DNA of 64,000 bases. Source: Pelagibacteraceae bacterium. Lineage in GTDB: Bacteria > Pseudomonadota > Alphaproteobacteria > Pelagibacterales > Pelagibacteraceae. Both the position numbers and the translations under genes were made by a program. The notes under the pieces were generated by a model. The model saw only the letters and a list, made by a program, of their open reading frames with translations, was not told where the DNA came from and did no database searches. Below, piece by piece: positions 1 through 64,000 of the stretch (within the stretch, counting starts at the first letter, position 1; each line of letters begins with the position of its first letter). The stretch is taken from the NCBI GenBank assembly GCA_008638015.1, contig VTPD01000001.1, positions 42,885-106,884 on the forward strand, written 5' to 3'.

Positions 1-1699
1 CGATGTTTTCAGGTATCTTTAAACCCTCATCTTTCTTGAATTTTTTGATATCAGCCTCTTGTTTTGCATAATATCCTTTGTAATGATTTTCTATTTTTAG
101 TTGTTCAATAATATCATCACTTGTATCTGGAAGATTGTTAAATATTGATTTAAGTTTTTTATAGTCAACGTTTTTATATCTTAATAAGTCAATTCCATTT
201 CTTTTAATGCCATCCATAGATATTGAAATATCATGCTTTTTTGCCTGATTTGGGCTCAAAGAGACTTCCGAAAGGCTTTTCTTAATATAATTAATACTAT
301 TAATTTTATTTTTTATTTTATTAGCTCTATCTTTTGATACGCAGCCTAAATTCATTGCTATTGGAGACAATCTTAAATCTGCGTTATCTGCTCTTAGGGT
401 TAGTCTATATTCAGCTCTAGACGTAAACATTCTGTATGGTTCAGCAACTCCCTTGGTTATAAGATCATCAATCATAACTCCTATATAAGCTTGAGACCTA
501 TCAAGCACCAATGGATCTCTGCCTTGAACTGACAAGGCAGCATTCAAACCTGCCATCAGACCTTGAGCAGCTGCCTCTTCGTACCCTGTGGTTCCATTAA
601 TTTGACCAGCTAGATAAAAAGAGTCTATTTTTTTAAGTTCAAGAGTAGATTTGAGCTCTCTTGGATCAATATAATCATATTCAATAGCATATCCTGGTCT
701 AATCATCTTAACTTCAGATAAGCCATTGATATTAAACAATATTTCTTGCTGAACGTCTTCAGGTAAAGATGTAGAAATTCCATTTGGATAAATTGTGTGG
801 TCGTCTAAACCCTCTGGCTCCAAAAAAATTTGATGCCTTTGCTTATCAGCAAACTTTACAATCTTATCTTCAATCGAAGGACAATATCTTGGTCCAACCC
901 CTTTAATGTTTCCAGAATACATCGCAGACTTTTTAATATTACGAGAAATAATTTTATGAACTTCGTCGTTCGTGTAAGTGATGCTACAGGAAATTTGTTT
1001 TGCATTTATTTTTTTTGTTTCTGTAGAAAAGAAAAAAGGTTTTTCATCTGCAACTTGTTTTTCTAAACCATCAAAATTAATTGTACGAGCATCCAGTCTT
1101 GGTGGAGTTCCAGTTTTTAATCTTCCAAATTTTAAATTATATTTTTGTAACTGCTCCGATAAACCAGCAGTGGGTGCTTCACCAAATCTTCCTGCTGGAG
1201 TCATTTTTAATCCGATATGAATTACTCCATTTAAAAATGTTCCCGTTGTTAAAATTATTTTTTTAAATTTTATTTCTTTTCCTGAAGTTAAAATGATGGA
1301 TGTAATCTTATCTTTGTCAAAAACGAATGACACAACAGGATCGTAAATAATGCTTAAATTACAATGACTTATAAGAGATTCAAGCATGTATTTTTTATAC
1401 AATGCCCTATCCGACTGTGTTCTTGGACCTCGAACTGCGGGACCTCTACTCGCATTTAATAATTTAAATTGAATACCAGACGCATCAGAAACTTTTGGCA
1501 TCACACCATCAAATGCATCAATCTCTCTTACAAGATGGCCTTTGCCTAATCCACCAATGGCTGGGTTACAAGACATTTCACCAATTGAATTTTTTGTAGT
1601 TGTAATGAGAGCAGTGTTCACGCCCATCCTTGCAGAAGCTGCAGCAGCTTCACAACCGGCATGTCCTCCTCCAATAACTACAACATCAAAATTTTCCAT
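1..1699 (-). CDS. mnmG: tRNA uridine-5-carboxymethylaminomethyl modification enzyme MnmG (GidA), 3' end cut by window edge
   Basis: This gene is absent from the ORF track because it runs off the left edge. Translating the minus strand from the ATG at 1697-1699 gives an open frame of about 566 codons. It starts [19 protein letters not shown], the N-terminal FAD-binding Rossmann motif of MnmG, and continues with [11 protein letters not shown] and GTFLNG motifs and a helical C-terminal part. The family is about 620 residues, so roughly the last 55 are missing. With MnmE it installs the cmnm5/mnm5 group on U34 of tRNAs reading split codon boxes. mnmE lies 61 nt upstream on the same strand, so the two are probably co-transcribed. 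The plus-strand ORFs listed within 830-1751 are shadows of this gene. Confidence 0.95.
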
Positions 1700-1760
1700 G
1701 ACGGAAATGTATATATCAGAGATTTATTTACAAGTAGCTTATGGAAGTTGAAAAAAAGGT

Positions 1761-3098
1761 CTATTTTCCGATACAAAAATCCTTAAAAATCCTACCCAAA
1801 ACCTCTTCAACACCAATAAAGCCAACTATTTCTCCAAGATAATTAGAGGCAATTCTTAGCTCTTCAGCAACTTTTTCTACGTCGTTAGAACGTGAAATTT
1901 TTAGATATTTCTTTAGATGCTGAGAAGTTTTTTCTAACAAATTTCTGTGTCTTGATCTTGATATTAAAGTATCAGATTGGTTGGCATACAAACTGTCCAA
2001 AATGTTTTCCAAATTTTCAATTAATTTTTTATATCCAAATTTTGTTACGGTAGATATTTGATGCGTGCCTAAAAAATTTTTTGCTTTTAAATTCTTTAAA
2101 ACAAATTCCCCATTAAATTTTTTTTTATCTTGTTTATTAACTATTATTAAAGTTTTCTTATCTATTAATTTTTTTATATCTTGAGAAATATTTTTTACTG
2201 TTCCATCTAAAATTAAAATATTTAAATTAGAATTTTTAATTTGTTTCAAAGCTAAGCCTACTCCAATTTTTTCAATTTTATTTTTGGTAGTTCTAATGCC
2301 AGCAGTATCTGAAAGAATAACTGGAAAATTTTTAATTTGAAAATGAACTTCAATTACATCTCGTGTCGTTCCCTTTACCTCTGAAACAATTGCTGCCTGT
2401 CTTTTTGCCAGCAAGTTCAAAAAACTAGATTTTCCTGAATTGGGAGGTCCAAAAATGGCTATTTTAAAGCCTTCTCGCATAATTTCACCAACTTTGGCAT
2501 CATCTAACATATCTTGAATTTCATCATTAATTTCACTAATTTTTTCGTCATTTCCTTCCAAAATGCTGGCTGGCAAATCTTCCTCTGAGAAATCTATGGC
2601 AGCTTCACACTTGCTCATGACATCTAAAATTTTTTCTCTCCATTTCATAAATAAAGGAGAACTATTTTTTAATCTTAAGGCCTGAACTCTTTGACCCTCA
2701 GTTTCGGCATTCAAGAGATCAGCTATACTTTCAGCTTCATACAAATTAATTTTATTATTTAAAAAAGCCTGCTTGGTAAATTCTCCTGGCTGAGCAAGCT
2801 GACAATCAGATCGCAACGATAGCTCATTTAAAAATTTATTGATAACCGCCTTGCTTCCATGAATATGAAATTCTACTAAATCATCTCCCGTATAACTTTG
2901 TCCTTTAGGATACCAAATAACAATTCCCTCATCGATCATTTCATGTTTTGAATCAATAATTTTTTTCAAAATAGCCATTCTAGGTTTGTTGATTGTACCA
3001 ACAAAATCCTTGGCAATTCTCAAAGCATTTGTTCCTGATAATCTTATAATTGCTATTCCTGAAACTCCAGGAGGAGTAGATAAAGCATATATCGTCAT
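1761..3098 (-). CDS. mnmE: tRNA modification GTPase MnmE (TrmE)
   Basis: The 445-residue length fits MnmE. The N-terminal folate-binding domain begins MTIYALSTPPGVSGIAIIRL. A helical domain surrounds an inserted G domain with P-loop GPPNSGKSS at about residue 217, switch residues TTRDVIEV, DTAG and NKQD. The protein ends in CIGK, the catalytic C-x-G-K tail of true MnmE proteins. It works as a heterotetramer with MnmG, encoded directly downstream. The start is 2 nt from the stop of the ubiH-like gene, so ubiH-mnmE-mnmG reads as one minus-strand unit. All motifs are intact. Confidence 0.96.
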   Translation of the reverse strand: MTIYALSTPPGVSGIAIIRLSGTNALRIAKDFVGTINKPRMAILKKIIDSKHEMIDEGIVIWYPKGQSYTGDDLVEFHIHGSKAVINKFLNELSLRSDCQLAQPGEFTKQAFLNNKINLYEAESIADLLNAETEGQRVQALRLKNSSPLFMKWREKILDVMSKCEAAIDFSEEDLPASILEGNDEKISEINDEIQDMLDDAKVGEIMREGFKIAIFGPPNSGKSSFLNLLAKRQAAIVSEVKGTTRDVIEVHFQIKNFPVILSDTAGIRTTKNKIEKIGVGLALKQIKNSNLNILILDGTVKNISQDIKKLIDKKTLIIVNKQDKKKFNGEFVLKNLKAKNFLGTHQISTVTKFGYKKLIENLENILDSLYANQSDTLISRSRHRNLLEKTSQHLKKYLKISRSNDVEKVAEELRIASNYLGEIVGFIGVEEVLGRIFKDFCIGK

Positions 3099-3099
3099 A

Positions 3100-4251
3100 T
3101 TAAATTCTTAATCCTTTGTCTGCGATATCAATAATTTTATTCATTAAAGCAGGTTGAGAAACTATGGAAAAAGTTTTTTTTCTTATTTTTTTAATTGAAG
3201 ATGATTGATTGCGGAAAGCTCTTCTTACTAAATCAATAGAAACAGCGAATAATAAATTACTCAACTTAGTTTTCTTCTCAAATTCTTGTAAGACTTCGAT
3301 TGACCCAATGTCATATCCCTTGGACAACTTTACTTGTAAAATTCTTTTTAAATCATCAATATCTCTAAGGGACATATTCCAACCTTGGCCTGCAATAGGA
3401 TGTATTTTGTGAGTAATGTCACCAACAAATATAGTTCTAAAAAGCGCTATTTTACTTAAGAAATTAAAGGTTAGGGGAAAAGATTCGGGCTGACTAATTA
3501 CCTTCATTTTATCATAAATTCCTAGGGTAATTTTTTGTAAAAATTCTAATCTTTGTTTCTCATCTAAGATAATATTTTCTGTTTTAGATTTATTTTTTAC
3601 TGACCAAACAACTGATGTTGATTGTGGTGAAAGAGGTAAAAAGGCTAGGGGTCCATCTGATAAAAAAAATTGTCTTGCACATGAATTGTTTATTTTTTGA
3701 TGATGTAATAAAAAAGTGTAAGCAGTTTCTGAATAACTCCAATTTAGTTTTTTTTCATTGGAAAATAATTTTAAATGTTCTTTTTCGGTTACAATAATTA
3801 AATGATATTCTTGCTGTGTTCCATTATGAAAAATAATTTTTTGTAAAAAATGTTTATCCTCAATATGAGAAATTTTTTGTCGAACAATTTTTATCTTAGT
3901 TATTTTTTTTTCAATTTCTTTTTCTAGAAAATTTTTTTTTACAATGTAATTTAAAAATTTTTTTAAATCTTGATTGTAAAATTCTGCATCCGGTTTTGCA
4001 TGTTGCAAACTATCGTATAAAATAATTTTTTTTACAGGCCAAAAAATAGAAGAATTTTTTTTAATACCAAGAGCCTCTAAAATACGTAAAGATCCATCAC
4101 TAATAGATAGGGTGGCATTAGAAGCTTTTTTTGCCAATAACCCTGGTTTTTCTTGAATTAAATCAATATCTACGTCCAATTTATTTAAAGCCAAAGCTAA
4201 TGCTTTTGCTGTTAAACCTGAGCCTAAAATCGCAATCTTCTGTTTATTCAT
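3100..4251 (-). CDS. UbiH/UbiF/COQ6-family FAD-dependent hydroxylase (ubiquinone biosynthesis)
   Basis: The protein has an N-terminal dinucleotide-binding motif (KIAILGSGLTAKALALAL) and the late FAD motif FVGDITHKIHPIAGQGWN, the signature of ubiquinone-ring flavin hydroxylases. The ORF-track start at 4260 is a TTG. The ATG at 4249-4251 (MNKQKIAIL) sits at the usual distance from the GxGxxG motif and is used here, giving 383 residues. The likely role is ring hydroxylation in ubiquinone synthesis at the inner membrane. Which position (C1, C5 or C6) cannot be told from sequence. The middle third is diverged and Lys-rich. It lies head-to-head with ftsK and 2 nt from mnmE. Confidence 0.85.
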   Translation of the reverse strand: MNKQKIAILGSGLTAKALALALNKLDVDIDLIQEKPGLLAKKASNATLSISDGSLRILEALGIKKNSSIFWPVKKIILYDSLQHAKPDAEFYNQDLKKFLNYIVKKNFLEKEIEKKITKIKIVRQKISHIEDKHFLQKIIFHNGTQQEYHLIIVTEKEHLKLFSNEKKLNWSYSETAYTFLLHHQKINNSCARQFFLSDGPLAFLPLSPQSTSVVWSVKNKSKTENIILDEKQRLEFLQKITLGIYDKMKVISQPESFPLTFNFLSKIALFRTIFVGDITHKIHPIAGQGWNMSLRDIDDLKRILQVKLSKGYDIGSIEVLQEFEKKTKLSNLLFAVSIDLVRRAFRNQSSSIKKIRKKTFSIVSQPALMNKIIDIADKGLRI

Positions 4252-4332
4252 ATTTTTCAATATTAATTTTCATCAATTCTACAAAAAATGTTAAAAAACA
4301 ACAGTAAATGATTCGTTGCTAATAAAGGCAAA

Positions 4333-6450
4333 ATGGAAAAATTATTAAACTTCTTCAAATTAAGGTTCATAGAGTTCTTGGGTTTAATTGTATTGGCTGC
4401 TGGACTAATTATTATCTACTCCATAGCAACATATTCACCGAGCAATCCTACAATCATTTTTCCAGATACCGCTGATACACGCTTTGTTTTAATAAAGTAT
4501 GGGGCTAATGTTGCAGACTTTATACTGCAAGCTTTTGGCATACTAGCAGTAGGACTTGGCTTAAATTGTTTTGCTTTTGGAGGAAAGATTATCATCAATA
4601 AACAGGTCGAATATATTTCGCTTAGATTATTATTTATTGTTCTGTATCTAATATTTGGCTCTTTTTTCTTTAAGATATATTCCGACCAAAGCTTTTGGTT
4701 GCCTGACAATGGTAATGGGGGATTTTTAGGAGCTTATCTTGTGCAACTGTTTTCATCCGTTGATAAACAGCTACTAAAAACTATAAGTTATGTATCCTGT
4801 GGCCTGTCTCTCACCTTCTTTTTTCTTAGCTTGGGAGTTTCGTTTCAAAACTGGAAAAATATTTTTTCCAACATACTCAAACCTTTCAATTTTTTATTTT
4901 TAACCATTATTAAAAGAACAGCCCAATCCAAACCAATTGAAGAAGAAGTAGAGAATAAATATGATGAAAATGAAATTATAGAAGATGAGCCTTATATTCC
5001 TGCAACTCAAACTAACTTACCACTACAAGAAGATAAAAAAACAAAATCTTTCGAGTATCGTTTGCCTTCTTTGTCTTTCTTAAAAGATCCAGAAAATAAA
5101 GTTTCCGATACAGAACTAACTGATACCTTTGAAAAACAATCAAAATTTTTAGAAGATACACTTCTTGATTTTGGAATTATGGGAAAAATAAAAAGAGTAA
5201 GCGCAGGTCCTGTGGTTACTTTGTATGAATTTGAACCTGCGGCTGGAATTAAAACTTCAAAAATTATTAATTTATCAGATGACATTGCCAGAAGTACCAG
5301 CTCAATCGCAACTCGTGTTGCCACCGTCCCAGGAAAAAATACTATTGGAATTGAAATTCCTAATAAAAATATTGAACCTGTTGCTTTAAAAGAAATATTA
5401 TCTAGCAAAGAATTTGCTAATAAAAATATTCGATTACCAATTACTTTGGGCAAGAGCATTTCGGGCTATCCGATAGTTGGAGATTTAGTTAGCATGCCTC
5501 ACTTACTAATAGCAGGAACTACAGGCTCAGGAAAATCAGTCTGCATCAACACGCTTATCCTTTCCATTTTATATAAACACAAACCAGAATACTGTAAGTT
5601 AATTTTAATAGATCCAAAGATGCTGGAATTATCAATTTATCAAGGAATTCCTCACTTATTGAGCCCTGTCATTACGGAACCAAAAAAAGCTACTGCTGCC
5701 CTAAAATGGGTCGTTGGTGAAATGGAAAGCAGATATCGAAGGATGACAGAGGAAGGTGTTCGAAATATTTCTGGATACAATGAAAAAATGGGGGAAGATC
5801 CGAAAAAAATAATTCCTTATATTGTTGTTATCGTTGATGAAATGGCTGATCTCATGATGATAGCTGGAAAAGAAATTGAAAATTACATTCAACGACTTGC
5901 ACAGATGGCACGAGCAGCAGGAATACATATTGTAATGGCAACACAAAGACCAAGCGTTGATGTTATTACTGGAACTATTAAAGCCAATTTCCCAACAAGA
6001 ATTTCATTTCAGGTGACATCTAAAATAGATAGTAGAACTATTTTAGGAGAACAGGGTGCTGAATTATTATTAGGAAAAGGAGATATGTTATTTATGTCTT
6101 CTGCAAGTAGAGTAGTAAGAATTCATGGTCCATTCGTTTCTGATGAGGAAATTGAGCGAATAACAACATTTATTCGATCACAAGGTAGTCCTGATTACAT
6201 TGATGAGGTCACAAAAATTCAAGAAAAAGATGAACAGTCCAATGATAGCATTTCAGGCAATGATAAAGATGAACTATTTGATGAGGCTGTGCGATTAATT
6301 AAATTAGAAGGAAAAGCATCCACCAGTTACTTACAAAGAAAATTACAAATTGGATATAACCGTGCAGCAAGAATTATTGATCAAATGGAAGAGGCCAAAA
6401 TTATAAGCCCCGCTAATCATGCTGGAAAAAGAGACATTTTTCCATCTTAA
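4333..6450 (+). CDS. ftsK: DNA translocase FtsK
   Basis: The 705-residue protein has about four N-terminal membrane helices within residues 1-180 and a short acidic linker (near EEEVENKYDENEIIEDEP). The RecA-like motor follows, with Walker A GTTGSGKSV at about residue 395, Walker B IVVIVDEMADLM and the conserved ATQRPSVDVITG. The C-terminal winged-helix gamma domain (FDEAVRLIKLEGKASTSYLQRKLQIGYNRA, quoted in part: KLQIGYNRAARIIDQMEEA) is the KOPS-reading, XerD-activating module. It moves chromosome ends through the septum. The linker is very short compared with E. coli FtsK, typical of small genomes. It is translationally coupled to lolA through TAATG. Confidence 0.96.
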   Translation: MEKLLNFFKLRFIEFLGLIVLAAGLIIIYSIATYSPSNPTIIFPDTADTRFVLIKYGANVADFILQAFGILAVGLGLNCFAFGGKIIINKQVEYISLRLLFIVLYLIFGSFFFKIYSDQSFWLPDNGNGGFLGAYLVQLFSSVDKQLLKTISYVSCGLSLTFFFLSLGVSFQNWKNIFSNILKPFNFLFLTIIKRTAQSKPIEEEVENKYDENEIIEDEPYIPATQTNLPLQEDKKTKSFEYRLPSLSFLKDPENKVSDTELTDTFEKQSKFLEDTLLDFGIMGKIKRVSAGPVVTLYEFEPAAGIKTSKIINLSDDIARSTSSIATRVATVPGKNTIGIEIPNKNIEPVALKEILSSKEFANKNIRLPITLGKSISGYPIVGDLVSMPHLLIAGTTGSGKSVCINTLILSILYKHKPEYCKLILIDPKMLELSIYQGIPHLLSPVITEPKKATAALKWVVGEMESRYRRMTEEGVRNISGYNEKMGEDPKKIIPYIVVIVDEMADLMMIAGKEIENYIQRLAQMARAAGIHIVMATQRPSVDVITGTIKANFPTRISFQVTSKIDSRTILGEQGAELLLGKGDMLFMSSASRVVRIHGPFVSDEEIERITTFIRSQGSPDYIDEVTKIQEKDEQSNDSISGNDKDELFDEAVRLIKLEGKASTSYLQRKLQIGYNRAARIIDQMEEAKIISPANHAGKRDIFPS

Positions 6451-7028
6451 TGTTTAGATATATTCTCATTTCATTTTTTATTTTTTTTAATTCTGCTTTT
6501 GCAAATAGTAATGATGAAATTATAAACAAACTTACTAAAAAATTTACTAGTATCAATAATTTACAATTTAATTTTATTCAAAAAACAGAAGGCATATCTG
6601 AAACAGGTAATTGTTTTTTACAATATCCAAAAAACTTAATTTGTCGATATGATGGCAATGAAGGGAAAGAAATTGTTATAAAAAATAATACTCTTGCAAT
6701 AATAAAAAGGAAGTACAAACGTGTTTACCCTTACCGAGTTTCTAATTCACCATTCACAACTTTATTAGATAAAGAAAAAATTCTTGGTCATATTCAAAGT
6801 TTAGAAAATATCGAAAATCAAAATAATCAATATATTATTAGTTTTACCAACCAAAATATTTCAACTATCAAATTATATATAGATCAAACTACTCTCAATA
6901 TTAGCGGATGGGAAACAGCTGGATATGACCAGCAAAAAGTTATTTTTAAAGTATTAAACCCTCAAATAAACATTGAAAATAAAGAAAAATTTGAGATTCC
7001 TAATTATAGTAATAATTTAGGTAATTAA
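6450..7028 (+). CDS. lolA: Outer-membrane lipoprotein carrier protein LolA-like
   Basis: This is a 192-residue periplasmic protein with a cleavable signal peptide (FRYILISFFIFFNSAFANS). The body resembles LolA: LTKKFTSINNLQFNFIQKTE near the N-terminus and later a YPKNLICRYDGN strand motif. LolA ferries lipoproteins from LolCDE to the outer membrane. The placement directly after ftsK, with the ftsK stop overlapping the lolA start, matches the ftsK-lolA order known in proteobacteria and supports the weakly conserved sequence. The 3' end overlaps the convergent GNAT gene by 4 nt. Confidence 0.82.
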   Translation: MFRYILISFFIFFNSAFANSNDEIINKLTKKFTSINNLQFNFIQKTEGISETGNCFLQYPKNLICRYDGNEGKEIVIKNNTLAIIKRKYKRVYPYRVSNSPFTTLLDKEKILGHIQSLENIENQNNQYIISFTNQNISTIKLYIDQTTLNISGWETAGYDQQKVIFKVLNPQINIENKEKFEIPNYSNNLGN

Positions 7029-7534
7029 TTAACTACAGTGACGAATTCTTTTTTAAAAATACTCATTCCACGAGCTATATAATTTCTTAAAGCATTAGGA
7101 TGATCCAAAGTACAGGTATGTACCCAAACTCTTCTAGGATTATGTTTCCATGCATTTTCTAAAGCATGAGTAAGAAGATAGCCGCCTAATTTTTTTCCAA
7201 AATAATTTTTAAAAATACCAAAATAGGTAATTTCAACTTCACGAATATCATGGTGGTTTAAATACTCATAATAACCAGCTGGTTCGTCGCCCACAAAAGC
7301 GGTAAAAAATTTTAATTTTTCATTGTTTAAATAATTTTTCCATTCGTCCAAACTCCATGCGAGTCTATCTTTCCAATGGAAGTCCTCTCCTATTTTTTGG
7401 TATAAAAATTTACAAAATTGAGGATCGTCTTTACCTTGTTCTAAAATTTTTAAATTATAAATTCCACAAACTGCTGGGTTTAAATCTTTTTTATTTTTAG
7501 TTTCAAGAAAGTATCTTTGAACTTTTTGCTCCAT
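7025..7534 (-). CDS. GNAT-family N-acetyltransferase
   Basis: The 169-residue protein has a GNAT fold. The acetyl-CoA-binding segment is around FGKKLGGYLLTHALENAWK, preceded by the strand AGYYEYLNHHDIREVEITYFGI and followed by VHTCTLDHPNALRNYIARG. The substrate is unknown. It is the last gene of the hisB-H-A-F-E-HIT run, overlapping the HIT gene by 1 nt, so it is probably co-transcribed with histidine genes. Nothing in the protein ties it to histidine metabolism. Confidence 0.85.
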   Translation of the reverse strand: MEQKVQRYFLETKNKKDLNPAVCGIYNLKILEQGKDDPQFCKFLYQKIGEDFHWKDRLAWSLDEWKNYLNNEKLKFFTAFVGDEPAGYYEYLNHHDIREVEITYFGIFKNYFGKKLGGYLLTHALENAWKHNPRRVWVHTCTLDHPNALRNYIARGMSIFKKEFVTVVN

Positions 7535-7911
7535 TATGATTTTGTTGAAACCATTCTTCCTAGCGGCTCACCGCCTACTATATGAAAGTGTAAGTGAGGA
7601 ACCTCTTGGCCACCATCTGGACCGTTATTTCCAATATATCTATATCCTTTTCCCGATGAGTATTGGGAAACCCCAATAATCTTAGCCACCTCACCCAAAG
7701 CTCTTATAAGGCCTGTTATTTCTTCACTCGAAGCGTTCTGGGAAAAATCATCCATATTTACATATGCTCCTTTGGGGATAACCAAAACATGAACTTTTGC
7801 TTGAGGATGAATATCCTTAAATGCTAAGGCATGATCACTTTCATAAATTTTATCACAAGGTATTTCACCCCTTAGAATTTTTGCAAAAATATTATTTTGA
7901 TCATAAGTCAT
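7534..7911 (-). CDS. HIT-family (histidine triad) nucleotide-binding protein, HinT-like
   Basis: The 125-residue protein begins MTYDQNNIFAKILRGEIPCDKIYE and ends with the histidine triad VPHLHFHIVGGEPLG, both typical of HinT/YcfF hydrolases that cleave nucleoside phosphoramidates or AMP conjugates. The family length is about 115-125 residues, so it is complete. It sits 4 nt downstream of hisE, an arrangement often seen in alphaproteobacterial his clusters. It is cytosolic. Confidence 0.92.
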   Translation of the reverse strand: MTYDQNNIFAKILRGEIPCDKIYESDHALAFKDIHPQAKVHVLVIPKGAYVNMDDFSQNASSEEITGLIRALGEVAKIIGVSQYSSGKGYRYIGNNGPDGGQEVPHLHFHIVGGEPLGRMVSTKS

Positions 7912-7915
7912 ATTT

Positions 7916-8218
7916 TTATCGATTAGCTTTTTCTTCTAGACCAGATTTATTTTGTCTTTTTTTTAATTCAGCCATTACTTCTTCAATTTGAATTCCATTT
8001 GCTTCTAGCAATACTAAAATATGATAAATCAAATCAGCCGCTTCATGCACTTGATTATTATTTTCTTCTATCGACTCTAATAATTCTTTTAATTCTTCCT
8101 CAACTTTTGCCTGATTTAAATTCTTATTGTTTAATAGCTGACTTGTATAAGACTTGTCTGCATCAGCATTTTTTCTGGATCGTATAATTTGAACTAATTC
8201 TTCTAATGTTTTAAACAT
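7916..8218 (-). CDS. hisE: Phosphoribosyl-ATP pyrophosphatase HisE
   Basis: The 100-residue all-alpha MazG-like protein has the acidic metal-binding pattern VEEELKELLESIEE followed by HEAADLIYHILVLLEANGI, as in HisE. It hydrolyses phosphoribosyl-ATP to phosphoribosyl-AMP, the second step of histidine synthesis. It is a stand-alone enzyme, not fused to HisI. No hisI, hisG, hisC or true hisD appears in this window. It starts 2 nt after hisF stops. Confidence 0.93.
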   Translation of the reverse strand: MFKTLEELVQIIRSRKNADADKSYTSQLLNNKNLNQAKVEEELKELLESIEENNNQVHEAADLIYHILVLLEANGIQIEEVMAELKKRQNKSGLEEKANR

Positions 8219-8220
8219 AA

Positions 8221-8979
8221 CTATATTCTTACAGAAACACTTTGTGACTTCAAATATTCTTTTACTTGTTTGATAGAAAATTCCCCAAAATGAAAAATAG
8301 ATGCAGCTAAAACGGCACTTGCGCCGCCGTTCACTATGCCATCTCTAATATGCTCAAGTGTACCAACGCCTCCTGAAGCTATCACTGGTATACTTAAATT
8401 GTTTGAAATAGTTTTAGTTAAATTAATATCGTATCCAGACTTTGTTCCGTCTTTATCCATAGAGGTAAGCAAAATTTCACCAGCTCCATTATTTTGCGCC
8501 AATAGTGCGAATTCTAGAGCATCCAACTCCGTCTGATTTCTCCCTCCGTGAGTAAATACATTCCATTTATCTTCAGATGTTTTCTTGGCATCAATAGCAA
8601 CAACGATACATTGAGATCCAAACTGTAAGGCAGCCTGTTTTATTAAATCTGGGTTATTGATTGCTGCCGTATTAATGGAAACTTTATCTGCACCAGCAAG
8701 TAACAAGTTTCGTATGTCTTGAAGTGACCTGACACCACCTCCCACTGTTAAAGGAACAAAACATTGTTCGGCTGTTTTTTGTACGGTATCTAATAATATA
8801 TCTCTGTTCTCATTTGATGCAGTAATATCAAGAAAACAAATTTCATCTGCGCCGCTATCACTATAAACTTTTGCTTGTTCGACAGGATCTCCCGCATCTA
8901 CTAAATTGATAAAATTAATTCCTTTGACTACTCTTCCGTCTTTTACATCTAGGCATGGTATAATTCTTCTCTTTAGCAT
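8221..8979 (-). CDS. hisF: Imidazole glycerol phosphate synthase cyclase subunit HisF
   Basis: This is a 252-residue TIM barrel beginning [20 protein letters not shown], with paired phosphate-binding loops ([13 protein letters not shown] and [14 protein letters not shown]) and the catalytic Asp residues in CLDV and [12 protein letters not shown]. It forms a complex with HisH, using its ammonia to make IGP and AICAR. AICAR is consumed by PurH, encoded at 23.6 kb. It is packed between hisA and hisE with 0-2 nt gaps. Confidence 0.97.
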
Positions 8980-9693
8980 CTAAATTATTTTCACCAACTC
9001 TTCTAAATTTATAGAACCATCATAAATGGCTTTTCCAACAATAACTCCTTTGATGATATTAGTTTTTTGAATTGAAACAATATCTTCAAGATTAGCAACG
9101 CCACCTGATGCAATAACAGGCACTGTACTTAATGATGCTAATTTTAATGTCTCCTCTAGGTTCACTCCTTGTTTAGTCCCATCTTTATCAATGTCCGTAA
9201 AAATAATACTTTTGATAGGATATGTTTTAATTTGCTCAAGAAAATCTGCTGCAAGTAATTTAGTTTGATCTGTCCAACCTTTTAAAGCTAAAAAACCTTT
9301 TCGCACATCCATGCCAACTGAAATTTTCATTGGATGCTTAGTAGAGATCATTTTTAATAATTCTGTATTCGTAACTGCTGCCGTTCCCATAACTATATTT
9401 TCCACTCCTAGATCAAGCACTTCTTCAATATCTTTTGAAGTTCTTAAGCCTCCTCCAACTTGTATTTTTAGAGATGTATGTTTTGCAATTTCCTTAATTG
9501 AATTTAAATTAGAAGTCTTTGAATCTAATGTTCTGTCTAAATCTACGATATGCAGATTCTTAAAGCCTAACTTCTCAAATTGCTGGGCTTGATCAAGAGG
9601 GGAGTCATTAAAAATTTCTTCTTTAGCAAAATCACCCTTGTATAATCTTACACATTTTTTATTTTTTAAATCAATTGCTGGATAAATAATCAT
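8980..9693 (-). CDS. hisA: ProFAR isomerase HisA
   Basis: This 237-residue half-barrel-duplication protein starts MIIYPAIDLKNKKCVRLYKGD and has QVGGGLRTSKDIEEV and [14 protein letters not shown] phosphate loops and FTDIDKDGTKQGVN. These identify HisA rather than HisF. It isomerises the ProFAR aminoaldose to PRFAR. The stop is immediately adjacent to the hisF start. Confidence 0.97.
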   Translation of the reverse strand: MIIYPAIDLKNKKCVRLYKGDFAKEEIFNDSPLDQAQQFEKLGFKNLHIVDLDRTLDSKTSNLNSIKEIAKHTSLKIQVGGGLRTSKDIEEVLDLGVENIVMGTAAVTNTELLKMISTKHPMKISVGMDVRKGFLALKGWTDQTKLLAADFLEQIKTYPIKSIIFTDIDKDGTKQGVNLEETLKLASLSTVPVIASGGVANLEDIVSIQKTNIIKGVIVGKAIYDGSINLEELVKII

Positions 9694-9697
9694 AAAA

Positions 9698-10333
9698 TTA
9701 CCATTTAATAAAATTTTCTAAAATTTGGATTCCATTTTTTTGACTTTTTTCAGGGTGAAACTGTGTACCAAAAATATTATCCTTTAAAACGGCAACCGTT
9801 ATTTCGTCTTGGTAAAAGGTAGATGCAGCAACGTTTTTTTGATCTTCTGCTATGAATTGATAGCTATGAACAAAGTAAAAATGCTTATCCATAGTCATGT
9901 GATCAAATAACGTGGTGTTTTGTTTTATTACGACCTCATTCCATCCCATATGAGGAAGTTTTAAATCTTTATTTAAAATATTAATTTTTTTGACACTCCC
10001 CTTAATCCAGCCAAATCCATTTGAGCCTCCATCTTCTTCTCCAACGTCAGCAAATAATTGCATTCCTACACAAATTCCAAAAATATTTTTTTTCTTTTCT
10101 ATTACAAAATCATGAAGCTCATCCATCATACCAGAAATATTTTTTAAATGTTGGGCGCATTGTTTGAAAGATCCTTGTCCTGGTAAAATAATTTTATCTG
10201 ATTGTCGTATTGCAGCAGGTTCACTAGTGACATTAACAACAATAGATTTATTCAAATTTTGCGCAGCAAACTCAACGGCTTTTGACACTGACTTTATATT
10301 GCCAGATCCATAATCAATAATGGATATTATCAT
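9698..10333 (-). CDS. hisH: Imidazole glycerol phosphate synthase glutaminase subunit HisH
   Basis: This is a 211-residue class-I glutamine amidotransferase. It has the oxyanion strand DKIILPGQGSFK, nucleophile Cys in FGICVGMQLF and the His-Glu pair in GTQFHPEKSQ. It provides ammonia to HisF. Its position between hisB and hisA is standard. All triad residues are present. Confidence 0.97.
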   Translation of the reverse strand: MIISIIDYGSGNIKSVSKAVEFAAQNLNKSIVVNVTSEPAAIRQSDKIILPGQGSFKQCAQHLKNISGMMDELHDFVIEKKKNIFGICVGMQLFADVGEEDGGSNGFGWIKGSVKKINILNKDLKLPHMGWNEVVIKQNTTLFDHMTMDKHFYFVHSYQFIAEDQKNVAASTFYQDEITVAVLKDNIFGTQFHPEKSQKNGIQILENFIKW

Positions 10334-10340
10334 TTACAAT

Positions 10341-10928
10341 TTAAATTGTACCTTTGGTAGATGGAATAGAGTTTTTCATTCTCGGATCTATTTCAAAAGC
10401 ACTTCGTAAAGCTTTTGCTAAACCTTTATAACAAGACTCAATAATATGGTGACTATTATCACCATAGATATTTTCAATGTGCAAAGTAATTCCAGCAGCC
10501 TGGGCGAAAGCTTGAAACCACTCTTTAAAGAGTTCAGTATCCATCTCGCCAAGCTTTTCTACTTTTAATTTTACATTCCACACTAAGTAAGGACGACCAG
10601 AAACATCTAAAGAAACTCTACTCAATGTCTCATCCATTGGTATAAGTGCGTGAGCATATCTCTTAATTCCTTTTTTATCACTCAGTGCTTGTAAAATAGC
10701 TTCACCAATAGCAATACCGCTGTCTTCAGTTGTATGATGTAAATCAATGTGTAAATCTCCAACCGCTTTTATTTTTAAATCTATCAAAGAGTGTTTGGAA
10801 AGCTGTTCCAACATATGGTCTAGGAAACCTATGCCAGTTTTAATGTCATATTGCCCTGTACCATCTATATTAACTTCAACGCTAATATTTGTTTCTTTTG
10901 TTTTTCTTTCTATGCTTGCAGTTCTCAT
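10341..10928 (-). CDS. hisB: Imidazoleglycerol-phosphate dehydratase HisB
   Basis: The 195-residue monofunctional dehydratase shows the metal-binding motifs [34 protein letters not shown] and [19 protein letters not shown]. It has no phosphatase domain. It is the first gene of the minus-strand cluster hisB-H-A-F-E-HIT-GNAT. The 99-nt gap to divergent hslV (10,929-11,027) holds TATAAT-like stretches on both strands and is where promoters for both units must lie. Confidence 0.97.
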
Positions 10929-10973
10929 GTTTTATGATTTACTTTATTATAATAAATAACTCAAAAATTATAC

Positions 10974-11002
10974 CTTGAAGATATTAATTTAATAACCACA
11001 TT
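10974..11002 (+). promoter_or_regulatory. Possible heat-shock (sigma-32-type) promoter of hslVU
   Basis: CTTGAAG, then 15 nt, then CCACATT lies 26 nt before the hslV start. The upstream half matches the sigma-32 -35 box (CTTGAA) and the downstream half is a partial match to the -10 (CCCATnT/CYTATNT). HslVU is a heat-shock protease in proteobacteria, which supports the reading. The second box matches only in part, so this is tentative. Confidence 0.35.
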
Positions 11003-11027
11003 AACTATTATTAAAATAGAGCAAAAT

Positions 11028-11567
11028 ATGGACACACAAAATTGGCATGGAACTACAATAGTTTTGGTACGAAAGAATAATGAAGTAGTTGTTGCTGGAG
11101 ATGGACAAGTTAGCATCGGCAACACTGTTATGAAAAGTACTGCAAAGAAAGTAAGAAAAATAGAAAGTAGGGGTGTAATAGCTGGCTTTGCTGGATCTAC
11201 AGCAGATGCATTTACGTTATTTGAAAGACTGGAGTCAAAATTAGAAAAACATGGAGGTCAATTAACTAGAGCTGCCGTTGAGTTAGCTAAAGATTGGCGA
11301 ACAGACAAGTATTTAAGAAAGTTAGAAGCTTTAATGGCAGTGGCCGATAAGGAAAAAAGTTTTATTGTTAGTGGAATGGGTGATGTCTTAGAACCTGAGC
11401 ATGGAGTAATTGCAATAGGTTCTGGTGGAAATTATGCATTAGCAGCAGCTAGAGTGCTTTTGGAAGAAACTAACAAATCAGCTGAAGAAATTGCAAGAAG
11501 ATCTATTGAAATCGCATCTGAAATTTGCGTATTTACAAATAATAATATCACCATCGAAAAATTATAA
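11028..11567 (+). CDS. hslV: ATP-dependent protease proteolytic subunit HslV
   Basis: The 179-residue proteasome-beta-like protein starts [14 protein letters not shown]. As in other alphaproteobacterial HslV, a short propeptide is removed to expose the catalytic Thr of the GTTI motif. [16 protein letters not shown] and [11 protein letters not shown] are family-typical. It forms the dodecameric peptidase chamber capped by HslU, whose start codon follows the hslV stop directly. Confidence 0.96.
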
Positions 11568-12887
11568 ATGGAAGAAGAAAAAAAAATTGTTTCGTTCTCT
11601 CCAAGAGAGATTGTGTCTGAATTAGATCGATACGTAATTGGACAAAAAGATGCAAAAAAAGCTGTGGCAATTGCATTACGTAACAGATGGAGAAGACAAG
11701 AGCTTCCTCCAGAATTGAAAGAGGAAGTGCTACCAAAAAATATTTTAATGGTGGGCCCAACTGGGGTTGGAAAAACAGAAATTTCACGAAGATTGTCTAA
11801 ATTAGCGGAAGCTCCATTTATTAAAGTTGAAGCAACTAAATTTACAGAGGTGGGTTATGTTGGAAAAGATGTAGAACAAATCATTAGAGATTTAATTGAA
11901 ATCGCAATTGCTCTCATAAAAGACAAAAAAAGAAAAGAAGTAGAAGCTAAATCGCAATTAGCTTCTGAAGAAAGAGTACTAGATGCACTAGTTGGAAACA
12001 ATGCAACTCCTGCAACGAGAGAAAGTTTTAGAAAAAGATTAAGAGCTGGAGACCTAGATAATACTATTATTGAAATATCAGTTCAAGAAAATCCATCCAT
12101 GCCTTCTTTTGAAATACCTGGAATGCAAGGTGGTGTGGGCATGATTAGTATTGGTGATATTTTGGGTAAAGGAATGGGTGCTAAGAAAAAGAAAAAGAAA
12201 ATGACTGTCAAAGAATCATATGAATATTTAATACAAGAGGAATCTGACAAGTTAATTGATCAAGACCAAATTATTAAAGAAGCAAAATTTTCTGTTGAAA
12301 ATAATGGAATCGTTTTTTTAGATGAGATTGATAAAGTTTCAGCAAGAAGTGAAAGGTCTGGGACCGACGTTTCAAGAGAGGGTGTTCAAAGAGATTTGCT
12401 GCCCTTAATTGAGGGAACCACTGTAAATACAAAGCATGGTCCCATTAAAACAGATCATATTTTATTTATTGCCTCAGGAGCCTTTCAATTAGCAAAACCA
12501 TCGGATTTACTACCTGAATTACAAGGTAGATTGCCAATTCGTGTTGAATTACAGCCACTTACCAAAGAGGATTTTATTAAGATTTTGAAAGAACCAGATA
12601 ATAGTTTGATTAAACAATACGTGGGCTTAATGAAAACTGAAAATGTTGAACTTCAGTTCACAGATGACGGTATTGAGACATTAGCAGATATTTCAACTCA
12701 CATAAATTCTACTATTGAAAATATTGGAGCAAGAAGACTTCATACAATTATTGAAAAGGTTTTAGAAGAAATCAGCTTCACCGCTCCAGATAAAAGTGGT
12801 GAAAAAGTTATAGTGGATAAACAATTTGTAGAAAAAAATATTGGCAATATTATTAAAGATAAAGATTTATCTAAATTTATTTTATAA
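11568..12887 (+). CDS. hslU: ATP-dependent protease ATPase subunit HslU
   Basis: The 439-residue AAA+ unfoldase has Walker [16 protein letters not shown], Walker [11 protein letters not shown], an intermediate I-domain (about residues 110-240, with a Lys-rich [16 protein letters not shown] stretch), the sensor [13 protein letters not shown] and the C-terminal tail KDLSKFIL that docks into HslV. It is complete. The 3' end overlaps the convergent Smr gene by 6 nt, so there is no room for a conventional terminator after the operon. Confidence 0.97.
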
Positions 12888-13322
12888 TTTTTTTAACGTT
12901 ACTATCATAGAACCCTCCCCACCCAATTTAATTGGACTCGGCTCTATAGAAACTAATATTTTTGCAAAGTTCTTTTGGAGATAATCTGGTACTGCATATT
13001 TTAACAAGCTTAAATCTTTAGATGCATAGGGGTCTTGCTCCTTGTTAGAATGAAGACCTTTGCCTGTAATAATTAGTATTTTTTTAATTTTTTTTTCTTC
13101 AGCAAAACTCATTAATTGATCTATTTTTTGAAATGCTTCATCAATAGTATAGCCATGCAGATCTACTCTTAGATCAAAAATATTAGGGCTTGAATGGTGA
13201 GTAACTGGATGTAATTTTTGATCCTTATCTTCAACTACATTTGTTTGATTAATAAACTTATTCCAAACTTCTAAATCTTCTTTAGAAATTTTAGTGCTTG
13301 GTCTCTTGTCCAGTTTCTTCAC
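12882..13322 (-). CDS. Smr (small MutS-related) domain protein
   Basis: The 146-residue protein has a charged N-terminal region and a C-terminal Smr domain with [28 protein letters not shown] and a final [13 protein letters not shown]. The D-L-H-G-Y and T-G-K-G motifs are diagnostic of this nuclease-like family, whose bacterial roles include RNA cleavage. The start is a GTG (13,320-13,322) within the end of the Tim44-like gene (32-nt overlap), indicating translational coupling. No in-frame ATG lies nearby. Confidence 0.88.
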
Positions 13323-13908
13323 TAGAAAGCTCTGTTAAGTACCAAGTTAAATCTTTATCTTTTAAATCTCTTTCAAAGCTCCATACATCAGTTGTAACTT
13401 TTGTTTTTTCAGGATCACCTTCGATCACTTCTCCTTTTTCATTTTTTAAGCAAGTAATGATCTCGCTTACAAATCTAGCAGTTACTTTGTATTTAGTTCC
13501 TTCGTTGGCTATTTTATCAATAGATAATTTTTTTATTCCAATAAAAGTCAATTCAGATTTTAACTTTTTTTCATTGCGCTCATCAATAATTAACGAAAAA
13601 TCTTCATACAATTTTTTATTTAAAAGCGATTTTAATGTAGCTTTGTCTCCGCTGGCAAAAGCATTGATAATCATTTCGTAAGCGTACTCTGCACCTTTTT
13701 TAAATACTGCCTCATCAAAAGATGGTTCTTTTGATTTTTCTTGCACATCTTGAACGAATGAAAAGTTTTCTTGAGCTTTTTTTAAAAAATCATGTTTAAT
13801 AGGAGCATTGTCAGCTCCTTTTCCTAGAACATTTCTTAGACGTAAAAAAATAAATCCTGCCAGCATTGCTAGCAAAATAATATCTATATAGCCGAAATTT
13901 TCACTCAT
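13291..13908 (-). CDS. Tim44-like domain membrane protein
   Basis: The ORF track begins at a TTG. The ATG at 13,906-13,908 gives MSENFGYIDIILLAMLAGFIFLRL, a single N-terminal membrane anchor as expected, and 205 residues. The rest is a soluble Tim44-like domain (KKGAEYAYEMIINAFASGDKATLKSLLNK, quoted in part: AYEMIINAFASGDKATLKSL). Bacterial homologues (TimA) associate with inner-membrane protein biogenesis. The placement next to fxsA and secB and ahead of Smr is the conserved alphaproteobacterial order. Confidence 0.88.
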   Translation of the reverse strand: MSENFGYIDIILLAMLAGFIFLRLRNVLGKGADNAPIKHDFLKKAQENFSFVQDVQEKSKEPSFDEAVFKKGAEYAYEMIINAFASGDKATLKSLLNKKLYEDFSLIIDERNEKKLKSELTFIGIKKLSIDKIANEGTKYKVTARFVSEIITCLKNEKGEVIEGDPEKTKVTTDVWSFERDLKDKDLTWYLTELSSEETGQETKH

Positions 13909-13957
13909 AGTTGTAATCTTAATAATAGTAATTATGTACAATATTAAATCATATATT

Positions 13958-14368
13958 ATGCAATTTACACTATTAATTTTAATCTTATTGCCGCTATTTG
14001 AAGTTTACCTAATGATTAAAATAGGTTCGGTTATTGGTGCTTTCAATACTATCTCCATTACTATTTTTACTGCAGTATTGGGCATGTACTTTGTGAAGCA
14101 ACAGGGGCTATCTACTCTAAGATCTGTACTTGAAAATTTGCGCGCAGATAGAAATTCAATCAGCGAAATATTGCATGGATTTTGCTTGGTAATTGCAGCT
14201 TTTTTACTAATATTACCTGGATTCATTACTGATTTTTTTGGTTTTTTATTGCTTGTGCCATATAGTAGAGATTGGTTTTTAAAAAATTTTATTCCAAAAA
14301 AAGAAAGCGATATCAATATAATTGAAATTAACCCGGAGGAAGTAGAAGAGCATGACCGATTCAAATAA
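13958..14368 (+). CDS. fxsA: FxsA-family membrane protein
   Basis: The protein begins MQFTLLILILLPLFEVYLMI and has GAFNTISITIFTAVLGMYFVKQQG followed by a hydrophobic hairpin AAFLLILPGFITDFFGFLLL, the FxsA pattern. I chose the second ATG because FxsA proteins start just before this helix; the ORF-track start at 13,934 adds eight residues. There are about three membrane helices and the C-terminus is cytosolic and acidic. It was named for suppression of F exclusion of phage T7; the cellular role is poorly known. It overlaps secB by 17 nt and diverges from the Tim44-like gene. Confidence 0.88.
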   Translation: MQFTLLILILLPLFEVYLMIKIGSVIGAFNTISITIFTAVLGMYFVKQQGLSTLRSVLENLRADRNSISEILHGFCLVIAAFLLILPGFITDFFGFLLLVPYSRDWFLKNFIPKKESDINIIEINPEEVEEHDRFK

Positions 14369-14795
14369 TTCAAATTATGAAATAGTAGCAAAATATATTA
14401 AGGATATTTCTTTTGAAATTCCAAATCCGGATTGTTTTGTAGATGCGGCGAGAGGTTTAAATGAATATTCAACAAAGCTAGATTTAAATAGTCAGCCCTA
14501 TAAAAATAATCTTATCGAATTAAATTGTAAATTTTTGTTAGAGGCACCTGATACAGCTCAAAATAAAATTCATGCTGAGATTTGTCTTTCAATAATTTTT
14601 AAAATTATTAATAAGGATCTAACTGCTGACCAAGTAAAGAAATTAATTTTAGTTACTTTGCCAACAGAAAATTTTTCTTTTATGAAGGAAATGGTAACTT
14701 TTCTTTTTCAAAAATCTGGATTTAAAGGTTTTAATTTTAATAAAGAAGTTGATTTTGAAGCTTTGTATAAACAACAATTTCCTACTTCAGCATAA
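14352..14795 (+). CDS. secB: Protein-export chaperone SecB
   Basis: The 147-residue protein contains VAKYIKDISFEIPNPDCF, the N-terminal SecB motif (usually YIKDLSFENPN), and a C-terminal helix resembling SecB. The central strands are diverged, so the call relies also on the alphaproteobacterial neighbourhood fxsA-secB-dnaQ. It holds preproteins unfolded for SecA. A strong ribosome site, GGAGGAAG, lies within the fxsA end, 8-15 nt before the ATG. The 3' end overlaps convergent dnaQ by 14 nt. Confidence 0.85.
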   Translation: MTDSNNSNYEIVAKYIKDISFEIPNPDCFVDAARGLNEYSTKLDLNSQPYKNNLIELNCKFLLEAPDTAQNKIHAEICLSIIFKIINKDLTADQVKKLILVTLPTENFSFMKEMVTFLFQKSGFKGFNFNKEVDFEALYKQQFPTSA

Positions 14796-15459
14796 AGGAT
14801 TTCGGGACCTGGGTTTCTAAAAATTTTTTATGCAATTGTTTTTCTTCTTCACTAATAGTAACAATTAATTTTTCTCTATTCTCATTAATTACATGAGCCG
14901 AGTTAATTTCTGCAATCGTAGCTTGGGTTTGTTGTAAATCTAATAGGGGTTCTTTTTTTTCTAAAAGCTCAATATAAACTTCCGTCAACAACTGACAGTC
15001 TAATAAAGCTGAATGCTTTTCTCTTTTAGAAGTATCAATTTTAAATCTTTTACATAAAGCATCCAAACTAGCCTGCGAGCCTGGGAATTTTTGTCTAGCC
15101 AACATCAGGGTATCTACTACTCTGTCTTTCGCAATGGGCTCCAAATCTTGGTCCTGTAGGGCTTTATTCAAGAAAGCCAGGTCAAAATCTGCGTTATGGA
15201 TCACCAACTTAGAATCCTTAATAAAAGCCAAGAATTCCTTAGCAACATTTTTAAAAGTTGGTTTGTCTCTTAAAAATTCCCTTGTAATTCCATGTGTTTG
15301 ATAGGCGCCATCCGAAATATCCATTTCTGGATTAATAAAAACATGAAATTGATTTTTTGTCGGTATTTGATTGTCTAATTCAATACAGGCAATTTCAATA
15401 ATTTTATCAGAATTAAATGACAATCCTGTGGTTTCGGTATCTAGTATAACTTCAATCAT
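14782..15459 (-). CDS. dnaQ: DNA polymerase III epsilon subunit (3'-5' exonuclease) DnaQ
   Basis: The 225-residue DEDDh exonuclease has ExoI VILDTETTGL, ExoII HNADFDLAFLNKAL and ExoIII KREKHSALLDCQLLTEVY. It proofreads for the replicative polymerase. The C-terminal tail that contacts DnaE is present but short. It lies in the block coaE-dnaQ (8-nt overlap). Its 5' neighbours aroE, maf and ppsR lead up to the predicted origin. Confidence 0.95.
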   Translation of the reverse strand: MIEVILDTETTGLSFNSDKIIEIACIELDNQIPTKNQFHVFINPEMDISDGAYQTHGITREFLRDKPTFKNVAKEFLAFIKDSKLVIHNADFDLAFLNKALQDQDLEPIAKDRVVDTLMLARQKFPGSQASLDALCKRFKIDTSKREKHSALLDCQLLTEVYIELLEKKEPLLDLQQTQATIAEINSAHVINENREKLIVTISEEEKQLHKKFLETQVPKSFMLK

Positions 15460-16036
15460 TTATAACAATTCTACCAAGAAGCTCTTTTACTCTCAACTGC
15501 ATAGTTTTTTTATTATAATTATTTACTAACACAAAGTCTGCCAATAGTTTTTTTTCTTCGATTGGCAATTGTATTTTGCGCAAAATAGAAATCATTTTTT
15601 TATTATAACTTGGTCTTTGTTTTAATTTTGCATCTAACAGTTTTTGATTAGCATCAATGCAAATAATAACATCCTCGGGTTCATGTAATTTATTTTCTAA
15701 TAAAAGCGGTATATCCATTATGACTACTTTTTTGTTTTTATTTTTTTGTAAAAATAATTTCATTTTTTTTCTTACCTCAGGATGAACAATTTTAATTATT
15801 TTTTTTAAATTATTTTGATTACTGCTAATGGCCTGAATTAACTCTTGTTTATCAATTGGATACGAAGCAATATATTTAGATAAAGTTTTCTTTAACTTTG
15901 CAAAAATAGATTTTTGCTTGTAAACATTTGAAACTTCTTCATCTGCATTAAAAATGGGAAACTTTTTTCCCGCCAATAATTTTGAAATATAGGTTTTGCC
16001 TGATCCAATGGAGCCAACAACGCAAATTTTTATCAT
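15452..16036 (-). CDS. coaE: Dephospho-CoA kinase CoaE
   Basis: The 194-residue P-loop kinase has ICVVGSIGSGKTYISKLLAG, FNADEEV (substrate-binding Asp) and VIMDIPLLLENKL. It phosphorylates dephospho-CoA at the 3'-hydroxyl, the last step of CoA synthesis. It is complete, Lys-rich, and separated from aroE by 2 nt. Confidence 0.95.
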   Translation of the reverse strand: MIKICVVGSIGSGKTYISKLLAGKKFPIFNADEEVSNVYKQKSIFAKLKKTLSKYIASYPIDKQELIQAISSNQNNLKKIIKIVHPEVRKKMKLFLQKNKNKKVVIMDIPLLLENKLHEPEDVIICIDANQKLLDAKLKQRPSYNKKMISILRKIQLPIEEKKLLADFVLVNNYNKKTMQLRVKELLGRIVIND

Positions 16037-16038
16037 CT

Positions 16039-16845
16039 TTATAATTCTAATTTTTTAATTAGTTCTTGATTAATTTCAGGTTTAATCCCTGTCCAAATTT
16101 CAAAAGCTTTTTGCGCCTGATATAGAAACATTTTTAATCCATTGATTACTATACAGTTTTTTTCTTTAGCTTTTTTTAAAAAAGTTGTTTCTAAGGGATT
16201 GTAAATAACATCATAAACAAAAGTATTTTGATTAAGTTTATCAAATGGTATTTCTAAGTTAGAACTGCCAGGCAACCCAAGGCTAGTTGCATTAATAATT
16301 ATATCTACCATTAAATTAATTTTTAAATCTGACCAAGAAACCACTTTAACCAATGACGTAAATTTTTTTTGTAAAGCTATAGCTTTTTCTTCCGTTCTGT
16401 TGGTTAAGTAAATTTGCTCCATTCCCATTTCTTTTAATGCAACAATAATAGATGGGGCCACTCCGCCTGATCCAATTAAAAGTGCTGATTTTAATGGTTT
16501 ATTTAAGGTAACTTCTTCCAAAGATTGGCGAAACCCAAAAATATCAGTGTTGTCGCCTATAATTTTACCCGCTCTTTTAAATACTGTATTCACAGAGTTG
16601 GATAATTTAGCTTGGTCAGAAAGCTCATCTAGGTAAGGAATAATAATTTGCTTAAAGGGAACCGTAATATTAACTCCATGTATTTCGTCTAATTTTATTT
16701 GATGAACAATTTTGCTCAATCCTTTTTCGTCTGTCTGAATTTTATCATAATCAGAATTAATATTATATTTACTAAACCAGTAATTATGTACCGTTGGTGA
16801 TTTTGAATGCTGAATGGGATTTCCTATTACAAAAAATTTTTTCAT
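16039..16845 (-). CDS. aroE: Shikimate dehydrogenase AroE
   Basis: The 268-residue enzyme begins with the shikimate-binding FVIGNPIQHSKSPTVHNYWF and has the catalytic Lys in NITVPFKQ, the Asp of NTDIFGF, and the NADP-binding loop LIGSGGVAPSIIVAL followed by NRTEEKA. It reduces 3-dehydroshikimate to shikimate. NTDIFGF replaces the more usual NTDGxGF but keeps the catalytic Asp. It overlaps maf by 4 nt. Confidence 0.94.
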   Translation of the reverse strand: MKKFFVIGNPIQHSKSPTVHNYWFSKYNINSDYDKIQTDEKGLSKIVHQIKLDEIHGVNITVPFKQIIIPYLDELSDQAKLSNSVNTVFKRAGKIIGDNTDIFGFRQSLEEVTLNKPLKSALLIGSGGVAPSIIVALKEMGMEQIYLTNRTEEKAIALQKKFTSLVKVVSWSDLKINLMVDIIINATSLGLPGSSNLEIPFDKLNQNTFVYDVIYNPLETTFLKKAKEKNCIVINGLKMFLYQAQKAFEIWTGIKPEINQELIKKLEL

Positions 16846-17432
16846 TTTGCTTGATGTGTAAAATAATGAACAACTGGTTGTATGGGCATTCCCAATATAG
16901 AATTTAAGTCTCCCTCTATATGCGTAAATAATTTTTTTCCTTGTCCTTCTATTTGATAAACCCCATATTGTTGCAAAATACCTAGGTCTATTTCTTCTAA
17001 ATAATTGTTGATTTCTTCATCAGATAAATTTTTCATTTTTAGGATACAGGTATTATTAAAATGCCAAACCATACTTCCATTTTTAGATACACAAATTGCA
17101 TTATGTAGTTTGTGTTCCTTGTTATTTAATTTAAGCAAAATATTTTTAGCTTCCGCTTTGCTCACTGGTTTACTAATACAGACGTTATCCAAATCCAACA
17201 CCTGATCTGCACCCAGGACATAGTGTTGCTCAAATTTACTACTTATTCTATTTGCTTTGTGTTCTGCTAAACTTTTGGCAATTGCAATACAGCTAGCTCC
17301 GTTAGCCATCATAGACAGTTTAATTTCTTCTTCGTCTACATTCGACGGTTCAGCCCTTACTTTAAAATTAGCATCTTCCAAAACTTTTTTTCTTATTGCA
17401 CTTTTAGAAGCTAAAATAATATTATCAATCAT
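16842..17432 (-). CDS. Maf-family nucleotide pyrophosphatase
   Basis: The 196-residue protein starts IILASKSAIRKKVLEDANF (Maf signature, usually LASxSPRR) and has the catalytic-loop GADQVLDL and LEEIDLGILQQYGVYQIEGQG. Maf proteins hydrolyse non-canonical or modified NTPs. It sits in the conserved origin-proximal order ppsR-maf-aroE-coaE-dnaQ, with 4-nt overlaps to both neighbours. Confidence 0.93.
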   Translation of the reverse strand: MIDNIILASKSAIRKKVLEDANFKVRAEPSNVDEEEIKLSMMANGASCIAIAKSLAEHKANRISSKFEQHYVLGADQVLDLDNVCISKPVSKAEAKNILLKLNNKEHKLHNAICVSKNGSMVWHFNNTCILKMKNLSDEEINNYLEEIDLGILQQYGVYQIEGQGKKLFTHIEGDLNSILGMPIQPVVHYFTHQAK

Positions 17433-18244
17433 GCATTTTTTTTAATCTCATAAATTTTAACTATCGCAGCGGCAGTTTCTTCCACTGATTTTCGTGTTAC
17501 ATCTATGGTTGGTATTTTATGCGAGGCAAATAATTTTTTTGACTTATTGATTTCGTCTTGGATTAAATCAATATTAGCATAGTTTGAATCGGGTTTATCA
17601 TTTAATAAATTTATTCTAGTTTTTCTTATGTCCTCGAGACGCTTTGGGTCAACTACCAAACCTACAAGCATTGCTTTAGACTCAAATATATATTCAGGCA
17701 CTGTTTGATGGGGGACCAAAGGAATATTTGCAGTTTTAAAACCTTTTTCTCCAAGGTAAATGGATGTTGGAGTTTTGCTTGTTCTGCTTACGCCCATAAT
17801 AATAATATCAGCATCAACCATGCTTTCAAGTTGCTGCCCGTCATCATGAGCAAGCGTATATTGTATGGCTTCAATTTTTTTATAATATTCTTTATTTAAT
17901 TCATGCTGACCACTAGGCCTTCCACTTGCCTTTTGTTCAAATAATTTTTCAAATCCTGGAATTAAATGATCCAAAACACCAAAGCAGGGAATACCAAGGG
18001 ACTGACTTTGACTTTTAATAAAATTTGTCGTTGCGGGCTCAACTAAAGTATAAATTATAATCGAATTTTCAGTTTTTCTACATTTTTCAATTAATTGGGC
18101 TGTTTGGGCACTAGTTCTGATAAATGAAAAATGGTGAAGGTTATATTCTAAAGTTCTAAATTGGGCTTTAATTGCAAGAAAAATACGATCTAAAGTTTCT
18201 CCCGTTGAATCTGATACTAAAAAAAAATTATATTTTTTGTTCAT
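17429..18244 (-). CDS. ppsR: PPDK/PEP-synthase regulatory protein (DUF299 kinase/pyrophosphorylase)
   Basis: The 271-residue protein has FFLVSDSTGETLDRIFLAIK at the N-terminus and the P-loop-like IIMGVSRTSKTPTSIYL, the hallmarks of bifunctional kinase/Pi-dependent phosphorylases that switch pyruvate phosphate dikinase or PEP synthase on and off. The partner enzyme is not in the window. It is the first gene to the left of the predicted replication origin, as in several alphaproteobacteria. Confidence 0.93.
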   Translation of the reverse strand: MNKKYNFFLVSDSTGETLDRIFLAIKAQFRTLEYNLHHFSFIRTSAQTAQLIEKCRKTENSIIIYTLVEPATTNFIKSQSQSLGIPCFGVLDHLIPGFEKLFEQKASGRPSGQHELNKEYYKKIEAIQYTLAHDDGQQLESMVDADIIIMGVSRTSKTPTSIYLGEKGFKTANIPLVPHQTVPEYIFESKAMLVGLVVDPKRLEDIRKTRINLLNDKPDSNYANIDLIQDEINKSKKLFASHKIPTIDVTRKSVEETAAAIVKIYEIKKNA

Positions 18245-18325
18245 AAGCTTGTTAATAAATATCTATAACTTAAAATTATACATTTATCATCATTGGCCAA
18301 CTGGCTTATTCGACAGATCTATTGT

Positions 18326-18334
18326 TTTTTCACA
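18326..18334 (+). promoter_or_regulatory. DnaA-box-like site TTTTTCACA
   Basis: It fits TTWTNCACA exactly, but the T-run makes a chance match possible. Confidence 0.4.
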
Positions 18335-18440
18335 AAAAAACTAAGTTTAGTAAAAAAAAAATTTACAAGTTAGTTATGTTTATAACTTAAACAAATATGA
18401 TAAATTATTCATAATTCTTATAAAAAAACAATGAACAACT

Positions 18441-18449
18441 TGTGAATAA
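18441..18449 (-). promoter_or_regulatory. DnaA-box-like site TTATTCACA
   Basis: It is one base from the strong box TTATCCACA and fits TTWTNCACA exactly. It lies between the A-rich centre of the gap and the TA-rich tract before hemE. Confidence 0.5.
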
Positions 18450-18511
18450 AAACTTAACCCCAAAACTAACATCTCCTACCAATACCAATACTTTAATTAA
18501 ATATTATATAT

Positions 18512-19525
18512 ATGAGTAATTTAATCTTAAAGGCTTTAAAAAAAGAAAGACCTATCTGGTTAATGAGACAAGCAGGGAGATATTTAAAAGAATATCAAGT
18601 CATTAGAAAAAAACAAAAAAATTTTATCGATTTTTGTTTAAATTATAAAGCTGCAAGCAAAGTAACATTACAACCAATAAAAAGATTTGATCTAGATGCT
18701 GCAATAATTTTTTCAGATATTTTAATAATTCCATATGGCTTGGGACAAAAAGTTAATTTTAAACATAACGAGGGACCTATTTTGGGTTCTTATAATTTAA
18801 AAGAATTTAAAAAAAACAATAAACGAAAATTTTTATCAAAAGTTAAAAACGTCTATAAAGCAATTGAGTATACTAGAAAAAAATTAAATAAAAAAAAATC
18901 CCTTATAGGTTTTGCAGGATCTCCATGGACATTATTGGTTTATATTTTAAATAAAAAATCTCCGAAAAAAAACTTTAATTTAAATAAAATTATTCAAAAT
19001 AAAAAAGAAGTTGATAGTCTTTTAAAAATAATTGAAAAATTTATTTATATTCATATTGAACAACAAATTAAAAGTGGTGCAGACACGATTCAGTTATTTG
19101 ATAGTTGGGCCGGACTGTTAAATAAAAAAAATTTAAACAAATATTGTTATCAACCCAACAAAAGAATAGTAAAAAAAATTAAACAAAAATATCCGAACAT
19201 TCCTATTATTTGTTTTCCAAAGGGCTTACATAAAAATATTGTGCAATTTTGCAATATAGTTAAACCAGATTGTTTAAGCATTGATAGTAAGGCAGATGTT
19301 AATCTTATAAATAAAAAAATATCTTCTAAAACAATTATTCAAGGAGGGCTCGATCCAAAGTTTTTATTAGGAAATAAAAAAGCATGTGAGAAAAAAGCGT
19401 TATTTTATCTAAGAAAATTTAAACACAGGCCCTATATTTTTAATCTTGGTCACGGAGTGGACAAAAAAACCAAACCAACCGCTGTTCAGCGCCTGGTTAA
19501 AGTAGTAAGAAAGTTTCAATCATGA
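18512..19525 (+). CDS. hemE: Uroporphyrinogen decarboxylase HemE
   Basis: The 337-residue enzyme has RPIWLMRQAGRYLKEY, GFAGSPWTLLVYIL and a C-terminal IIQGGLDPKFLLGN, the family signatures. It converts uroporphyrinogen III to coproporphyrinogen III. The protein is strikingly rich in Lys, Asn and Ile compared with hemH beside it, so its base composition is even more AT-biased than the neighbourhood. It overlaps hemH by 4 nt. Haem genes hemC and hemD occur 15 kb further on. Confidence 0.95.
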   Translation: MSNLILKALKKERPIWLMRQAGRYLKEYQVIRKKQKNFIDFCLNYKAASKVTLQPIKRFDLDAAIIFSDILIIPYGLGQKVNFKHNEGPILGSYNLKEFKKNNKRKFLSKVKNVYKAIEYTRKKLNKKKSLIGFAGSPWTLLVYILNKKSPKKNFNLNKIIQNKKEVDSLLKIIEKFIYIHIEQQIKSGADTIQLFDSWAGLLNKKNLNKYCYQPNKRIVKKIKQKYPNIPIICFPKGLHKNIVQFCNIVKPDCLSIDSKADVNLINKKISSKTIIQGGLDPKFLLGNKKACEKKALFYLRKFKHRPYIFNLGHGVDKKTKPTAVQRLVKVVRKFQS

Positions 19526-20538
19526 CTTTAGAACACGCAAAAAATCATCCAGAAGTAAAATTTGGAAAAACGGGCGTCCTTATTATTAATTTAGGAACAC
19601 CAGATAGTACTGGTTGGTGGGACATTAGAAAATATTTAAAAGAATTTTTATCAGACAGAAGAGTTATAGAAGTTAATCCTATTTTGTGGAAAATTATTTT
19701 AAATTTAATTATTTTAAATTTTAGGCCGCACAAAACAGCCCATGCCTACAAGCAAATCTGGCTTAAGGAGACCAACGAGTCTCCGCTGCGATATTATACC
19801 AGACAACAAGCACAGAAATTACAGGACAAATTTCGTGATCACGATGAAATTTTTTTAGATTTTGCTATGAGATATGGCAATCCAAGCATAGCTTCTAAAT
19901 TAAAAGAACTAAACGATAAGGGATGTGAAAACCTAATCATTTTGCCTCTATACCCACAGTATGCAGCGGCAACTACAGCAACAGTTTGTGACGAGGTATA
20001 TCGTAGTCTTATGAAAATGAGGTGGCAACCAAGTTTACAAATTATTCCACACTACGAATCTAATCCTTTGTACATAGAGGCATTAAGCAAAAGTATTACT
20101 AGTCATCTAAAAACTTTAAATTGGACACCAGACGTTATCCTTTCCTCTTATCATGGGATACCAAAGAAATATTTTACCAAGGGAGATCCCTATCATTGCT
20201 ATTGTCAAAAAACGAACCGGCTTTTAAAAGAAAGACACGGCAATTCAATTCCAATTGAACTTTCTTTTCAATCGCGTTTTGGCCCAGATGAATGGCTACA
20301 GCCCTATACAGACAAGACAATTGAAAAATTAGCAAAAGAGGGAAAAAAAAATTTGCTAATGATTTGTCCTGGCTTTGCTTCTGACTGCGTTGAAACTTTA
20401 GAAGAAATTAATATCCAAGGAAAAGAAACTTTTGAAGAGCACGGCGGAGAAAATTTTTCTATGGTCCCTTGTTTAAACGACAACGATGATCATATAAACT
20501 TATTAGAAAATTTAATAAAAAAATATTTGATTAAATGA
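19522..20538 (+). CDS. hemH: Ferrochelatase HemH
   Basis: The 338-residue protein has VLIINLGTPDSTGWWDIRKY, the catalytic His motif LSSYHGIPKKYF, and a late CPGFASDCVETLEEINIQG typical of ferrochelatase. It inserts Fe(II) into protoporphyrin IX. It is translationally coupled to hemE (ATGA overlap) and to hemJ (4-nt overlap), forming a hemE-hemH-hemJ operon. Confidence 0.96.
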   Translation: MTLEHAKNHPEVKFGKTGVLIINLGTPDSTGWWDIRKYLKEFLSDRRVIEVNPILWKIILNLIILNFRPHKTAHAYKQIWLKETNESPLRYYTRQQAQKLQDKFRDHDEIFLDFAMRYGNPSIASKLKELNDKGCENLIILPLYPQYAAATTATVCDEVYRSLMKMRWQPSLQIIPHYESNPLYIEALSKSITSHLKTLNWTPDVILSSYHGIPKKYFTKGDPYHCYCQKTNRLLKERHGNSIPIELSFQSRFGPDEWLQPYTDKTIEKLAKEGKKNLLMICPGFASDCVETLEEINIQGKETFEEHGGENFSMVPCLNDNDDHINLLENLIKKYLIK

Positions 20539-20969
20539 GCATTTATCTTCTTTTAAAATCACTGCACATTATTGCTATTATAGCTTGGATGGCAGGACTT
20601 TTGTACTTGCCAAGAATTTATGTCTATCATTGTCAAACCACTTTTGGTTCAGAAGCCCATGAAAAATTTGTTCAAATGGAATACAGATTATTAAAATATA
20701 TTATGAATCCAGCCATGATTATTTCTTGGATATTGGGCATTGGATTAATTCATTCGCTGGGGCATGAGGTTGCAACACAGTTTTGGCTTCAATTAAAATT
20801 ATTTTTAGTGCTATTAATGTCAGGATTTCATGGATATCTAGGCGCTTGTAGAAAAAAATTTGAAAGCAACACAAACACAAAATCAGAAAAATTTTATAGA
20901 ATTATTAATGAGGTGCCGACAGTGCTCATGATTATAATTGTATTTCTTGTCGTTTTTAAACCCATCTAA
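20535..20969 (+). CDS. hemJ: Protoporphyrinogen oxidase HemJ
   Basis: The 144-residue, four-helix membrane protein begins with SLHIIAIIAWMAGLLYLPRI and HC after YVY, carrying the conserved His of the HemJ family, and has a later LKLFLVLLMSGFHGYLGAC. HemJ is the haem-dependent protoporphyrinogen IX oxidase of most alphaproteobacteria, acting just before HemH. The operon order is consistent with this. Confidence 0.93.
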   Translation: MSIYLLLKSLHIIAIIAWMAGLLYLPRIYVYHCQTTFGSEAHEKFVQMEYRLLKYIMNPAMIISWILGIGLIHSLGHEVATQFWLQLKLFLVLLMSGFHGYLGACRKKFESNTNTKSEKFYRIINEVPTVLMIIIVFLVVFKPI

Positions 20970-21029
20970 GCTTGCAAAAATTTAAATATCGAATATAAAT
21001 TACACAAGTATCCAAATTAACTTCCTTTA

Positions 21030-22298
21030 ATGAACCTCCAAGAACTAAAAGATAAATCACCAGCAGATTTAATACTAGAAGCAGAAAAGCTTGGTATTGA
21101 AAATCCAAGCACTATGAGAAAGCAAGAAATTTTATTTGCTATTCTTAAAAAATTTGCTGAAAAAAACGAACAAATAACTGCAAGTGGGGTACTAGAAACA
21201 TTACAAGACGGATTTGGTTTTTTGCGAGCCATGGAATCCAATTATTTACCTGGTCCAGATGATATTTATGTTAGCCCAAGTCAAATAAGAAGATTTGGAT
21301 TAAGAAAGGGAGATACGGTTGAAGGAGAAATTAGAGCGCCCAAAGAACAAGAAAGATATTTTGCTCTTTTAAAAGTTAATAAAATTAATTTTGAAGATCC
21401 TGAAAAAACAAAAAATAAAATTAACTTTGATAACTTAACTCCATTATATCCTCAGGAAAAAATTAAATTAGAAATTGAAAGCACCAAGATCGAAAAAAAA
21501 GCAGATGTTACAGCAAGATTAATTGATCTAGTTGCGCCTATTGGTAAGGGACAACGATCACTTATTGTGTCGCCACCACGAACAGGTAAAACGGTGGTAT
21601 TACAGAATATAGCTCATTCTATAACCACCAATCATCCGGAAGTTTATTTAATTGTTTTATTAATTGACGAGAGACCTGAAGAAGTAACAGATATGCAAAG
21701 ATCTGTTAGAGGTGAAGTGGTTAGTTCTACATTTGATGAGCCAGCAATGCGTCACGTCCAAGTAGCAGAAATGGTTATTGAAAAAGCTAAGCGTTTAGCG
21801 GAGCACAAAAAAGATGTTGTTATTCTTTTAGATTCTATCACTCGTCTAGGCAGAGCATACAATGCTGTTGTTCCTAGTTCAGGAAAAGTATTAACCGGTG
21901 GTGTAGATGCCAATGCATTGCAAAGACCAAAACGCTTTTTTGGTGCTGCAAGAAATATTGAAGAGGGAGGATCTCTTACTATTATTTCTACAGCTTTGAT
22001 TGAAACTGGTTCAAGAATGGATGAAGTTATTTTTGAAGAATTTAAAGGAACGGGTAACTCTGAAGTAATTATGGATAGAAAAGTTGCAGACAAAAGAATT
22101 TATCCAGCCATTGATATTACGAAGTCCGGAACAAGAAAAGAAGAATTACTTTTAACGAAAGACGAGCTTCAAAAAATGAATGTCTTGAGAAGAATTATTA
22201 ATCCTATGGGAACCATGGATGCAGTTGAGTTTTTAATTGGTAAATTAAGAGAGACAAAAAATAACGCAGAATTTTTTGACTCGATGAATAAAGGTTAA
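21030..22298 (+). CDS. rho: Transcription termination factor Rho
   Basis: The 422-residue protein has an N-terminal Rho_N helical domain, a cold-shock RNA-binding domain ([21 protein letters not shown], quoted in part: [20 protein letters not shown]), Walker [16 protein letters not shown], and [16 protein letters not shown]. It lacks the long acidic or Arg-rich inserts of some Rho proteins. The order hemE-hemH-hemJ-rho next to an origin is classical for alphaproteobacteria. The stop is directly followed by the end of the convergent Trm112 gene. Confidence 0.97.
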
Positions 22299-22472
22299 TT
22301 ATTCTTTAATTTTTCTTGCTTCATCGGGAAGCATGATAGGAATTCCATCTTTGACCGGATAAGCCAAGCCAGACTTTTTAGCAATTAATTCATTATTTTC
22401 TTGGTCATAAATTAACTTTTCTTTGGAAAGAGGACATACCAACATAGATAATAAATTTTTATTTAATTCCAT
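22299..22472 (-). CDS. Trm112-family (YcaR-like) small protein, missed by ORF track
   Basis: This ORF is too short for the supplied track. The minus strand from the ATG at 22,470-22,472 gives 57 residues starting [20 protein letters not shown] and continuing with [20 protein letters not shown], the DUF343/Trm112 pattern. Family members activate methyltransferases or act as small structural partners; the first zinc-type Cys is present (VCP) but the usual second ligands are not, as in many bacterial members. It abuts rho at its 3' end and starts directly at the stop of the LON-domain gene, so it is co-transcribed with it. Confidence 0.9.
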
Positions 22473-23138
22473 TTAATGAATATTTTTTTGAGAATTGGAT
22501 TGATTGCTCAAAATATAAAAATTAATAATTTGATTTAAAATATTATTTCTTTCTTCCAGCGTTGTGGTTTCAAGTAATCTCTGCTTTTCTCCTGTTGTGA
22601 AAGGACAGATCATAGCCAAAGAATTAATTAATTGATCTGGTTTAACTTTTTCAACAACCTGCCAATCAGTAGACAGTTGAAACATTTTAAAAAATTTTTT
22701 CGTTTTATCAATTAATTCTAATAGATTTTTTTGATCAATTGTATTTTCTTCTTCTTCCACATCATTAGAAAAGTCTTCATAAGAGACCTCAAAAGTTCTA
22801 TATAACTTGTCGTTATTAATTTCTTTAACTACTTTAAATCGAGTGACCCCTTTTAAACTGATTAAATATCTGCCATCTTTTGTTTCAGAATAGTTTTCTA
22901 CTTTACCAAGGCAACCTACTTCAAAAATACGAGGTTTTATTGGATCTATAGTTTGAAGGTTGGGCTGGGCCATTCCAATCAGCTTGCTATTCTTCAGAGC
23001 ATCCTCTGTCATTTGTTTATATCTTGGTTCAAAAATGTTGAGCGGTAAAACTGTATTAGGAAAAAAAATTGCGTTAGAAAGTGGAAATATTGGAATTTCT
23101 TTTGGAATATCTTTTAAATTTATTTTATCTTTTTTCAT
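22473..23138 (-). CDS. LON substrate-binding domain protein (stand-alone)
   Basis: The 221-residue protein begins IPIFPLSNAIFFPNTVLPLNIFEPRYKQM, the N-terminal LON domain motif (quoted in part: LPLNIFEPRYKQMTEDA), with GCLGKVENYSETKDGRYLISL. It has no AAA+ or Ser-Lys protease domain. Stand-alone LON-domain proteins of this size are common in alphaproteobacteria and often precede a Trm112 gene, as here. The precise function is unknown. Confidence 0.9.
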   Translation of the reverse strand: MKKDKINLKDIPKEIPIFPLSNAIFFPNTVLPLNIFEPRYKQMTEDALKNSKLIGMAQPNLQTIDPIKPRIFEVGCLGKVENYSETKDGRYLISLKGVTRFKVVKEINNDKLYRTFEVSYEDFSNDVEEEENTIDQKNLLELIDKTKKFFKMFQLSTDWQVVEKVKPDQLINSLAMICPFTTGEKQRLLETTTLEERNNILNQIINFYILSNQSNSQKNIH

Positions 23139-23197
23139 ATCTTGATTTTTATATTGAAAACATATCTTATAAATAATAATTTAACATAAATTAATAA

Positions 23198-23272
23198 GCG
23201 GGTGTAGCTCAGTGGTAGAGCGAATCGTTGCCAACGATTAGGTCGTGGGTTCAATTCCCTTCACCCGCTCCA
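23198..23272 (+). tRNA. tRNA-Gly (anticodon GCC)
   Basis: The acceptor stem GCGGGTG pairs with CACCCGC. The D arm is GCTCAGTGGTAGAGC. The anticodon stem ATCGT/ACGAT encloses the loop TTGCCAA, giving anticodon GCC. The T arm contains GGTTCAATTCC. The discriminator T is followed by an encoded CCA (23,270-23,272). All arms fold by eye. The pterin dehydratase start codon follows only 4 nt later. Confidence 0.97.
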
Positions 23273-23276
23273 AAAA

Positions 23277-23615
23277 ATGACTGAATTACATAAAAAAAAA
23301 TGCATCGCCTGCAGTGGAGACATGCCTGCTTTAACTGAGTCATCCATCCAAGAATTAAATAATAAAATAAAAAATTGGAATGTTGTCAAAGAGGATCAAG
23401 TTTTTAAATTAACTAAATATTTTAAGTTTGAAAATTTTGAAAAAAGTCTTTCTTTTATCAATCAAGTTTCAATTATAGCTGAGACAGAGGGGCACCACCC
23501 AGATCTTTCATTTGGCTGGGGCTATGCCAATATTATAATTTTTACTCACGCGGTTAAGGGTTTGACAGAAAGTGATTTTATTTTAGCTGCTAAAATAGAT
23601 CAGGTTAGTGCTTAA
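23277..23615 (+). CDS. phhB: 4a-hydroxytetrahydrobiopterin dehydratase (PCD/DCoH)
   Basis: The 112-residue protein has KKCIACSGDMPALTESSIQE, typical of bacterial PCD N-termini, and the active-site AETEGHHPDLSFGWGYANII followed by THAVKGLTESDF. It dehydrates the 4a-carbinolamine formed by aromatic amino-acid hydroxylases; some homologues instead serve molybdopterin or other pterin roles. No phenylalanine hydroxylase is in the window. The start lies 4 nt behind the tRNA CCA with no Shine-Dalgarno, so processing would leave a nearly leaderless mRNA. The 3' end overlaps convergent purH by 11 nt. Confidence 0.93.
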   Translation: MTELHKKKCIACSGDMPALTESSIQELNNKIKNWNVVKEDQVFKLTKYFKFENFEKSLSFINQVSIIAETEGHHPDLSFGWGYANIIIFTHAVKGLTESDFILAAKIDQVSA

Positions 23616-25167
23616 AGTTTCTAATACCTGTAAAAACCATCGCAATACCAGCAGCATCAGCAGCATCAATGACTTCTTGATCTCGTATAGATCCACCCGG
23701 TTGGATAATTGATTTAACACCTAATTTCACTAAAGTTTCTAGACCATCTGCAAATGGAAAAAATGCATCTGATGCAGCTCCACAACCTTCTACTTCATCA
23801 GGAAAAAATTTTTTGGCATTAGCACAGGCTATTTCACTTGAGCCCACCCTGCTCGTTTGTCCTGCTCCAACACCAAGTGTTGTATTATTTTTAGTAATCA
23901 CGATAGCGTTGGATTTTACATGTTTACAAATTTGATTGGCAAATAATAAATTTTCTATTTCTTGCTCTGTTGGTTTTTTTTTAGTTACAATTTTTAAATC
24001 TTGCTTATTTATCATTTGTAAATTTTCATCTTGAGCTAAAAACGTTTTTTGTAGAAACGTTAGATGTTGTATTTTATTTTTTTCTGGCAGATCATATTCT
24101 AGTACTCGCAAATTTTTCTTTTGTGCCAAAATTGCAAGAGCATCTTTTTCAATGGACGGTGTTAAAATCACTTCATAAAAAGTTTTAACCAATTCTGTAG
24201 CTAGCTGAGCATTAATTGTATAATTTAGAGCCACAACCCCTCCAAAAGCACTGATAGGATCGCCGCTAAGGGCTTTTAAATAGGCATTTGTGCCATTCGG
24301 GTCTACTGCACAGCCACATGGGTTATTATGCTTAATTATAGCGCAAATCGGCTTTTTTGGGTCAAAATCAGTTACAAGATTATAAGCGCTATAACTATCG
24401 AGATAATTATTATGACTAAGCTCTTTTCCCTGAAGCTGCTTCAGCTTAGAAAACCCATCAAAATTTCCTGGTATTTCATAAACTGCACTTTCTTGATGAG
24501 GATTTTCTCCGTAACGAAGTTGGGAGATAATTTTTCCACCAATTGTTTTTTTGTCTGAAAATTTATTTTCTTGAATTTGATTCATCCAATTGGAAATCAT
24601 AGAGTCGTAGTAGGCTGTTTCATTAAAAGTCTCGTTTGCCATTTTTTGTCTAAAATTTAGATCTGTTGCACCGTTGTGTTGCTTCAACAGTGTAATAAAT
24701 TCATCGTAGTATTTAACGTTCGGTAAAACCGTTGTGTGTTTAAAATTTTTTGCTGCTGATCGAAGCATGGAAGGTCCACCAATATCGATATTTTCAATTA
24801 ATATTTCTTTTGATGAAGCTGGATCTAAGAGTTTGCTTTCAAAAGGATAAAGATTAACAATCACTAAATTAATTTCCTGAATAGCATTTTCTTTCATGGC
24901 ATTAAGATGATTAGTTTTATCTAAGTCACCCAAAAGACCACCGTGAATTTTTGGATGCAATGTTTTAACTCGCCCATCCATAATTTCAGGAAATCCAGTG
25001 TAATTAGAAATTTCAATACATTCATATCCCTTATCTTTAATGAATTGATAGGTTCCACCTGTGCTGATAATTTCAACATTGAACTGTTTTAAGCATATTA
25101 AAATTGCTTCTAGTTTGGTTTTGTCAGATACGGAAATGAGAGCTCTAGATATTTTTTTTAAGGACAT
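23605..25167 (-). CDS. purH: Bifunctional AICAR transformylase / IMP cyclohydrolase PurH
   Basis: The 520-residue enzyme has an N-terminal MGS-like cyclohydrolase domain (ALISVSDKTKLEAIL, EIISTGGTYQFIKD, MDGRVKTLHPKIHGGLL) and a C-terminal transformylase domain with the catalytic KHNNPCG motif and FPFADGLETLVKLGVKSIIQ. It performs the last two steps of IMP synthesis and consumes AICAR also produced by HisF/HisH. It is complete. Confidence 0.97.
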   Translation of the reverse strand: MSLKKISRALISVSDKTKLEAILICLKQFNVEIISTGGTYQFIKDKGYECIEISNYTGFPEIMDGRVKTLHPKIHGGLLGDLDKTNHLNAMKENAIQEINLVIVNLYPFESKLLDPASSKEILIENIDIGGPSMLRSAAKNFKHTTVLPNVKYYDEFITLLKQHNGATDLNFRQKMANETFNETAYYDSMISNWMNQIQENKFSDKKTIGGKIISQLRYGENPHQESAVYEIPGNFDGFSKLKQLQGKELSHNNYLDSYSAYNLVTDFDPKKPICAIIKHNNPCGCAVDPNGTNAYLKALSGDPISAFGGVVALNYTINAQLATELVKTFYEVILTPSIEKDALAILAQKKNLRVLEYDLPEKNKIQHLTFLQKTFLAQDENLQMINKQDLKIVTKKKPTEQEIENLLFANQICKHVKSNAIVITKNNTTLGVGAGQTSRVGSSEIACANAKKFFPDEVEGCGAASDAFFPFADGLETLVKLGVKSIIQPGGSIRDQEVIDAADAAGIAMVFTGIRNFKH

Positions 25168-25188
25168 GGAGCTAATGTTTATACTCCA

Positions 25189-26832
25189 TTAGTTGCTTTT
25201 TTCTAGAGACCATAAAATTTTATTTATTTCTTTATTTAACGTACCTTCAATCACAATACATTTTGTTTCTTGGACTTTTTCAGTGTCCGCAAAGTACAGG
25301 CTGTTATCAATGGTTATAGTTTGTCCAGGTGACTTAAACTTCCAGCCTTGATTTTCAATACTTATCAGTACATCGCCCCCATGGGTTTGTATGAGTTTAG
25401 CTTCGGGCATAACATGAAAGCGGATAGAAAAATTTAAAAAAGCATAGTCATTTTTGGATACTATTAAAGTGTCTTCTCCATGGAGAAGTTTTTGTTCTTC
25501 ATTGCCAACAATTGTTCGCTCAAACAACGTTCCATACTTTTCTTGGTAACCATCGTGTGCCGAAGATAATGAAAAAGATATTTTGTCATTAGAAAATTCT
25601 CTTTTGTAAACTTTGAGTTTTTTTAATAAAGAATTTCCATGATATTGTTTGATCAAAGGATTTTTTTGAAAAATACAAGAAGAAGTATCATTGATTGTCA
25701 GGCAAGAATGGGCCGCAGTTGATTGACTTAAATAAGCCAGTTCTTTAGAAAAGTTATGAGCGTATCCACAGTTTGTAATAATCTTTGTCCCACCGTACAT
25801 CATTTCAAATGATAAACATCCTGCCTGATAATCCTGAGAATAAAAATCAGATGGTGGATTGTTTGTATCCATGATTGCTTCTAATTTTTTTATTTTTCCA
25901 AATAAGAAATGACTTTCGTTATTATCTTTTACAAATTTATAACCTTTAGATTTGATGAACTGATTAAAGTTTGAACAATCGTAATACTTTGCTCCATTAA
26001 ATAATGGGATAGTGTCATTAGCATACAAAAGAGAAGCATACAGTTTTCCAAGCTGTTCTATACGTTCATCTAAAAATTCAGGTATAGGATATTGAGCAAG
26101 ATATAAACTTTCCTTAATAAGAATGAGGTGATGCAGTATCCAAAATTGATCTTGTATATTTTTGGTCTCAACAAATCCTTTTTTGTCTAAAATATTTTTA
26201 AGTTGATTGTTTAAAATTTTTATAGAGCTGTCTGTGAATTTTTTATAACCCTCAAAAGTAGTCCCTGCTAAAATAAGTGAAAAAAGAGCGTAAATCCTAT
26301 CTTTTTTGCTATGTAGATGAGTAATATTTTTAGATAAGTGAACACATTGTTTGAGAATACTATTTGTTATTTTTGTTCGATAAATTAAATCGTCATGACG
26401 AATTGTTAGACTTGGACTCGTAATCCAAAATATAATTCTATTAGCCAACACTAACAAATCCCAAGTTGTGGATTGATAATTGTTATTTTTTTCTAACCAA
26501 GCATCGATAATTATTTTAGCTAGTTCTTTATCTTTTTTTATATCTAGGTGTGGCAGCCAAGAAAACTTATGAAGATTGTTAATTCTTTCTTGTTTTAAAT
26601 TATTAATTTTCCAAAGATTTTTTTTAAATTGTTTAGCTAGAATATAATTTTTTGTATTTTTATCCTGCAGCTCTCCCAAGATATGTACATTATGAATATC
26701 GTAATTTCTTGAAGCTGGAGTAGCTTTCAGCGATTGATTGTATTGCTTACTATTAAAATAAATTGTTCGAATATTATTTTTCAATAATCTCCACAACGAG
26801 ATAATCCATAATTTTACAAATGAAATTTTCAT
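25189..26832 (-). CDS. Heparinase II/III-family protein
   Basis: The 547-residue protein has an alpha-toroid-like N-terminal half and a C-terminal beta-rich half with FEMMYGGTKIITNCGYAH and SQSTAAHSCLTINDTSSC, the heparinase II/III C-terminal pattern. No clear signal peptide is seen, which argues against extracellular polysaccharide digestion. The rpe - heparinase-like - purH order is conserved in alphaproteobacteria, where it is annotated only by family. The true substrate is unknown. The first residues are basic and hydrophobic, so the exact start is uncertain. Confidence 0.85.
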   Translation of the reverse strand: MKISFVKLWIISLWRLLKNNIRTIYFNSKQYNQSLKATPASRNYDIHNVHILGELQDKNTKNYILAKQFKKNLWKINNLKQERINNLHKFSWLPHLDIKKDKELAKIIIDAWLEKNNNYQSTTWDLLVLANRIIFWITSPSLTIRHDDLIYRTKITNSILKQCVHLSKNITHLHSKKDRIYALFSLILAGTTFEGYKKFTDSSIKILNNQLKNILDKKGFVETKNIQDQFWILHHLILIKESLYLAQYPIPEFLDERIEQLGKLYASLLYANDTIPLFNGAKYYDCSNFNQFIKSKGYKFVKDNNESHFLFGKIKKLEAIMDTNNPPSDFYSQDYQAGCLSFEMMYGGTKIITNCGYAHNFSKELAYLSQSTAAHSCLTINDTSSCIFQKNPLIKQYHGNSLLKKLKVYKREFSNDKISFSLSSAHDGYQEKYGTLFERTIVGNEEQKLLHGEDTLIVSKNDYAFLNFSIRFHVMPEAKLIQTHGGDVLISIENQGWKFKSPGQTITIDNSLYFADTEKVQETKCIVIEGTLNKEINKILWSLEKSN

Positions 26833-26843
26833 TTATGAAATAA

Positions 26844-27503
26844 TTAACAATTGCGTAATTGATCTATATTATCTTTAAGATTCTTTTCGTCTTTAAACAA
26901 AGTTGTTCCAGAAACTAAAATATCAACACCAGCTTCCTTTGCTTGTTTACCTGTAATATAATCAATTCCTCCATCAATTTCTATTTCAACAGTTAGATTT
27001 TTTTCATCAATGATTTTACGTAAATCTACTACTTTAGATAAAACTTCTGGCATAAATGACTGACCACCAAATCCTGGATTAACACTCATGATTAAAACTA
27101 GGTCTATGGAGTTTAGAACTGGCAATACTTTTTCAATAGGTGTTTCTGGATTTAGAGATACTCCAGCCTTTTTTCCAAGTGATTTGATCAGCTGAATACT
27201 TGCCTCAAGATCATTTGTTGCTTCTGGGTGGATAGTTATGATGTCTGCTCCAGCGTCTGCAAAATCTTTAATATATCTGTGAACGGGAGCTATCATTAAA
27301 TGAACATCAAAAGGGATGGAAGAATATTTTCTAATTTTTTTTATCACTGGTGGACCAAAAGTTATATTAGGAACAAAATGACCATCCATGACATCAACGT
27401 GCACCAGATCTGCTCCCGATGTATTTAGAGATTGTAATACCTCTCCAAGTTTGCTGAAGTCTGATGAAAGAATAGACGGTGCTATTTTAAGGGATTTTGT
27501 CAT
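26844..27503 (-). CDS. rpe: Ribulose-phosphate 3-epimerase Rpe
   Basis: This is a 219-residue TIM barrel with IAPSILSSDFSKLGE, VHVDVMDGHFVPNITFGP, MSVNPGFGGQSFMPEVL and IEIDGGI, covering the metal-binding His/Asp residues. It interconverts ribulose-5-P and xylulose-5-P. It lies 11 nt from the heparinase-like gene. Confidence 0.97.
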   Translation of the reverse strand: MTKSLKIAPSILSSDFSKLGEVLQSLNTSGADLVHVDVMDGHFVPNITFGPPVIKKIRKYSSIPFDVHLMIAPVHRYIKDFADAGADIITIHPEATNDLEASIQLIKSLGKKAGVSLNPETPIEKVLPVLNSIDLVLIMSVNPGFGGQSFMPEVLSKVVDLRKIIDEKNLTVEIEIDGGIDYITGKQAKEAGVDILVSGTTLFKDEKNLKDNIDQLRNC

Positions 27504-27573
27504 TTCATTGTTTAATTAGTTATAATCCTAATAACTTAAAAAACAAAAAAATATATATTTAGGTTGTGGATTT

Positions 27574-27921
27574 TTAGTTTTGCTTACTAAATAGGGTAAC
27601 CAAAAAACCTGTAATTTCACTTTCAAGAGGAAAAGAAAGCATCCCCATGACTGAATAGCCCATTAGATAAGGCATTAAATAAAAACGAAACATATAAAAA
27701 AACCAAGCGACATACAAAGGAACCATAGGCTTAATAAGAAAACCAGGCGTTACAAAATGAAATAAACGAATAACTGGATCTGTAAGTTTTACAAAAGCTT
27801 TCATGAAAAAAAATTCAGAGTCTTCTTTTTGAAAAAAATTCATAGCGGCTCTTCCGATCAGAGTCCACATAACAACACCCAAAACATAATCGATAACTAA
27901 AATGAATGGACTTATGTTCAT
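27574..27921 (-). CDS. Small integral membrane protein, YggT-like topology, function unknown
   Basis: The 115-residue protein has an N-terminal helix (ISPFILVIDYVLGVVMWTLI), a central segment KAFVKLTDPVIRLFHFVTPG and a second hydrophobic region MVPLYVAWFFYMFRFYLMPY. The arrangement 'helix - DPV/xRxxxxxxP - helix' resembles YggT, but I am not certain of homology. It follows the sodium:solute symporter on the same strand, separated by a strong hairpin, so part of its mRNA may come from read-through. Confidence 0.55.
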   Translation of the reverse strand: MNISPFILVIDYVLGVVMWTLIGRAAMNFFQKEDSEFFFMKAFVKLTDPVIRLFHFVTPGFLIKPMVPLYVAWFFYMFRFYLMPYLMGYSVMGMLSFPLESEITGFLVTLFSKQN

Positions 27922-27939
27922 ATTGGGATTTTATAATAA

Positions 27940-27969
27940 AAAAGGGGCGAAAACAAATTCGCCCCTTTT
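27940..27969 (-). terminator. Rho-independent terminator after the sodium:solute symporter
   Basis: A 12-bp perfect stem (AAAAGGGGCGAA / TTCGCCCCTTTT) has a 6-nt loop. On the minus strand it is followed by TTTTATTAT. It sits 20 nt past the symporter stop and before the small membrane protein. Confidence 0.85.
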
Positions 27970-27989
27970 AATTTTAAAAGTTTTATTGA

Positions 27990-29825
27990 TTATTCTAGTC
28001 CGCTAACCGTCTTACCAGTAGGGATTCTAATATCATCAACCATTTGTTGAGTTTTAGCATCTGGTTCTTCAGTCGCTAAACTTACAACGATCATTAATAT
28101 TAAACATACTGGAGCTCCGATTAGACCAAAACGTAAATGGTCAATTCCTAACCAAGGAGTTTGAGCCATAAACTTCGGACCAACATAGATTAGGTAAGCA
28201 GTACCTGCTGCTAGACCACCTAGCATTCCTGCAACTGCACCTGCTCTTGTTGCTCTCTTCCACCATACACCAAGCACAAGTGGGAAGAACAATCCTGACA
28301 TTGCAAAATCAAACGCCCAAGCAACGGAACCTAAAATTCCAGTTAGTCTCATTGAAGCAATGTAAGCTCCAAATACACCAACCACAACTAGTAGTACACG
28401 AGCAACAATTAATCTTTTTGCTGTGTCCGCTTTTGGGTTAATCATTTTGTAATATACATCATGTGATAATGCGTTTGAGATCGCAAGAATTAAACCATCT
28501 GCTGTAGACATCGCAGCTGCCATACCGCCGGCCGCAACTAGTCCAGAGATCACATATGGTAATCCTGCAACTTCAGGCGTTGCTAACACAACAACCCCGC
28601 TTCGCATGAAGAACTCGTTCAGTCCAAGTTTGCCATCGCCATTTAAGTCAGCGATAAACACTTGTCCAACTGCAGTCCATTCTTGTACCCATTTAATGCC
28701 TTGCACTTCAGCAATTGATTTACCGATAATCGAAGTTGGAATATTCGGATCGATCAAAGCAATTTTTGAAAGTGTTGCAAGCATTGGAGCTGAGAAGTAA
28801 AGCAAGAAAATAAAGAACAATGACCAAGCCACTGATCTTCTTGCTGCACTTACGCTAGGAGTTGTAAAGTATCTCATTAGGATATGAGGTAAAGAAGCTG
28901 TTCCTACCATCATACAAATTGCTAACGAAATAAATTTCCAAGCAGCCATTGCGCCAGCTGGCACAGCAGAATGTGGATTAGAAATGTAAGCTAATCCTCC
29001 TGGAACTTTAGCAGCTTTTAATGCAGCCGCACTATTTTTCGTTAAGCCTAATGTTTTCTCTAACTCGGCTATTCTTTGCACTTCGTCACCTAACATAAAG
29101 TGAGGGAAGAAGCCCGCTCCGATTTTGTTACTGATCCAGAAAACTGGAAGTAAGTAAGCTATGATTAGAACGATGTACTGAGCCACCTGGGTCCAAGTAA
29201 CCGCTCTCATTCCACCAAGCATTGAACACATCAAGATACTTGCTAGTCCTACATAAACCGCTGTTTCAAACGGAATACCTAGAGCTCTAGAAGCAATTGT
29301 ACCTGTTGCGTTAATTTGGGCAGTCACATAAGTGAATGACGCTAATACCAGAACTAATACCGCAGCAAATCTTGCTACGTTTCCGCCGTATCTTGTTCCA
29401 ATAAAGTCAGGCACTGTGTAACATCCAAATTTTCTCAAATATGGTGCTAGTAATGAAGACACAAGGATATACCCTCCTGTCCAGCCTACTAAGAATGCCA
29501 TGTAAGTATATCCACCGAAGTAAATACCACCTGCCATAGCAACAAATGATGCTCCTGACATCCAGTCAGCAGCTGTTGCCATACCATTAAATACTGTTGG
29601 CACCTCTCTACCTGCTACGTAGTAAGCACTAGCTTGCATCGTTCTGGATAGATATCCAATAAATGCATAGATAAATACTGTAAATCCTACGAACAGAATT
29701 CCAATTGTTTTAGCGGACATACCGTTTGCTTCGCAAATTGCCATTAATAGACAGAATGCTAGGAAACCTCCTGTATATGTGCCGTATATTTTTGGAAGGT
29801 TGTCTACAAATTTTCCTTTAAACAT
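27990..29825 (-). CDS. Sodium:solute symporter, acetate-permease (ActP-like) type with an EF-hand-like loop
   Basis: The 611-residue SSS-family carrier has about 13 helices and carries YYVAGREVPTVFNGMATAAD, YTVPDFIGTRYGG and MSTADGLILAISNALSHD, all typical of ActP and the relatives paired with DUF4212. Between helices, residues 393-404 read DLNGDGKLGLNE, a perfect EF-hand calcium loop. The DUF4212 partner overlaps at the 5' side and acs lies 2 kb away, so acetate or another small monocarboxylate is the likely substrate. The C-terminal tail is hydrophilic. Base composition is less AT-rich than nearby genes, consistent with high expression. Confidence 0.9.
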   Translation of the reverse strand: MFKGKFVDNLPKIYGTYTGGFLAFCLLMAICEANGMSAKTIGILFVGFTVFIYAFIGYLSRTMQASAYYVAGREVPTVFNGMATAADWMSGASFVAMAGGIYFGGYTYMAFLVGWTGGYILVSSLLAPYLRKFGCYTVPDFIGTRYGGNVARFAAVLVLVLASFTYVTAQINATGTIASRALGIPFETAVYVGLASILMCSMLGGMRAVTWTQVAQYIVLIIAYLLPVFWISNKIGAGFFPHFMLGDEVQRIAELEKTLGLTKNSAAALKAAKVPGGLAYISNPHSAVPAGAMAAWKFISLAICMMVGTASLPHILMRYFTTPSVSAARRSVAWSLFFIFLLYFSAPMLATLSKIALIDPNIPTSIIGKSIAEVQGIKWVQEWTAVGQVFIADLNGDGKLGLNEFFMRSGVVVLATPEVAGLPYVISGLVAAGGMAAAMSTADGLILAISNALSHDVYYKMINPKADTAKRLIVARVLLVVVGVFGAYIASMRLTGILGSVAWAFDFAMSGLFFPLVLGVWWKRATRAGAVAGMLGGLAAGTAYLIYVGPKFMAQTPWLGIDHLRFGLIGAPVCLILMIVVSLATEEPDAKTQQMVDDIRIPTGKTVSGLE

Positions 29826-30091
29826 TAGTCATCCCTCCCTGCATCGCTTACGCCATGCTCTTCATCTATCTCCTGTTGTTTTCCAGTTGACCAGAAGATT
29901 ATTATTACGAAAGCAGCAAGTGAACCTTGTGCTGTCATATAATAAGCTAGTGGATAACCAAGAAAACTCATGGAGTTTATGTCATGTCCAAACATGAACA
30001 CCACGTATCCGAAAAAAAACCACAGAGCTAATGTAATTTTCATTAACCCTTTCGTCTTTTCCCAATGCGCTTCATTGTTTTTTGACGCCAT
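29825..30091 (-). CDS. DUF4212 small subunit of sodium:solute symporter
   Basis: The 88-residue protein has two membrane helices (ITLALWFFFGYVVFMFGHD and MTAQGSLAAFVIIIFWSTGK) and a short acidic tail. It matches the DUF4212 proteins that always precede ActP-like symporters. It overlaps the symporter start by 1 nt. The start is well supported by AAGGGGG 5 nt before the ATG. A possible -35 (TTGACT) lies about 70 nt upstream, but no convincing -10 was found. Confidence 0.92.
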   Translation of the reverse strand: MASKNNEAHWEKTKGLMKITLALWFFFGYVVFMFGHDINSMSFLGYPLAYYMTAQGSLAAFVIIIFWSTGKQQEIDEEHGVSDAGRDD

Positions 30092-30262
30092 TGTTTCCCC
30101 CTTAAGGTTATTAATTAATTAATTGGTAGACATTATTTATGTAATTGCCGAAGTCAAAGTTAAATTTTTTAATTTTTTTGAACTTTTGTTAATTTTTTTT
30201 TTGCATATGCACAAAAACTAATAAAATAGTACATAATTTCGAATATTTGATATGGAGTATTC

Positions 30263-30895
30263 ATGTTTAAAAAAGAGCAAATTGAAGAGCATATTAGTGC
30301 TTTAAAAGAATATTTTTTTGTTCCTTTAAAAAAAATTTTTATTGGTGAAAAAAAAATCAAAACTTTGTTTGATTTAGAAGAATTTATTCAAACCAAATCT
30401 GCAATCATTACTCAACACACGTTGTATGGTTATTTAAAAACAAGAATTGGAACAAGACATGTCATGTTGTTTGGTGATGAGCAATTTTCTAAATCTATTG
30501 ATATTGCCAAGTGGAATATTTACACCGTCTCTATTCAAGACCTTTGCCTTTATTGCTTTTCCTATCTTGCAAGCAACAATCTATGCAGCAATATGGATTT
30601 AGCAACAGATGTTTTTCACCGCATTTTAGATGGTGAGAAAAAAAACGGACTGGAAGATTTAATTTATCAAAACGCAATCAAAGATTTTGATGAAAGAGTA
30701 AAATCCATTCACTGGAAAACTTATTGTGAAGGTGAATGTTTTGAAAAAAGTTCTTACGCTTTATATAGGTGGGCACCGATCGCTGACGAATTAAAAAAAC
30801 TAGATAAAAGTATTGTTATACGATCCATGGAATTGAAGTGGGATAATTTAAAAAAAGATTTTGTTAAATTAATTGATTTTGATACTTTGGTTTAA
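30263..30895 (+). CDS. Conserved-looking protein of unknown function, co-translated with an SDHAF4-tailed protein
   Basis: The 210-residue soluble protein has no signal peptide or membrane helix. I recognise no catalytic motif. Visible features are an amphipathic Lys/Glu-rich N-terminus, a central Cys-bearing hydrophobic stretch (VSIQDLCLYCFSYLASNN), YCEGECFEKSSYALYRW, and a charged C-terminal helix (MELKWDNLKKDF). The stop is 2 nt before the next start, so the two are a transcriptional and translational pair. The downstream partner suggests, but does not prove, a role near succinate dehydrogenase or respiratory assembly. Confidence 0.75.
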   Translation: MFKKEQIEEHISALKEYFFVPLKKIFIGEKKIKTLFDLEEFIQTKSAIITQHTLYGYLKTRIGTRHVMLFGDEQFSKSIDIAKWNIYTVSIQDLCLYCFSYLASNNLCSNMDLATDVFHRILDGEKKNGLEDLIYQNAIKDFDERVKSIHWKTYCEGECFEKSSYALYRWAPIADELKKLDKSIVIRSMELKWDNLKKDFVKLIDFDTLV

Positions 30896-30897
30896 TC

Positions 30898-31203
30898 ATG
30901 AAGTCATTTAAAGACATTGCAAATGAATCTTTAGAGGAAGTAAAACAAAGAAAAGGGGAGGATAATAATAAACTCTTGGAGCAATTAAAAAGTATCAACC
31001 ATCAGATTGCTAATTATCCAACTCCAATTGCTGGATGTGATGCGCAATTTAATTTTTTATTAGAAGAAAAAGAGCGCATAAGTAAAATTATTACTTTTAA
31101 TAAAGAACACAAAACCAATACAAAAGAAATTGACGGGCCCAAAGGTCCAGAACCCACTCGTTATGGAGACTGGGAAAAAAAAGGTATTGTTACCGATTTT
31201 TAA
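30898..31203 (+). CDS. DUF1674 / SDHAF4-like protein with N-terminal helical extension
   Basis: The 101-residue protein ends in GPKGPEPTRYGDWEKKGIV followed by TDF, the full conserved tail of DUF1674, the family of succinate dehydrogenase assembly factor 4, which protects flavinated SdhA before assembly. Ordinary bacterial members are roughly 50-70 residues. Here about 75 residues of charged helical sequence (EVKQRKGEDNNKLLEQLKSI, then LLEEKERISKIITF) precede the tail. No sdh genes lie in the window. It converges on acs with a 1-nt gap. Confidence 0.88.
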   Translation: MKSFKDIANESLEEVKQRKGEDNNKLLEQLKSINHQIANYPTPIAGCDAQFNFLLEEKERISKIITFNKEHKTNTKEIDGPKGPEPTRYGDWEKKGIVTDF

Positions 31204-31204
31204 T

Positions 31205-33142
31205 TTACTTATTTAATCTGTTATCAATTAAACTTTGCACTACACTTGGATCAGCTAAAGTCGAAGTATCACCAAGGTTGCTATAATCATTTTCGGCAAC
31301 TTTTCTTAAGATCCTTCTCATAATTTTTCCAGATCTTGTTTTGGGAAGACCAGGTGTAAAATGAATAAGGTCAGGTGTTGCAAGTGGTCCAATTTCTTTT
31401 CGAACCCATTGTTTTAACTCTTTCACAAGTTCATCGGATCCTTGCTCTCCAGCATTTAAAGTTACATAGCAATACAATCCATTACCTTTGACATCATGTG
31501 GATAGCCAACAATAGCAGCTTCAGCTACTTTTGGATGAGCAACAAATGCACTTTCGATTTCTGCTGTTCCAAGATTGTGTCCAGAAACAATAATGACATC
31601 ATCTACTCTACCTGTAATCCAGTAGTAACCATCTTCATCTCGTCTACATCCATCCCCAGTAAAATATTTACCTTCATAAGCTGAAAAATAAGTATCAATA
31701 AATCTTTGATGATCACCATAAACGGTTCTCATCTGGCCCGGCCAAGATTGGGCAATGCATAAATTTCCCGAACAAGCTCCTTCTAGTTCGTTGCCTTTTT
31801 CGTCAACAATGACGGGCTTAATTCCATAGAAAGGTTTAGTTGCTGAGCCAGGTTTTAAATCTATAGCACCGGGTTGAGGTGCAATTAGTATTCCTCCCGT
31901 CTCAGTTTGCCACCAAGTATCAACAATTGGACAACGAGAGTCTCCCACTACTTTATGGTACCACAACCAAGCCTCAGGATTAATTGGTTCACCAACCGAT
32001 CCAAGTAATTTTAATGATTTCCTACTGTGTTTTTTTACTAGCTCATCTCCCTCTCTCATTAAAGCACGCAATGCAGTTGGAGCTGTGTAAAAAATATTAA
32101 CTTGATGCTTGTCACACACTTCCCAAAATCTTCCTGCATCAGGATAGCTTGGCACTCCTTCAAAAACTAAAGTGGTTGCACCATTCGCAAGAGGTCCATA
32201 CACAATATAACTATGTCCTGTAACCCAACCTACATCTGCTGTGCACCAATAGACATCTCCTTCTTTATAATTAAAAATATATTCATGGGTCATTGATGCG
32301 TACACCATGTAACCACCTGTTGTATGCATAACCCCTTTGGGCTTACCAGTAGATCCGGAGGTATATAAAATGAATAACGGATCTTCAGCATTCATTTCTT
32401 CCGGTTCACAAGTTGTAGATTCGTCCTTGATTAAATCATGATACCAAACATCAACTTTATCATTCCAATCAATCTTTCCACCCGTGTGTTTTAAAACAAT
32501 ATTTTTTTTAACATTAGGGCATTTTTTTAATGCATCATCCGTATTCTTTTTCAACGGGATACTTTTTTTGCCTCGGACACCTTCATCTGCAGTAATGATA
32601 TATTCTGATTTGCAATCAATTATTCTTCCCGCTAATGAATCTGGTGAGAAACCTCCAAAAACGATTGAATGAATAGCTCCAATTCTAGCGCATGCTAGCA
32701 TAGCATAAACAGCTGCTGGAACCATTGGCATATAAATTGTAACTCTGTCCCCTTTTTTTATACCAATTTTTTTTAAACCATTTGCAAGTTTACAAACTTC
32801 ATCACTTAATTCTTGGTAGGTAATTTTTTTGGATACGGTTGGCTCATCACCTTCAAAAATAATTGCAGTGTGATTTGCTTTTGTTTTTAGATGTCTATCA
32901 ATACAGTTGTAGGATGCATTTAACGTTCCATCATAAAACCATTTAATTTCAGTTTTTGCTTTACCATAAGTTACATCTTTAATTTTGGTATAGGGCTTGA
33001 TCCAGTCAATTCTTTTTCCTTCTTCCGCCCAGAAAGCATCATTGTCTTCTAAAGATTTTTTATATTTTGTTTCGTATGTTTGTTTATTGGCGTGAGCAAT
33101 TTTAGACCATTCTTCACTAACTTTAAAAATTGTTTCTGACAC
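31205..33142 (-). CDS. acs: Acetyl-CoA synthetase Acs
   Basis: The 645-residue adenylating ligase has the P-loop [17 protein letters not shown], the CoA/AMP segments [15 protein letters not shown] and [20 protein letters not shown], and the acetylatable Lys in [16 protein letters not shown]. It activates acetate to acetyl-CoA. The start is a GTG (33,140-33,142) supported by AGGGGG 8 nt upstream. A TATAAT overlaps the stop of the upstream EVE gene and could be the -10. The function matches the nearby ActP-like symporter (acetate scavenging). Confidence 0.97.
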
Positions 33143-33167
33143 TTGTTCGTCCCCCTGAGTAAATTTA

Positions 33168-33581
33168 TTATAGTTTACCCATCTTACATAAAATTTTCCA
33201 GCTTTTTGGGTCGATGGGCATCACAGATAGCCTGCTCTGTTTGATTAATGATAAATCCTTTAATTCCTTTGTTTTTTTTATGCTTTCTAAAGTGATGGGC
33301 TTGGCAAGTTTTTCTTTAAACTTCATTTGCACCGCAACAAATCTTTTTAATGGATCGGTTGGATCTATAAATGAAGTTTTAATGACTTCTATTATTCCAA
33401 CAATTTCTTTTCCAATATTGGAATGATAAAAAAAACACAAATCTCCTTTGGACATTTTTTTTAAATTATTTGCTGCTTGATAGTTTCGTACACCATCCCA
33501 CATGGTTCCTTTGGCCCCAGCCTGTGCTTGTTGATCTATAGACCAAACATCAGGTTCTGATTTCACCAGCCAGTAATTCAT
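33168..33581 (-). CDS. EVE (PUA-like) domain protein
   Basis: The 137-residue protein begins [20 protein letters not shown] and has [20 protein letters not shown] and [17 protein letters not shown], the EVE-domain pattern of the thymocyte nuclear protein 1 family, which binds modified bases in nucleic acids. It overlaps tsaD by 4 nt. This tsaD-EVE neighbourhood is common in alphaproteobacteria. Confidence 0.93.
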
Positions 33582-34657
33582 GAATGATCTACCCCTGCAC
33601 CTTTTAAAAAAGGAGCTTTTTCATCAAGTGGCCAACGAGGACGCGCTGAAAATTTTGTATTATCAATTAATTTTTTTTTATATCGTTCGATACCTGCCCA
33701 GGCAATCATTGCAGCATTATCGGAACAAAGAGAGCTTGGTGGAAAAAGGTTTTCAAAACCATTTTCTTTACAAACATTTTCCAAGTTGTTTCGGATGCTT
33801 TTATTAGCTGCAACACCCCCAGCAATAACAAAGTAAGGATTTTTAATTTTTTTATTATTTTGTAAAAACATTTGCATCGCTTTTTTAGATTTTATTTTTA
33901 AAATTTCATTAATTGTGTGTTGAAAGGATGCTGCAAGATCATACTTTCCTTGCTTTGTTTTAATAGCTTTCGATGCATGAAGCACAGCTGTTTTTAAACC
34001 AGAAAATGAAAGGTTACATCCACTTTTGTGTAAGATAGGTTTTGGCAAAACGAACCCATTTTTATCCCCTAATTTAGCGAATTTTTCTATTTTTGGACCT
34101 CCTGGAAAATCAATTCCAAGAATTTTGGCCGTTTTATCAAAAGCTTCTCCCAAGGCATCATCAATAGTCGTGCCAAGTCTTTTATATTTATTGACTCCCT
34201 GTACTTCTAAAAACTGACTGTGCCCTCCTGAAATTAATAAGAGCAAATAAGGAAATTTAATTTTTTGAATTAGTCTAGGACTTAACGCATGACCTTCCAG
34301 ATGATTAATCGCTAGAAAAGGTTTTTTTAAAAAAGTTGCTATTGTTTTTCCCGCACTCATTCCAACCATTAAGCAAACTAGCAATCCGGGTCCAGCCGTG
34401 GTTGCCACGCCTGTAATTGTTTTGATGGATATTCCACTTTCTTTAATTGCCTTTTCAATTATGACATCAATTTTTTCAACATGAGATCTTGCAGCTAATT
34501 CTGGAACGACACCACCAAAAGGTTTGTGCTCTTTAATTTGACTAGAAACGATATTAGATAATATATCAATTGAGCCATCTTGGTTTTCTCGCACAATTGA
34601 AGCTGCAGTTTCATCACAACTGCTTTCAATACCTAAAAAAATCAAGCTTTTCCTCAT
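33578..34657 (-). CDS. tsaD: tRNA threonylcarbamoyladenosine transferase TsaD
   Basis: The 359-residue ASKHA-fold protein has FLGIESSCDETAAS, the metal-binding NHLEGHALSPR and GGHSQFLEVQGV, and SLCSDNAAMIAWAG near the end. It transfers threonylcarbamoyl to A37 of ANN-reading tRNAs, in complex with TsaB/TsaE, which are not in view. The ORF-track start (34,681) is a TTG. The ATG at 34,655-34,657 is preferred because GGGAGG lies 11-16 nt upstream. That ribosome site sits in the loop and stem of a small hairpin. Confidence 0.95.
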   Translation of the reverse strand: MRKSLIFLGIESSCDETAASIVRENQDGSIDILSNIVSSQIKEHKPFGGVVPELAARSHVEKIDVIIEKAIKESGISIKTITGVATTAGPGLLVCLMVGMSAGKTIATFLKKPFLAINHLEGHALSPRLIQKIKFPYLLLLISGGHSQFLEVQGVNKYKRLGTTIDDALGEAFDKTAKILGIDFPGGPKIEKFAKLGDKNGFVLPKPILHKSGCNLSFSGLKTAVLHASKAIKTKQGKYDLAASFQHTINEILKIKSKKAMQMFLQNNKKIKNPYFVIAGGVAANKSIRNNLENVCKENGFENLFPPSSLCSDNAAMIAWAGIERYKKKLIDNTKFSARPRWPLDEKAPFLKGAGVDHS

Positions 34658-34662
34658 TTTAT

Positions 34663-34677
34663 GCGACCTCCCGTCGC
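34663..34677 (-). promoter_or_regulatory. Ribosome-binding site of tsaD displayed in a small hairpin
   Basis: On the minus strand GCGAC-GGGAG-GTCGC folds as a 5-bp stem with the purine-rich Shine-Dalgarno core in its 5-nt loop, 5 nt before the tsaD ATG. The arrangement decides the start codon and might tune translation. Confidence 0.5.
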
Positions 34678-34724
34678 TCAATAATTAATACTAATATAAT
34701 GGAAAATAATATTTAAACAGAAAA

Positions 34725-35690
34725 ATGTTTTCAAAAGAAAAATTTATTATCGGTAGCAGAGGAAGTAGACTTTCTTTAGCACAAGCAGAACATTTTAAAG
34801 ATGAATTGTTACTTGCAAATCCAAATCTAAGAGCTGAACAAATAGAACTCAAAGTTATCAAGACATCAGGAGATAAATTTAAAACAGAAAATCTTGCTAG
34901 CATGGGCGGCAAAGGGTTGTTTGTAAAAGAAATTGAAGAAGAGCTAATTAATAAAAATATTGATTGTGCGGTTCACTCGTTAAAAGATGTACCAACGTTT
35001 GGTGTTCCATCTTTGATGCTTGCGGCCTTTTTGAAAAGAAAAGATGAACGAGATGCTTTTATTTCTCCTGTTGCAAAATCATTTAATCAATTAAAGCCAG
35101 GCTCGACTGTTGGGACTTCATCAGTTCGAAGAATTGCTCAATTAAAAAAATTAAGAAGTGATTTAAATATTGTAAGCATGAGAGGAAACATTGATTCGAG
35201 GATTGAAAAAGTAAAAGAGGGTATCTATGACTCTATCGTATTAGCTTATGCAGGTATTAAGCGACTAGGTTTTCATAATTATGTTTCAGAAATATTTGAT
35301 AAAGACAAAATGTTACCAGCCGCAGGACAGGGGATTGTTGCGATACAATGCAGAGTAGATGATTTTAATACAATTAAATTATTAGATTCAATTAATGATA
35401 AAGAGACAGAAATTATTGTTGATGCAGAAAGAAGTTTTTTGCACCGTGTTAATGGAGCGTGTGATACTCCGGTCGCTGCCAATGCAATTATTAATGAAGA
35501 TAATGAAATTTTTCTTCAAGCAGAGTTGCTTTCTTTAGATGGTAGCAAGGTATTTAGAGCTCATAAAACTGGTTTAATAGAAAAAGCAGTAAGTATTGGA
35601 CTTGATGTTGCAGAAGAAATACTTGATAAAGCTGGTCATGATTTTATAGTATCGGAGACAAAACTTGCACATACTATTCACAAGACCTGA
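34725..35690 (+). CDS. hemC: Hydroxymethylbilane synthase HemC
   Basis: The 321-residue protein begins IIGSRGSRLSLAQAEHF and has MGGKGLFVKEIEEELI, VGTSSVRRIAQLKK and the cofactor-attaching Cys in NGACDTPVAANAI. It polymerises four porphobilinogens. It is divergent from tsaD and overlaps hemD by 26 nt. Confidence 0.96.
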   Translation: MFSKEKFIIGSRGSRLSLAQAEHFKDELLLANPNLRAEQIELKVIKTSGDKFKTENLASMGGKGLFVKEIEEELINKNIDCAVHSLKDVPTFGVPSLMLAAFLKRKDERDAFISPVAKSFNQLKPGSTVGTSSVRRIAQLKKLRSDLNIVSMRGNIDSRIEKVKEGIYDSIVLAYAGIKRLGFHNYVSEIFDKDKMLPAAGQGIVAIQCRVDDFNTIKLLDSINDKETEIIVDAERSFLHRVNGACDTPVAANAIINEDNEIFLQAELLSLDGSKVFRAHKTGLIEKAVSIGLDVAEEILDKAGHDFIVSETKLAHTIHKT

Positions 35691-36354
35691 AACTGAATCT
35701 ATTTACTTAGCTCAAAAATTTGCACGTTTAGGACATCAAGTTAGCATCTTTCCCATTTTACAAGTTCAGAAAAAAAAATATCCACCCATTAATTTTGCAA
35801 AATATGCTTCTGTAATTTTTACAAGTGCTAACGCTATATTAAGTTTAGATCAGGTAATTCCTTCAAAAATTAGATGCTTTTGCGTTGGAGAAGTTACTGC
35901 TCAACAAGCTAAGAGAAAAGGTTTTTCTGATGTCGTGGTTGCTGGTGGAAACTATCAGCAGCTCAAAGAAATAATTTTGCAAAAAGTAAACAAGGAAGAT
36001 GGTAAATTATTGTATGTACGTGGAGAATTTATTTCACATGATCTTGAACAAGATTTAAAACGAGAAAGTTTTGCGGTTGACAGTATTATAAATTACACAA
36101 CCATACCTAGTCTTGATTTCGATAGTCAAATATTAGAAAAATTAAATAAGAAGTTAATTGATATAATTTTTATTTATTCAAAAAAATCAGCAGAACATTT
36201 TGCAAAACTTATTTTTAATAATAATTTACAAGGTCATTTCTCCTCAGTACGTTTGCGTTGTCTTAGTGAAAATGTTTTAATGCCTCTACAAAAAATACAA
36301 TGGAATGAAATAAAGTTGTTTAGTCCAGGCAATGAGGAGTTTTGCCTTGATTAG
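35665..36354 (+). CDS. hemD: Uroporphyrinogen-III synthase HemD
   Basis: The 229-residue two-lobed protein begins MHILFTRPETESIYLAQKF and has ASVIFTSANAILSL, KLLYVRGEFISHDLEQDL and IIFIYSKKSAEHFAKLI. HemD is poorly conserved in sequence, but these loops and the hemC overlap make the call secure. It closes hydroxymethylbilane to uroporphyrinogen III, the substrate of HemE. Confidence 0.9.
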   Translation: MHILFTRPETESIYLAQKFARLGHQVSIFPILQVQKKKYPPINFAKYASVIFTSANAILSLDQVIPSKIRCFCVGEVTAQQAKRKGFSDVVVAGGNYQQLKEIILQKVNKEDGKLLYVRGEFISHDLEQDLKRESFAVDSIINYTTIPSLDFDSQILEKLNKKLIDIIFIYSKKSAEHFAKLIFNNNLQGHFSSVRLRCLSENVLMPLQKIQWNEIKLFSPGNEEFCLD

Positions 36355-36388
36355 GGCGAATTAGAGGTATAATTGCTTATTTTATAGT

Positions 36389-37486
36389 ATGAATATAATT
36401 GATAATTTTACTAATTTATTCTCTGACGTGTGGGGAAAAGGTGTTGCTGGGGTAAATTTTTCAGAAATTTCTCTTGCACTTATTATTTTTCTATTTTTTT
36501 TAGTTTTTAGAGGTTTATTTACAAAAATTATTATCTCTAGATTAGAAAAGTTTGTCTCAAAAAGTTCTAATCGATTTGATAATACTTTGGTTAAGTCGCT
36601 TGAAGGTCCAGTTAGATTTTTACCAGTTGTAATAGGTTTTTTTATTGCAACAAATTATATTAATGTAGCTGGCAAAGCTTCCTACTTTATCGATAGTTTT
36701 AATAGGTCATTGATTACAGTTTTAATTTTTTGGACGATGCATCAAATAGTAGAGCCAGTTTCATATTTAATAAAAAAAATTGAGGATTTATTATCAAGAG
36801 ATCTTCTTAATTGGATCTTAAGAGCATTAAAAATTCTTATTTTTATATTGGGTTTGGCAGCAGTATTAGAAATTTGGGGAATAAAAATTGGTCCAGTCAT
36901 TGCAGGACTAGGATTATTTGGTGTTGCTGTAGCTTTGGGGGCGCAGGATTTATTTAAGAATTTAATTTCAGGTATTTTAGTTTTGGTCGAAAAAAGATTT
37001 AAGATTGGAGATTGGATTTTTGTAGAGGGTATTATTGAGGGAACTGTTGAGAAAATTGGTTTTCGATCCACAGTGATAAGAAAATTTGATAAGTCATTGG
37101 CAATCATTCCGAATTTCCAATTTGCTGAAAAAGCAGTAATTAATAATACGGAAATCACCAATAGAAGAATAGATTGGTTAATTGGTCTAGAATATAGTTC
37201 TACCTCGGAGCAATTGATAAAATGTAGAGATCAAATTGAAAAACATATCCAGTCTAGTTCTGATTTTATTGTTTCTGAGAATACAAAATTAATTGTTAAG
37301 TTAGTTCAATTTTCAGCTAGCTCTATTGATATAAGAGTAAGAGCCTTTACTAAAACTAGCGATTATCACGAATGTATAAATGTTAAAGATAGATTAGTTA
37401 TTGCAATTAAAGAAATTATAGAAAAAAATGGAGCGTCTTTTGCTTTTCCTTCACAGTCAATTTATGTGGAGAAATTAGAGAAATGA
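36389..37486 (+). CDS. MscS-family mechanosensitive channel
   Basis: The 365-residue protein has about five membrane helices and a pore helix AGLGLFGVAVALGAQDLFKNLISG (quoted in part: GLGLFGVAVALGAQDLFKNL) followed by the beta domain VEKRFKIGDWIFVEGIIEGTVEKIGFRST (in part: FKIGDWIFVEGIIEGTVEKI). These are MscS signatures. Two extra N-terminal helices distinguish it from E. coli MscS (286 residues). It acts as an osmotic safety valve. It overlaps the YggT gene by 4 nt. Confidence 0.93.
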   Translation: MNIIDNFTNLFSDVWGKGVAGVNFSEISLALIIFLFFLVFRGLFTKIIISRLEKFVSKSSNRFDNTLVKSLEGPVRFLPVVIGFFIATNYINVAGKASYFIDSFNRSLITVLIFWTMHQIVEPVSYLIKKIEDLLSRDLLNWILRALKILIFILGLAAVLEIWGIKIGPVIAGLGLFGVAVALGAQDLFKNLISGILVLVEKRFKIGDWIFVEGIIEGTVEKIGFRSTVIRKFDKSLAIIPNFQFAEKAVINNTEITNRRIDWLIGLEYSSTSEQLIKCRDQIEKHIQSSSDFIVSENTKLIVKLVQFSASSIDIRVRAFTKTSDYHECINVKDRLVIAIKEIIEKNGASFAFPSQSIYVEKLEK

Positions 37487-37773
37487 AATCTGTTTTCATT
37501 CTTCTCGATAGTTTATTTCAGCTTTATTTATGGGTCGTGATTATCAATGCAGTTTTAAGCTGGCTTGTAGCGTTTAATATTATTAATACTTCCAATCGAT
37601 TTGTTTATCGCTTAATTGAATTATCTTATAATTTGACAGAGCCGCTATTAAGAAAAATTCGTAATGTTGTGCCAATTATTGCTGGTATAGATTTTTCACC
37701 AGTGATTTTAATTTTACTATTAATATTTCTACGTAATTTATTATTCGAGTTTTTTGCTCCAAATTTATTTTAG
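37483..37773 (+). CDS. YggT-family membrane protein
   Basis: The 96-residue protein has two helices and the family pattern LWVVIINAVLSWLVAFNIIN, LTEPLLRKIRNVVPII and GIDFSPVILILLLIFLRNLL. The exact role is unclear; homologues have been linked to membrane or osmotic homeostasis and to division-associated loci. It lies between mscS and folD, with 4-nt overlap and 0-nt gap respectively. Confidence 0.9.
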   Translation: MKSVFILLDSLFQLYLWVVIINAVLSWLVAFNIINTSNRFVYRLIELSYNLTEPLLRKIRNVVPIIAGIDFSPVILILLLIFLRNLLFEFFAPNLF

Positions 37774-38631
37774 ATGATCATAGATGGAAAAAAAATTGCT
37801 GAAAATTTAAGAGAAACTTTAAAAAAGCAAATAGAGCAAATACCTAGCAATCAACCAAAGCCAGGCCTGACAGTAATTTTAATTGGAGAAGATCCTGCTA
37901 GTCAAATTTATGTTCGTAATAAAGAAAAATTTGCAAATGAAATAGGCATTAATTCAAAAGTTTTAAGATTTGATAGTTCAATAACAGAAGAGGCATTAAC
38001 CAAAGAGATACATAAGCTTAACCAAGATAGAGAAGTCCACGGTATTTTGGTACAGCTGCCGCTTCCAAAACACATTAATTCAAAAAATATAATTAATCAG
38101 ATTGAACCAAGTAAAGACGTAGATGGATTTCATCCTATCAACGTTGGTAATTTGTCATCGGGTAATGATGCGCTAGTGCCATGCACTCCTTATGGTTGCT
38201 ATCTTTTGTTAAAAGAAGTTATTTCTGATTTTAATGGCTTAAATGCAGTTGTTATTGGAAGATCTAATATCAATGGCAAACCCATGACGCAGTTATTATT
38301 AAAAGAAAATTGCACTGTAACAATTACTCATTCAAAAACCAAAAATTTAAAAAATATTTGCCAGGGAGCAGATATTTTAGTTGCATCAGTTGGTATAGCA
38401 AAATTAGTGAAACAAGATTGGGTTAAGTCCGATTGTGTTGTTATTGATGTTGGTATTAATCGTATCGAAGAAAATGGAAGCAAAAAACTTGTAGGCGATG
38501 TTGATTTTGAAAATGTAAAAGACAAAGTAAAAGCAATTACTCCTGTTCCAGGTGGGGTAGGTCCAATGACTATATCTTGTTTGTTGCAAAATACTTTGAA
38601 AGCTTATCAAAAAATAAATTCACAAAAATAG
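37774..38631 (+). CDS. folD: Methylenetetrahydrofolate dehydrogenase/cyclohydrolase FolD
   Basis: The 285-residue bifunctional enzyme has IGEDPASQIYVRNKEKFA, GILVQLPLPKHIN, VDGFHPINVGNL, PCTPYGCYLLL and the NADP motif VVIGRSNINGKPMTQLLL, with the final TPVPGGVGPMTISCLL. It interconverts C1-folates. It ends 2 nt before the convergent core-MetE-like gene. Confidence 0.97.
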   Translation: MIIDGKKIAENLRETLKKQIEQIPSNQPKPGLTVILIGEDPASQIYVRNKEKFANEIGINSKVLRFDSSITEEALTKEIHKLNQDREVHGILVQLPLPKHINSKNIINQIEPSKDVDGFHPINVGNLSSGNDALVPCTPYGCYLLLKEVISDFNGLNAVVIGRSNINGKPMTQLLLKENCTVTITHSKTKNLKNICQGADILVASVGIAKLVKQDWVKSDCVVIDVGINRIEENGSKKLVGDVDFENVKDKVKAITPVPGGVGPMTISCLLQNTLKAYQKINSQK

Positions 38632-38633
38632 TT

Positions 38634-39656
38634 TTACAGCTCGCGAGAAAGTAATGCTGCGCCGTCAGCAAGCGCTTTGAGTTTAGCATTGGCAATTTCT
38701 CTTGGCATAGTGACCATGCCGCAATTAGTACAGCCAATTAAATGCTTTATACTAGTATACTTCAGAGCTTGTTTTAAAATATTTGCAACTTGTCTCGGAG
38801 TTTCTATTTTGTTTGTAGCAACATCAATTGCACCAACCATGATATCTTTTTTTTGTAGCAAACTAATAAGTTCCATTGGTACTCTTGAGTTAATACATTC
38901 AAGACTGACTTGATCAATTTTACTTTTGCTTAACAATGGAAACACTTTTTCATATTGGCGCCATTCTTTACCTAATGAATTTTTCCATTTAATATTTGCT
39001 TCAATTCCATATCCGTAACAAATATGCACAGCTGTTGTGCAGCGTACATTTTTAATTGCTCGCTCAAGTGTTTGAACGCCCCAGTCGTGCACTTCATCAA
39101 AAAAAACATTAAATGCTGGCTCGTCAAATTGAATAATATCAACACCAGCTTTTACTAATTCTTTCACTTCTTCATTTAATACTTCTGCAAATCTCCATGC
39201 TAATTTTTCCCTACTTTTGTAGTAATCATCGTATAGCGTATCGATCATTGTCATGGGTCCGGGCAAGGTAAATTTAATTGGTTTAGATGTTAGGCTTCGC
39301 AATAAACGAACATCATTTACAAATACTGATTTTTTTCTATTAATTTTGTCTACAACCATCGGTACAGCCGCATCGTATCTATCCCTGATACGAACCGTTT
39401 TTTTTCTTTTAAAATCTACACCTGATAAATTTTCTATAAAGGTAGTAACAAAATGTTGTCTAGTTTGTTCACCGTCTGTGATAATTGATATCCCGGCATT
39501 GATTTGATCACTGACAACAATTTTCATAGCATCTGCTTTTGCTTGATCAAGTTCTGTACCAGATAGCTTCCATTGTCCCCACAACTTTCCAGTTTCTGCC
39601 AACCAGGATGGTTTTGGCAAACTTCCAGAAATAGTTGTATGAATATTTTTTTTCAT
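38634..39656 (-). CDS. Core MetE-like methyltransferase (C-terminal MetE domain only)
   Basis: The 340-residue TIM-barrel protein matches only the catalytic half of cobalamin-independent methionine synthase (full MetE is about 750 residues). Zinc-ligand motifs are conserved: TAVHICYGYG (His, Cys), SLECINSRVP (Glu) and LIGCTNCGMVTMPREIA (Cys). The N-terminal part SGSLPKPSWLAE and GISIITDGEQTRQHFV also fit. It could be a methionine synthase with a non-folate or B12-protein methyl donor, or another thiol alkyltransferase of this fold. It is the last gene of the dctP-Q-M-MFS operon, 9 nt behind the MFS gene. Confidence 0.85.
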   Translation of the reverse strand: MKKNIHTTISGSLPKPSWLAETGKLWGQWKLSGTELDQAKADAMKIVVSDQINAGISIITDGEQTRQHFVTTFIENLSGVDFKRKKTVRIRDRYDAAVPMVVDKINRKKSVFVNDVRLLRSLTSKPIKFTLPGPMTMIDTLYDDYYKSREKLAWRFAEVLNEEVKELVKAGVDIIQFDEPAFNVFFDEVHDWGVQTLERAIKNVRCTTAVHICYGYGIEANIKWKNSLGKEWRQYEKVFPLLSKSKIDQVSLECINSRVPMELISLLQKKDIMVGAIDVATNKIETPRQVANILKQALKYTSIKHLIGCTNCGMVTMPREIANAKLKALADGAALLSREL

Positions 39657-39665
39657 GATCGGATC

Positions 39666-40880
39666 TTAACCTTTCTTATTTTTGACTACAAAGTAAATGT
39701 AGGAAAAAATATTGAGCATTAGCAGTATAAAAATTGCTACTCGAAAACTATTAACTTCTGAACATCCAAGTTTTTGGGCAAAATCAATTACGAGACCTAT
39801 GCCCCATTGTAAAATAAAAATTCCTATAAAGAATAACAAATTATGTGATGTCAAAGCTTTGCCGGCTAGGTGTGATGGAAAAGAAAGACCAATCGCTGGT
39901 TGGGTTAGTGCAAATACTACACAGCATAGACAATATAGGGTCCATAAATTTGCACCAGCTGCAGGTCCCATAATAATTATTATTGCTAACGAGATAAATG
40001 TGAAAGGTATTCCAATTTTTAATAGACGATTGGCATCGTATCCTAGTTTTAAAAGTTGAGGATTGATGTAGCCCCAGATCAGATAACCAAAGAGCATTAT
40101 AATATTAATTTGAAATAATCCTGATGCAGATTCTAATGGAGTATAGCCCGATACTCTAATCATCCATGGACCAGCCCACAAAGTAATGATGGAATAAAAT
40201 CCACCAACATTAAATAAAGCAATTGGAATTAAACTTTGAAAGTAACTGTTTTTCCAAATTGTAGATAACGAACCTTCTCTTTTAATTGTAGAGTTTTTAT
40301 CAAAATTCCAAGAAGGTGATTTTAATAAAATTAGGCAAATACAAATAAATGTTAAAAAAGCCAAACCAAGAAAAATAGTTCTCCATCCATAGAGGGGTAA
40401 GAAATATTGAACTGGAAGTGTAGATGATAACATTCCAATAGAACCAACCATTAACATCCAAGAGTTTGCCCTATGCTGATAAGTATCCTCCATCCAAACA
40501 CGATAACCTGTAAGCGGAGCCATCAAACATGCGCTAACACCTACACCAATTAAAACTCTACCTATAAAAAGGTTGGTGAAATTAGTGGCCAGGGCAAAGC
40601 ATAATATGCCAATAATGGCCAATCCTAAAAAAATAGTCACAACTTTTTTGGGTCCATATCTGTCTAAAAAATATCCTAGTGGTATCTGCATTGCTGCAAA
40701 CCCAATAAAATAGCCTCCCCCCAACAAGCCAAGTTCTCCAGATGTTAAATTAAACTCTGAACTTAATACCGGAGATAAAGTTGCAGTAACAGCTCGCAGT
40801 AACGTTGATAAAAAATATCCAAAAGCAAATATAAAAAATACAATGGTAATATGTTTTTTTGATAAAATTGCTTTTTCCAT
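39666..40880 (-). CDS. Major facilitator superfamily transporter
   Basis: The 404-residue protein has 12 predicted helices and the MFS motif GYFLDRYGPKKVVTIFLG after helix 2, preceded by GYFIGFAAMQIPL. Its substrate is not identifiable. It lies 5 nt downstream of the TRAP large permease and 9 nt upstream of the MetE-like gene, so all five genes probably form one operon. Confidence 0.9.
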   Translation of the reverse strand: MEKAILSKKHITIVFFIFAFGYFLSTLLRAVTATLSPVLSSEFNLTSGELGLLGGGYFIGFAAMQIPLGYFLDRYGPKKVVTIFLGLAIIGILCFALATNFTNLFIGRVLIGVGVSACLMAPLTGYRVWMEDTYQHRANSWMLMVGSIGMLSSTLPVQYFLPLYGWRTIFLGLAFLTFICICLILLKSPSWNFDKNSTIKREGSLSTIWKNSYFQSLIPIALFNVGGFYSIITLWAGPWMIRVSGYTPLESASGLFQINIIMLFGYLIWGYINPQLLKLGYDANRLLKIGIPFTFISLAIIIIMGPAAGANLWTLYCLCCVVFALTQPAIGLSFPSHLAGKALTSHNLLFFIGIFILQWGIGLVIDFAQKLGCSEVNSFRVAIFILLMLNIFSYIYFVVKNKKG

Positions 40881-40885
40881 AAAAT

Positions 40886-43534
40886 TTAAAAATGAAGGGA
40901 AATATCTTCATGATGAGCATTGCACTCTGCTACATAGATGGCTTGCTCTTTAGTTAAATTAGTTTGCGACCTCAAACCAATGGTATCTCTTATTTCTTTT
41001 TCGTATTTATTTAATGATGGTAACAGTTGTTGAAACGCTATCTCTCTCCATTTAATATCTTGTTTCAAAAGATCTAGCGCATTATTGTTTAAGGATCTAA
41101 TTTCTTCAATTGCATTATTTTTAGCTTTTTCAGTTGCTGCATAAATTGCATCAGACACACTTGCCATTCCGCTTAGCTTATCGGTTTGTTCTAAAATTTT
41201 ATTTAGTTTTTCATTAAGCTCTTCTTTAGATAATTTGAATAAATTATTATTTAACTGCTCTATTTCCGCTATAATTGAATTAATATTTTTTATATCTTGA
41301 ATTTCTTTTTTTAAGCTCATTAATTGCAAGTAACTTTCATCAGTATTTTTCATATATTGTTTTAAAGACTGCAAATATTCCTTTTGTAATTTTTTGTAGT
41401 TTGCATATTTGTCTTTCCATTCTTTAGGAATTTGATTTTGAATTTGTTGAATTTCTTTTTGTAAATCATTAATAGTATTTGTTATTTTTTGAATAGCGCT
41501 GGTATTTGTTTTTTCGTAAATTTTAATATCATCCTTCAAAATTTTTATTCTGTTTTCTATAAAATAAATTTGCCTTTGCAGTTTTCTTACGTTTGTATGC
41601 AAATCATAATAATCTTTAGAAAAATCATCTAATTTATTTTTTTTATTTTTAACATCGTCTACCATTGGAAATACTTGAAGAGCTAACCGTATATGGTTTT
41701 GTAGCAATTCTTTTTTATCTTGTGGCAAAAATGAAATGTCTAAATTTTTATTATTTTCAATTGATTGAATTAATTTTGATTTATCTTTATCAAAAATTCC
41801 AAATTGATAGTTAATGATACACTTTTCTAATTTTGGATTGGTTGGGGGAGGTGAAACATCCGATGTCAAATAAGATCTTGCTGGCAGATAATTGGCAATA
41901 CTAGGTAAATAACCTATGATTACCAATGCAAATAGCTGCAGACCAATAAAGGGTATTGCACCTTTCCATATTTCGGTTGTTTTGACTGCTGTTGGAGCCA
42001 CTCCTCTCAAATAAAATAACGAAAAACCAAAAGGCGGAGTTAGAAACGAAGTTTGCATATTTAACCCAATCATTACACCTAGCCACAAGGCAGTAATGTT
42101 TGCTGCAGGATCCAATAATAAAATTGGAGTAACAATTGGAATAACTACAATTGCAATTTCTAAATAATCTATAAAAAACCCAAGAATAAAAATTAAAGCC
42201 ATCACAACAATAAATTGTGTCCAAAAACCACCTGGTAAAGAAAGTAAAAATTCACGCACCAACTCTTCACCACCAAAAGCTCTAAATCCTGCCGTAAGCA
42301 TTGCAGCACCAATTAAAATGATAAAAACAAGAGTAGTGGTAATGGTAGTTTCGGATGAAACATCTCTAAGAGTATTATCAATTTTAAATGCTCTCCAAAA
42401 ACTCCAAATAATTGAAATAATTAAAGCTACAACAGCAATAGATGCAATGAAAACTCCAATTTGATTATAACTAGTTAGGGTTTGTTTAATATTCAAATTA
42501 AAAAAAGAATGAAGAACAAGAATAACAAAAGTGGATATGAGTGCGATGGTAGCTGGAGTGTAGGTGTGTTTTTTATCAGGATATAATTTATATCCAGCCA
42601 TGATAGTTGCTCCTATAGCACCAATAGCTCCTGCCTGGTTAACAGTTGCAATTCCATATAAAATTGATCCTAGGACAATTACAATTAATACCAATGGTGG
42701 TATCAAAGAAAAAAATACTTTTTTGTAAAAAGCTTTCTCAAAAGATTTTTCGATACTAAGTGGAGGAGCTGATTTTGGATTTAATAGAGCATAAATTAAA
42801 ACATACGAAACATATAATCCTACTAAAATTAATCCAGGAATTAACGAGCCTAAAAACATTTCTCCAGCACTAGTCGAGGTAACAGAAAATTGGCTTGGCA
42901 TTGTGCTTTCACCAGTAAACATTTTGTAGTCCTGGATCCGTAAAGAATTAGCAATGTCAGAAGCATTGGATAATTGATCAGCGATAATAATAAGTACAAT
43001 AGATGGTGGAATAATTTGTCCCAATGTTCCGGAAGCAGTGATAATACCAGTAGCTAATGATTGTTTATAATTGTTTCGAAGCATTGCTGGCAGAGAAATT
43101 AATCCCATCGCTATCACGGTTGCTCCAACAATACCTGTTGTGGCTGCTAATAAGCCACCAACTAAAATAACTGAAATACCAAGACCACCAGGAATCTTTC
43201 CAAATAATTGTCCCATGGTAATTAGTAATTCTTCAGCAATTTTTGATTTTTGCAGCATTAAACCCATGTAAATAAACAATGGAATTGCAATTAGAGTGTC
43301 TCTTTCGACATCCCAATAAGTACTTCTAAAATTAGTAATGGCCGAAGTAATCCAACCTATGGGCCCATCTTGGGTAAAATAAATAGAAGAATTTCCAGCA
43401 ATTAAATATCCACTAATACCTGCAACTGCCATAGTGATGATTGCTGCACCAGGCAATGCAAATGCAACTGGAAAACCGGAGGCTAGTGCGCTCGCCATAA
43501 CAAAAAGTAAAACGATGAGAAAAAAAACTTCCAT
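40886..43534 (-). CDS. dctM: TRAP transporter large permease DctM with a long C-terminal coiled-coil extension
   Basis: The first 550 residues are a DctM/large TRAP permease (FPVAFALPGAAIITMAVAG, GIVGATVIAMGLISLPAML, IIPPSIVLIIIADQLSNAS, GVMIGLNMQTSFLTPPFGFS). Residues about 565-882 have no membrane helix and are Lys/Gln/Asn-rich with long heptad-like runs (LQRQIYFIENRIKILKDDIK, LNEKLNKILEQTDKL). The whole is twice the size of the second DctM in this window (444 residues). No frameshift or domain join is visible; it is one open frame. It is translationally coupled to dctQ (1-nt overlap). Confidence 0.92.
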   Translation of the reverse strand: MEVFFLIVLLFVMASALASGFPVAFALPGAAIITMAVAGISGYLIAGNSSIYFTQDGPIGWITSAITNFRSTYWDVERDTLIAIPLFIYMGLMLQKSKIAEELLITMGQLFGKIPGGLGISVILVGGLLAATTGIVGATVIAMGLISLPAMLRNNYKQSLATGIITASGTLGQIIPPSIVLIIIADQLSNASDIANSLRIQDYKMFTGESTMPSQFSVTSTSAGEMFLGSLIPGLILVGLYVSYVLIYALLNPKSAPPLSIEKSFEKAFYKKVFFSLIPPLVLIVIVLGSILYGIATVNQAGAIGAIGATIMAGYKLYPDKKHTYTPATIALISTFVILVLHSFFNLNIKQTLTSYNQIGVFIASIAVVALIISIIWSFWRAFKIDNTLRDVSSETTITTTLVFIILIGAAMLTAGFRAFGGEELVREFLLSLPGGFWTQFIVVMALIFILGFFIDYLEIAIVVIPIVTPILLLDPAANITALWLGVMIGLNMQTSFLTPPFGFSLFYLRGVAPTAVKTTEIWKGAIPFIGLQLFALVIIGYLPSIANYLPARSYLTSDVSPPPTNPKLEKCIINYQFGIFDKDKSKLIQSIENNKNLDISFLPQDKKELLQNHIRLALQVFPMVDDVKNKKNKLDDFSKDYYDLHTNVRKLQRQIYFIENRIKILKDDIKIYEKTNTSAIQKITNTINDLQKEIQQIQNQIPKEWKDKYANYKKLQKEYLQSLKQYMKNTDESYLQLMSLKKEIQDIKNINSIIAEIEQLNNNLFKLSKEELNEKLNKILEQTDKLSGMASVSDAIYAATEKAKNNAIEEIRSLNNNALDLLKQDIKWREIAFQQLLPSLNKYEKEIRDTIGLRSQTNLTKEQAIYVAECNAHHEDISLHF

Positions 43535-44490
43535 TATGATGTACGTTTTAGAATTTGATTTAGGCTAGTTAAAATAAGACTAGCGAATTGAAAAATCATT
43601 GTGATTGCAAAGATAGCCAGAAATGCAGCTAGCAAATATTTTATATACATCCCAGAAACACCTTGCTGAGTTATTTCAAAACTTAAAACTGGAGCATTGA
43701 TAATACTGGTTCTTCCTTGTAGACCAAAAAATAAAGTAAGAGCACACAGTGGAATTCCAAACAATATAGATCCTGCTATGTTAGCTATTGCTTTTCCTTT
43801 TTCTGAAAATTTTACATATAAAATGTCTACACGGACGTGTCCGTCTTTAAGCAAAGTATAGCCGCTAGAAAATAAAAAAATAGCTGCATACCATAGTCGG
43901 ACTAAGTCACCCATAAAAGCTTGTTCGTAATAGAATACATATCTAGTAATCACTATGGCCGTTTCAGCAAAAACAACCAGAGTAGCAAACCAAATGAAGC
44001 CAGGTGTTTTTTTGATATAACCAATAATAAATCCAATACACGCAAGAGGTAAATGAATATACAAAACTCTCGATGAAGGTTTGGTAAAAAAATTTAAAGC
44101 AGCACCAGATAAAAAATAATCTAAAATTTTTTCACTGACTAATAATGAAATAATCACGTCCACAACTCCAATTAAAAAAATAGTCCAAAAAGCAGACCTG
44201 GCTACATAGCTTGAGAAATTGGAAAACGTGTTGGAGTAATCTAAAATTTTTGAATTATTAATTTTATATCCAGAATAAAAGCAGTAGGCGACTATTAAAA
44301 TATAAGACAGCCATTGAAGGGAAGATAAAATAATTTGAGTTGTAGAAAGAGATTTGAATGGTTTGAGCAAAGCCTCAATACCAGGCCATCCCAAATAAAC
44401 TGTAAGAATATTATTAAAGACAAAAATAATCGTTAGGTAGACGGTAAGAAAAGAAAAAATTGTAATAAAACTTTTAATCTGCGTATTCAT
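43534..44490 (-). CDS. dctQ: TRAP transporter small permease DctQ
   Basis: The ORF-track start (44,511) lies inside a terminator hairpin. The ATG at 44,488-44,490 (MNTQIKSFITIFSFLTVY) is preferred, giving 318 residues. It has more helices than minimal DctQ (about 7), a known variant of the small subunit, and carries the late pattern WYAAIFLFSSGYTLLKDGHVRVD. It pairs with DctM. Nothing resembling a ribosome site precedes it other than the U-rich end of the hairpin. Confidence 0.88.
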   Translation of the reverse strand: MNTQIKSFITIFSFLTVYLTIIFVFNNILTVYLGWPGIEALLKPFKSLSTTQIILSSLQWLSYILIVAYCFYSGYKINNSKILDYSNTFSNFSSYVARSAFWTIFLIGVVDVIISLLVSEKILDYFLSGAALNFFTKPSSRVLYIHLPLACIGFIIGYIKKTPGFIWFATLVVFAETAIVITRYVFYYEQAFMGDLVRLWYAAIFLFSSGYTLLKDGHVRVDILYVKFSEKGKAIANIAGSILFGIPLCALTLFFGLQGRTSIINAPVLSFEITQQGVSGMYIKYLLAAFLAIFAITMIFQFASLILTSLNQILKRTS

Positions 44491-44496
44491 AATAAA

Positions 44497-44524
44497 AAAC
44501 CACGGGGCCAAAACCCCGTGGTTT
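44497..44524 (-). terminator. Terminator-like hairpin between dctP and dctQ
   Basis: A perfect 11-bp stem (AAACCACGGGG / CCCCGTGGTTT) has a 6-nt loop. On the minus strand it runs into TTTATT and then directly into the dctQ ATG. It likely limits read-through from dctP to the permeases, giving more binding protein than permease. Confidence 0.88.
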
Positions 44525-44542
44525 ATGAGCTTTTTTGTTGTA

Positions 44543-45661
44543 TTACAGGCCTAAAACTCTGTTTCTTTGTTGCAGGTAAGCAATATCAGAAACGCTGTAA
44601 TATCCTCCAATTTCATTTCTAGCAGCTACAAAGCTATCGTGAACTTTTTTCGCCATAGCACTATTTGCTGTAACATCTTTAAATACTTCGTTAGCAGCTT
44701 TGCCCATGGCATCAAATACACGATTGTTAAATGAAAGCACTTGTACTCCTTGATTTTTTTTCAATCGAGTTAAAGCAGCTCCATTCTTCGCTAGGAATTC
44801 AGCCATCATTACATCATTCTCCATAGATGCAGCAGCTTCAATTAATAATTGATCTGCTTTTGATAAGCTGGAGAACCAAGTTTTGTTACAACCAATTGAT
44901 AACATCGATCCTGGTTCATGCACTCCCGCTGTATAAAGGTATTTAGTTGCTTCATAGAATTTCATGAACTCATCAGCAAATGGTCCAACCCACTCTGTAG
45001 CATCTATGTTACCATTCATAAGGTTTTCATAAATTTGACCACCTGGTAAGCTCACAACGCTTGCACCAAGTTTTGTCATCATTTGTCCACCCAGTCCTGG
45101 CATCCTGATTTTTAAACCCTTGAAGTCAGCTGGAGATTTGATTTGTTTTCTAAACCATCCTCCGCTTTGCACTCCAGTGTTTCCACACATGAAAGCTTTT
45201 AAATCATATTTGCCTGCAAGTTCATCCCAGAGCTGTTGTCCACCACCCCAACGAATCCATGCATTCATTTCACTGTAAGTTAAACCAAACGGTACTGTAC
45301 AGAAATATCCGTAAGCAGGATCTTTTGCTGTCCAATAATATTCAGCTCCATGATAAATTTGTGCTTTTCCAGAAGCAACATGGTCAAATGAGTCAAATGC
45401 TCCAACCCGTTTTCCTGCTGGATACAAAGTAACATTCAGTCTTCCACCTGACATCTCAGTTACACGTTTAGCAAATCTTGCAGCACCTACTCCAAGACCA
45501 GGAAAATTTTCTGGCCATGTCATGACCATAATAATTTCTTTACGCTCTGCAGTGATTGCTGGTGCCGCCAATGTACTTGCGCCTATTGCTAGTGCACCCG
45601 TTCCCAAGGCAGCTGTCTTCAAGAATTTTCTTCTTGAATTAGTTGTTTTGTTTTTTTTCAT
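44543..45661 (-). CDS. dctP: TRAP transporter substrate-binding protein DctP (Tat-exported)
   Basis: The 372-residue periplasmic protein has a twin-arginine signal (NSRRKFLKTAALGTGALAIG) and a DctP/TakP-like body: MTWPENFPGLGVGAARFAKR, GLKIRMPGLGGQMMTKLGAS and ENLMNGNIDATEWVGPFADE. The TATEWVGP-type loop and SCWW-like aromatic positions suggest a monocarboxylate or keto-acid ligand, but this cannot be settled from sequence. The start has AGGGGG 4 nt upstream. A palindrome lies 28 nt upstream of the ATG. Confidence 0.93.
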   Translation of the reverse strand: MKKNKTTNSRRKFLKTAALGTGALAIGASTLAAPAITAERKEIIMVMTWPENFPGLGVGAARFAKRVTEMSGGRLNVTLYPAGKRVGAFDSFDHVASGKAQIYHGAEYYWTAKDPAYGYFCTVPFGLTYSEMNAWIRWGGGQQLWDELAGKYDLKAFMCGNTGVQSGGWFRKQIKSPADFKGLKIRMPGLGGQMMTKLGASVVSLPGGQIYENLMNGNIDATEWVGPFADEFMKFYEATKYLYTAGVHEPGSMLSIGCNKTWFSSLSKADQLLIEAAASMENDVMMAEFLAKNGAALTRLKKNQGVQVLSFNNRVFDAMGKAANEVFKDVTANSAMAKKVHDSFVAARNEIGGYYSVSDIAYLQQRNRVLGL

Positions 45662-45688
45662 TACACCCCCTGTTTAGAAAATTACTCT

Positions 45689-45700
45689 GATAGTACTATC
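45689..45700. promoter_or_regulatory. Perfect 12-bp palindrome upstream of dctP (candidate operator)
   Basis: GATAGTACTATC is its own reverse complement and lies 28 nt before the dctP start, in the 113-nt gap to argG. It may be an operator or a small leader hairpin. No regulator gene is nearby. Confidence 0.4.
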
Positions 45701-45774
45701 GTTTCAGATAAGAGGAAGATTGAAAAAAATGTTGTAAATTATGGTTAATTTAACAAATACAACTATAAATTGAC

Positions 45775-46962
45775 TTATTTTCTCAGCAATTTGCAATGTT
45801 TGGCAATAAAGCTCTCAACATTTTTCTTATTAAAGGTTTTATTTTCCTCAAAGGAAACTTTTTTTATGGAATAAGCTTTGCTCTTAGATTGTCTGGAAAG
45901 GATCGTAATATTTCCTTTGTAAAGAGAAAGTTTTATTTTTCCATTCACTTTATTTTTTTTAGCATCAATAATTTTTTGTAATTTAAATCTTTCTTTAGAG
46001 AACCAATATCCATTGTAAATCAGTTCTGCATATCTAGACATGATGGAATCTTTTTTATGCATTGTTTCTTTATCTAGAGTAATAGATTCGATCGCACGAT
46101 GAGCAAATGTTAAAACAGTTCCACCTGGAGTCTCGTATACTCCTCTTGATTTAATTCCAATAAATCGATTTTCAACAAGATCTACTCTACCGATTCCATT
46201 TTTTCCAGCTACATCATTTAATTTTCTTAACAGTTTTGCAGGAGATAGTTTTTTATTATTTAAAGCAACCGGATCTCCATTTTTATATTCTAATAAAATA
46301 GAGGTAGATTTATTTGGAGCTTTTGTAGGCGAAGTTGTTCTTTGAAAAATAAATTCTGGAGCTGGTTTGCTAGGATCTTCTAATACTTTTCCTTCAGTGG
46401 AAGTGTGGTACAGGTTATCATCAACAGAAAAGGGTGGAGCACCTTTTTTATCTTGTGGTACAGGTATATTATTTTTTTTAGCATAATTAATAAGATCATT
46501 TCTTGATGCAAAATCCCAATCTCTCCACGGAGCAATCACTTTAATGTTAGGTCCAAAATAATAATATCCTAATTCAAACCTAACTTGATCATTTCCTTTT
46601 CCAGTAGAACCATGAGAAACAGCCTCCGCTTTAAATTTTTTTGCAATTTCAATTTGTCTTTTTGCAATTAAAGGTCTGGCAATTGAGGTTCCTAGTAAAT
46701 AAATTCCTTCGTAAAGTGCATTCCCTCTAATCATGGGAAATACATAATCTTTTACAAAAATTTCCTGTAAATCTTCTATAATCACATGTTTTACGCCTAG
46801 TCTTTTGGCGTTTGTCATAATTTTTTTTCGATCAATTTCTTGTCCAAGATCAGCTGTGTAACAAATAATTTCTGATCCATATTTTTCTTGTAACCAGCGC
46901 AAGATGACAGAAGTATCCAGACCACCCGAGTACGCTAAAACTATTTTTTTTATTTTTTGCAT
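45775..46962 (-). CDS. argG: Argininosuccinate synthase ArgG
   Basis: The 395-residue protein begins IKKIVLAYSGGLDTSVILRW (PP-loop) and has STGKGNDQVRFELGYYY and the ATP/citrulline segments of ArgG, such as GVYETPGGTVLTFAHRAIES. It joins citrulline and aspartate. The C-terminus is unusually basic. It overlaps the IalB-like gene by 13 nt on the same strand. Confidence 0.97.
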   Translation of the reverse strand: MQKIKKIVLAYSGGLDTSVILRWLQEKYGSEIICYTADLGQEIDRKKIMTNAKRLGVKHVIIEDLQEIFVKDYVFPMIRGNALYEGIYLLGTSIARPLIAKRQIEIAKKFKAEAVSHGSTGKGNDQVRFELGYYYFGPNIKVIAPWRDWDFASRNDLINYAKKNNIPVPQDKKGAPPFSVDDNLYHTSTEGKVLEDPSKPAPEFIFQRTTSPTKAPNKSTSILLEYKNGDPVALNNKKLSPAKLLRKLNDVAGKNGIGRVDLVENRFIGIKSRGVYETPGGTVLTFAHRAIESITLDKETMHKKDSIMSRYAELIYNGYWFSKERFKLQKIIDAKKNKVNGKIKLSLYKGNITILSRQSKSKAYSIKKVSFEENKTFNKKNVESFIAKHCKLLRK

Positions 46963-47456
46963 TTATTTTTTGCAGAGTTGTAAGCATCAGTAAATCCAAG
47001 AAGAGAATAAGTGTCATAAGTTTTATTGCCTCTTGCAGATAAGCCTGTTGCTTTTAATTCATTCTTTTTTTTCATTTGCTGAATCATTTTTACTTCATCT
47101 TTATTATTAGCTAGCCATGCAAAATTATCAGATACATCAAATTTGAATGATGCATTATCAACATTCACACTTACTTGGCTGTCTTTTTTATAAGGATAAC
47201 CACCAGTAATACTCACCTCATCTGCTATATTTGTTTTTGTTCTAAAAGTGACAAATATTCTTGCTTCAGCCCTGTTTAGATTGGATGGCTCTTTTTTAAT
47301 TGGCATGGATACTGCAAAACATACTTTATCTTTGCCATCTTCAGTATAGTGAGATTCCCAATTTTTAAATTTACCCTCTATTTTTATTGCTGCAGACGCC
47401 ATTGAAGCAACAAAAAAAGAAACAATGAAAACTGAAATAATTTTTTTTATACGCAT
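46950..47456 (-). CDS. Invasion-associated locus B (IalB)-family secreted protein
   Basis: The 168-residue protein has a signal peptide (IISVFIVSFFVASMASAA) and an IalB-like body: KDKVCFAVSMPIKKEP, EARIFVTFRTKTNIADEVSI and SFKFDVSDNFAWL. The family was named in Bartonella but is widespread in free-living alphaproteobacteria; its role in the periplasm or outer membrane is unclear. It overlaps both the AKR gene (10 nt) and argG (13 nt). Confidence 0.85.
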   Translation of the reverse strand: MRIKKIISVFIVSFFVASMASAAIKIEGKFKNWESHYTEDGKDKVCFAVSMPIKKEPSNLNRAEARIFVTFRTKTNIADEVSITGGYPYKKDSQVSVNVDNASFKFDVSDNFAWLANNKDEVKMIQQMKKKNELKATGLSARGNKTYDTYSLLGFTDAYNSAKNKCKK

Positions 47457-48502
47457 GGATTTGAATAAATTAATTGTACCTTATTTATATCCTCAATAAT
47501 TTCATTTGTTAATTCAAGATTAATACTCTGTATGTTGTTTTTTAGTTGTTCTAAATTAGTCGCTCCAATGATGACAGCAGACATGAACTGCTGGATTTCA
47601 CAAAATTTAATGGCCATTTGACAGCAATCTAGACCATATTTTTTAGCTATTGCTATATAACTTTTAACGGCAGGCTCTGTATTTAAAGTCCAGTATCTCG
47701 GATATCGATCTTTGCTGATCGACATTCTTGATTTTGTTGGCATTTTTCCATCTAAATATTTTCCACTCAATACTCCACCTGCCAATGGTGAATAGGCCAA
47801 TAGACCAACTTTTTCTCTAATACAAATTTCAGCAAGCCCAACTTCAAAGCTACGGTTCACAAGACTGTAAGGATTTTGAATGGTTGTGATTTTAGTCCAA
47901 TTATTTTTTTCAGCTATTTTTATAAATTCACTCGTGCCCCAAGCAGTTTCATTTGAAATTCCAATGTGTCTAATTTTTCCTTTTTTAACATTTTCTTCAA
48001 GTGCACTTAATGTTTCTTCAATTGAAATACTTTCATCTTCTTTGTGTTTATATTCAAGTCCATAGAAAAAATTTCCTAACCGATCGGGCCAATGTAATTG
48101 ATATAAATCAATATAGTCGATACCTAAATTTTTTAAACTATTGTCGATAGCAAAATTAATTTGTTCTTTATTTAGTCTGGTATCTTCACCTGTGGGTCGC
48201 AACCAGCCAACGGAGTTTCTGGGAATAGATCTTCCGGCAATTTTATCTGCAATAATAATTTTGCTTCTATTATTTTTTTGTTTAATCCATTCTCCAATTA
48301 TTTTATTAGTTAGATGAGCTGTATTTTTATTTGGTGGCGTTGGATACATTTCTGCAGAATCAAAAAAATTGATGCCATGTTCAAACGCATAATCCATGAT
48401 GGCAAACCCTTCTTCTTTAGTATTGTAAGAGCCAAAGGTCATAGTCCCCATGCAAAGTCTGCTAATAGAAATGTCAGAACTGCCTAATTTGCCATACTTC
48501 AT
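47447..48502 (-). CDS. Aldo/keto reductase (Tas-like)
   Basis: The 351-residue TIM barrel has the catalytic tetrad positions visible: Asp and Tyr in NFFDSAEMYP, Lys in KIIIADKIAG, His in LYQLHWPDRLG, and a late cofactor-binding SAVIIGATNLEQLKNNI. The native substrate is unknown. It is the first gene of the minus-strand AKR-ialB-argG run and shares a 123-nt divergent promoter region with the sulfite-dehydrogenase-like gene. Confidence 0.93.
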   Translation of the reverse strand: MKYGKLGSSDISISRLCMGTMTFGSYNTKEEGFAIMDYAFEHGINFFDSAEMYPTPPNKNTAHLTNKIIGEWIKQKNNRSKIIIADKIAGRSIPRNSVGWLRPTGEDTRLNKEQINFAIDNSLKNLGIDYIDLYQLHWPDRLGNFFYGLEYKHKEDESISIEETLSALEENVKKGKIRHIGISNETAWGTSEFIKIAEKNNWTKITTIQNPYSLVNRSFEVGLAEICIREKVGLLAYSPLAGGVLSGKYLDGKMPTKSRMSISKDRYPRYWTLNTEPAVKSYIAIAKKYGLDCCQMAIKFCEIQQFMSAVIIGATNLEQLKNNIQSINLELTNEIIEDINKVQLIYSNPCV

Positions 48503-48523
48503 AAAAACCTTATATTTGCTATA

Positions 48524-48543
48524 TTATTTGATAAATCAAATAA
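48524..48543. promoter_or_regulatory. 20-nt inverted repeat in the divergent AKR / molybdoenzyme promoter region (candidate operator)
   Basis: TTATTTGATAAATCAAATAA consists of two 9-bp arms around AA and is perfect. An extra copy of the arm ATCAAATA lies at 48,609-48,616, just 5' of the start at 48,626. AT-rich composition raises the chance of coincidence, but three copies of the same half-site are notable. Confidence 0.45.
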
Positions 48544-48625
48544 ATTCTCAATTAGTTTTTTAATTTTCCCTTGTCTGAATAATGCATTTCTCATATAGGA
48601 GCACGATAATCAAATATTCAATACT

Positions 48626-49858
48626 ATGAAAAATATCAAAGGCACTTCAAGACGTAATTTTATTAAAAATTCTGCGGGACTTGCTCTTGCAGCTTCAGTA
48701 TTTCCAAGCTTCAATCTTTATGCAAACCACAAAAAGGACGATGGCGGATTAGGTTTAGCTGATCTTCCTGATTATGTATCTTGGAAAGATAGACCTTCTT
48801 TTATTATTCATAGCGACAATACTATTGAAACACATCGTTCAGTACTTGGTCAGACTGTAATTACTCCTAATAAATACATCTACGTAAGAAACAATCTTCC
48901 TTCCATGAAGCAAGATGAGATTGATTACGTGAGAGAGGGAGAATTTAAAGATTGGATAGTTAGAATTTCTGGCGTCAGAAGTCCTACAATATTTAAATTA
49001 AACGATTTAAAAAAATTAGGATCTAAAAAAATTGTTACCGTTTTACAATGCTCTGGTAACGGAAGAGGATTTTTTGGACATGCTCCCAGAGGAACTCAAT
49101 GGTTAACGGGTGCAGCTGCATGCGTGGAATGGGAAGGTGTTCCGGTTAAAGATGTAATTAATGCTTGCGGTGGAATTTCGAGCAAAACAAAATTTATGAC
49201 TAGCAGGGGAGGAGAAACTATTCCTGCCATGTTAAATCCGGTGACTACGGCAATTGAAAGGTCTCAACCCATTAGTGTTATTAAACATGCCATATTGGCA
49301 TGGAAAATGAATGGTGAGGATTTATCATTAGCGCATGGCGCTCCTTTACGATTAATTGTTCCTGGGTATTTTGGAATTAATAATATTAAGCATTTAGCTA
49401 GATTAGATTTTGCAGAAAAAGAATCTTCATTTAAAATTCAACGAGATAGTTACAGAATTTCTCCACATGGAAAAAAAGGTCCCCAATATCCTTCATGCTG
49501 GGAGATGCCAGTAAAATCATGGATTACTAGCCCTTATTCTAAAGAAGGTGTTGTGCCATCAGGTAAAGTTAAAATTTCAGGTGTGGCAATGGGTGGAATG
49601 CATGATGTGACGAAAGTAAAAGTCTCCATCAATGGAGGCGGTGACTGGGAAACTGCAAAATTTGTCGGAGAAGATTATGGAAGATTTGCATGGAGAAAAT
49701 TTGAATTAGAAACAAATTTGAAACCTGGAAAATATATTCTGTCTTCAAAAGCTTCTAACTCTAGATGGCAAACGCAGCCTATGGAGCGAATGGAAAATGA
49801 AAGAGGCTATGCTAATAATAGTTGGTTAGATCATTCCGTAACAATTAACGTAGCTTAA
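48626..49858 (+). CDS. Sulfite dehydrogenase/SoxC-like molybdopterin oxidoreductase, Tat-exported
   Basis: The 410-residue protein has a twin-arginine signal (TSRRNFIKNSAGLALAASVF), an Oxidored_molyb core with the Mo-ligand Cys at residue 142 (TVLQCSGNGRGFFG), and a C-terminal Mo-co dimerisation domain (SGKVKISGVAMGGMHDV). These fit SorA/SoxC-type periplasmic sulfite oxidation. No cytochrome partner (SorB/SoxD) is adjacent. The next gene is a YeiH-type exporter and the following genes resemble sulfonate metabolism, supporting sulfite as substrate. Other sulfite-oxidase-family substrates cannot be excluded. Confidence 0.85.
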   Translation: MKNIKGTSRRNFIKNSAGLALAASVFPSFNLYANHKKDDGGLGLADLPDYVSWKDRPSFIIHSDNTIETHRSVLGQTVITPNKYIYVRNNLPSMKQDEIDYVREGEFKDWIVRISGVRSPTIFKLNDLKKLGSKKIVTVLQCSGNGRGFFGHAPRGTQWLTGAAACVEWEGVPVKDVINACGGISSKTKFMTSRGGETIPAMLNPVTTAIERSQPISVIKHAILAWKMNGEDLSLAHGAPLRLIVPGYFGINNIKHLARLDFAEKESSFKIQRDSYRISPHGKKGPQYPSCWEMPVKSWITSPYSKEGVVPSGKVKISGVAMGGMHDVTKVKVSINGGGDWETAKFVGEDYGRFAWRKFELETNLKPGKYILSSKASNSRWQTQPMERMENERGYANNSWLDHSVTINVA

Positions 49859-49866
49859 CTTTTTAA

Positions 49867-51045
49867 GTGTCAGCAATAACAAAAAATAAACAAGCGACTT
49901 GGTTCAGAATTAATCCTGAGTATACAAAATATGCTCATGGGATTTTATTAGCCTTTGTTATTTATGTTTTCTCCGAAGCCATTAATCAATTTGTTGGTAT
50001 TCAATTACTGGGGTTAAAGAAAAGTCCGATATCCACAGTAATGATCGCGATTATTTTAGGTTTAATTTTGGGTAATATTTACAACATTGGAGATATTTTT
50101 AAGCCAGGTATAAATTTCTCACTTAAATATATTTTAAGAGCTGGAATTATTTGCTTAGGTGTAAGACTAAGCTTTGCAGATGTTGTTAAGTATGGCTCTT
50201 TATCTATTCCCTTAGTGATAGTTTGTATTATTGCTGCGTTAGTCATTATTAGAATTTTAATTAAATATTTAAATATTTCAGAAAAAATGGCTTACTTAAT
50301 TGCCATTGGTACCGCTATTTGTGGTGCTACAGCAATCGTTGCGACAGCCCCGGTCATTGATGCAAAAAAAGGGGAAATAACTTATGCAATTGCAAACATT
50401 ACTATCTTTGGAATTTTAGCGATGTTTTTATATCCTTATTTTGTACATTACTTTTATTTAAATGACCCACAATCAGCTGGTTTATTTTTAGGAACAGCCA
50501 TTCACGAAACAGCGCAGGTTGCTGGCGCAGGATTAATTTATGATCAGCAATATAGTGATCCTCAAGTATTAGAAATTTCAACAATTACAAAATTAGTTAG
50601 AAACACTTTTTTAATTGTGATGATACCTTTGATAGCCTTTTTTTATAGCAGAGGTCAAAAAGATCAAAAATCTTATTCCATAACAAAAATTTTTCCATAT
50701 TTTATTCTTGGTTTCTTAGCCATGGTAACTGCCAGAACATTGGGCGATGAACTGTTTTTATTAGGCGATGGATATAGTTTAGTTAGAGACGGTATATTTG
50801 AAGACTCCATTTTTATTGCTGACCAAGCTTGGACTAGTACTATTAGTTTTATTAAAAGTTCAGCATCAGTATTTCTCAGTATGGCTATGGCTTCACTTGG
50901 TCTTGCAACAAAATTTAGTGAATTAAAAAATCTTGGTTTTAAACCAATGATTGTTGGACTTACTGCAGCAATCACTGTTGGAGTTGTAAGTATTATTACC
51001 TTAGAAATTTTCCAAAAAGTTTATTTTTTATACTTATTAAATTAG
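49867..51045 (+). CDS. YeiH-family (UPF0324) putative sulfate/sulfite exporter
   Basis: The 392-residue membrane protein has about 10 helices, with GIICLGVRLSFADVVKYGSL, IGTAICGATAIVATAPVID and FLGTAIHETAQVAGAGLIYD, the YeiH pattern. Homologues occur in taurine and sulfonate operons and are proposed sulfate or sulfite exporters. The start is GTG. It is 8 nt from the molybdoenzyme gene, implying one transcript and a shared task in removing the sulfur product. Confidence 0.85.
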   Translation: MSAITKNKQATWFRINPEYTKYAHGILLAFVIYVFSEAINQFVGIQLLGLKKSPISTVMIAIILGLILGNIYNIGDIFKPGINFSLKYILRAGIICLGVRLSFADVVKYGSLSIPLVIVCIIAALVIIRILIKYLNISEKMAYLIAIGTAICGATAIVATAPVIDAKKGEITYAIANITIFGILAMFLYPYFVHYFYLNDPQSAGLFLGTAIHETAQVAGAGLIYDQQYSDPQVLEISTITKLVRNTFLIVMIPLIAFFYSRGQKDQKSYSITKIFPYFILGFLAMVTARTLGDELFLLGDGYSLVRDGIFEDSIFIADQAWTSTISFIKSSASVFLSMAMASLGLATKFSELKNLGFKPMIVGLTAAITVGVVSIITLEIFQKVYFLYLLN

Positions 51046-51126
51046 CTCTTATATTTATTTCTTAATCACGTTGATTATAAATAATATTTGTAATAAGGTT
51101 TTCTCCATCTAAAGATTGGGGGATTT

Positions 51127-52614
51127 TTGGAATTTTTAAATTATTTTGGTGAAGTATTTTCTTTTATTAATCTTATAACTTTAATTTTTGGTACCATTGG
51201 CGGTATTTTGCTAGGAGCTGCCCCTGGGTTGAGCCCAACGATGGCTGTTGCCTTACTAATTCCATTTACCTTTCACATGCCTGCAGAACAAGGATTAATC
51301 ATGCTAGGTGCGGTGTATACTTCAACCATTGCAGGAGGAGCTATAAGTGCAATTTTATTAAAAATTCCTGGAGCACCTGCAAACATTGCAACTGTAATGG
51401 ATGGTTATCCTATGGCTCAAAATAATCAATCCAAGGAAGCTTTGCATTATTGTTTTATTAGTTCTTTAGTGGGAGGAGTAATTGGAATCATAGTGTTAAT
51501 TTTTTTCACCCCTATTCTAGCTAAATTTGCCTTAAAGTTTGGACCTTCAGAAATGTTTTGGATTGCAATATTAGGTGTAACAGTGATTGCAACCTTTGAT
51601 TCTGGATCTGTAACCAAAGGTATTTTTTCTGGAGCATTTGGTATGTGGATTGCAACCATCGGAACCGATCCTATTATTGGAGTAGAAAGATTTGTTATTG
51701 ATCCCATATTTGCGGGAGGAGTAAACATTATTGCAGCTCTTGTTGGGTTGTTTGCTATTCCACAAGTTTTTTCTTTAATTGAAAATAAATTAAATGAATC
51801 TGATATTTTTCAGATGGAAAAAAGAAAATTAATAGATTCTATAAAATACAATATTTCACGAGTAAAAGCTTTAACCGTAGGTAGTGTTATTGGAACTATC
51901 ATCGGTCTTATTCCTGGAGTAGGAGGTCAAATTGCAGGACTTGTTGCTTATGATCAAATTAAAAAATTCACACCTACCAAAGCTGGAAGATTTGGCAAAG
52001 GAGAGCCAGATGGCATTATTGCTGCCGAGTCAGCTAACAATGCTATTGTAGGACCATCCTTGGTTCCCCTTTTAATTTTAAGCGTCCCAGGCAGTCCAAC
52101 TGCAGCAGTATTACTAGGTGGTTTATTGATTCATGGAATTTTTCCTGGTCCAGATCTTTTTACCAATCACCCAAAGGTAGTTTGGACATTTATTGATTCT
52201 TTATTAGTAGGACAATTTTTTATGTGTATTTTTGGTCTATATATAAGTGGGCTTGCAAAATATGTATTAAAAACTCCTGTACATTATATGGCAGGGATCA
52301 TTGTGGTGCTTTCAATTTTTGGAACTTATAGTGTTCAAAATAGTTTTGCAGATGTGATTGTGATGTTGTCTCTTGGAACTTTTATGTTTTTAATTTCTAA
52401 ACTAGGTTTTTCAGCCGCCCCTATAGTGCTTGGTATTATGCTTGGACCCATCGCCGAAGCAAATTTTATAACCGCTAAGTTAATTGCTGATACTCAAGAT
52501 GGAATTTTACTGTACTTATTGAATGGACCAATTAATCAAGTGATGATTGGTTTATGTATTTTATCTATTGCTTATGGTTTGTATGGTGAAATTGCAAAAA
52601 GGAAAATTCGATGA
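51127..52614 (+). CDS. tctA: Tripartite tricarboxylate transporter large permease TctA
   Basis: The 495-residue permease has GTIGGILLGAAPGLSPTMAVAL, KIPGAPANIATVMDGYPMA and GKGEPDGIIAAESANNAIVG, the TctA signatures. The start is TTG, with GGGGG 4 nt upstream and no in-frame ATG close by. It pairs with TctB (4-nt overlap). TTT systems of this type are known to import organic acids, including sulfolactate. Confidence 0.94.
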   Translation: MEFLNYFGEVFSFINLITLIFGTIGGILLGAAPGLSPTMAVALLIPFTFHMPAEQGLIMLGAVYTSTIAGGAISAILLKIPGAPANIATVMDGYPMAQNNQSKEALHYCFISSLVGGVIGIIVLIFFTPILAKFALKFGPSEMFWIAILGVTVIATFDSGSVTKGIFSGAFGMWIATIGTDPIIGVERFVIDPIFAGGVNIIAALVGLFAIPQVFSLIENKLNESDIFQMEKRKLIDSIKYNISRVKALTVGSVIGTIIGLIPGVGGQIAGLVAYDQIKKFTPTKAGRFGKGEPDGIIAAESANNAIVGPSLVPLLILSVPGSPTAAVLLGGLLIHGIFPGPDLFTNHPKVVWTFIDSLLVGQFFMCIFGLYISGLAKYVLKTPVHYMAGIIVVLSIFGTYSVQNSFADVIVMLSLGTFMFLISKLGFSAAPIVLGIMLGPIAEANFITAKLIADTQDGILLYLLNGPINQVMIGLCILSIAYGLYGEIAKRKIR

Positions 52615-53066
52615 TTAAAATAAATAATATAATTGTTTTAATCACTGCATCATTAATAGCACTTTTTCTATTCTATTTATCTTTTCGTGGTGGAAATTCG
52701 GCTGCTTATTTATTACCAAGAACTTACTCTGTAATTTTGGCAAGCATTGTTATCATTTTAATTTTTTTTCATATAAGAAAAAAAAATAATTTTTATAAAG
52801 AGTTAAATTTAAAAAAGATTTTTCCCACTATAATATTTATTATTTTATTTATTTTGTATGGAGAAGATTTGGGATTTTATTTTTCAACAACTTTAATTTT
52901 CTTTTTTATTACCACCTTTTATTCTCCTGAAGAAAAAAGTATTAAAAATTTAATTAAGGCCGGAATTGTATGTAGTATATTTATGTGCTTTATTTATATT
53001 TTATTTAGCCTTTTGCTAAAAGTGCAGGTTCCAGGTTTTATACTATTTAGTCTTGCCAACTCTTGA
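52611..53066 (+). CDS. tctB: Tripartite tricarboxylate transporter small permease TctB
   Basis: The 151-residue protein has four helices (IIVLITASLIALFLFYLS and the final VCSIFMCFIYILFSLLL) in the standard TctB topology, with the typical FxxxxGxxxxA and late VP motif of the small subunit (VQVPGFILF). Function is assigned by position between tctA and tctC. Confidence 0.85.
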   Translation: MIKINNIIVLITASLIALFLFYLSFRGGNSAAYLLPRTYSVILASIVIILIFFHIRKKNNFYKELNLKKIFPTIIFIILFILYGEDLGFYFSTTLIFFFITTFYSPEEKSIKNLIKAGIVCSIFMCFIYILFSLLLKVQVPGFILFSLANS

Positions 53067-53117
53067 TTAAAAAGGGAATATATCTTGAATTAACAAAAAA
53101 AGGGGAGGGAATGTAAA

Positions 53118-54101
53118 ATGAAATTATATTTTGCATTAATTAAAAAGTTATTAATTATAACTTTTGCATTTTTAATGACTGGCATGGGAATTGCTAATGC
53201 CAAGTATCCAGAGAGTCCAATAAGTTTGATGGTTAGTTATCCACCAGGTGGAGCAACTGATTTTCAAGCCCGTATAGTTTCAATGATGTCGGGAGAAGAA
53301 AAGTATCTTGGTCAGCCAATTGTGGTTATTAATAAAGCTGGTGCAGGTGGTAAAGTAGGATGGAATTGGTTTGCAACTAAAGCAAAGACTAATGGTTATG
53401 ATTTAGCTGCGTACAATATTCCTCACTTTGTATCCCAGTCTATCGTGATGAAAGATGTGGAGTACAATGCAAAAAACTTAGAGCCAATTGCAAATTGGGG
53501 AGCTGATCCTGCGGTACTAATTGTTAATAAGGATAGCCCTTTTAATAGCGTAAAAGATTTAGTTAACTTTGCTAAAAAAAATCCAGGCAAAGTTACTTTT
53601 TCTGGTGCGGGAAAATTTGTAGGTCATCACCTTGCATTTTTAGAGTTTGAAAAATCTAGTGGTGCAAAAATGACTTATGTTCCACACAAAGGTGCGGTAG
53701 CTGGTCTTGCAGCTGTTAAGGGTGGTCAAATCATGGCTGGTTTTAACAATTTGTCTGACGCTTACAGAACTAAAAATACTATTAAAATTTTAGCTGTGGC
53801 AGACTTAGAAAGAGACAAGGACTTCTTACCTGAAGTACCAACTTTCAAAGAACAAGGATACAATGTTAGCAATGCAAGTGTAAATTTTAGAGGCTTTATG
53901 GTTAGAAAAGGAACACCAAAAGAGGTGATTGATTTTCTAGCTGAGAGAGTTCCTTTGATGTTTAGTGATAAAAAAGTTGCTAATCAAATGAAAGCTGGTG
54001 GCTCGCCATTAAAGATTATGACACGAGCTGAAGTACAAGACATGTGGGCAAAAAGAGAAGTTTCATTAAAAGAGCTTCTGAAAGGTCTTACAGCAAATTA
54101 A
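53118..54101 (+). CDS. tctC: TTT solute-binding protein TctC (Bug family)
   Basis: The 327-residue periplasmic protein has a signal peptide (LIITFAFLMTGMGIANA) and Bug-fold motifs: LMVSYPPGGATDFQARIV, VVINKAGAGGKVGWNWFATK and GAKMTYVPHKGAVAGLAAVKGG. It delivers a small carboxylate (or sulfonate) ligand to TctAB. A strong AGGGGAGGG lies 6-14 nt before the ATG. A perfect hairpin follows the stop. Confidence 0.94.
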   Translation: MKLYFALIKKLLIITFAFLMTGMGIANAKYPESPISLMVSYPPGGATDFQARIVSMMSGEEKYLGQPIVVINKAGAGGKVGWNWFATKAKTNGYDLAAYNIPHFVSQSIVMKDVEYNAKNLEPIANWGADPAVLIVNKDSPFNSVKDLVNFAKKNPGKVTFSGAGKFVGHHLAFLEFEKSSGAKMTYVPHKGAVAGLAAVKGGQIMAGFNNLSDAYRTKNTIKILAVADLERDKDFLPEVPTFKEQGYNVSNASVNFRGFMVRKGTPKEVIDFLAERVPLMFSDKKVANQMKAGGSPLKIMTRAEVQDMWAKREVSLKELLKGLTAN

Positions 54102-54116
54102 ATATATATAATTTAT

Positions 54117-54147
54117 TTTACCCCCTTATTTTATATAAGGGGGTAAA
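54117..54147 (+). terminator. Hairpin after tctC
   Basis: A perfect 12-bp stem (TTTACCCCCTTA / TAAGGGGGTAAA) has a 7-nt loop (TTTTATA) and starts 15 nt past the tctC stop. The downstream T content is modest (TTATATAAG), so it may attenuate or stabilise the 3' end rather than terminate fully before the SauS-like gene. Confidence 0.75.
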
Positions 54148-54185
54148 TTATATAAGTCCTCTTAAACAAAATTTAAAATTTAAAT

Positions 54186-55595
54186 ATGAAAGATAAAATT
54201 GCTGTTATTATTAATAGGGCTAGAGCTGCTCAAAATATTTTTGCTCAATATAGTCAGGAAAAAGTTGATGAAACTGTAACAGCAGTAGCCTGGGCTATTT
54301 GCAACCCTAAAAATAATAAACATCTTTCGGAATTAGCAGTTGCAAGTACTGGTCTTGGAAAAATAGAAGATAAAATAATAAAAAATAGAAGAAAGACACT
54401 AGGGCTTTTAAGAGACTTAAAAAAAGCTAAAACCGTAGGAATTATTACCGAGGATAAAATAAAGGGCATTATTGAAATTGCAAAGCCAGTCGGTGTAGTT
54501 GGGGCAATTACGCCATCAACTAATCCAGTTGCAACCCCAATGAATAATATTTTGAATGCAATAAAATGTGGCAATGCAATTATTATTTCTCCCTCTCCTG
54601 CAGGATTAAAAGTGTTTAATGAATTGTTAAAATTTATTCATATTGAATTAAGTAAAATAGGAGCTCCTTTAGATTTAGTGCAGGCAGTACCTGATCCGGT
54701 AACTAAAGATCTTACTAAAGAACTAATGAGGCAAGTCGATTTAGTCATTGTAACTGGGTCACAAAACAATGTTAGAGAAGCATATTCAAGTGGAACACCT
54801 GCAATTGGAGTGGGGGCAGGTAATGCAACGGTTATTGTAGATGAAACTTCAAATTTACAAGAGGCTGCAGCAAAAATTAAAGCTTCCAAAATTTTTGATA
54901 ATTCTACCAGTTGTTCCTCGGAAAATAATCTAGTTATTGTAACTTCAATTTACGACAAATTTGTTAAAGAGTTGCAAAATATTGGAGGTCTTCTTTTAAA
55001 TGCTGATGAAAAAAAACATCTACAAAGTCAATTATGGATTGATGGAAAACTTAATAGAAAAATTTTAGCCAAAACTGCCTTTGAAATTTGCAAAGAATTT
55101 AATTTAACTAAAACATATTCAGAAGATAATTCCTTCATCATAGTTGAAGAAACAGGAGTGGGAAAATCCTTTCCTTTTTCTGGAGAAAAACTATCTCCTG
55201 TACTAACTATATTTAAGGCGAAAGATTTTAATGATGCAAAAAAAATTTCAAATCAAATATTAGAATATCAGGGCAAAGGACATTCGATAGGAATACATTC
55301 CAAAAATGATGATAGAGTTTTGGAGTTAGGCTTAGAACTTCCAGTGTGTAGAGTGATAGTCAATCAAGCCCATACTTTTGCAACAGGCGGTAGTTTTCGC
55401 AATAGTCTTCCTTTTTCTTTGTCTATGGGATGCGGAACTTGGGGTGAAAATAGTATTTATGATAATTTAAATTATAAACATTTTTTAAATCTTACTAGAA
55501 TAGTCAGAGAAATTGATGGTACGGAGCCTGGCTTGAAAGATTACTTTCAAGATTATTGCAGTCAGCATGATAGTAAGAATTTAGATCAATTGTAA
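54186..55595 (+). CDS. Acylating aldehyde dehydrogenase, SauS-like (sulfoacetaldehyde dehydrogenase candidate)
   Basis: The 469-residue CoA-acylating ALDH has the catalytic Cys at residue 243 in FDNSTSCSSENNLV, a Rossmann region AKPVGVVGAITPSTNPVATP, and QAHTFATGGSFRNSLPFSLS followed by MGCGTWGENS. This last motif is shared by acylating sulfoacetaldehyde dehydrogenases and related acetaldehyde-type enzymes. The neighbouring acyl-CoA ligase (7 nt downstream) completes the sauST pair known for sulfoacetate. The family is clear; the sulfonate substrate is inferred from context. Confidence 0.75.
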   Translation: MKDKIAVIINRARAAQNIFAQYSQEKVDETVTAVAWAICNPKNNKHLSELAVASTGLGKIEDKIIKNRRKTLGLLRDLKKAKTVGIITEDKIKGIIEIAKPVGVVGAITPSTNPVATPMNNILNAIKCGNAIIISPSPAGLKVFNELLKFIHIELSKIGAPLDLVQAVPDPVTKDLTKELMRQVDLVIVTGSQNNVREAYSSGTPAIGVGAGNATVIVDETSNLQEAAAKIKASKIFDNSTSCSSENNLVIVTSIYDKFVKELQNIGGLLLNADEKKHLQSQLWIDGKLNRKILAKTAFEICKEFNLTKTYSEDNSFIIVEETGVGKSFPFSGEKLSPVLTIFKAKDFNDAKKISNQILEYQGKGHSIGIHSKNDDRVLELGLELPVCRVIVNQAHTFATGGSFRNSLPFSLSMGCGTWGENSIYDNLNYKHFLNLTRIVREIDGTEPGLKDYFQDYCSQHDSKNLDQL

Positions 55596-55601
55596 TTAGT
55601 C

Positions 55602-57131
55602 ATGTCAGATCAAGTAAAGACGGTAAAACATTATTTAGATTATCATGCCAAACATAATCCAGATAAAATATTTGTTATTTGTCCGCATACTAAAAAACAA
55701 ATTTCTTTTTTAGAATTTAAACAAAATATTGAAAAAATAGTTTCTTATTTAAGGGAACAAAATCTTCAAAAGGGTGATGCTGTTTGTACAGTTATAGAAA
55801 ATTCTATTAGCAGTATTTATTTAATGCTAGGCATTATGTACGCTGGCATGGTCCAAGTTCCATTAAATGTTGTTGCTGGTGAGGATCAACTTTCTTACGT
55901 TTTAGATCATTCAGACTCAAATATAGTTTTTACATCCCATCAATATTTAGATTTATCCAAAAAATTAATACAAAAACAAACTAGAAAAATTGAATTAATT
56001 ACAGTTGATAAAAATACTTTTATCGACCAGCTGAATCAAAGTGCATCTCCATTTGCGATAGAGGTTGAAGAGCCTAATCCAGCGTTACTTATGTATACGT
56101 CTGGAACAACAGGAAAGCCTAAAGGTGTAATGCTCTCTAATAAGAATATTATTTCAGGAGGGCAAAATTGTATTGATGCACACGATATAACTACCAAGGA
56201 TAGAGCTATGTGTGTACTTCCGTTGTTTCACATTAATGGTGCAATTAATACAGTTTTGGCGCCACTAATAAGTGGAAGCTCGGTAGTATTGTGTGAAAAA
56301 TTTTCAGTAAATAATTTTTGGAAATTTATATCTGAATTTCAATGCACCTGGTTTAGCGTAGTTCCAACCATTATTAGCTCTCTCATAAATAAATTTGATG
56401 GTACAGCAATGAAGCATATCGACTTAAAAAATTTTCGTTTTGGCAGATCTGCATCAGCAGCTTTGGCTCCAGAAACACATAAAAAATTTGAAGAACTATT
56501 TAAAATTCCATTAATTGAAACGATGGGATTAACAGAAACTTGTTCTCCAATTCTTTCTAATCCTATGCCACCCAAAATTATAAAATATGGTTCTCCAGGT
56601 ATAGCTGTGGGCAATGAAGTTAAAATTTTTGATGATACTTTTAAAGAGGTAGCGAGAAATACTATAGGTCAGATTGTTGTTAGAGGAGATAATGTAATGA
56701 AAGAATATTATAAAAATCCTGAAGCAACTGAAAAAAGCTTTAGCCAGGACTGGTTATTAACTGGTGATCTTGGATTAATGGATGAAGATGGATTTGTCTT
56801 TGTGAGAGGTAGAATAAAAGAGCTTATCATTAAAGGCGGAGAAAATATTTCACCTAGAGAAATAGATGATGTGTTGTATCAAAATAGTGAGATAGTAGAA
56901 GCAGCTGCATTTGCTGTTGCCTGTGATCATTATGGTGAAAAAGTAGAAGCGGGAGTGGTTATTAAAGAAAATTCTTCCATCAATGAAAAAGAATTAATAG
57001 AGCATTGTGCAAGTTTATTGGGTGCTTTTAAATCTCCAAGTAAAATACATTTTTTAAAAGAGTTGCCAAAAGGATCTTCGGGAAAAATTCAAAGATTGAA
57101 AATTAAAGATATTATTTATCCTGCAAAATAA
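55602..57131 (+). CDS. AMP-forming acyl-CoA ligase, SauT-like (sulfoacetate-CoA ligase candidate)
   Basis: The 509-residue ANL-superfamily ligase has P-loop [19 protein letters not shown], adenylation motifs ETMGLTETCSPILSNPMPP and LLTGDLGLMDEDGFVFVRGR, and the catalytic C-terminal KGSSGKIQRLKIKD. It activates a carboxylate to an acyl-CoA. Its partner SauS-like gene and the transporter upstream suggest sulfoacetate or a related sulfonated acid; a plain short-chain acid remains possible. It converges on the SDR gene with a 1-nt gap. Confidence 0.75.
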   Translation: MSDQVKTVKHYLDYHAKHNPDKIFVICPHTKKQISFLEFKQNIEKIVSYLREQNLQKGDAVCTVIENSISSIYLMLGIMYAGMVQVPLNVVAGEDQLSYVLDHSDSNIVFTSHQYLDLSKKLIQKQTRKIELITVDKNTFIDQLNQSASPFAIEVEEPNPALLMYTSGTTGKPKGVMLSNKNIISGGQNCIDAHDITTKDRAMCVLPLFHINGAINTVLAPLISGSSVVLCEKFSVNNFWKFISEFQCTWFSVVPTIISSLINKFDGTAMKHIDLKNFRFGRSASAALAPETHKKFEELFKIPLIETMGLTETCSPILSNPMPPKIIKYGSPGIAVGNEVKIFDDTFKEVARNTIGQIVVRGDNVMKEYYKNPEATEKSFSQDWLLTGDLGLMDEDGFVFVRGRIKELIIKGGENISPREIDDVLYQNSEIVEAAAFAVACDHYGEKVEAGVVIKENSSINEKELIEHCASLLGAFKSPSKIHFLKELPKGSSGKIQRLKIKDIIYPAK

Positions 57132-57132
57132 A

Positions 57133-57894
57133 TTATTTTGCCGTCCAACCACCATCTACTACAATAGATGTTCCTGTAATCATAGAAGAAGCCGAAGAAG
57201 CTAAAAAACATACTGCGGTTGCCACATCGCTCTCGGTAGCAGCTCTACCCATGGGAATATTAGATAAAGCAGCCTTTTTAAATTTTTTATTTTTAAAAAA
57301 ATTCTTCACCATTGGTGTTTCGACAAAAGTTGGAGCCACTGTATTTACGCGTATGTTATTTTTGGCAAGCTCAACCCCCATTCCTTTGGTTAAGCCTTCG
57401 ATTCCAAATTTAGTCATATTATAAATATTTCTTCCAGCCATACCCACATGACCTAATTGAGATGACATATTAATAATAGAGCCACCTCTTTTTTTATTTT
57501 TTAACATTTTTTTCACAACGGTCTGAGCTACATTGAATGCTGCTTTTAAATTTAGGTCTACTAAATAATTCATACTGGACTGCTTGATTTGATCAAACGG
57601 CTCAGGGATATTAGTACCCGCATTATTGACAAGAATATCGATGATTTTTATTTTTTGTAATTTTGCTTGTAGGTCTGAATAATTCATTACATCGCAATGA
57701 ATTTTAATGATTTTACCTTTAATTTTTTTTATTTCTTTTTCTAATTGATCCAAATCTTTTTGTGTTCTGCTTAAAGCTATAACAGTTGCTCCTGCTTCTG
57801 CTAATGCAATAGAGCAAGCTCTTCCCAATCCTTTTCCAGCACCTGTTACCAAGGCAAATTTATTTTTTAAGTTGATCGACTGAAGATATTTCAT
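57133..57894 (-). CDS. Short-chain dehydrogenase/reductase
   Basis: The 253-residue classical SDR has the Rossmann motif ALVTGAGKGLGRACSIALAE, IDILVNNAGTN, a catalytic Ser in INMSSQLGHV and the YNMTK catalytic pair. The C-terminal SSMITGTSIVVDGGW is typical. It is coupled by a 4-nt overlap to the upstream GMC dehydrogenase, which suggests consecutive oxidation steps or a DHPS-2-dehydrogenase (HpsO-like) role beside HpsN. Substrate unproven. Confidence 0.9.
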   Translation of the reverse strand: MKYLQSINLKNKFALVTGAGKGLGRACSIALAEAGATVIALSRTQKDLDQLEKEIKKIKGKIIKIHCDVMNYSDLQAKLQKIKIIDILVNNAGTNIPEPFDQIKQSSMNYLVDLNLKAAFNVAQTVVKKMLKNKKRGGSIINMSSQLGHVGMAGRNIYNMTKFGIEGLTKGMGVELAKNNIRVNTVAPTFVETPMVKNFFKNKKFKKAALSNIPMGRAATESDVATAVCFLASSASSMITGTSIVVDGGWTAK

Positions 57895-59501
57895 TTATTG
57901 TTTAATATAAGATCAGCAGCTTTTTCTGCAATCATTATTGTAGGTGCATTGGTATTTCCCGATGTAATTGTTGGCATTATAGAAGCATCAATCACTCTTA
58001 GATTTTGAATTCCGTGTACTCTTAAATTTGAGTCCACTACTGCATTTTCATCTGATCCCATCTTGCAAGTACCAACAGGATGAAAAATAGTTTGTGCATG
58101 TTCGCTAGCAGCTTTTACAAGTTCTTCATCATCAGTAATATTTATTCCTGGTCTATATTCTTCAGGTTCGTATTTTTTAAATGTATTAGTTTCAAACATA
58201 ATTTTTCTCACAATTTTCAATCCTTTTGCTGCTACATCTCTATCGTCATGGGTTGAAAGATAATTCATTTTAATTTTTGGGTTATCTCTACTATCGTTAC
58301 TATTAATATTTATCTCACCTCTACTAGTTGGTCGTACATTGGCAATAGTAGGTGTAATACCATCAAAATCATGCATTTTAGTTGCACCTAATATATCGGT
58401 ACTAATTGGTTGAACATGAAATTGAAGATTGGGTGTTGCTCGAGAGGAGTCACTTTTAACAAAGGCACATACCTGACTAGCTCCCATTGTCATTGGGCCG
58501 CTTTGTTTAAAAATATACTCTAAGCCGATTAAAAAATTACCAAATAAACTATTAATTTTACTATTCAGAGATTTTAGGTTTTTTACTTTATACACGGGTC
58601 TAAACATTAAGTGATCTTGTAGATTTTGACCTACTCCTCTTAATTCATGAATCATTTCAATTCCGTGTTTTTTTAATTTTTGTGCATCACCAATGCCCGA
58701 AACTTGTAATATATGAGGAGATCCAATTGCACCTGCAGATAAAATCACTTCTTTATTTGCTTGAACCGTGTGCAGTTTATTTCCTACATAATAACTAACT
58801 CCTTCAGCTTTCTTACCTGCAAAATTTATTTTTTGAACATGAGCATTAACTATTATTTTTAGATTAGATCTTTTCTTCGCAGGATTAAGGTAACCTTTGG
58901 CTGCACTACATCTTAGTTTCAGTAAATTTTGTCTTGTGGTGGTAAATTGAAAATAACCAACACCAAAATTGTCTCCAGTATTAAAGTCATCTGTTTTGGG
59001 AATTCCAATTTCTTGAGCTGCATTTTGAAACTCTTCTAACATTTTAAGATTAATCTTTTTATTGGATACAACAATGGGACCCTTATTATTATGAAATTCA
59101 CTTGCACCTAGTTCATTATTTTCTGATTTTAAAAAGTAAGGAAGAACATCTTTCCAACCCCAACCAGCATTTCCTTGTTGTCTCCAATTATCATAATCGT
59201 CGCTTTGGCCTCTGATCCACAAAAGTCCGTTAATAGAAGAGCTACCACCCAATGTTTTCCCTCTTGGATATCTTATCGATCTATTATTCATACTTTCATC
59301 TTTTTCAGTATGAAAACACCAATCAACTTTTGGATTATGCATAGTTTTAAAATAACCAACGGGAATATGTATCCAAGGATATGTATCTTTACCTCCAGCT
59401 TCTAAAAGGAGAACTTTATTTTTTCCATCAGCTGTTAATCTGTTCGCTAGTACACATCCAGCTGAACCAGCGCCAATTATAATATAATCAAAATCGCTCA
59501 T
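57891..59501 (-). CDS. GMC-family FAD-dependent alcohol dehydrogenase (choline-dehydrogenase-like)
   Basis: The protein has N-terminal FAD motif DYIIIGAGSAGCVLANRLTA, GMC signatures RGKTLGGSSSINGLLWIRG and ILSAGAIGSPHILQVSGIGD, and the active-site region QTIFHPVGTCKMG plus ASIMPTITSGNTNAPTIMI. The ORF track's 67-residue N-terminal extension would run into dctP; the ATG at 59,499-59,501 (MSDFDYIIIG) gives 536 residues, the family size. GMC enzymes oxidise choline, isethionate (IseJ) and other alcohols. Here context favours a sulfonated alcohol. It is divergent from the TRAP operon. Confidence 0.9.
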   Translation of the reverse strand: MSDFDYIIIGAGSAGCVLANRLTADGKNKVLLLEAGGKDTYPWIHIPVGYFKTMHNPKVDWCFHTEKDESMNNRSIRYPRGKTLGGSSSINGLLWIRGQSDDYDNWRQQGNAGWGWKDVLPYFLKSENNELGASEFHNNKGPIVVSNKKINLKMLEEFQNAAQEIGIPKTDDFNTGDNFGVGYFQFTTTRQNLLKLRCSAAKGYLNPAKKRSNLKIIVNAHVQKINFAGKKAEGVSYYVGNKLHTVQANKEVILSAGAIGSPHILQVSGIGDAQKLKKHGIEMIHELRGVGQNLQDHLMFRPVYKVKNLKSLNSKINSLFGNFLIGLEYIFKQSGPMTMGASQVCAFVKSDSSRATPNLQFHVQPISTDILGATKMHDFDGITPTIANVRPTSRGEININSNDSRDNPKIKMNYLSTHDDRDVAAKGLKIVRKIMFETNTFKKYEPEEYRPGINITDDEELVKAASEHAQTIFHPVGTCKMGSDENAVVDSNLRVHGIQNLRVIDASIMPTITSGNTNAPTIMIAEKAADLILNNK

Positions 59502-59579
59502 TTTTTTGTTGCACTGTTTTATCAAGAAAATATTTGTTTTAGTAGTTAATTCACTAAATTCTTTGGGGCTATTTATAGT

Positions 59580-59591
59580 TTGACATGTCAA
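59580..59591. promoter_or_regulatory. Perfect 12-bp palindrome between GMC and TRAP genes (candidate operator)
   Basis: TTGACATGTCAA is self-complementary and includes a consensus -35 hexamer in both directions. It is centred in the 140-nt divergent region, 51 nt before the dctP start. No good -10 at standard spacing is seen on either strand, so it is better read as an operator than as a promoter. Confidence 0.45.
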
Positions 59592-59641
59592 GTATTCCTT
59601 AATAAGTTTTGCCTCAATATTAATATTAATAGGGGGAAATA

Positions 59642-60748
59642 ATGAAAAAAGTACTAAGTATTTTCTTAGGAATTTTGTTTGCTGTTTCATTTTCAGCGAC
59701 AAGTTCCTTTGCGAAAACTAAAACTTTGAAATGTCAAACGGTGATCAGTGCAAAAGCTGATGAAGTTGTGATGTTAAAAGATTTTGGTCAAACAGTTACA
59801 GATCTAACTGGTGGTTCAGTCAAATTCGAAATTTTACCTGCAGGAACAGTAGTCGGAGTTAAAGAAACTTTAGACGCAGTTGACAAAGGTTTAATTGATT
59901 GTGGATTTGCTTGGACACATTACTGGTCAGGAGAACATCCAGCTGCAATGTTATTTGGTTCGCCAGTAGCAGGAGCAGGTGTTGGTATTGACAACATAGC
60001 ATTCTTATCTTGGTTCCAATATGGAGGTGGTAAAGCACTTTACAACCAGCTTTGGAAAGAAATGAAAAGAGATGTTCATGGTTTAATGCTTCAACCCGTT
60101 GGTCCAGAAGCTTTAGGTTGGTTCAAAGAGCCAATTAAGAGCATGGCTGACTTTAGAAAGTATAGATTTAGAACACCTCCAGGAATTCCTGGTCAAACGT
60201 ACAAAGACATCGGAGTTGCTTCAGTTGCAATGGGTGGAGGAGATATTCTTCCAGCATTACAAAAAGGAACAATCGATGCTGCGGAGTGGTGCTGTCCTAA
60301 ACCAGACAGTGTTTTTGGATTTCAAAAAGTTCTTAAACATTACTACTTACAAGGTCTTCACCAAGTTGTCGTGAATGCTGACTTGTACATAAATGGAAAA
60401 GTTTGGAGAGGCTTAACAAAGCATGAAAGAAAAGCAATGGAAGTTGCTGCTGATGCTTCATTAATAAAATCTATGAGCTATAGAATTTACGAAAATGGAA
60501 AAGCTTTGAAAGACTTAACAGAAAATCATGGTGTAATTCTTCATGATACTCCTTCTGATTATTTTCCAGCGTACATGGCTGCTGCTAAGAAAAGTTTAGA
60601 AACAAATGCTAAAAATAATGCATTTTTTGCTAAAGTTTGGCAGTCACAAAAAGATTTTGCTGACATCGCTGTTCCTTTCTGGAGCGGTGCTCAAATGTCA
60701 AATGCAAAACTTGGAATGGCACACGCTGACACTTTAAAAAAGAAGTAG
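59642..60748 (+). CDS. dctP: TRAP transporter substrate-binding protein DctP (second system)
   Basis: The 368-residue protein has a Sec signal (FLGILFAVSFSATSSFAKT) and DctP motifs: VKFEILPAGTVVGVKETLDA, MADFRKYRFRTPPGIPGQTY and ALQKGTIDAAEWCCPKPDSV. The CC pair after DAAEW is unusual and may form a disulfide near the ligand pocket. The start has AGGGGG 5 nt upstream. Adjacent genes suggest a sulfonate substrate such as DHPS or isethionate (inference). It differs from the first DctP in using Sec rather than Tat. Confidence 0.94.
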   Translation: MKKVLSIFLGILFAVSFSATSSFAKTKTLKCQTVISAKADEVVMLKDFGQTVTDLTGGSVKFEILPAGTVVGVKETLDAVDKGLIDCGFAWTHYWSGEHPAAMLFGSPVAGAGVGIDNIAFLSWFQYGGGKALYNQLWKEMKRDVHGLMLQPVGPEALGWFKEPIKSMADFRKYRFRTPPGIPGQTYKDIGVASVAMGGGDILPALQKGTIDAAEWCCPKPDSVFGFQKVLKHYYLQGLHQVVVNADLYINGKVWRGLTKHERKAMEVAADASLIKSMSYRIYENGKALKDLTENHGVILHDTPSDYFPAYMAAAKKSLETNAKNNAFFAKVWQSQKDFADIAVPFWSGAQMSNAKLGMAHADTLKKK

Positions 60749-60774
60749 TTTTAAATATCAAGTAAATTAAGATT

Positions 60775-60808
60775 AAAGCGGATCTCTCTTAAAAAGAAGA
60801 TCCGCTTT
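60775..60808 (+). terminator. Hairpin after the second dctP
   Basis: A perfect 11-bp stem (AAAGCGGATCT / AGATCCGCTTT) has a 12-nt loop and starts 26 nt beyond the dctP stop and 20 nt before dctQ. The plus strand downstream is only weakly T-rich (GATTAATTAG), so partial read-through to dctQM is expected. Confidence 0.75.
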
Positions 60809-60828
60809 GATTAATTAGATAGACAACA

Positions 60829-61470
60829 ATGGCAAAGAATAAAAAACAAATTAAGAAACCTAAAAAGCAAGAATTAAAAATTGACTTTGCCGATGAATTA
60901 ATTGCTGGCAGAAAACAAGGCACTGGCAAAATGCCAAAAGACATGCCTAATTGGATGTCTTTCTTAATCACTAAAATTGATATTTTTAGCAGAAAAACTG
61001 GGGAAATTGTTTGTTGGATCACCATACCATTAATTTTTGCCATGGTGTACGAGGTAGTTGCCAGAAAGTTTTTTTTAGCTCCGACCATTTGGGCATACGA
61101 TATGAGTAGATTTTTATACGGAGCATTATTTATATTAGGATCAGCCTATGCTTTATCAAAAGGCATTCACATAAGAGCAGATTTTTTATACAGAAATTTT
61201 ACAACGAAAGCACAAGGGCAAATAGATACTATTCTATATTTAATTTTCTATTTTCCAGGTCTTATTTTCTTTTTCTATATGACAAACGGTTTTGTCCTAG
61301 AATCTATCATGAGGGATGAACGAGGAATGGATACTGCATGGATGCCAGTATTGTGGCCAATTAAATCCTGTCTATGGTTCGGGATATTATTTTTATTAAT
61401 CCAAGGTATTTCAGAAGTATTAAAATCATACTGGGCTGCCAAGAAAGGTAAATGGCCTGACGAAGAATGA
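60829..61470 (+). CDS. dctQ: TRAP transporter small permease DctQ (second system)
   Basis: The 213-residue protein has a Lys-rich cytosolic N-terminus of about 60 residues, then four helices with the DctQ motifs FLYGALFILGSAYALSKGIH and IRADFLYRNF. A WMPVLWPIKSCLWFGILFLL segment ends the membrane part. It overlaps dctM by 4 nt. No Shine-Dalgarno is seen upstream. Confidence 0.92.
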   Translation: MAKNKKQIKKPKKQELKIDFADELIAGRKQGTGKMPKDMPNWMSFLITKIDIFSRKTGEIVCWITIPLIFAMVYEVVARKFFLAPTIWAYDMSRFLYGALFILGSAYALSKGIHIRADFLYRNFTTKAQGQIDTILYLIFYFPGLIFFFYMTNGFVLESIMRDERGMDTAWMPVLWPIKSCLWFGILFLLIQGISEVLKSYWAAKKGKWPDEE

Positions 61471-62801
61471 TTACTGAATTTATAAGTCCAGAAATGTTAG
61501 GCATACTCCTAATTGGAGTGATGTTGTTTGCAATATTTATTGGTTTTCCAATTTCCTTTACTCTAATTTTTTTAGGATTTGTTTTTGGATATTTAGGATT
61601 TGGTAAATTAGTTTTTTACTTAATGACCCTGCAGTTCTCCATGGTCATGACCGAACAGGCTCTCGCCGCCGTCCCACTCTTTGTCTTCATGGGAATCATG
61701 ATGGAAAATGCAGGATTGATGGAGCGATTATTTTCAGCAGTTGAGTTGATGTTATCAAGAGTTAGAGGAGCATTGTTTTATGCTGTTCTTTTTGTATCGG
61801 TAATTTTTGCAGCAGCCACCGGGATTGTTGGAGCCTCAGTAACCATTCTTGGTATTATGGCAGCTAAATCCATGAACAAATCTGGTTATGATGTAAAACT
61901 TTCAGCAGGTGTAATTACAGCTGGAGGAACTTTAGGTATTCTTATCCCACCAAGTATTATGTTGGTTGTAATGGGACCAATTATGGAAATTCCAGTCACA
62001 GACTTGTTTTCTGCAGCAATTATTCCTGGAATTATGCTAGCTGTTTTATATGCAGCTTATGTCACGTTACGATGTTGGATGGATCCGAAATTAGGACCAG
62101 TTTTGCCGATGAAATTACGAGCAGGTTCTATGAAGGAAGTTTGGGTTGAATTTATTTTAGGATTAGTACCACCTGCAGCATTAGTATTTTCTGCATTAGG
62201 AAGTATTCTTTTAGGATTAGCTACTCCAACAGAAGCAGCTGGTTGCGGAGCTTTTGGTTCACTCGTTCTTTGTATTGCTTATAAAAAATTGACGATGTCT
62301 AATTTAAAAGATGCATTAATTAAAACACTTGAAATTACTGCATTAATTATGTTTTTAGTTGCAGCCTCTAATTTCTTTGGTGCTGTTTTTGCTAGATTGG
62401 GAACTCCAACGCTTCTTACTGATTTTCTTTTAAGTTTAGAAATGAACAAATATTTAATTTTAGCCATAGTAATGGTTGCAATCTTTTTATTAGGATGGCC
62501 GCTAGAGTGGGTACCAATTGTTCTTATTATTATTCCGATTATTTTACCGCTAATTGAAGGATTAGGATTTAATTTAACGTGGTTTGCAATCTTAGTTGCA
62601 ATTAATTTACAAACCGCCTGGCTATCACCGCCAGTTGCCTTGTCGGCATATTTTTTAAAAGCGGTTGTTCCACAGTGGGATCTAAAAGATATTTATTTAG
62701 GCATGATGCAATTTATGGTTATACAAATAATAGGTTTATTATTAGTAATTATATTTCCAGAGCTTGCATTGTGGCTACCAACATACTTAGGAGGAAAATA
62801 A
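61467..62801 (+). CDS. dctM: TRAP transporter large permease DctM (second system)
   Basis: The 444-residue permease has the standard DctM size and motifs: FIGFPISFTLIFLGFVFGYL, GIVGASVTILGIMAAKSMN, GGTLGILIPPSIMLVVMGP and AINLQTAWLSPPVALSAYF. It has none of the C-terminal extension of the first DctM. Its last codons contain the ribosome site AGGAGG of the next gene, so hpsN is part of the operon. Confidence 0.95.
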   Translation: MITEFISPEMLGILLIGVMLFAIFIGFPISFTLIFLGFVFGYLGFGKLVFYLMTLQFSMVMTEQALAAVPLFVFMGIMMENAGLMERLFSAVELMLSRVRGALFYAVLFVSVIFAAATGIVGASVTILGIMAAKSMNKSGYDVKLSAGVITAGGTLGILIPPSIMLVVMGPIMEIPVTDLFSAAIIPGIMLAVLYAAYVTLRCWMDPKLGPVLPMKLRAGSMKEVWVEFILGLVPPAALVFSALGSILLGLATPTEAAGCGAFGSLVLCIAYKKLTMSNLKDALIKTLEITALIMFLVAASNFFGAVFARLGTPTLLTDFLLSLEMNKYLILAIVMVAIFLLGWPLEWVPIVLIIIPIILPLIEGLGFNLTWFAILVAINLQTAWLSPPVALSAYFLKAVVPQWDLKDIYLGMMQFMVIQIIGLLLVIIFPELALWLPTYLGGK

Positions 62802-62802
62802 A

Positions 62803-64000
62803 ATGGCTATAACTTATCTAAAAAAATCACCAAAAACATCTTCTACAGATGATAAAAAAACAGCAGGAATTGTAGAAGATTTATTAAAAGAAATTGAACA
62901 ATCCAAAGAGCAAGGTTGTATCGATTTAACAAAAAAATTTGATAAATATGAAGGAGACATCATTGTCTCGAAAGAAAGAATAGAAGAGATTAAAAAAAAT
63001 TTAGATCAAAAAACTAAAGATGATATTCAATTTTCATATGAGCGAGTAAGAAAATTTGCTGAAGCTCAGTTAAAAAATTATGGTCAAGATTTTGAGGTGG
63101 AGCTTTCCAAGGGATTATATGCTGGACAAAAATTAGTACCTGTTAATACAGCAGGTTGTTATATACCTGGTGGACGATATGCCCATATAGCTTCTGCAGT
63201 CATGAGCGTAACAACTGCAAAAGTTGCTGGAGTAAAAAATATTATTGCTTGTAGTCCTCCTAAACCAGGCGAGGGAGCCAATCCAGTTATTATTTATACA
63301 GCTGACTTGTGTGGAGCAGATGTCATATTAAATTTAGGTGGTGTGCCAGCAATTGCTGCCATGACGAATGGTTTATTTAATAATCAACCAGCAGATATTA
63401 TTGTTGGTCCAGGTAATCAATTTGTTGCTGAAGCGAAAAGGATTTTATTTGGAAAAGTAGGCATTGATTTATTTGCAGGTCCTACAGAAATTGGAATTAT
63501 TGCGGATGCAAAGGCAGATCCAGAAATTGTAGCGGTTGATTTAGTTGGACAGGCTGAGCACGGATATAATTCTCCAGCTTGGCTTTACACAACAAGTAAA
63601 GAGCTTGCTGAAAAAGTTATCAAAAGAGTGCCAGAATTGATTGCGGATTTACCTGAATTACCAAGGACTAGTGCAGAAGCTGCATGGAGAGATTATGGAG
63701 AAGTTATTCTTTGCGATACCGATGAAGAAATGGTTAAAATCAGTGATCAATATGCTCCAGAACATTTAGAGGTACAAACGCAAAATTTAGAGTGGTTCCA
63801 TAAGCATCTTACCAATTATGGATCTTTATTTGTGGGAGAAGAAACAACGGTTGCTTATGGAGATAAATGCTCTGGTACAAATCATATTTTACCTACCAAA
63901 GGAGCCGCTAGATATACGGGTGGTTTATTTGTTGGAAAATTTATTAAAACGTTAAGCTTTCAAAGAATGACAAAAGAATCGACAGAAACAGTAGGAGCAG
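62803..64000 (+). CDS. HpsN-like sulfopropanediol 3-dehydrogenase (histidinol-dehydrogenase family), 3' end cut by window edge
   Basis: This ORF is missing from the track because it runs off the right edge; 399 codons are visible of about 430. It is a HisD-fold protein with CYIPGGRYAHIASAVMSVTT, VGPGNQFVAEAKRILFGKVG and the zinc/catalytic residues in GQAEH and APEHLE (Glu/His at about 320-321). The sequence GQAEHGYNSPAWLYTT, rather than the FSQAEHDxxAQ of true histidinol dehydrogenases, matches HpsN-type enzymes that oxidise (R)-DHPS to sulfolactate. Co-transcription with a TRAP transporter rather than his genes supports this. It has a strong AGGAGG ribosome site. Confidence 0.8.
   Translation, partial: MAITYLKKSPKTSSTDDKKTAGIVEDLLKEIEQSKEQGCIDLTKKFDKYEGDIIVSKERIEEIKKNLDQKTKDDIQFSYERVRKFAEAQLKNYGQDFEVELSKGLYAGQKLVPVNTAGCYIPGGRYAHIASAVMSVTTAKVAGVKNIIACSPPKPGEGANPVIIYTADLCGADVILNLGGVPAIAAMTNGLFNNQPADIIVGPGNQFVAEAKRILFGKVGIDLFAGPTEIGIIADAKADPEIVAVDLVGQAEHGYNSPAWLYTTSKELAEKVIKRVPELIADLPELPRTSAEAAWRDYGEVILCDTDEEMVKISDQYAPEHLEVQTQNLEWFHKHLTNYGSLFVGEETTVAYGDKCSGTNHILPTKGAARYTGGLFVGKFIKTLSFQRMTKESTETVGA

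Follow-up and report, generated by a model that had tools for sequence, protein, structure and literature searches.

A C-terminal helical domain on the large subunit of a TakP-type TRAP transporter of Pelagibacteraceae may form a periplasmic arm

The analysed window, a stretch of 64,000 nucleotides from the genome of a Pelagibacteraceae bacterium (1.09 Mb, 67 contigs), encodes two large permease subunits of TRAP transporters that differ twofold in size. One of them (61467-62801) has the ordinary length of 444 aa. The other is encoded by a single frame on the minus strand (40886-43534) that runs uninterrupted from the ATG to the stop codon over 882 codons. A sequence-only reading of the window had noticed this difference and had described an extra soluble tail of about 320 residues; the segment singled out, 40886-41842, corresponds to residues ~565-882. 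This raised the question of what the additional part of the permease is, where it resides, and what it might do. The parts of the protein are:

40886..43534, minus strand, DctM-type TRAP large permease with C-terminal tail (882 aa; PF06808, E=2.7e-61)
41879..43534, minus strand, membrane core, residues 1-552 (matches to SiaQM/IseQM structures; loop charges)
41828..41878, minus strand, conserved linker, residues 553-569, PPP-x-NP-x-L (mean top-residue frequency 0.75)
40889..41827, minus strand, C-terminal tail, residues 570-882, all-helical and predicted to be periplasmic (alignments, AlphaFold2, loop charges)

The assignment to the DctM family was clear, with a PF06808 score of 208.1 bits at a curated cut-off of 23.8, and a Pfam scan confined the match to the membrane part. 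The score with TIGR00786 was 255.9 bits (E=5.5e-76), just below the cut-off of 268.45, which the ordinary DctM also failed to reach (267.8 bits). The structure was predicted with AlphaFold2 from an alignment of 42 sequences (mean pLDDT of 80.5 overall, mostly about 80-93 in the tail, and lower in places in the membrane core). In the model the last membrane helix extends to about residue 542 and a short helix to residue 557, and a fold search with the full model matched 9pym, 7qha_B (TMt 0.83) and 8thi. The membrane core is homologous, in sequence and in predicted fold, to the SiaQM/IseQM transporters (7qha, 8thi, 7qe5, 8y4w, 9pym), which are also of the DctP type. In contrast, the solved large subunits, with 427 aa (7qha_B) or 616-664 aa (fused QM chains), have no tail, and they match up to about profile position 552, which is where the tail of the window protein starts. 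In the linker that follows, P562, P563, N566 and L569 are invariant in the 42 sequences.

The tail could not be assigned to a described domain. Scans of Pfam and NCBIfam yielded no curated family above the cut-off, and the matches below the threshold were SMC/Rad50-like or coiled-coil-like and scattered over unrelated families. The PDB contained no relative of the tail by sequence or by a fold search with the full model, and a known PDB domain was rejected as an explanation, the sequence matches being unrelated coiled coils (such as hemagglutinin and myosin constructs) with E values of at least 0.002. Neither a description of the tail nor an experiment on any of the tailed proteins was found in the open-access literature; it may be described elsewhere. 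According to a study on VcGluQM from 2024, DctP-type TRAP transporters had not been reported to have a C-terminal extension (PMC11574862).

A long, Lys/Gln-rich reading frame could be an artefact, and the earlier reading had itself named a sequencing error or a fusion with a neighboring gene in this strain only as the result that would speak against a genuine tail. Both were excluded, because conserved tails occur in many genomes. It aligned end to end in seven relatives with 25-37% identity, and with the resulting eight-sequence alignment as a query it was recovered from 31 genomes in a sample of 385 from the Alphaproteobacteria. Tailed DctM proteins were present on other SAR11 genomes too, with tails of 304-331 aa. 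In a genome collection, at least 555 candidate stretches code for a relative of the tail. Nearly all of the best 80 of these 555 belong to Pelagibacteraceae/SAR11, the exceptions being a Rhodobiaceae MAG and another MAG that is labelled Gammaproteobacteria. The nearest tailed relatives among the best 80 are from Candidatus Fonsibacter and Pelagibacteraceae, so that the window's genome is taken to be of the SAR11 type. Searching the same collection with a single tail sequence gave no confirmed match, whereas the alignment did match.

The distribution of the tail is patchy. Of 148 related genomes searched with the whole protein, a minority within the family had full-length or near-full-length matches (47-60% identity), as did G142, which is an alphaproteobacterium of a different order with a genome of 5.4 Mb. 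The five further genomes assigned to the same genus yielded only a match to an ordinary DctM. A phylum-wide sample of 399 genomes contained the tail in seven alphaproteobacteria, including the window's genome and G247, and one partial match in another class (E=1.7e-4) that resembles a chance coiled coil. Plasmid records covered at most 76% of the query, none reaching 80%, and thus a full-length tailed permease was not seen among them. A tree built from the membrane core placed 21 tailed sequences in a single clade with support of 100/100, separate from 30 close tail-less relatives; judged from this tree, the tail clade has one origin. Broken-frame copies were also observed, one near a contig end (L008, 749-3130) and three split over two frames (L047, L054, L071), and these are probably assembly or frameshift defects.

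The composition of the tail in the window's genome bore out the description as Lys/Gln-rich (K 43, N 31, Q 25, L 36 and I 35 of 323 residues). An origin as a chance coiled coil from AT-rich Lys codons was rejected, as genomes of 2-5.6 Mb also carry the tail. Its net charge ranges from -21 to +34 across the members, which counts against the AT-rich Lys-codon origin, and invariant C, G, R and F positions count against a chance coiled coil. Conservation within the tail was measured on an alignment of 42 diverse tailed members, and the elements that stood out are:

41819..41821, minus strand, C572, invariant, at the membrane end of the tail (42 of 42)
41516..41722, minus strand, long outgoing helix, residues 605-673, ~69 aa, roughly 100 A (AlphaFold2; period 3.45)
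41579..41614, minus strand, conserved patch on the outgoing helix, Y642, V649 and R650 (95-98% conserved, n=42)
41297..41503, minus strand, return helix, residues 678-746, with a break at about 701-704 (AlphaFold2; period 3.55)
41414..41434, minus strand, conserved patch opposite, on the return helix, P703 (98%) and W706 (95%) (n=42)
40889..40990, minus strand, conserved C-terminal segment 849-882 with G853, R855, Q857, C871, H875, D877, S879 and F882 (alignment)
40922..40924, minus strand, C871, invariant, near the C-terminus (42 of 42)

The tail is 321-331 aa long in 41 of the 42 members and 304 aa in the remaining one (L167). Its ends are conserved and its body is variable: mean pairwise identity was 0.66 in the linker and 0.57 in the last 32 residues (851-882), compared with 0.27-0.28 in the body of the arm, and the tip region of the predicted hairpin was among the less conserved parts. 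Each of the 42 tails contains exactly two cysteines, at the positions of C572 and C871 (84 in total), and there is no other cysteine among the 13,682 tail residues. The motif C-x3-H-x-D-x-S at the end of the tail is almost invariant. In the predicted structure the helix 605-673 is followed by a turn, by the helices 678-700 and 705-746, and by shorter helices up to residue 873. The hydrophobic period of 3.45-3.55 residues in both long helices was reached by none of 500 shuffles, so that the heptad-like, coiled-coil character proposed earlier was substantiated by periodicity as well as by the model. Insertions and deletions occurred at residues 677-678, 768 and 806-809, all of which are loops in the model, and at 780-788, the edges of a short loop. 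If the hairpin folds about residue 675, counting residue numbers places Y642, V649 and R650 opposite P703 and W706. Taken together, a confidently modelled long helical hairpin with additional small helices is a well-supported prediction for the fold of the tail.

On which side of the membrane the tail resides had been left open by the earlier reading, and the likely answer is the periplasm. The M domain of SiaQM comprises ten transmembrane helices and two hairpins, and in the cryo-EM study of FnSiaQM the C-terminus was placed in the periplasm, a location that its authors stated to be deduced from function (PMC11801797). For the tailed permeases, the loop charges of the core obey the positive-inside rule when both termini are outside: the longer predicted inner loops contain 0.17-0.23 K+R per residue and the outer loops 0.00-0.12 (42 sequences). 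The prediction that the tail is periplasmic is well supported, because this charge pattern, the homology to SiaQM and the published SiaQM topology agree. In addition, a cysteine pair that is kept without exception fits an oxidising compartment. A cytoplasmic tail is a general possibility that gains some room from the functional basis of the SiaQM assignment; it is nevertheless very improbable, as the charge pattern, the homology and the invariant cysteines all oppose it.

The genes next to the tailed dctM encode the other two subunits of a DctP-type tripartite system, with PF04290 and PF03480 genes adjoining it, followed downstream by a transporter of another family:

44543..45661, minus strand, DctP substrate-binding protein, TakP-like, with TAT signal (PF03480; TIGR01409)
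43534..44490, minus strand, DctQ with extra N-terminal helices, 318 aa from the ATG (PF04290 covers residues 178-305 only)
39666..40880, minus strand, MFS transporter, 5 bases downstream of dctM (Pfam scan)

The closest solved chains to the window DctP were 4pet, 5cm6, 2hzk (TakP) and 7ug8 (ketoacid-binding), and TakP (2hzk) aligned to residues 10-358 with E=3e-61, the long C-terminal region included. Because of this closeness to TakP, 4pet, 5cm6 and a ketoacid-binding chain, an alpha-keto acid or a similar carboxylate is the likely substrate, as far as sequence relationships can tell. In its substrate-binding protein, the system resembles TakPQM of Rhodobacter sphaeroides, an alpha-keto acid TRAP transporter. 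The order dctP-dctQ-dctM with a TakP-like DctP was found at nearly all tailed loci where the contig allowed it to be seen; the exceptions are L157 and L168, which differ as to where dctP is located or whether it is present.

The window DctQ is enlarged as well, with ~160 additional N-terminal residues (~3-159) that are predicted to form four helices ahead of the usual four-helix part. In its model (mean pLDDT 84.8) the long helices 3-31, 50-76, 79-119 and 138-159 precede the last four, and a fold search with this model gave no significant match. The DctQ frame was enlarged in every complete tailed locus examined (305-440 aa in uncut loci), while those of the nearest tail-less relatives were mostly 171-243 aa, with longer frames, which are no more than putative extensions, in L191 and L205. 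Tail-less relatives can also have a TakP-like binding protein, as in L175, where it is 45% identical to the window DctP, and in G144. Therefore, a TakP-like or dimeric binding protein does not require the arm.

Further observations concern the neighborhood. Most SAR11 loci likewise have an MFS gene after dctM, with an identity of roughly 50-60%, but none was observed in the non-SAR11 lineages examined. In the window the MFS gene is followed by a Meth_synt_2 gene (38634-39656, catalytic domain of cobalamin-independent methionine synthase), and L032, L170 and L174 have a gene with 70-72% identity to the latter in the vicinity of this TRAP operon. The ordinary DctM of the window belongs to a second TRAP system at 59642-62801 (DctP2, DctQ2 and DctM2), and a related ordinary system lies directly upstream of the tailed one in many SAR11 loci. 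Possible counterparts in HTCC1062 ('Ca. Pelagibacter ubique') are SAR11_0864 (hypothetical) and SAR11_0865 (mannitol/chloroaromatic compound transport), the mRNAs of which are listed as lower in sulfur-limited stationary phase (PMC5069961).

Two further comparisons were made. VcGluQM, a TAXI system, has a C-terminal extension with a periplasmic "claw" that was modelled to touch the substrate-binding protein and was proposed to stabilize its docking (PMC11574862). The claw (DUF3394) and the tail are thus both C-terminal extensions of TRAP permeases with a periplasmic soluble domain. However, the claw is mainly beta sheet and is inserted between the second and the third of its three added membrane helices (PMC11574862), while the tail is all-helical, free-ended and part of a DctP-type system, and a Pfam scan revealed no match to DUF3394 in the tailed permease. 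The second comparison is with the sister clade (L213, L214, L215, L218), which is nearest to the tail clade in the tree (91/96). It consists of DctP/DctQ/DctM systems with DctM frames of 705-788 aa, in which the extra residues are internal insertions and not a C-terminal tail, and it shares the enlarged DctQ (309-351 aa frames) with the tail clade. The soluble insertion may be another periplasmic domain. A strict coupling between enlarged DctQ and tail was rejected, since the sister clade also has an enlarged DctQ.

It is well supported that the tail is one conserved domain, a helical hairpin on the periplasmic side with paired cysteines. In the arrangement that is proposed here, the conserved proline linker after the last membrane helix would lead into the long helix, which would reach roughly 100 A outward; the chain would turn and return antiparallel, pass through a few short helices, and the conserved C-terminal segment would come back to the start of the tail. 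There, we infer, a disulfide between C572 and C871 forms and staples both ends into a closed base beside the permease. The resulting arm may lie over the pore, a tentative placement given the lower confidence of the model in parts of the core. It might contact the substrate-binding protein, and would most likely help to capture, orient or retain it over the elevator; this contact, drawn by analogy, is the weaker step. The holding role is proposed because of the analogy to the VcGluQM claw and the orientation of TakP dimers, whose second monomer projects upward from the membrane in modelling (PMC9352664). The chances appear about even that the tail is a disulfide-stapled periplasmic arm on a TakP-type large subunit that helps to dock or hold the binding protein on the permease. 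The broader interpretation, that it represents a widespread undescribed periplasmic domain which holds a TakP-like, probably dimeric, binding protein and was acquired independently of the TAXI claw, is plausible, with chances somewhat below even.

The arm could alternatively join TRAP units, or the enlarged DctQ, in the periplasm as a scaffold that does not contact the binding protein directly. The coiled-coil periodicity and the enlargement of DctQ in every complete tailed locus would fit such a role, and dimers of HiSiaQM via the Q subunit have been reported (PMC10942642). Yet the model packs the tail with good confidence as an intramolecular hairpin, and the enlarged DctQ of the tail-less sister clade shows that the two are not inseparable, so that oligomerisation was judged rather unlikely. 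The length of the hairpin, with its 69-residue helix, might also suggest that the arm extends to a further partner, such as peptidoglycan or an outer-membrane protein, and places the transporter under a porin. This is improbable in view of the tip, which is among the less conserved parts, and of Pfam and NCBIfam scans that revealed no peptidoglycan-binding or outer-membrane motif.

Oligomerisation and tethering had been suggested together with sensing in the sequence-only reading. If the cysteine pair and the arm gated transport in response to redox state or a ligand, the invariance of the pair and the almost invariant end of the tail would be accounted for. A periplasmic cysteine pair without exceptions is, however, more simply explained as a structural disulfide, and neither a known sensor domain nor a signalling neighbor was found, which makes gating still harder to credit than a reach through the envelope. 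The suggestion of a sensor thus lost ground, and an arm that is stapled and acts around the binding protein is tentatively favored instead, because no signalling partner and no sensory domain were found.

How binding proteins dock to TRAP transporters, and why some of them are dimers, is an open mechanistic question. If the proposed role is true, some secondary transporters would bring their own built-in docking arm. Relatives with and without the tail that have similar binding proteins, in SAR11 and in other alphaproteobacteria, constitute a natural experiment.
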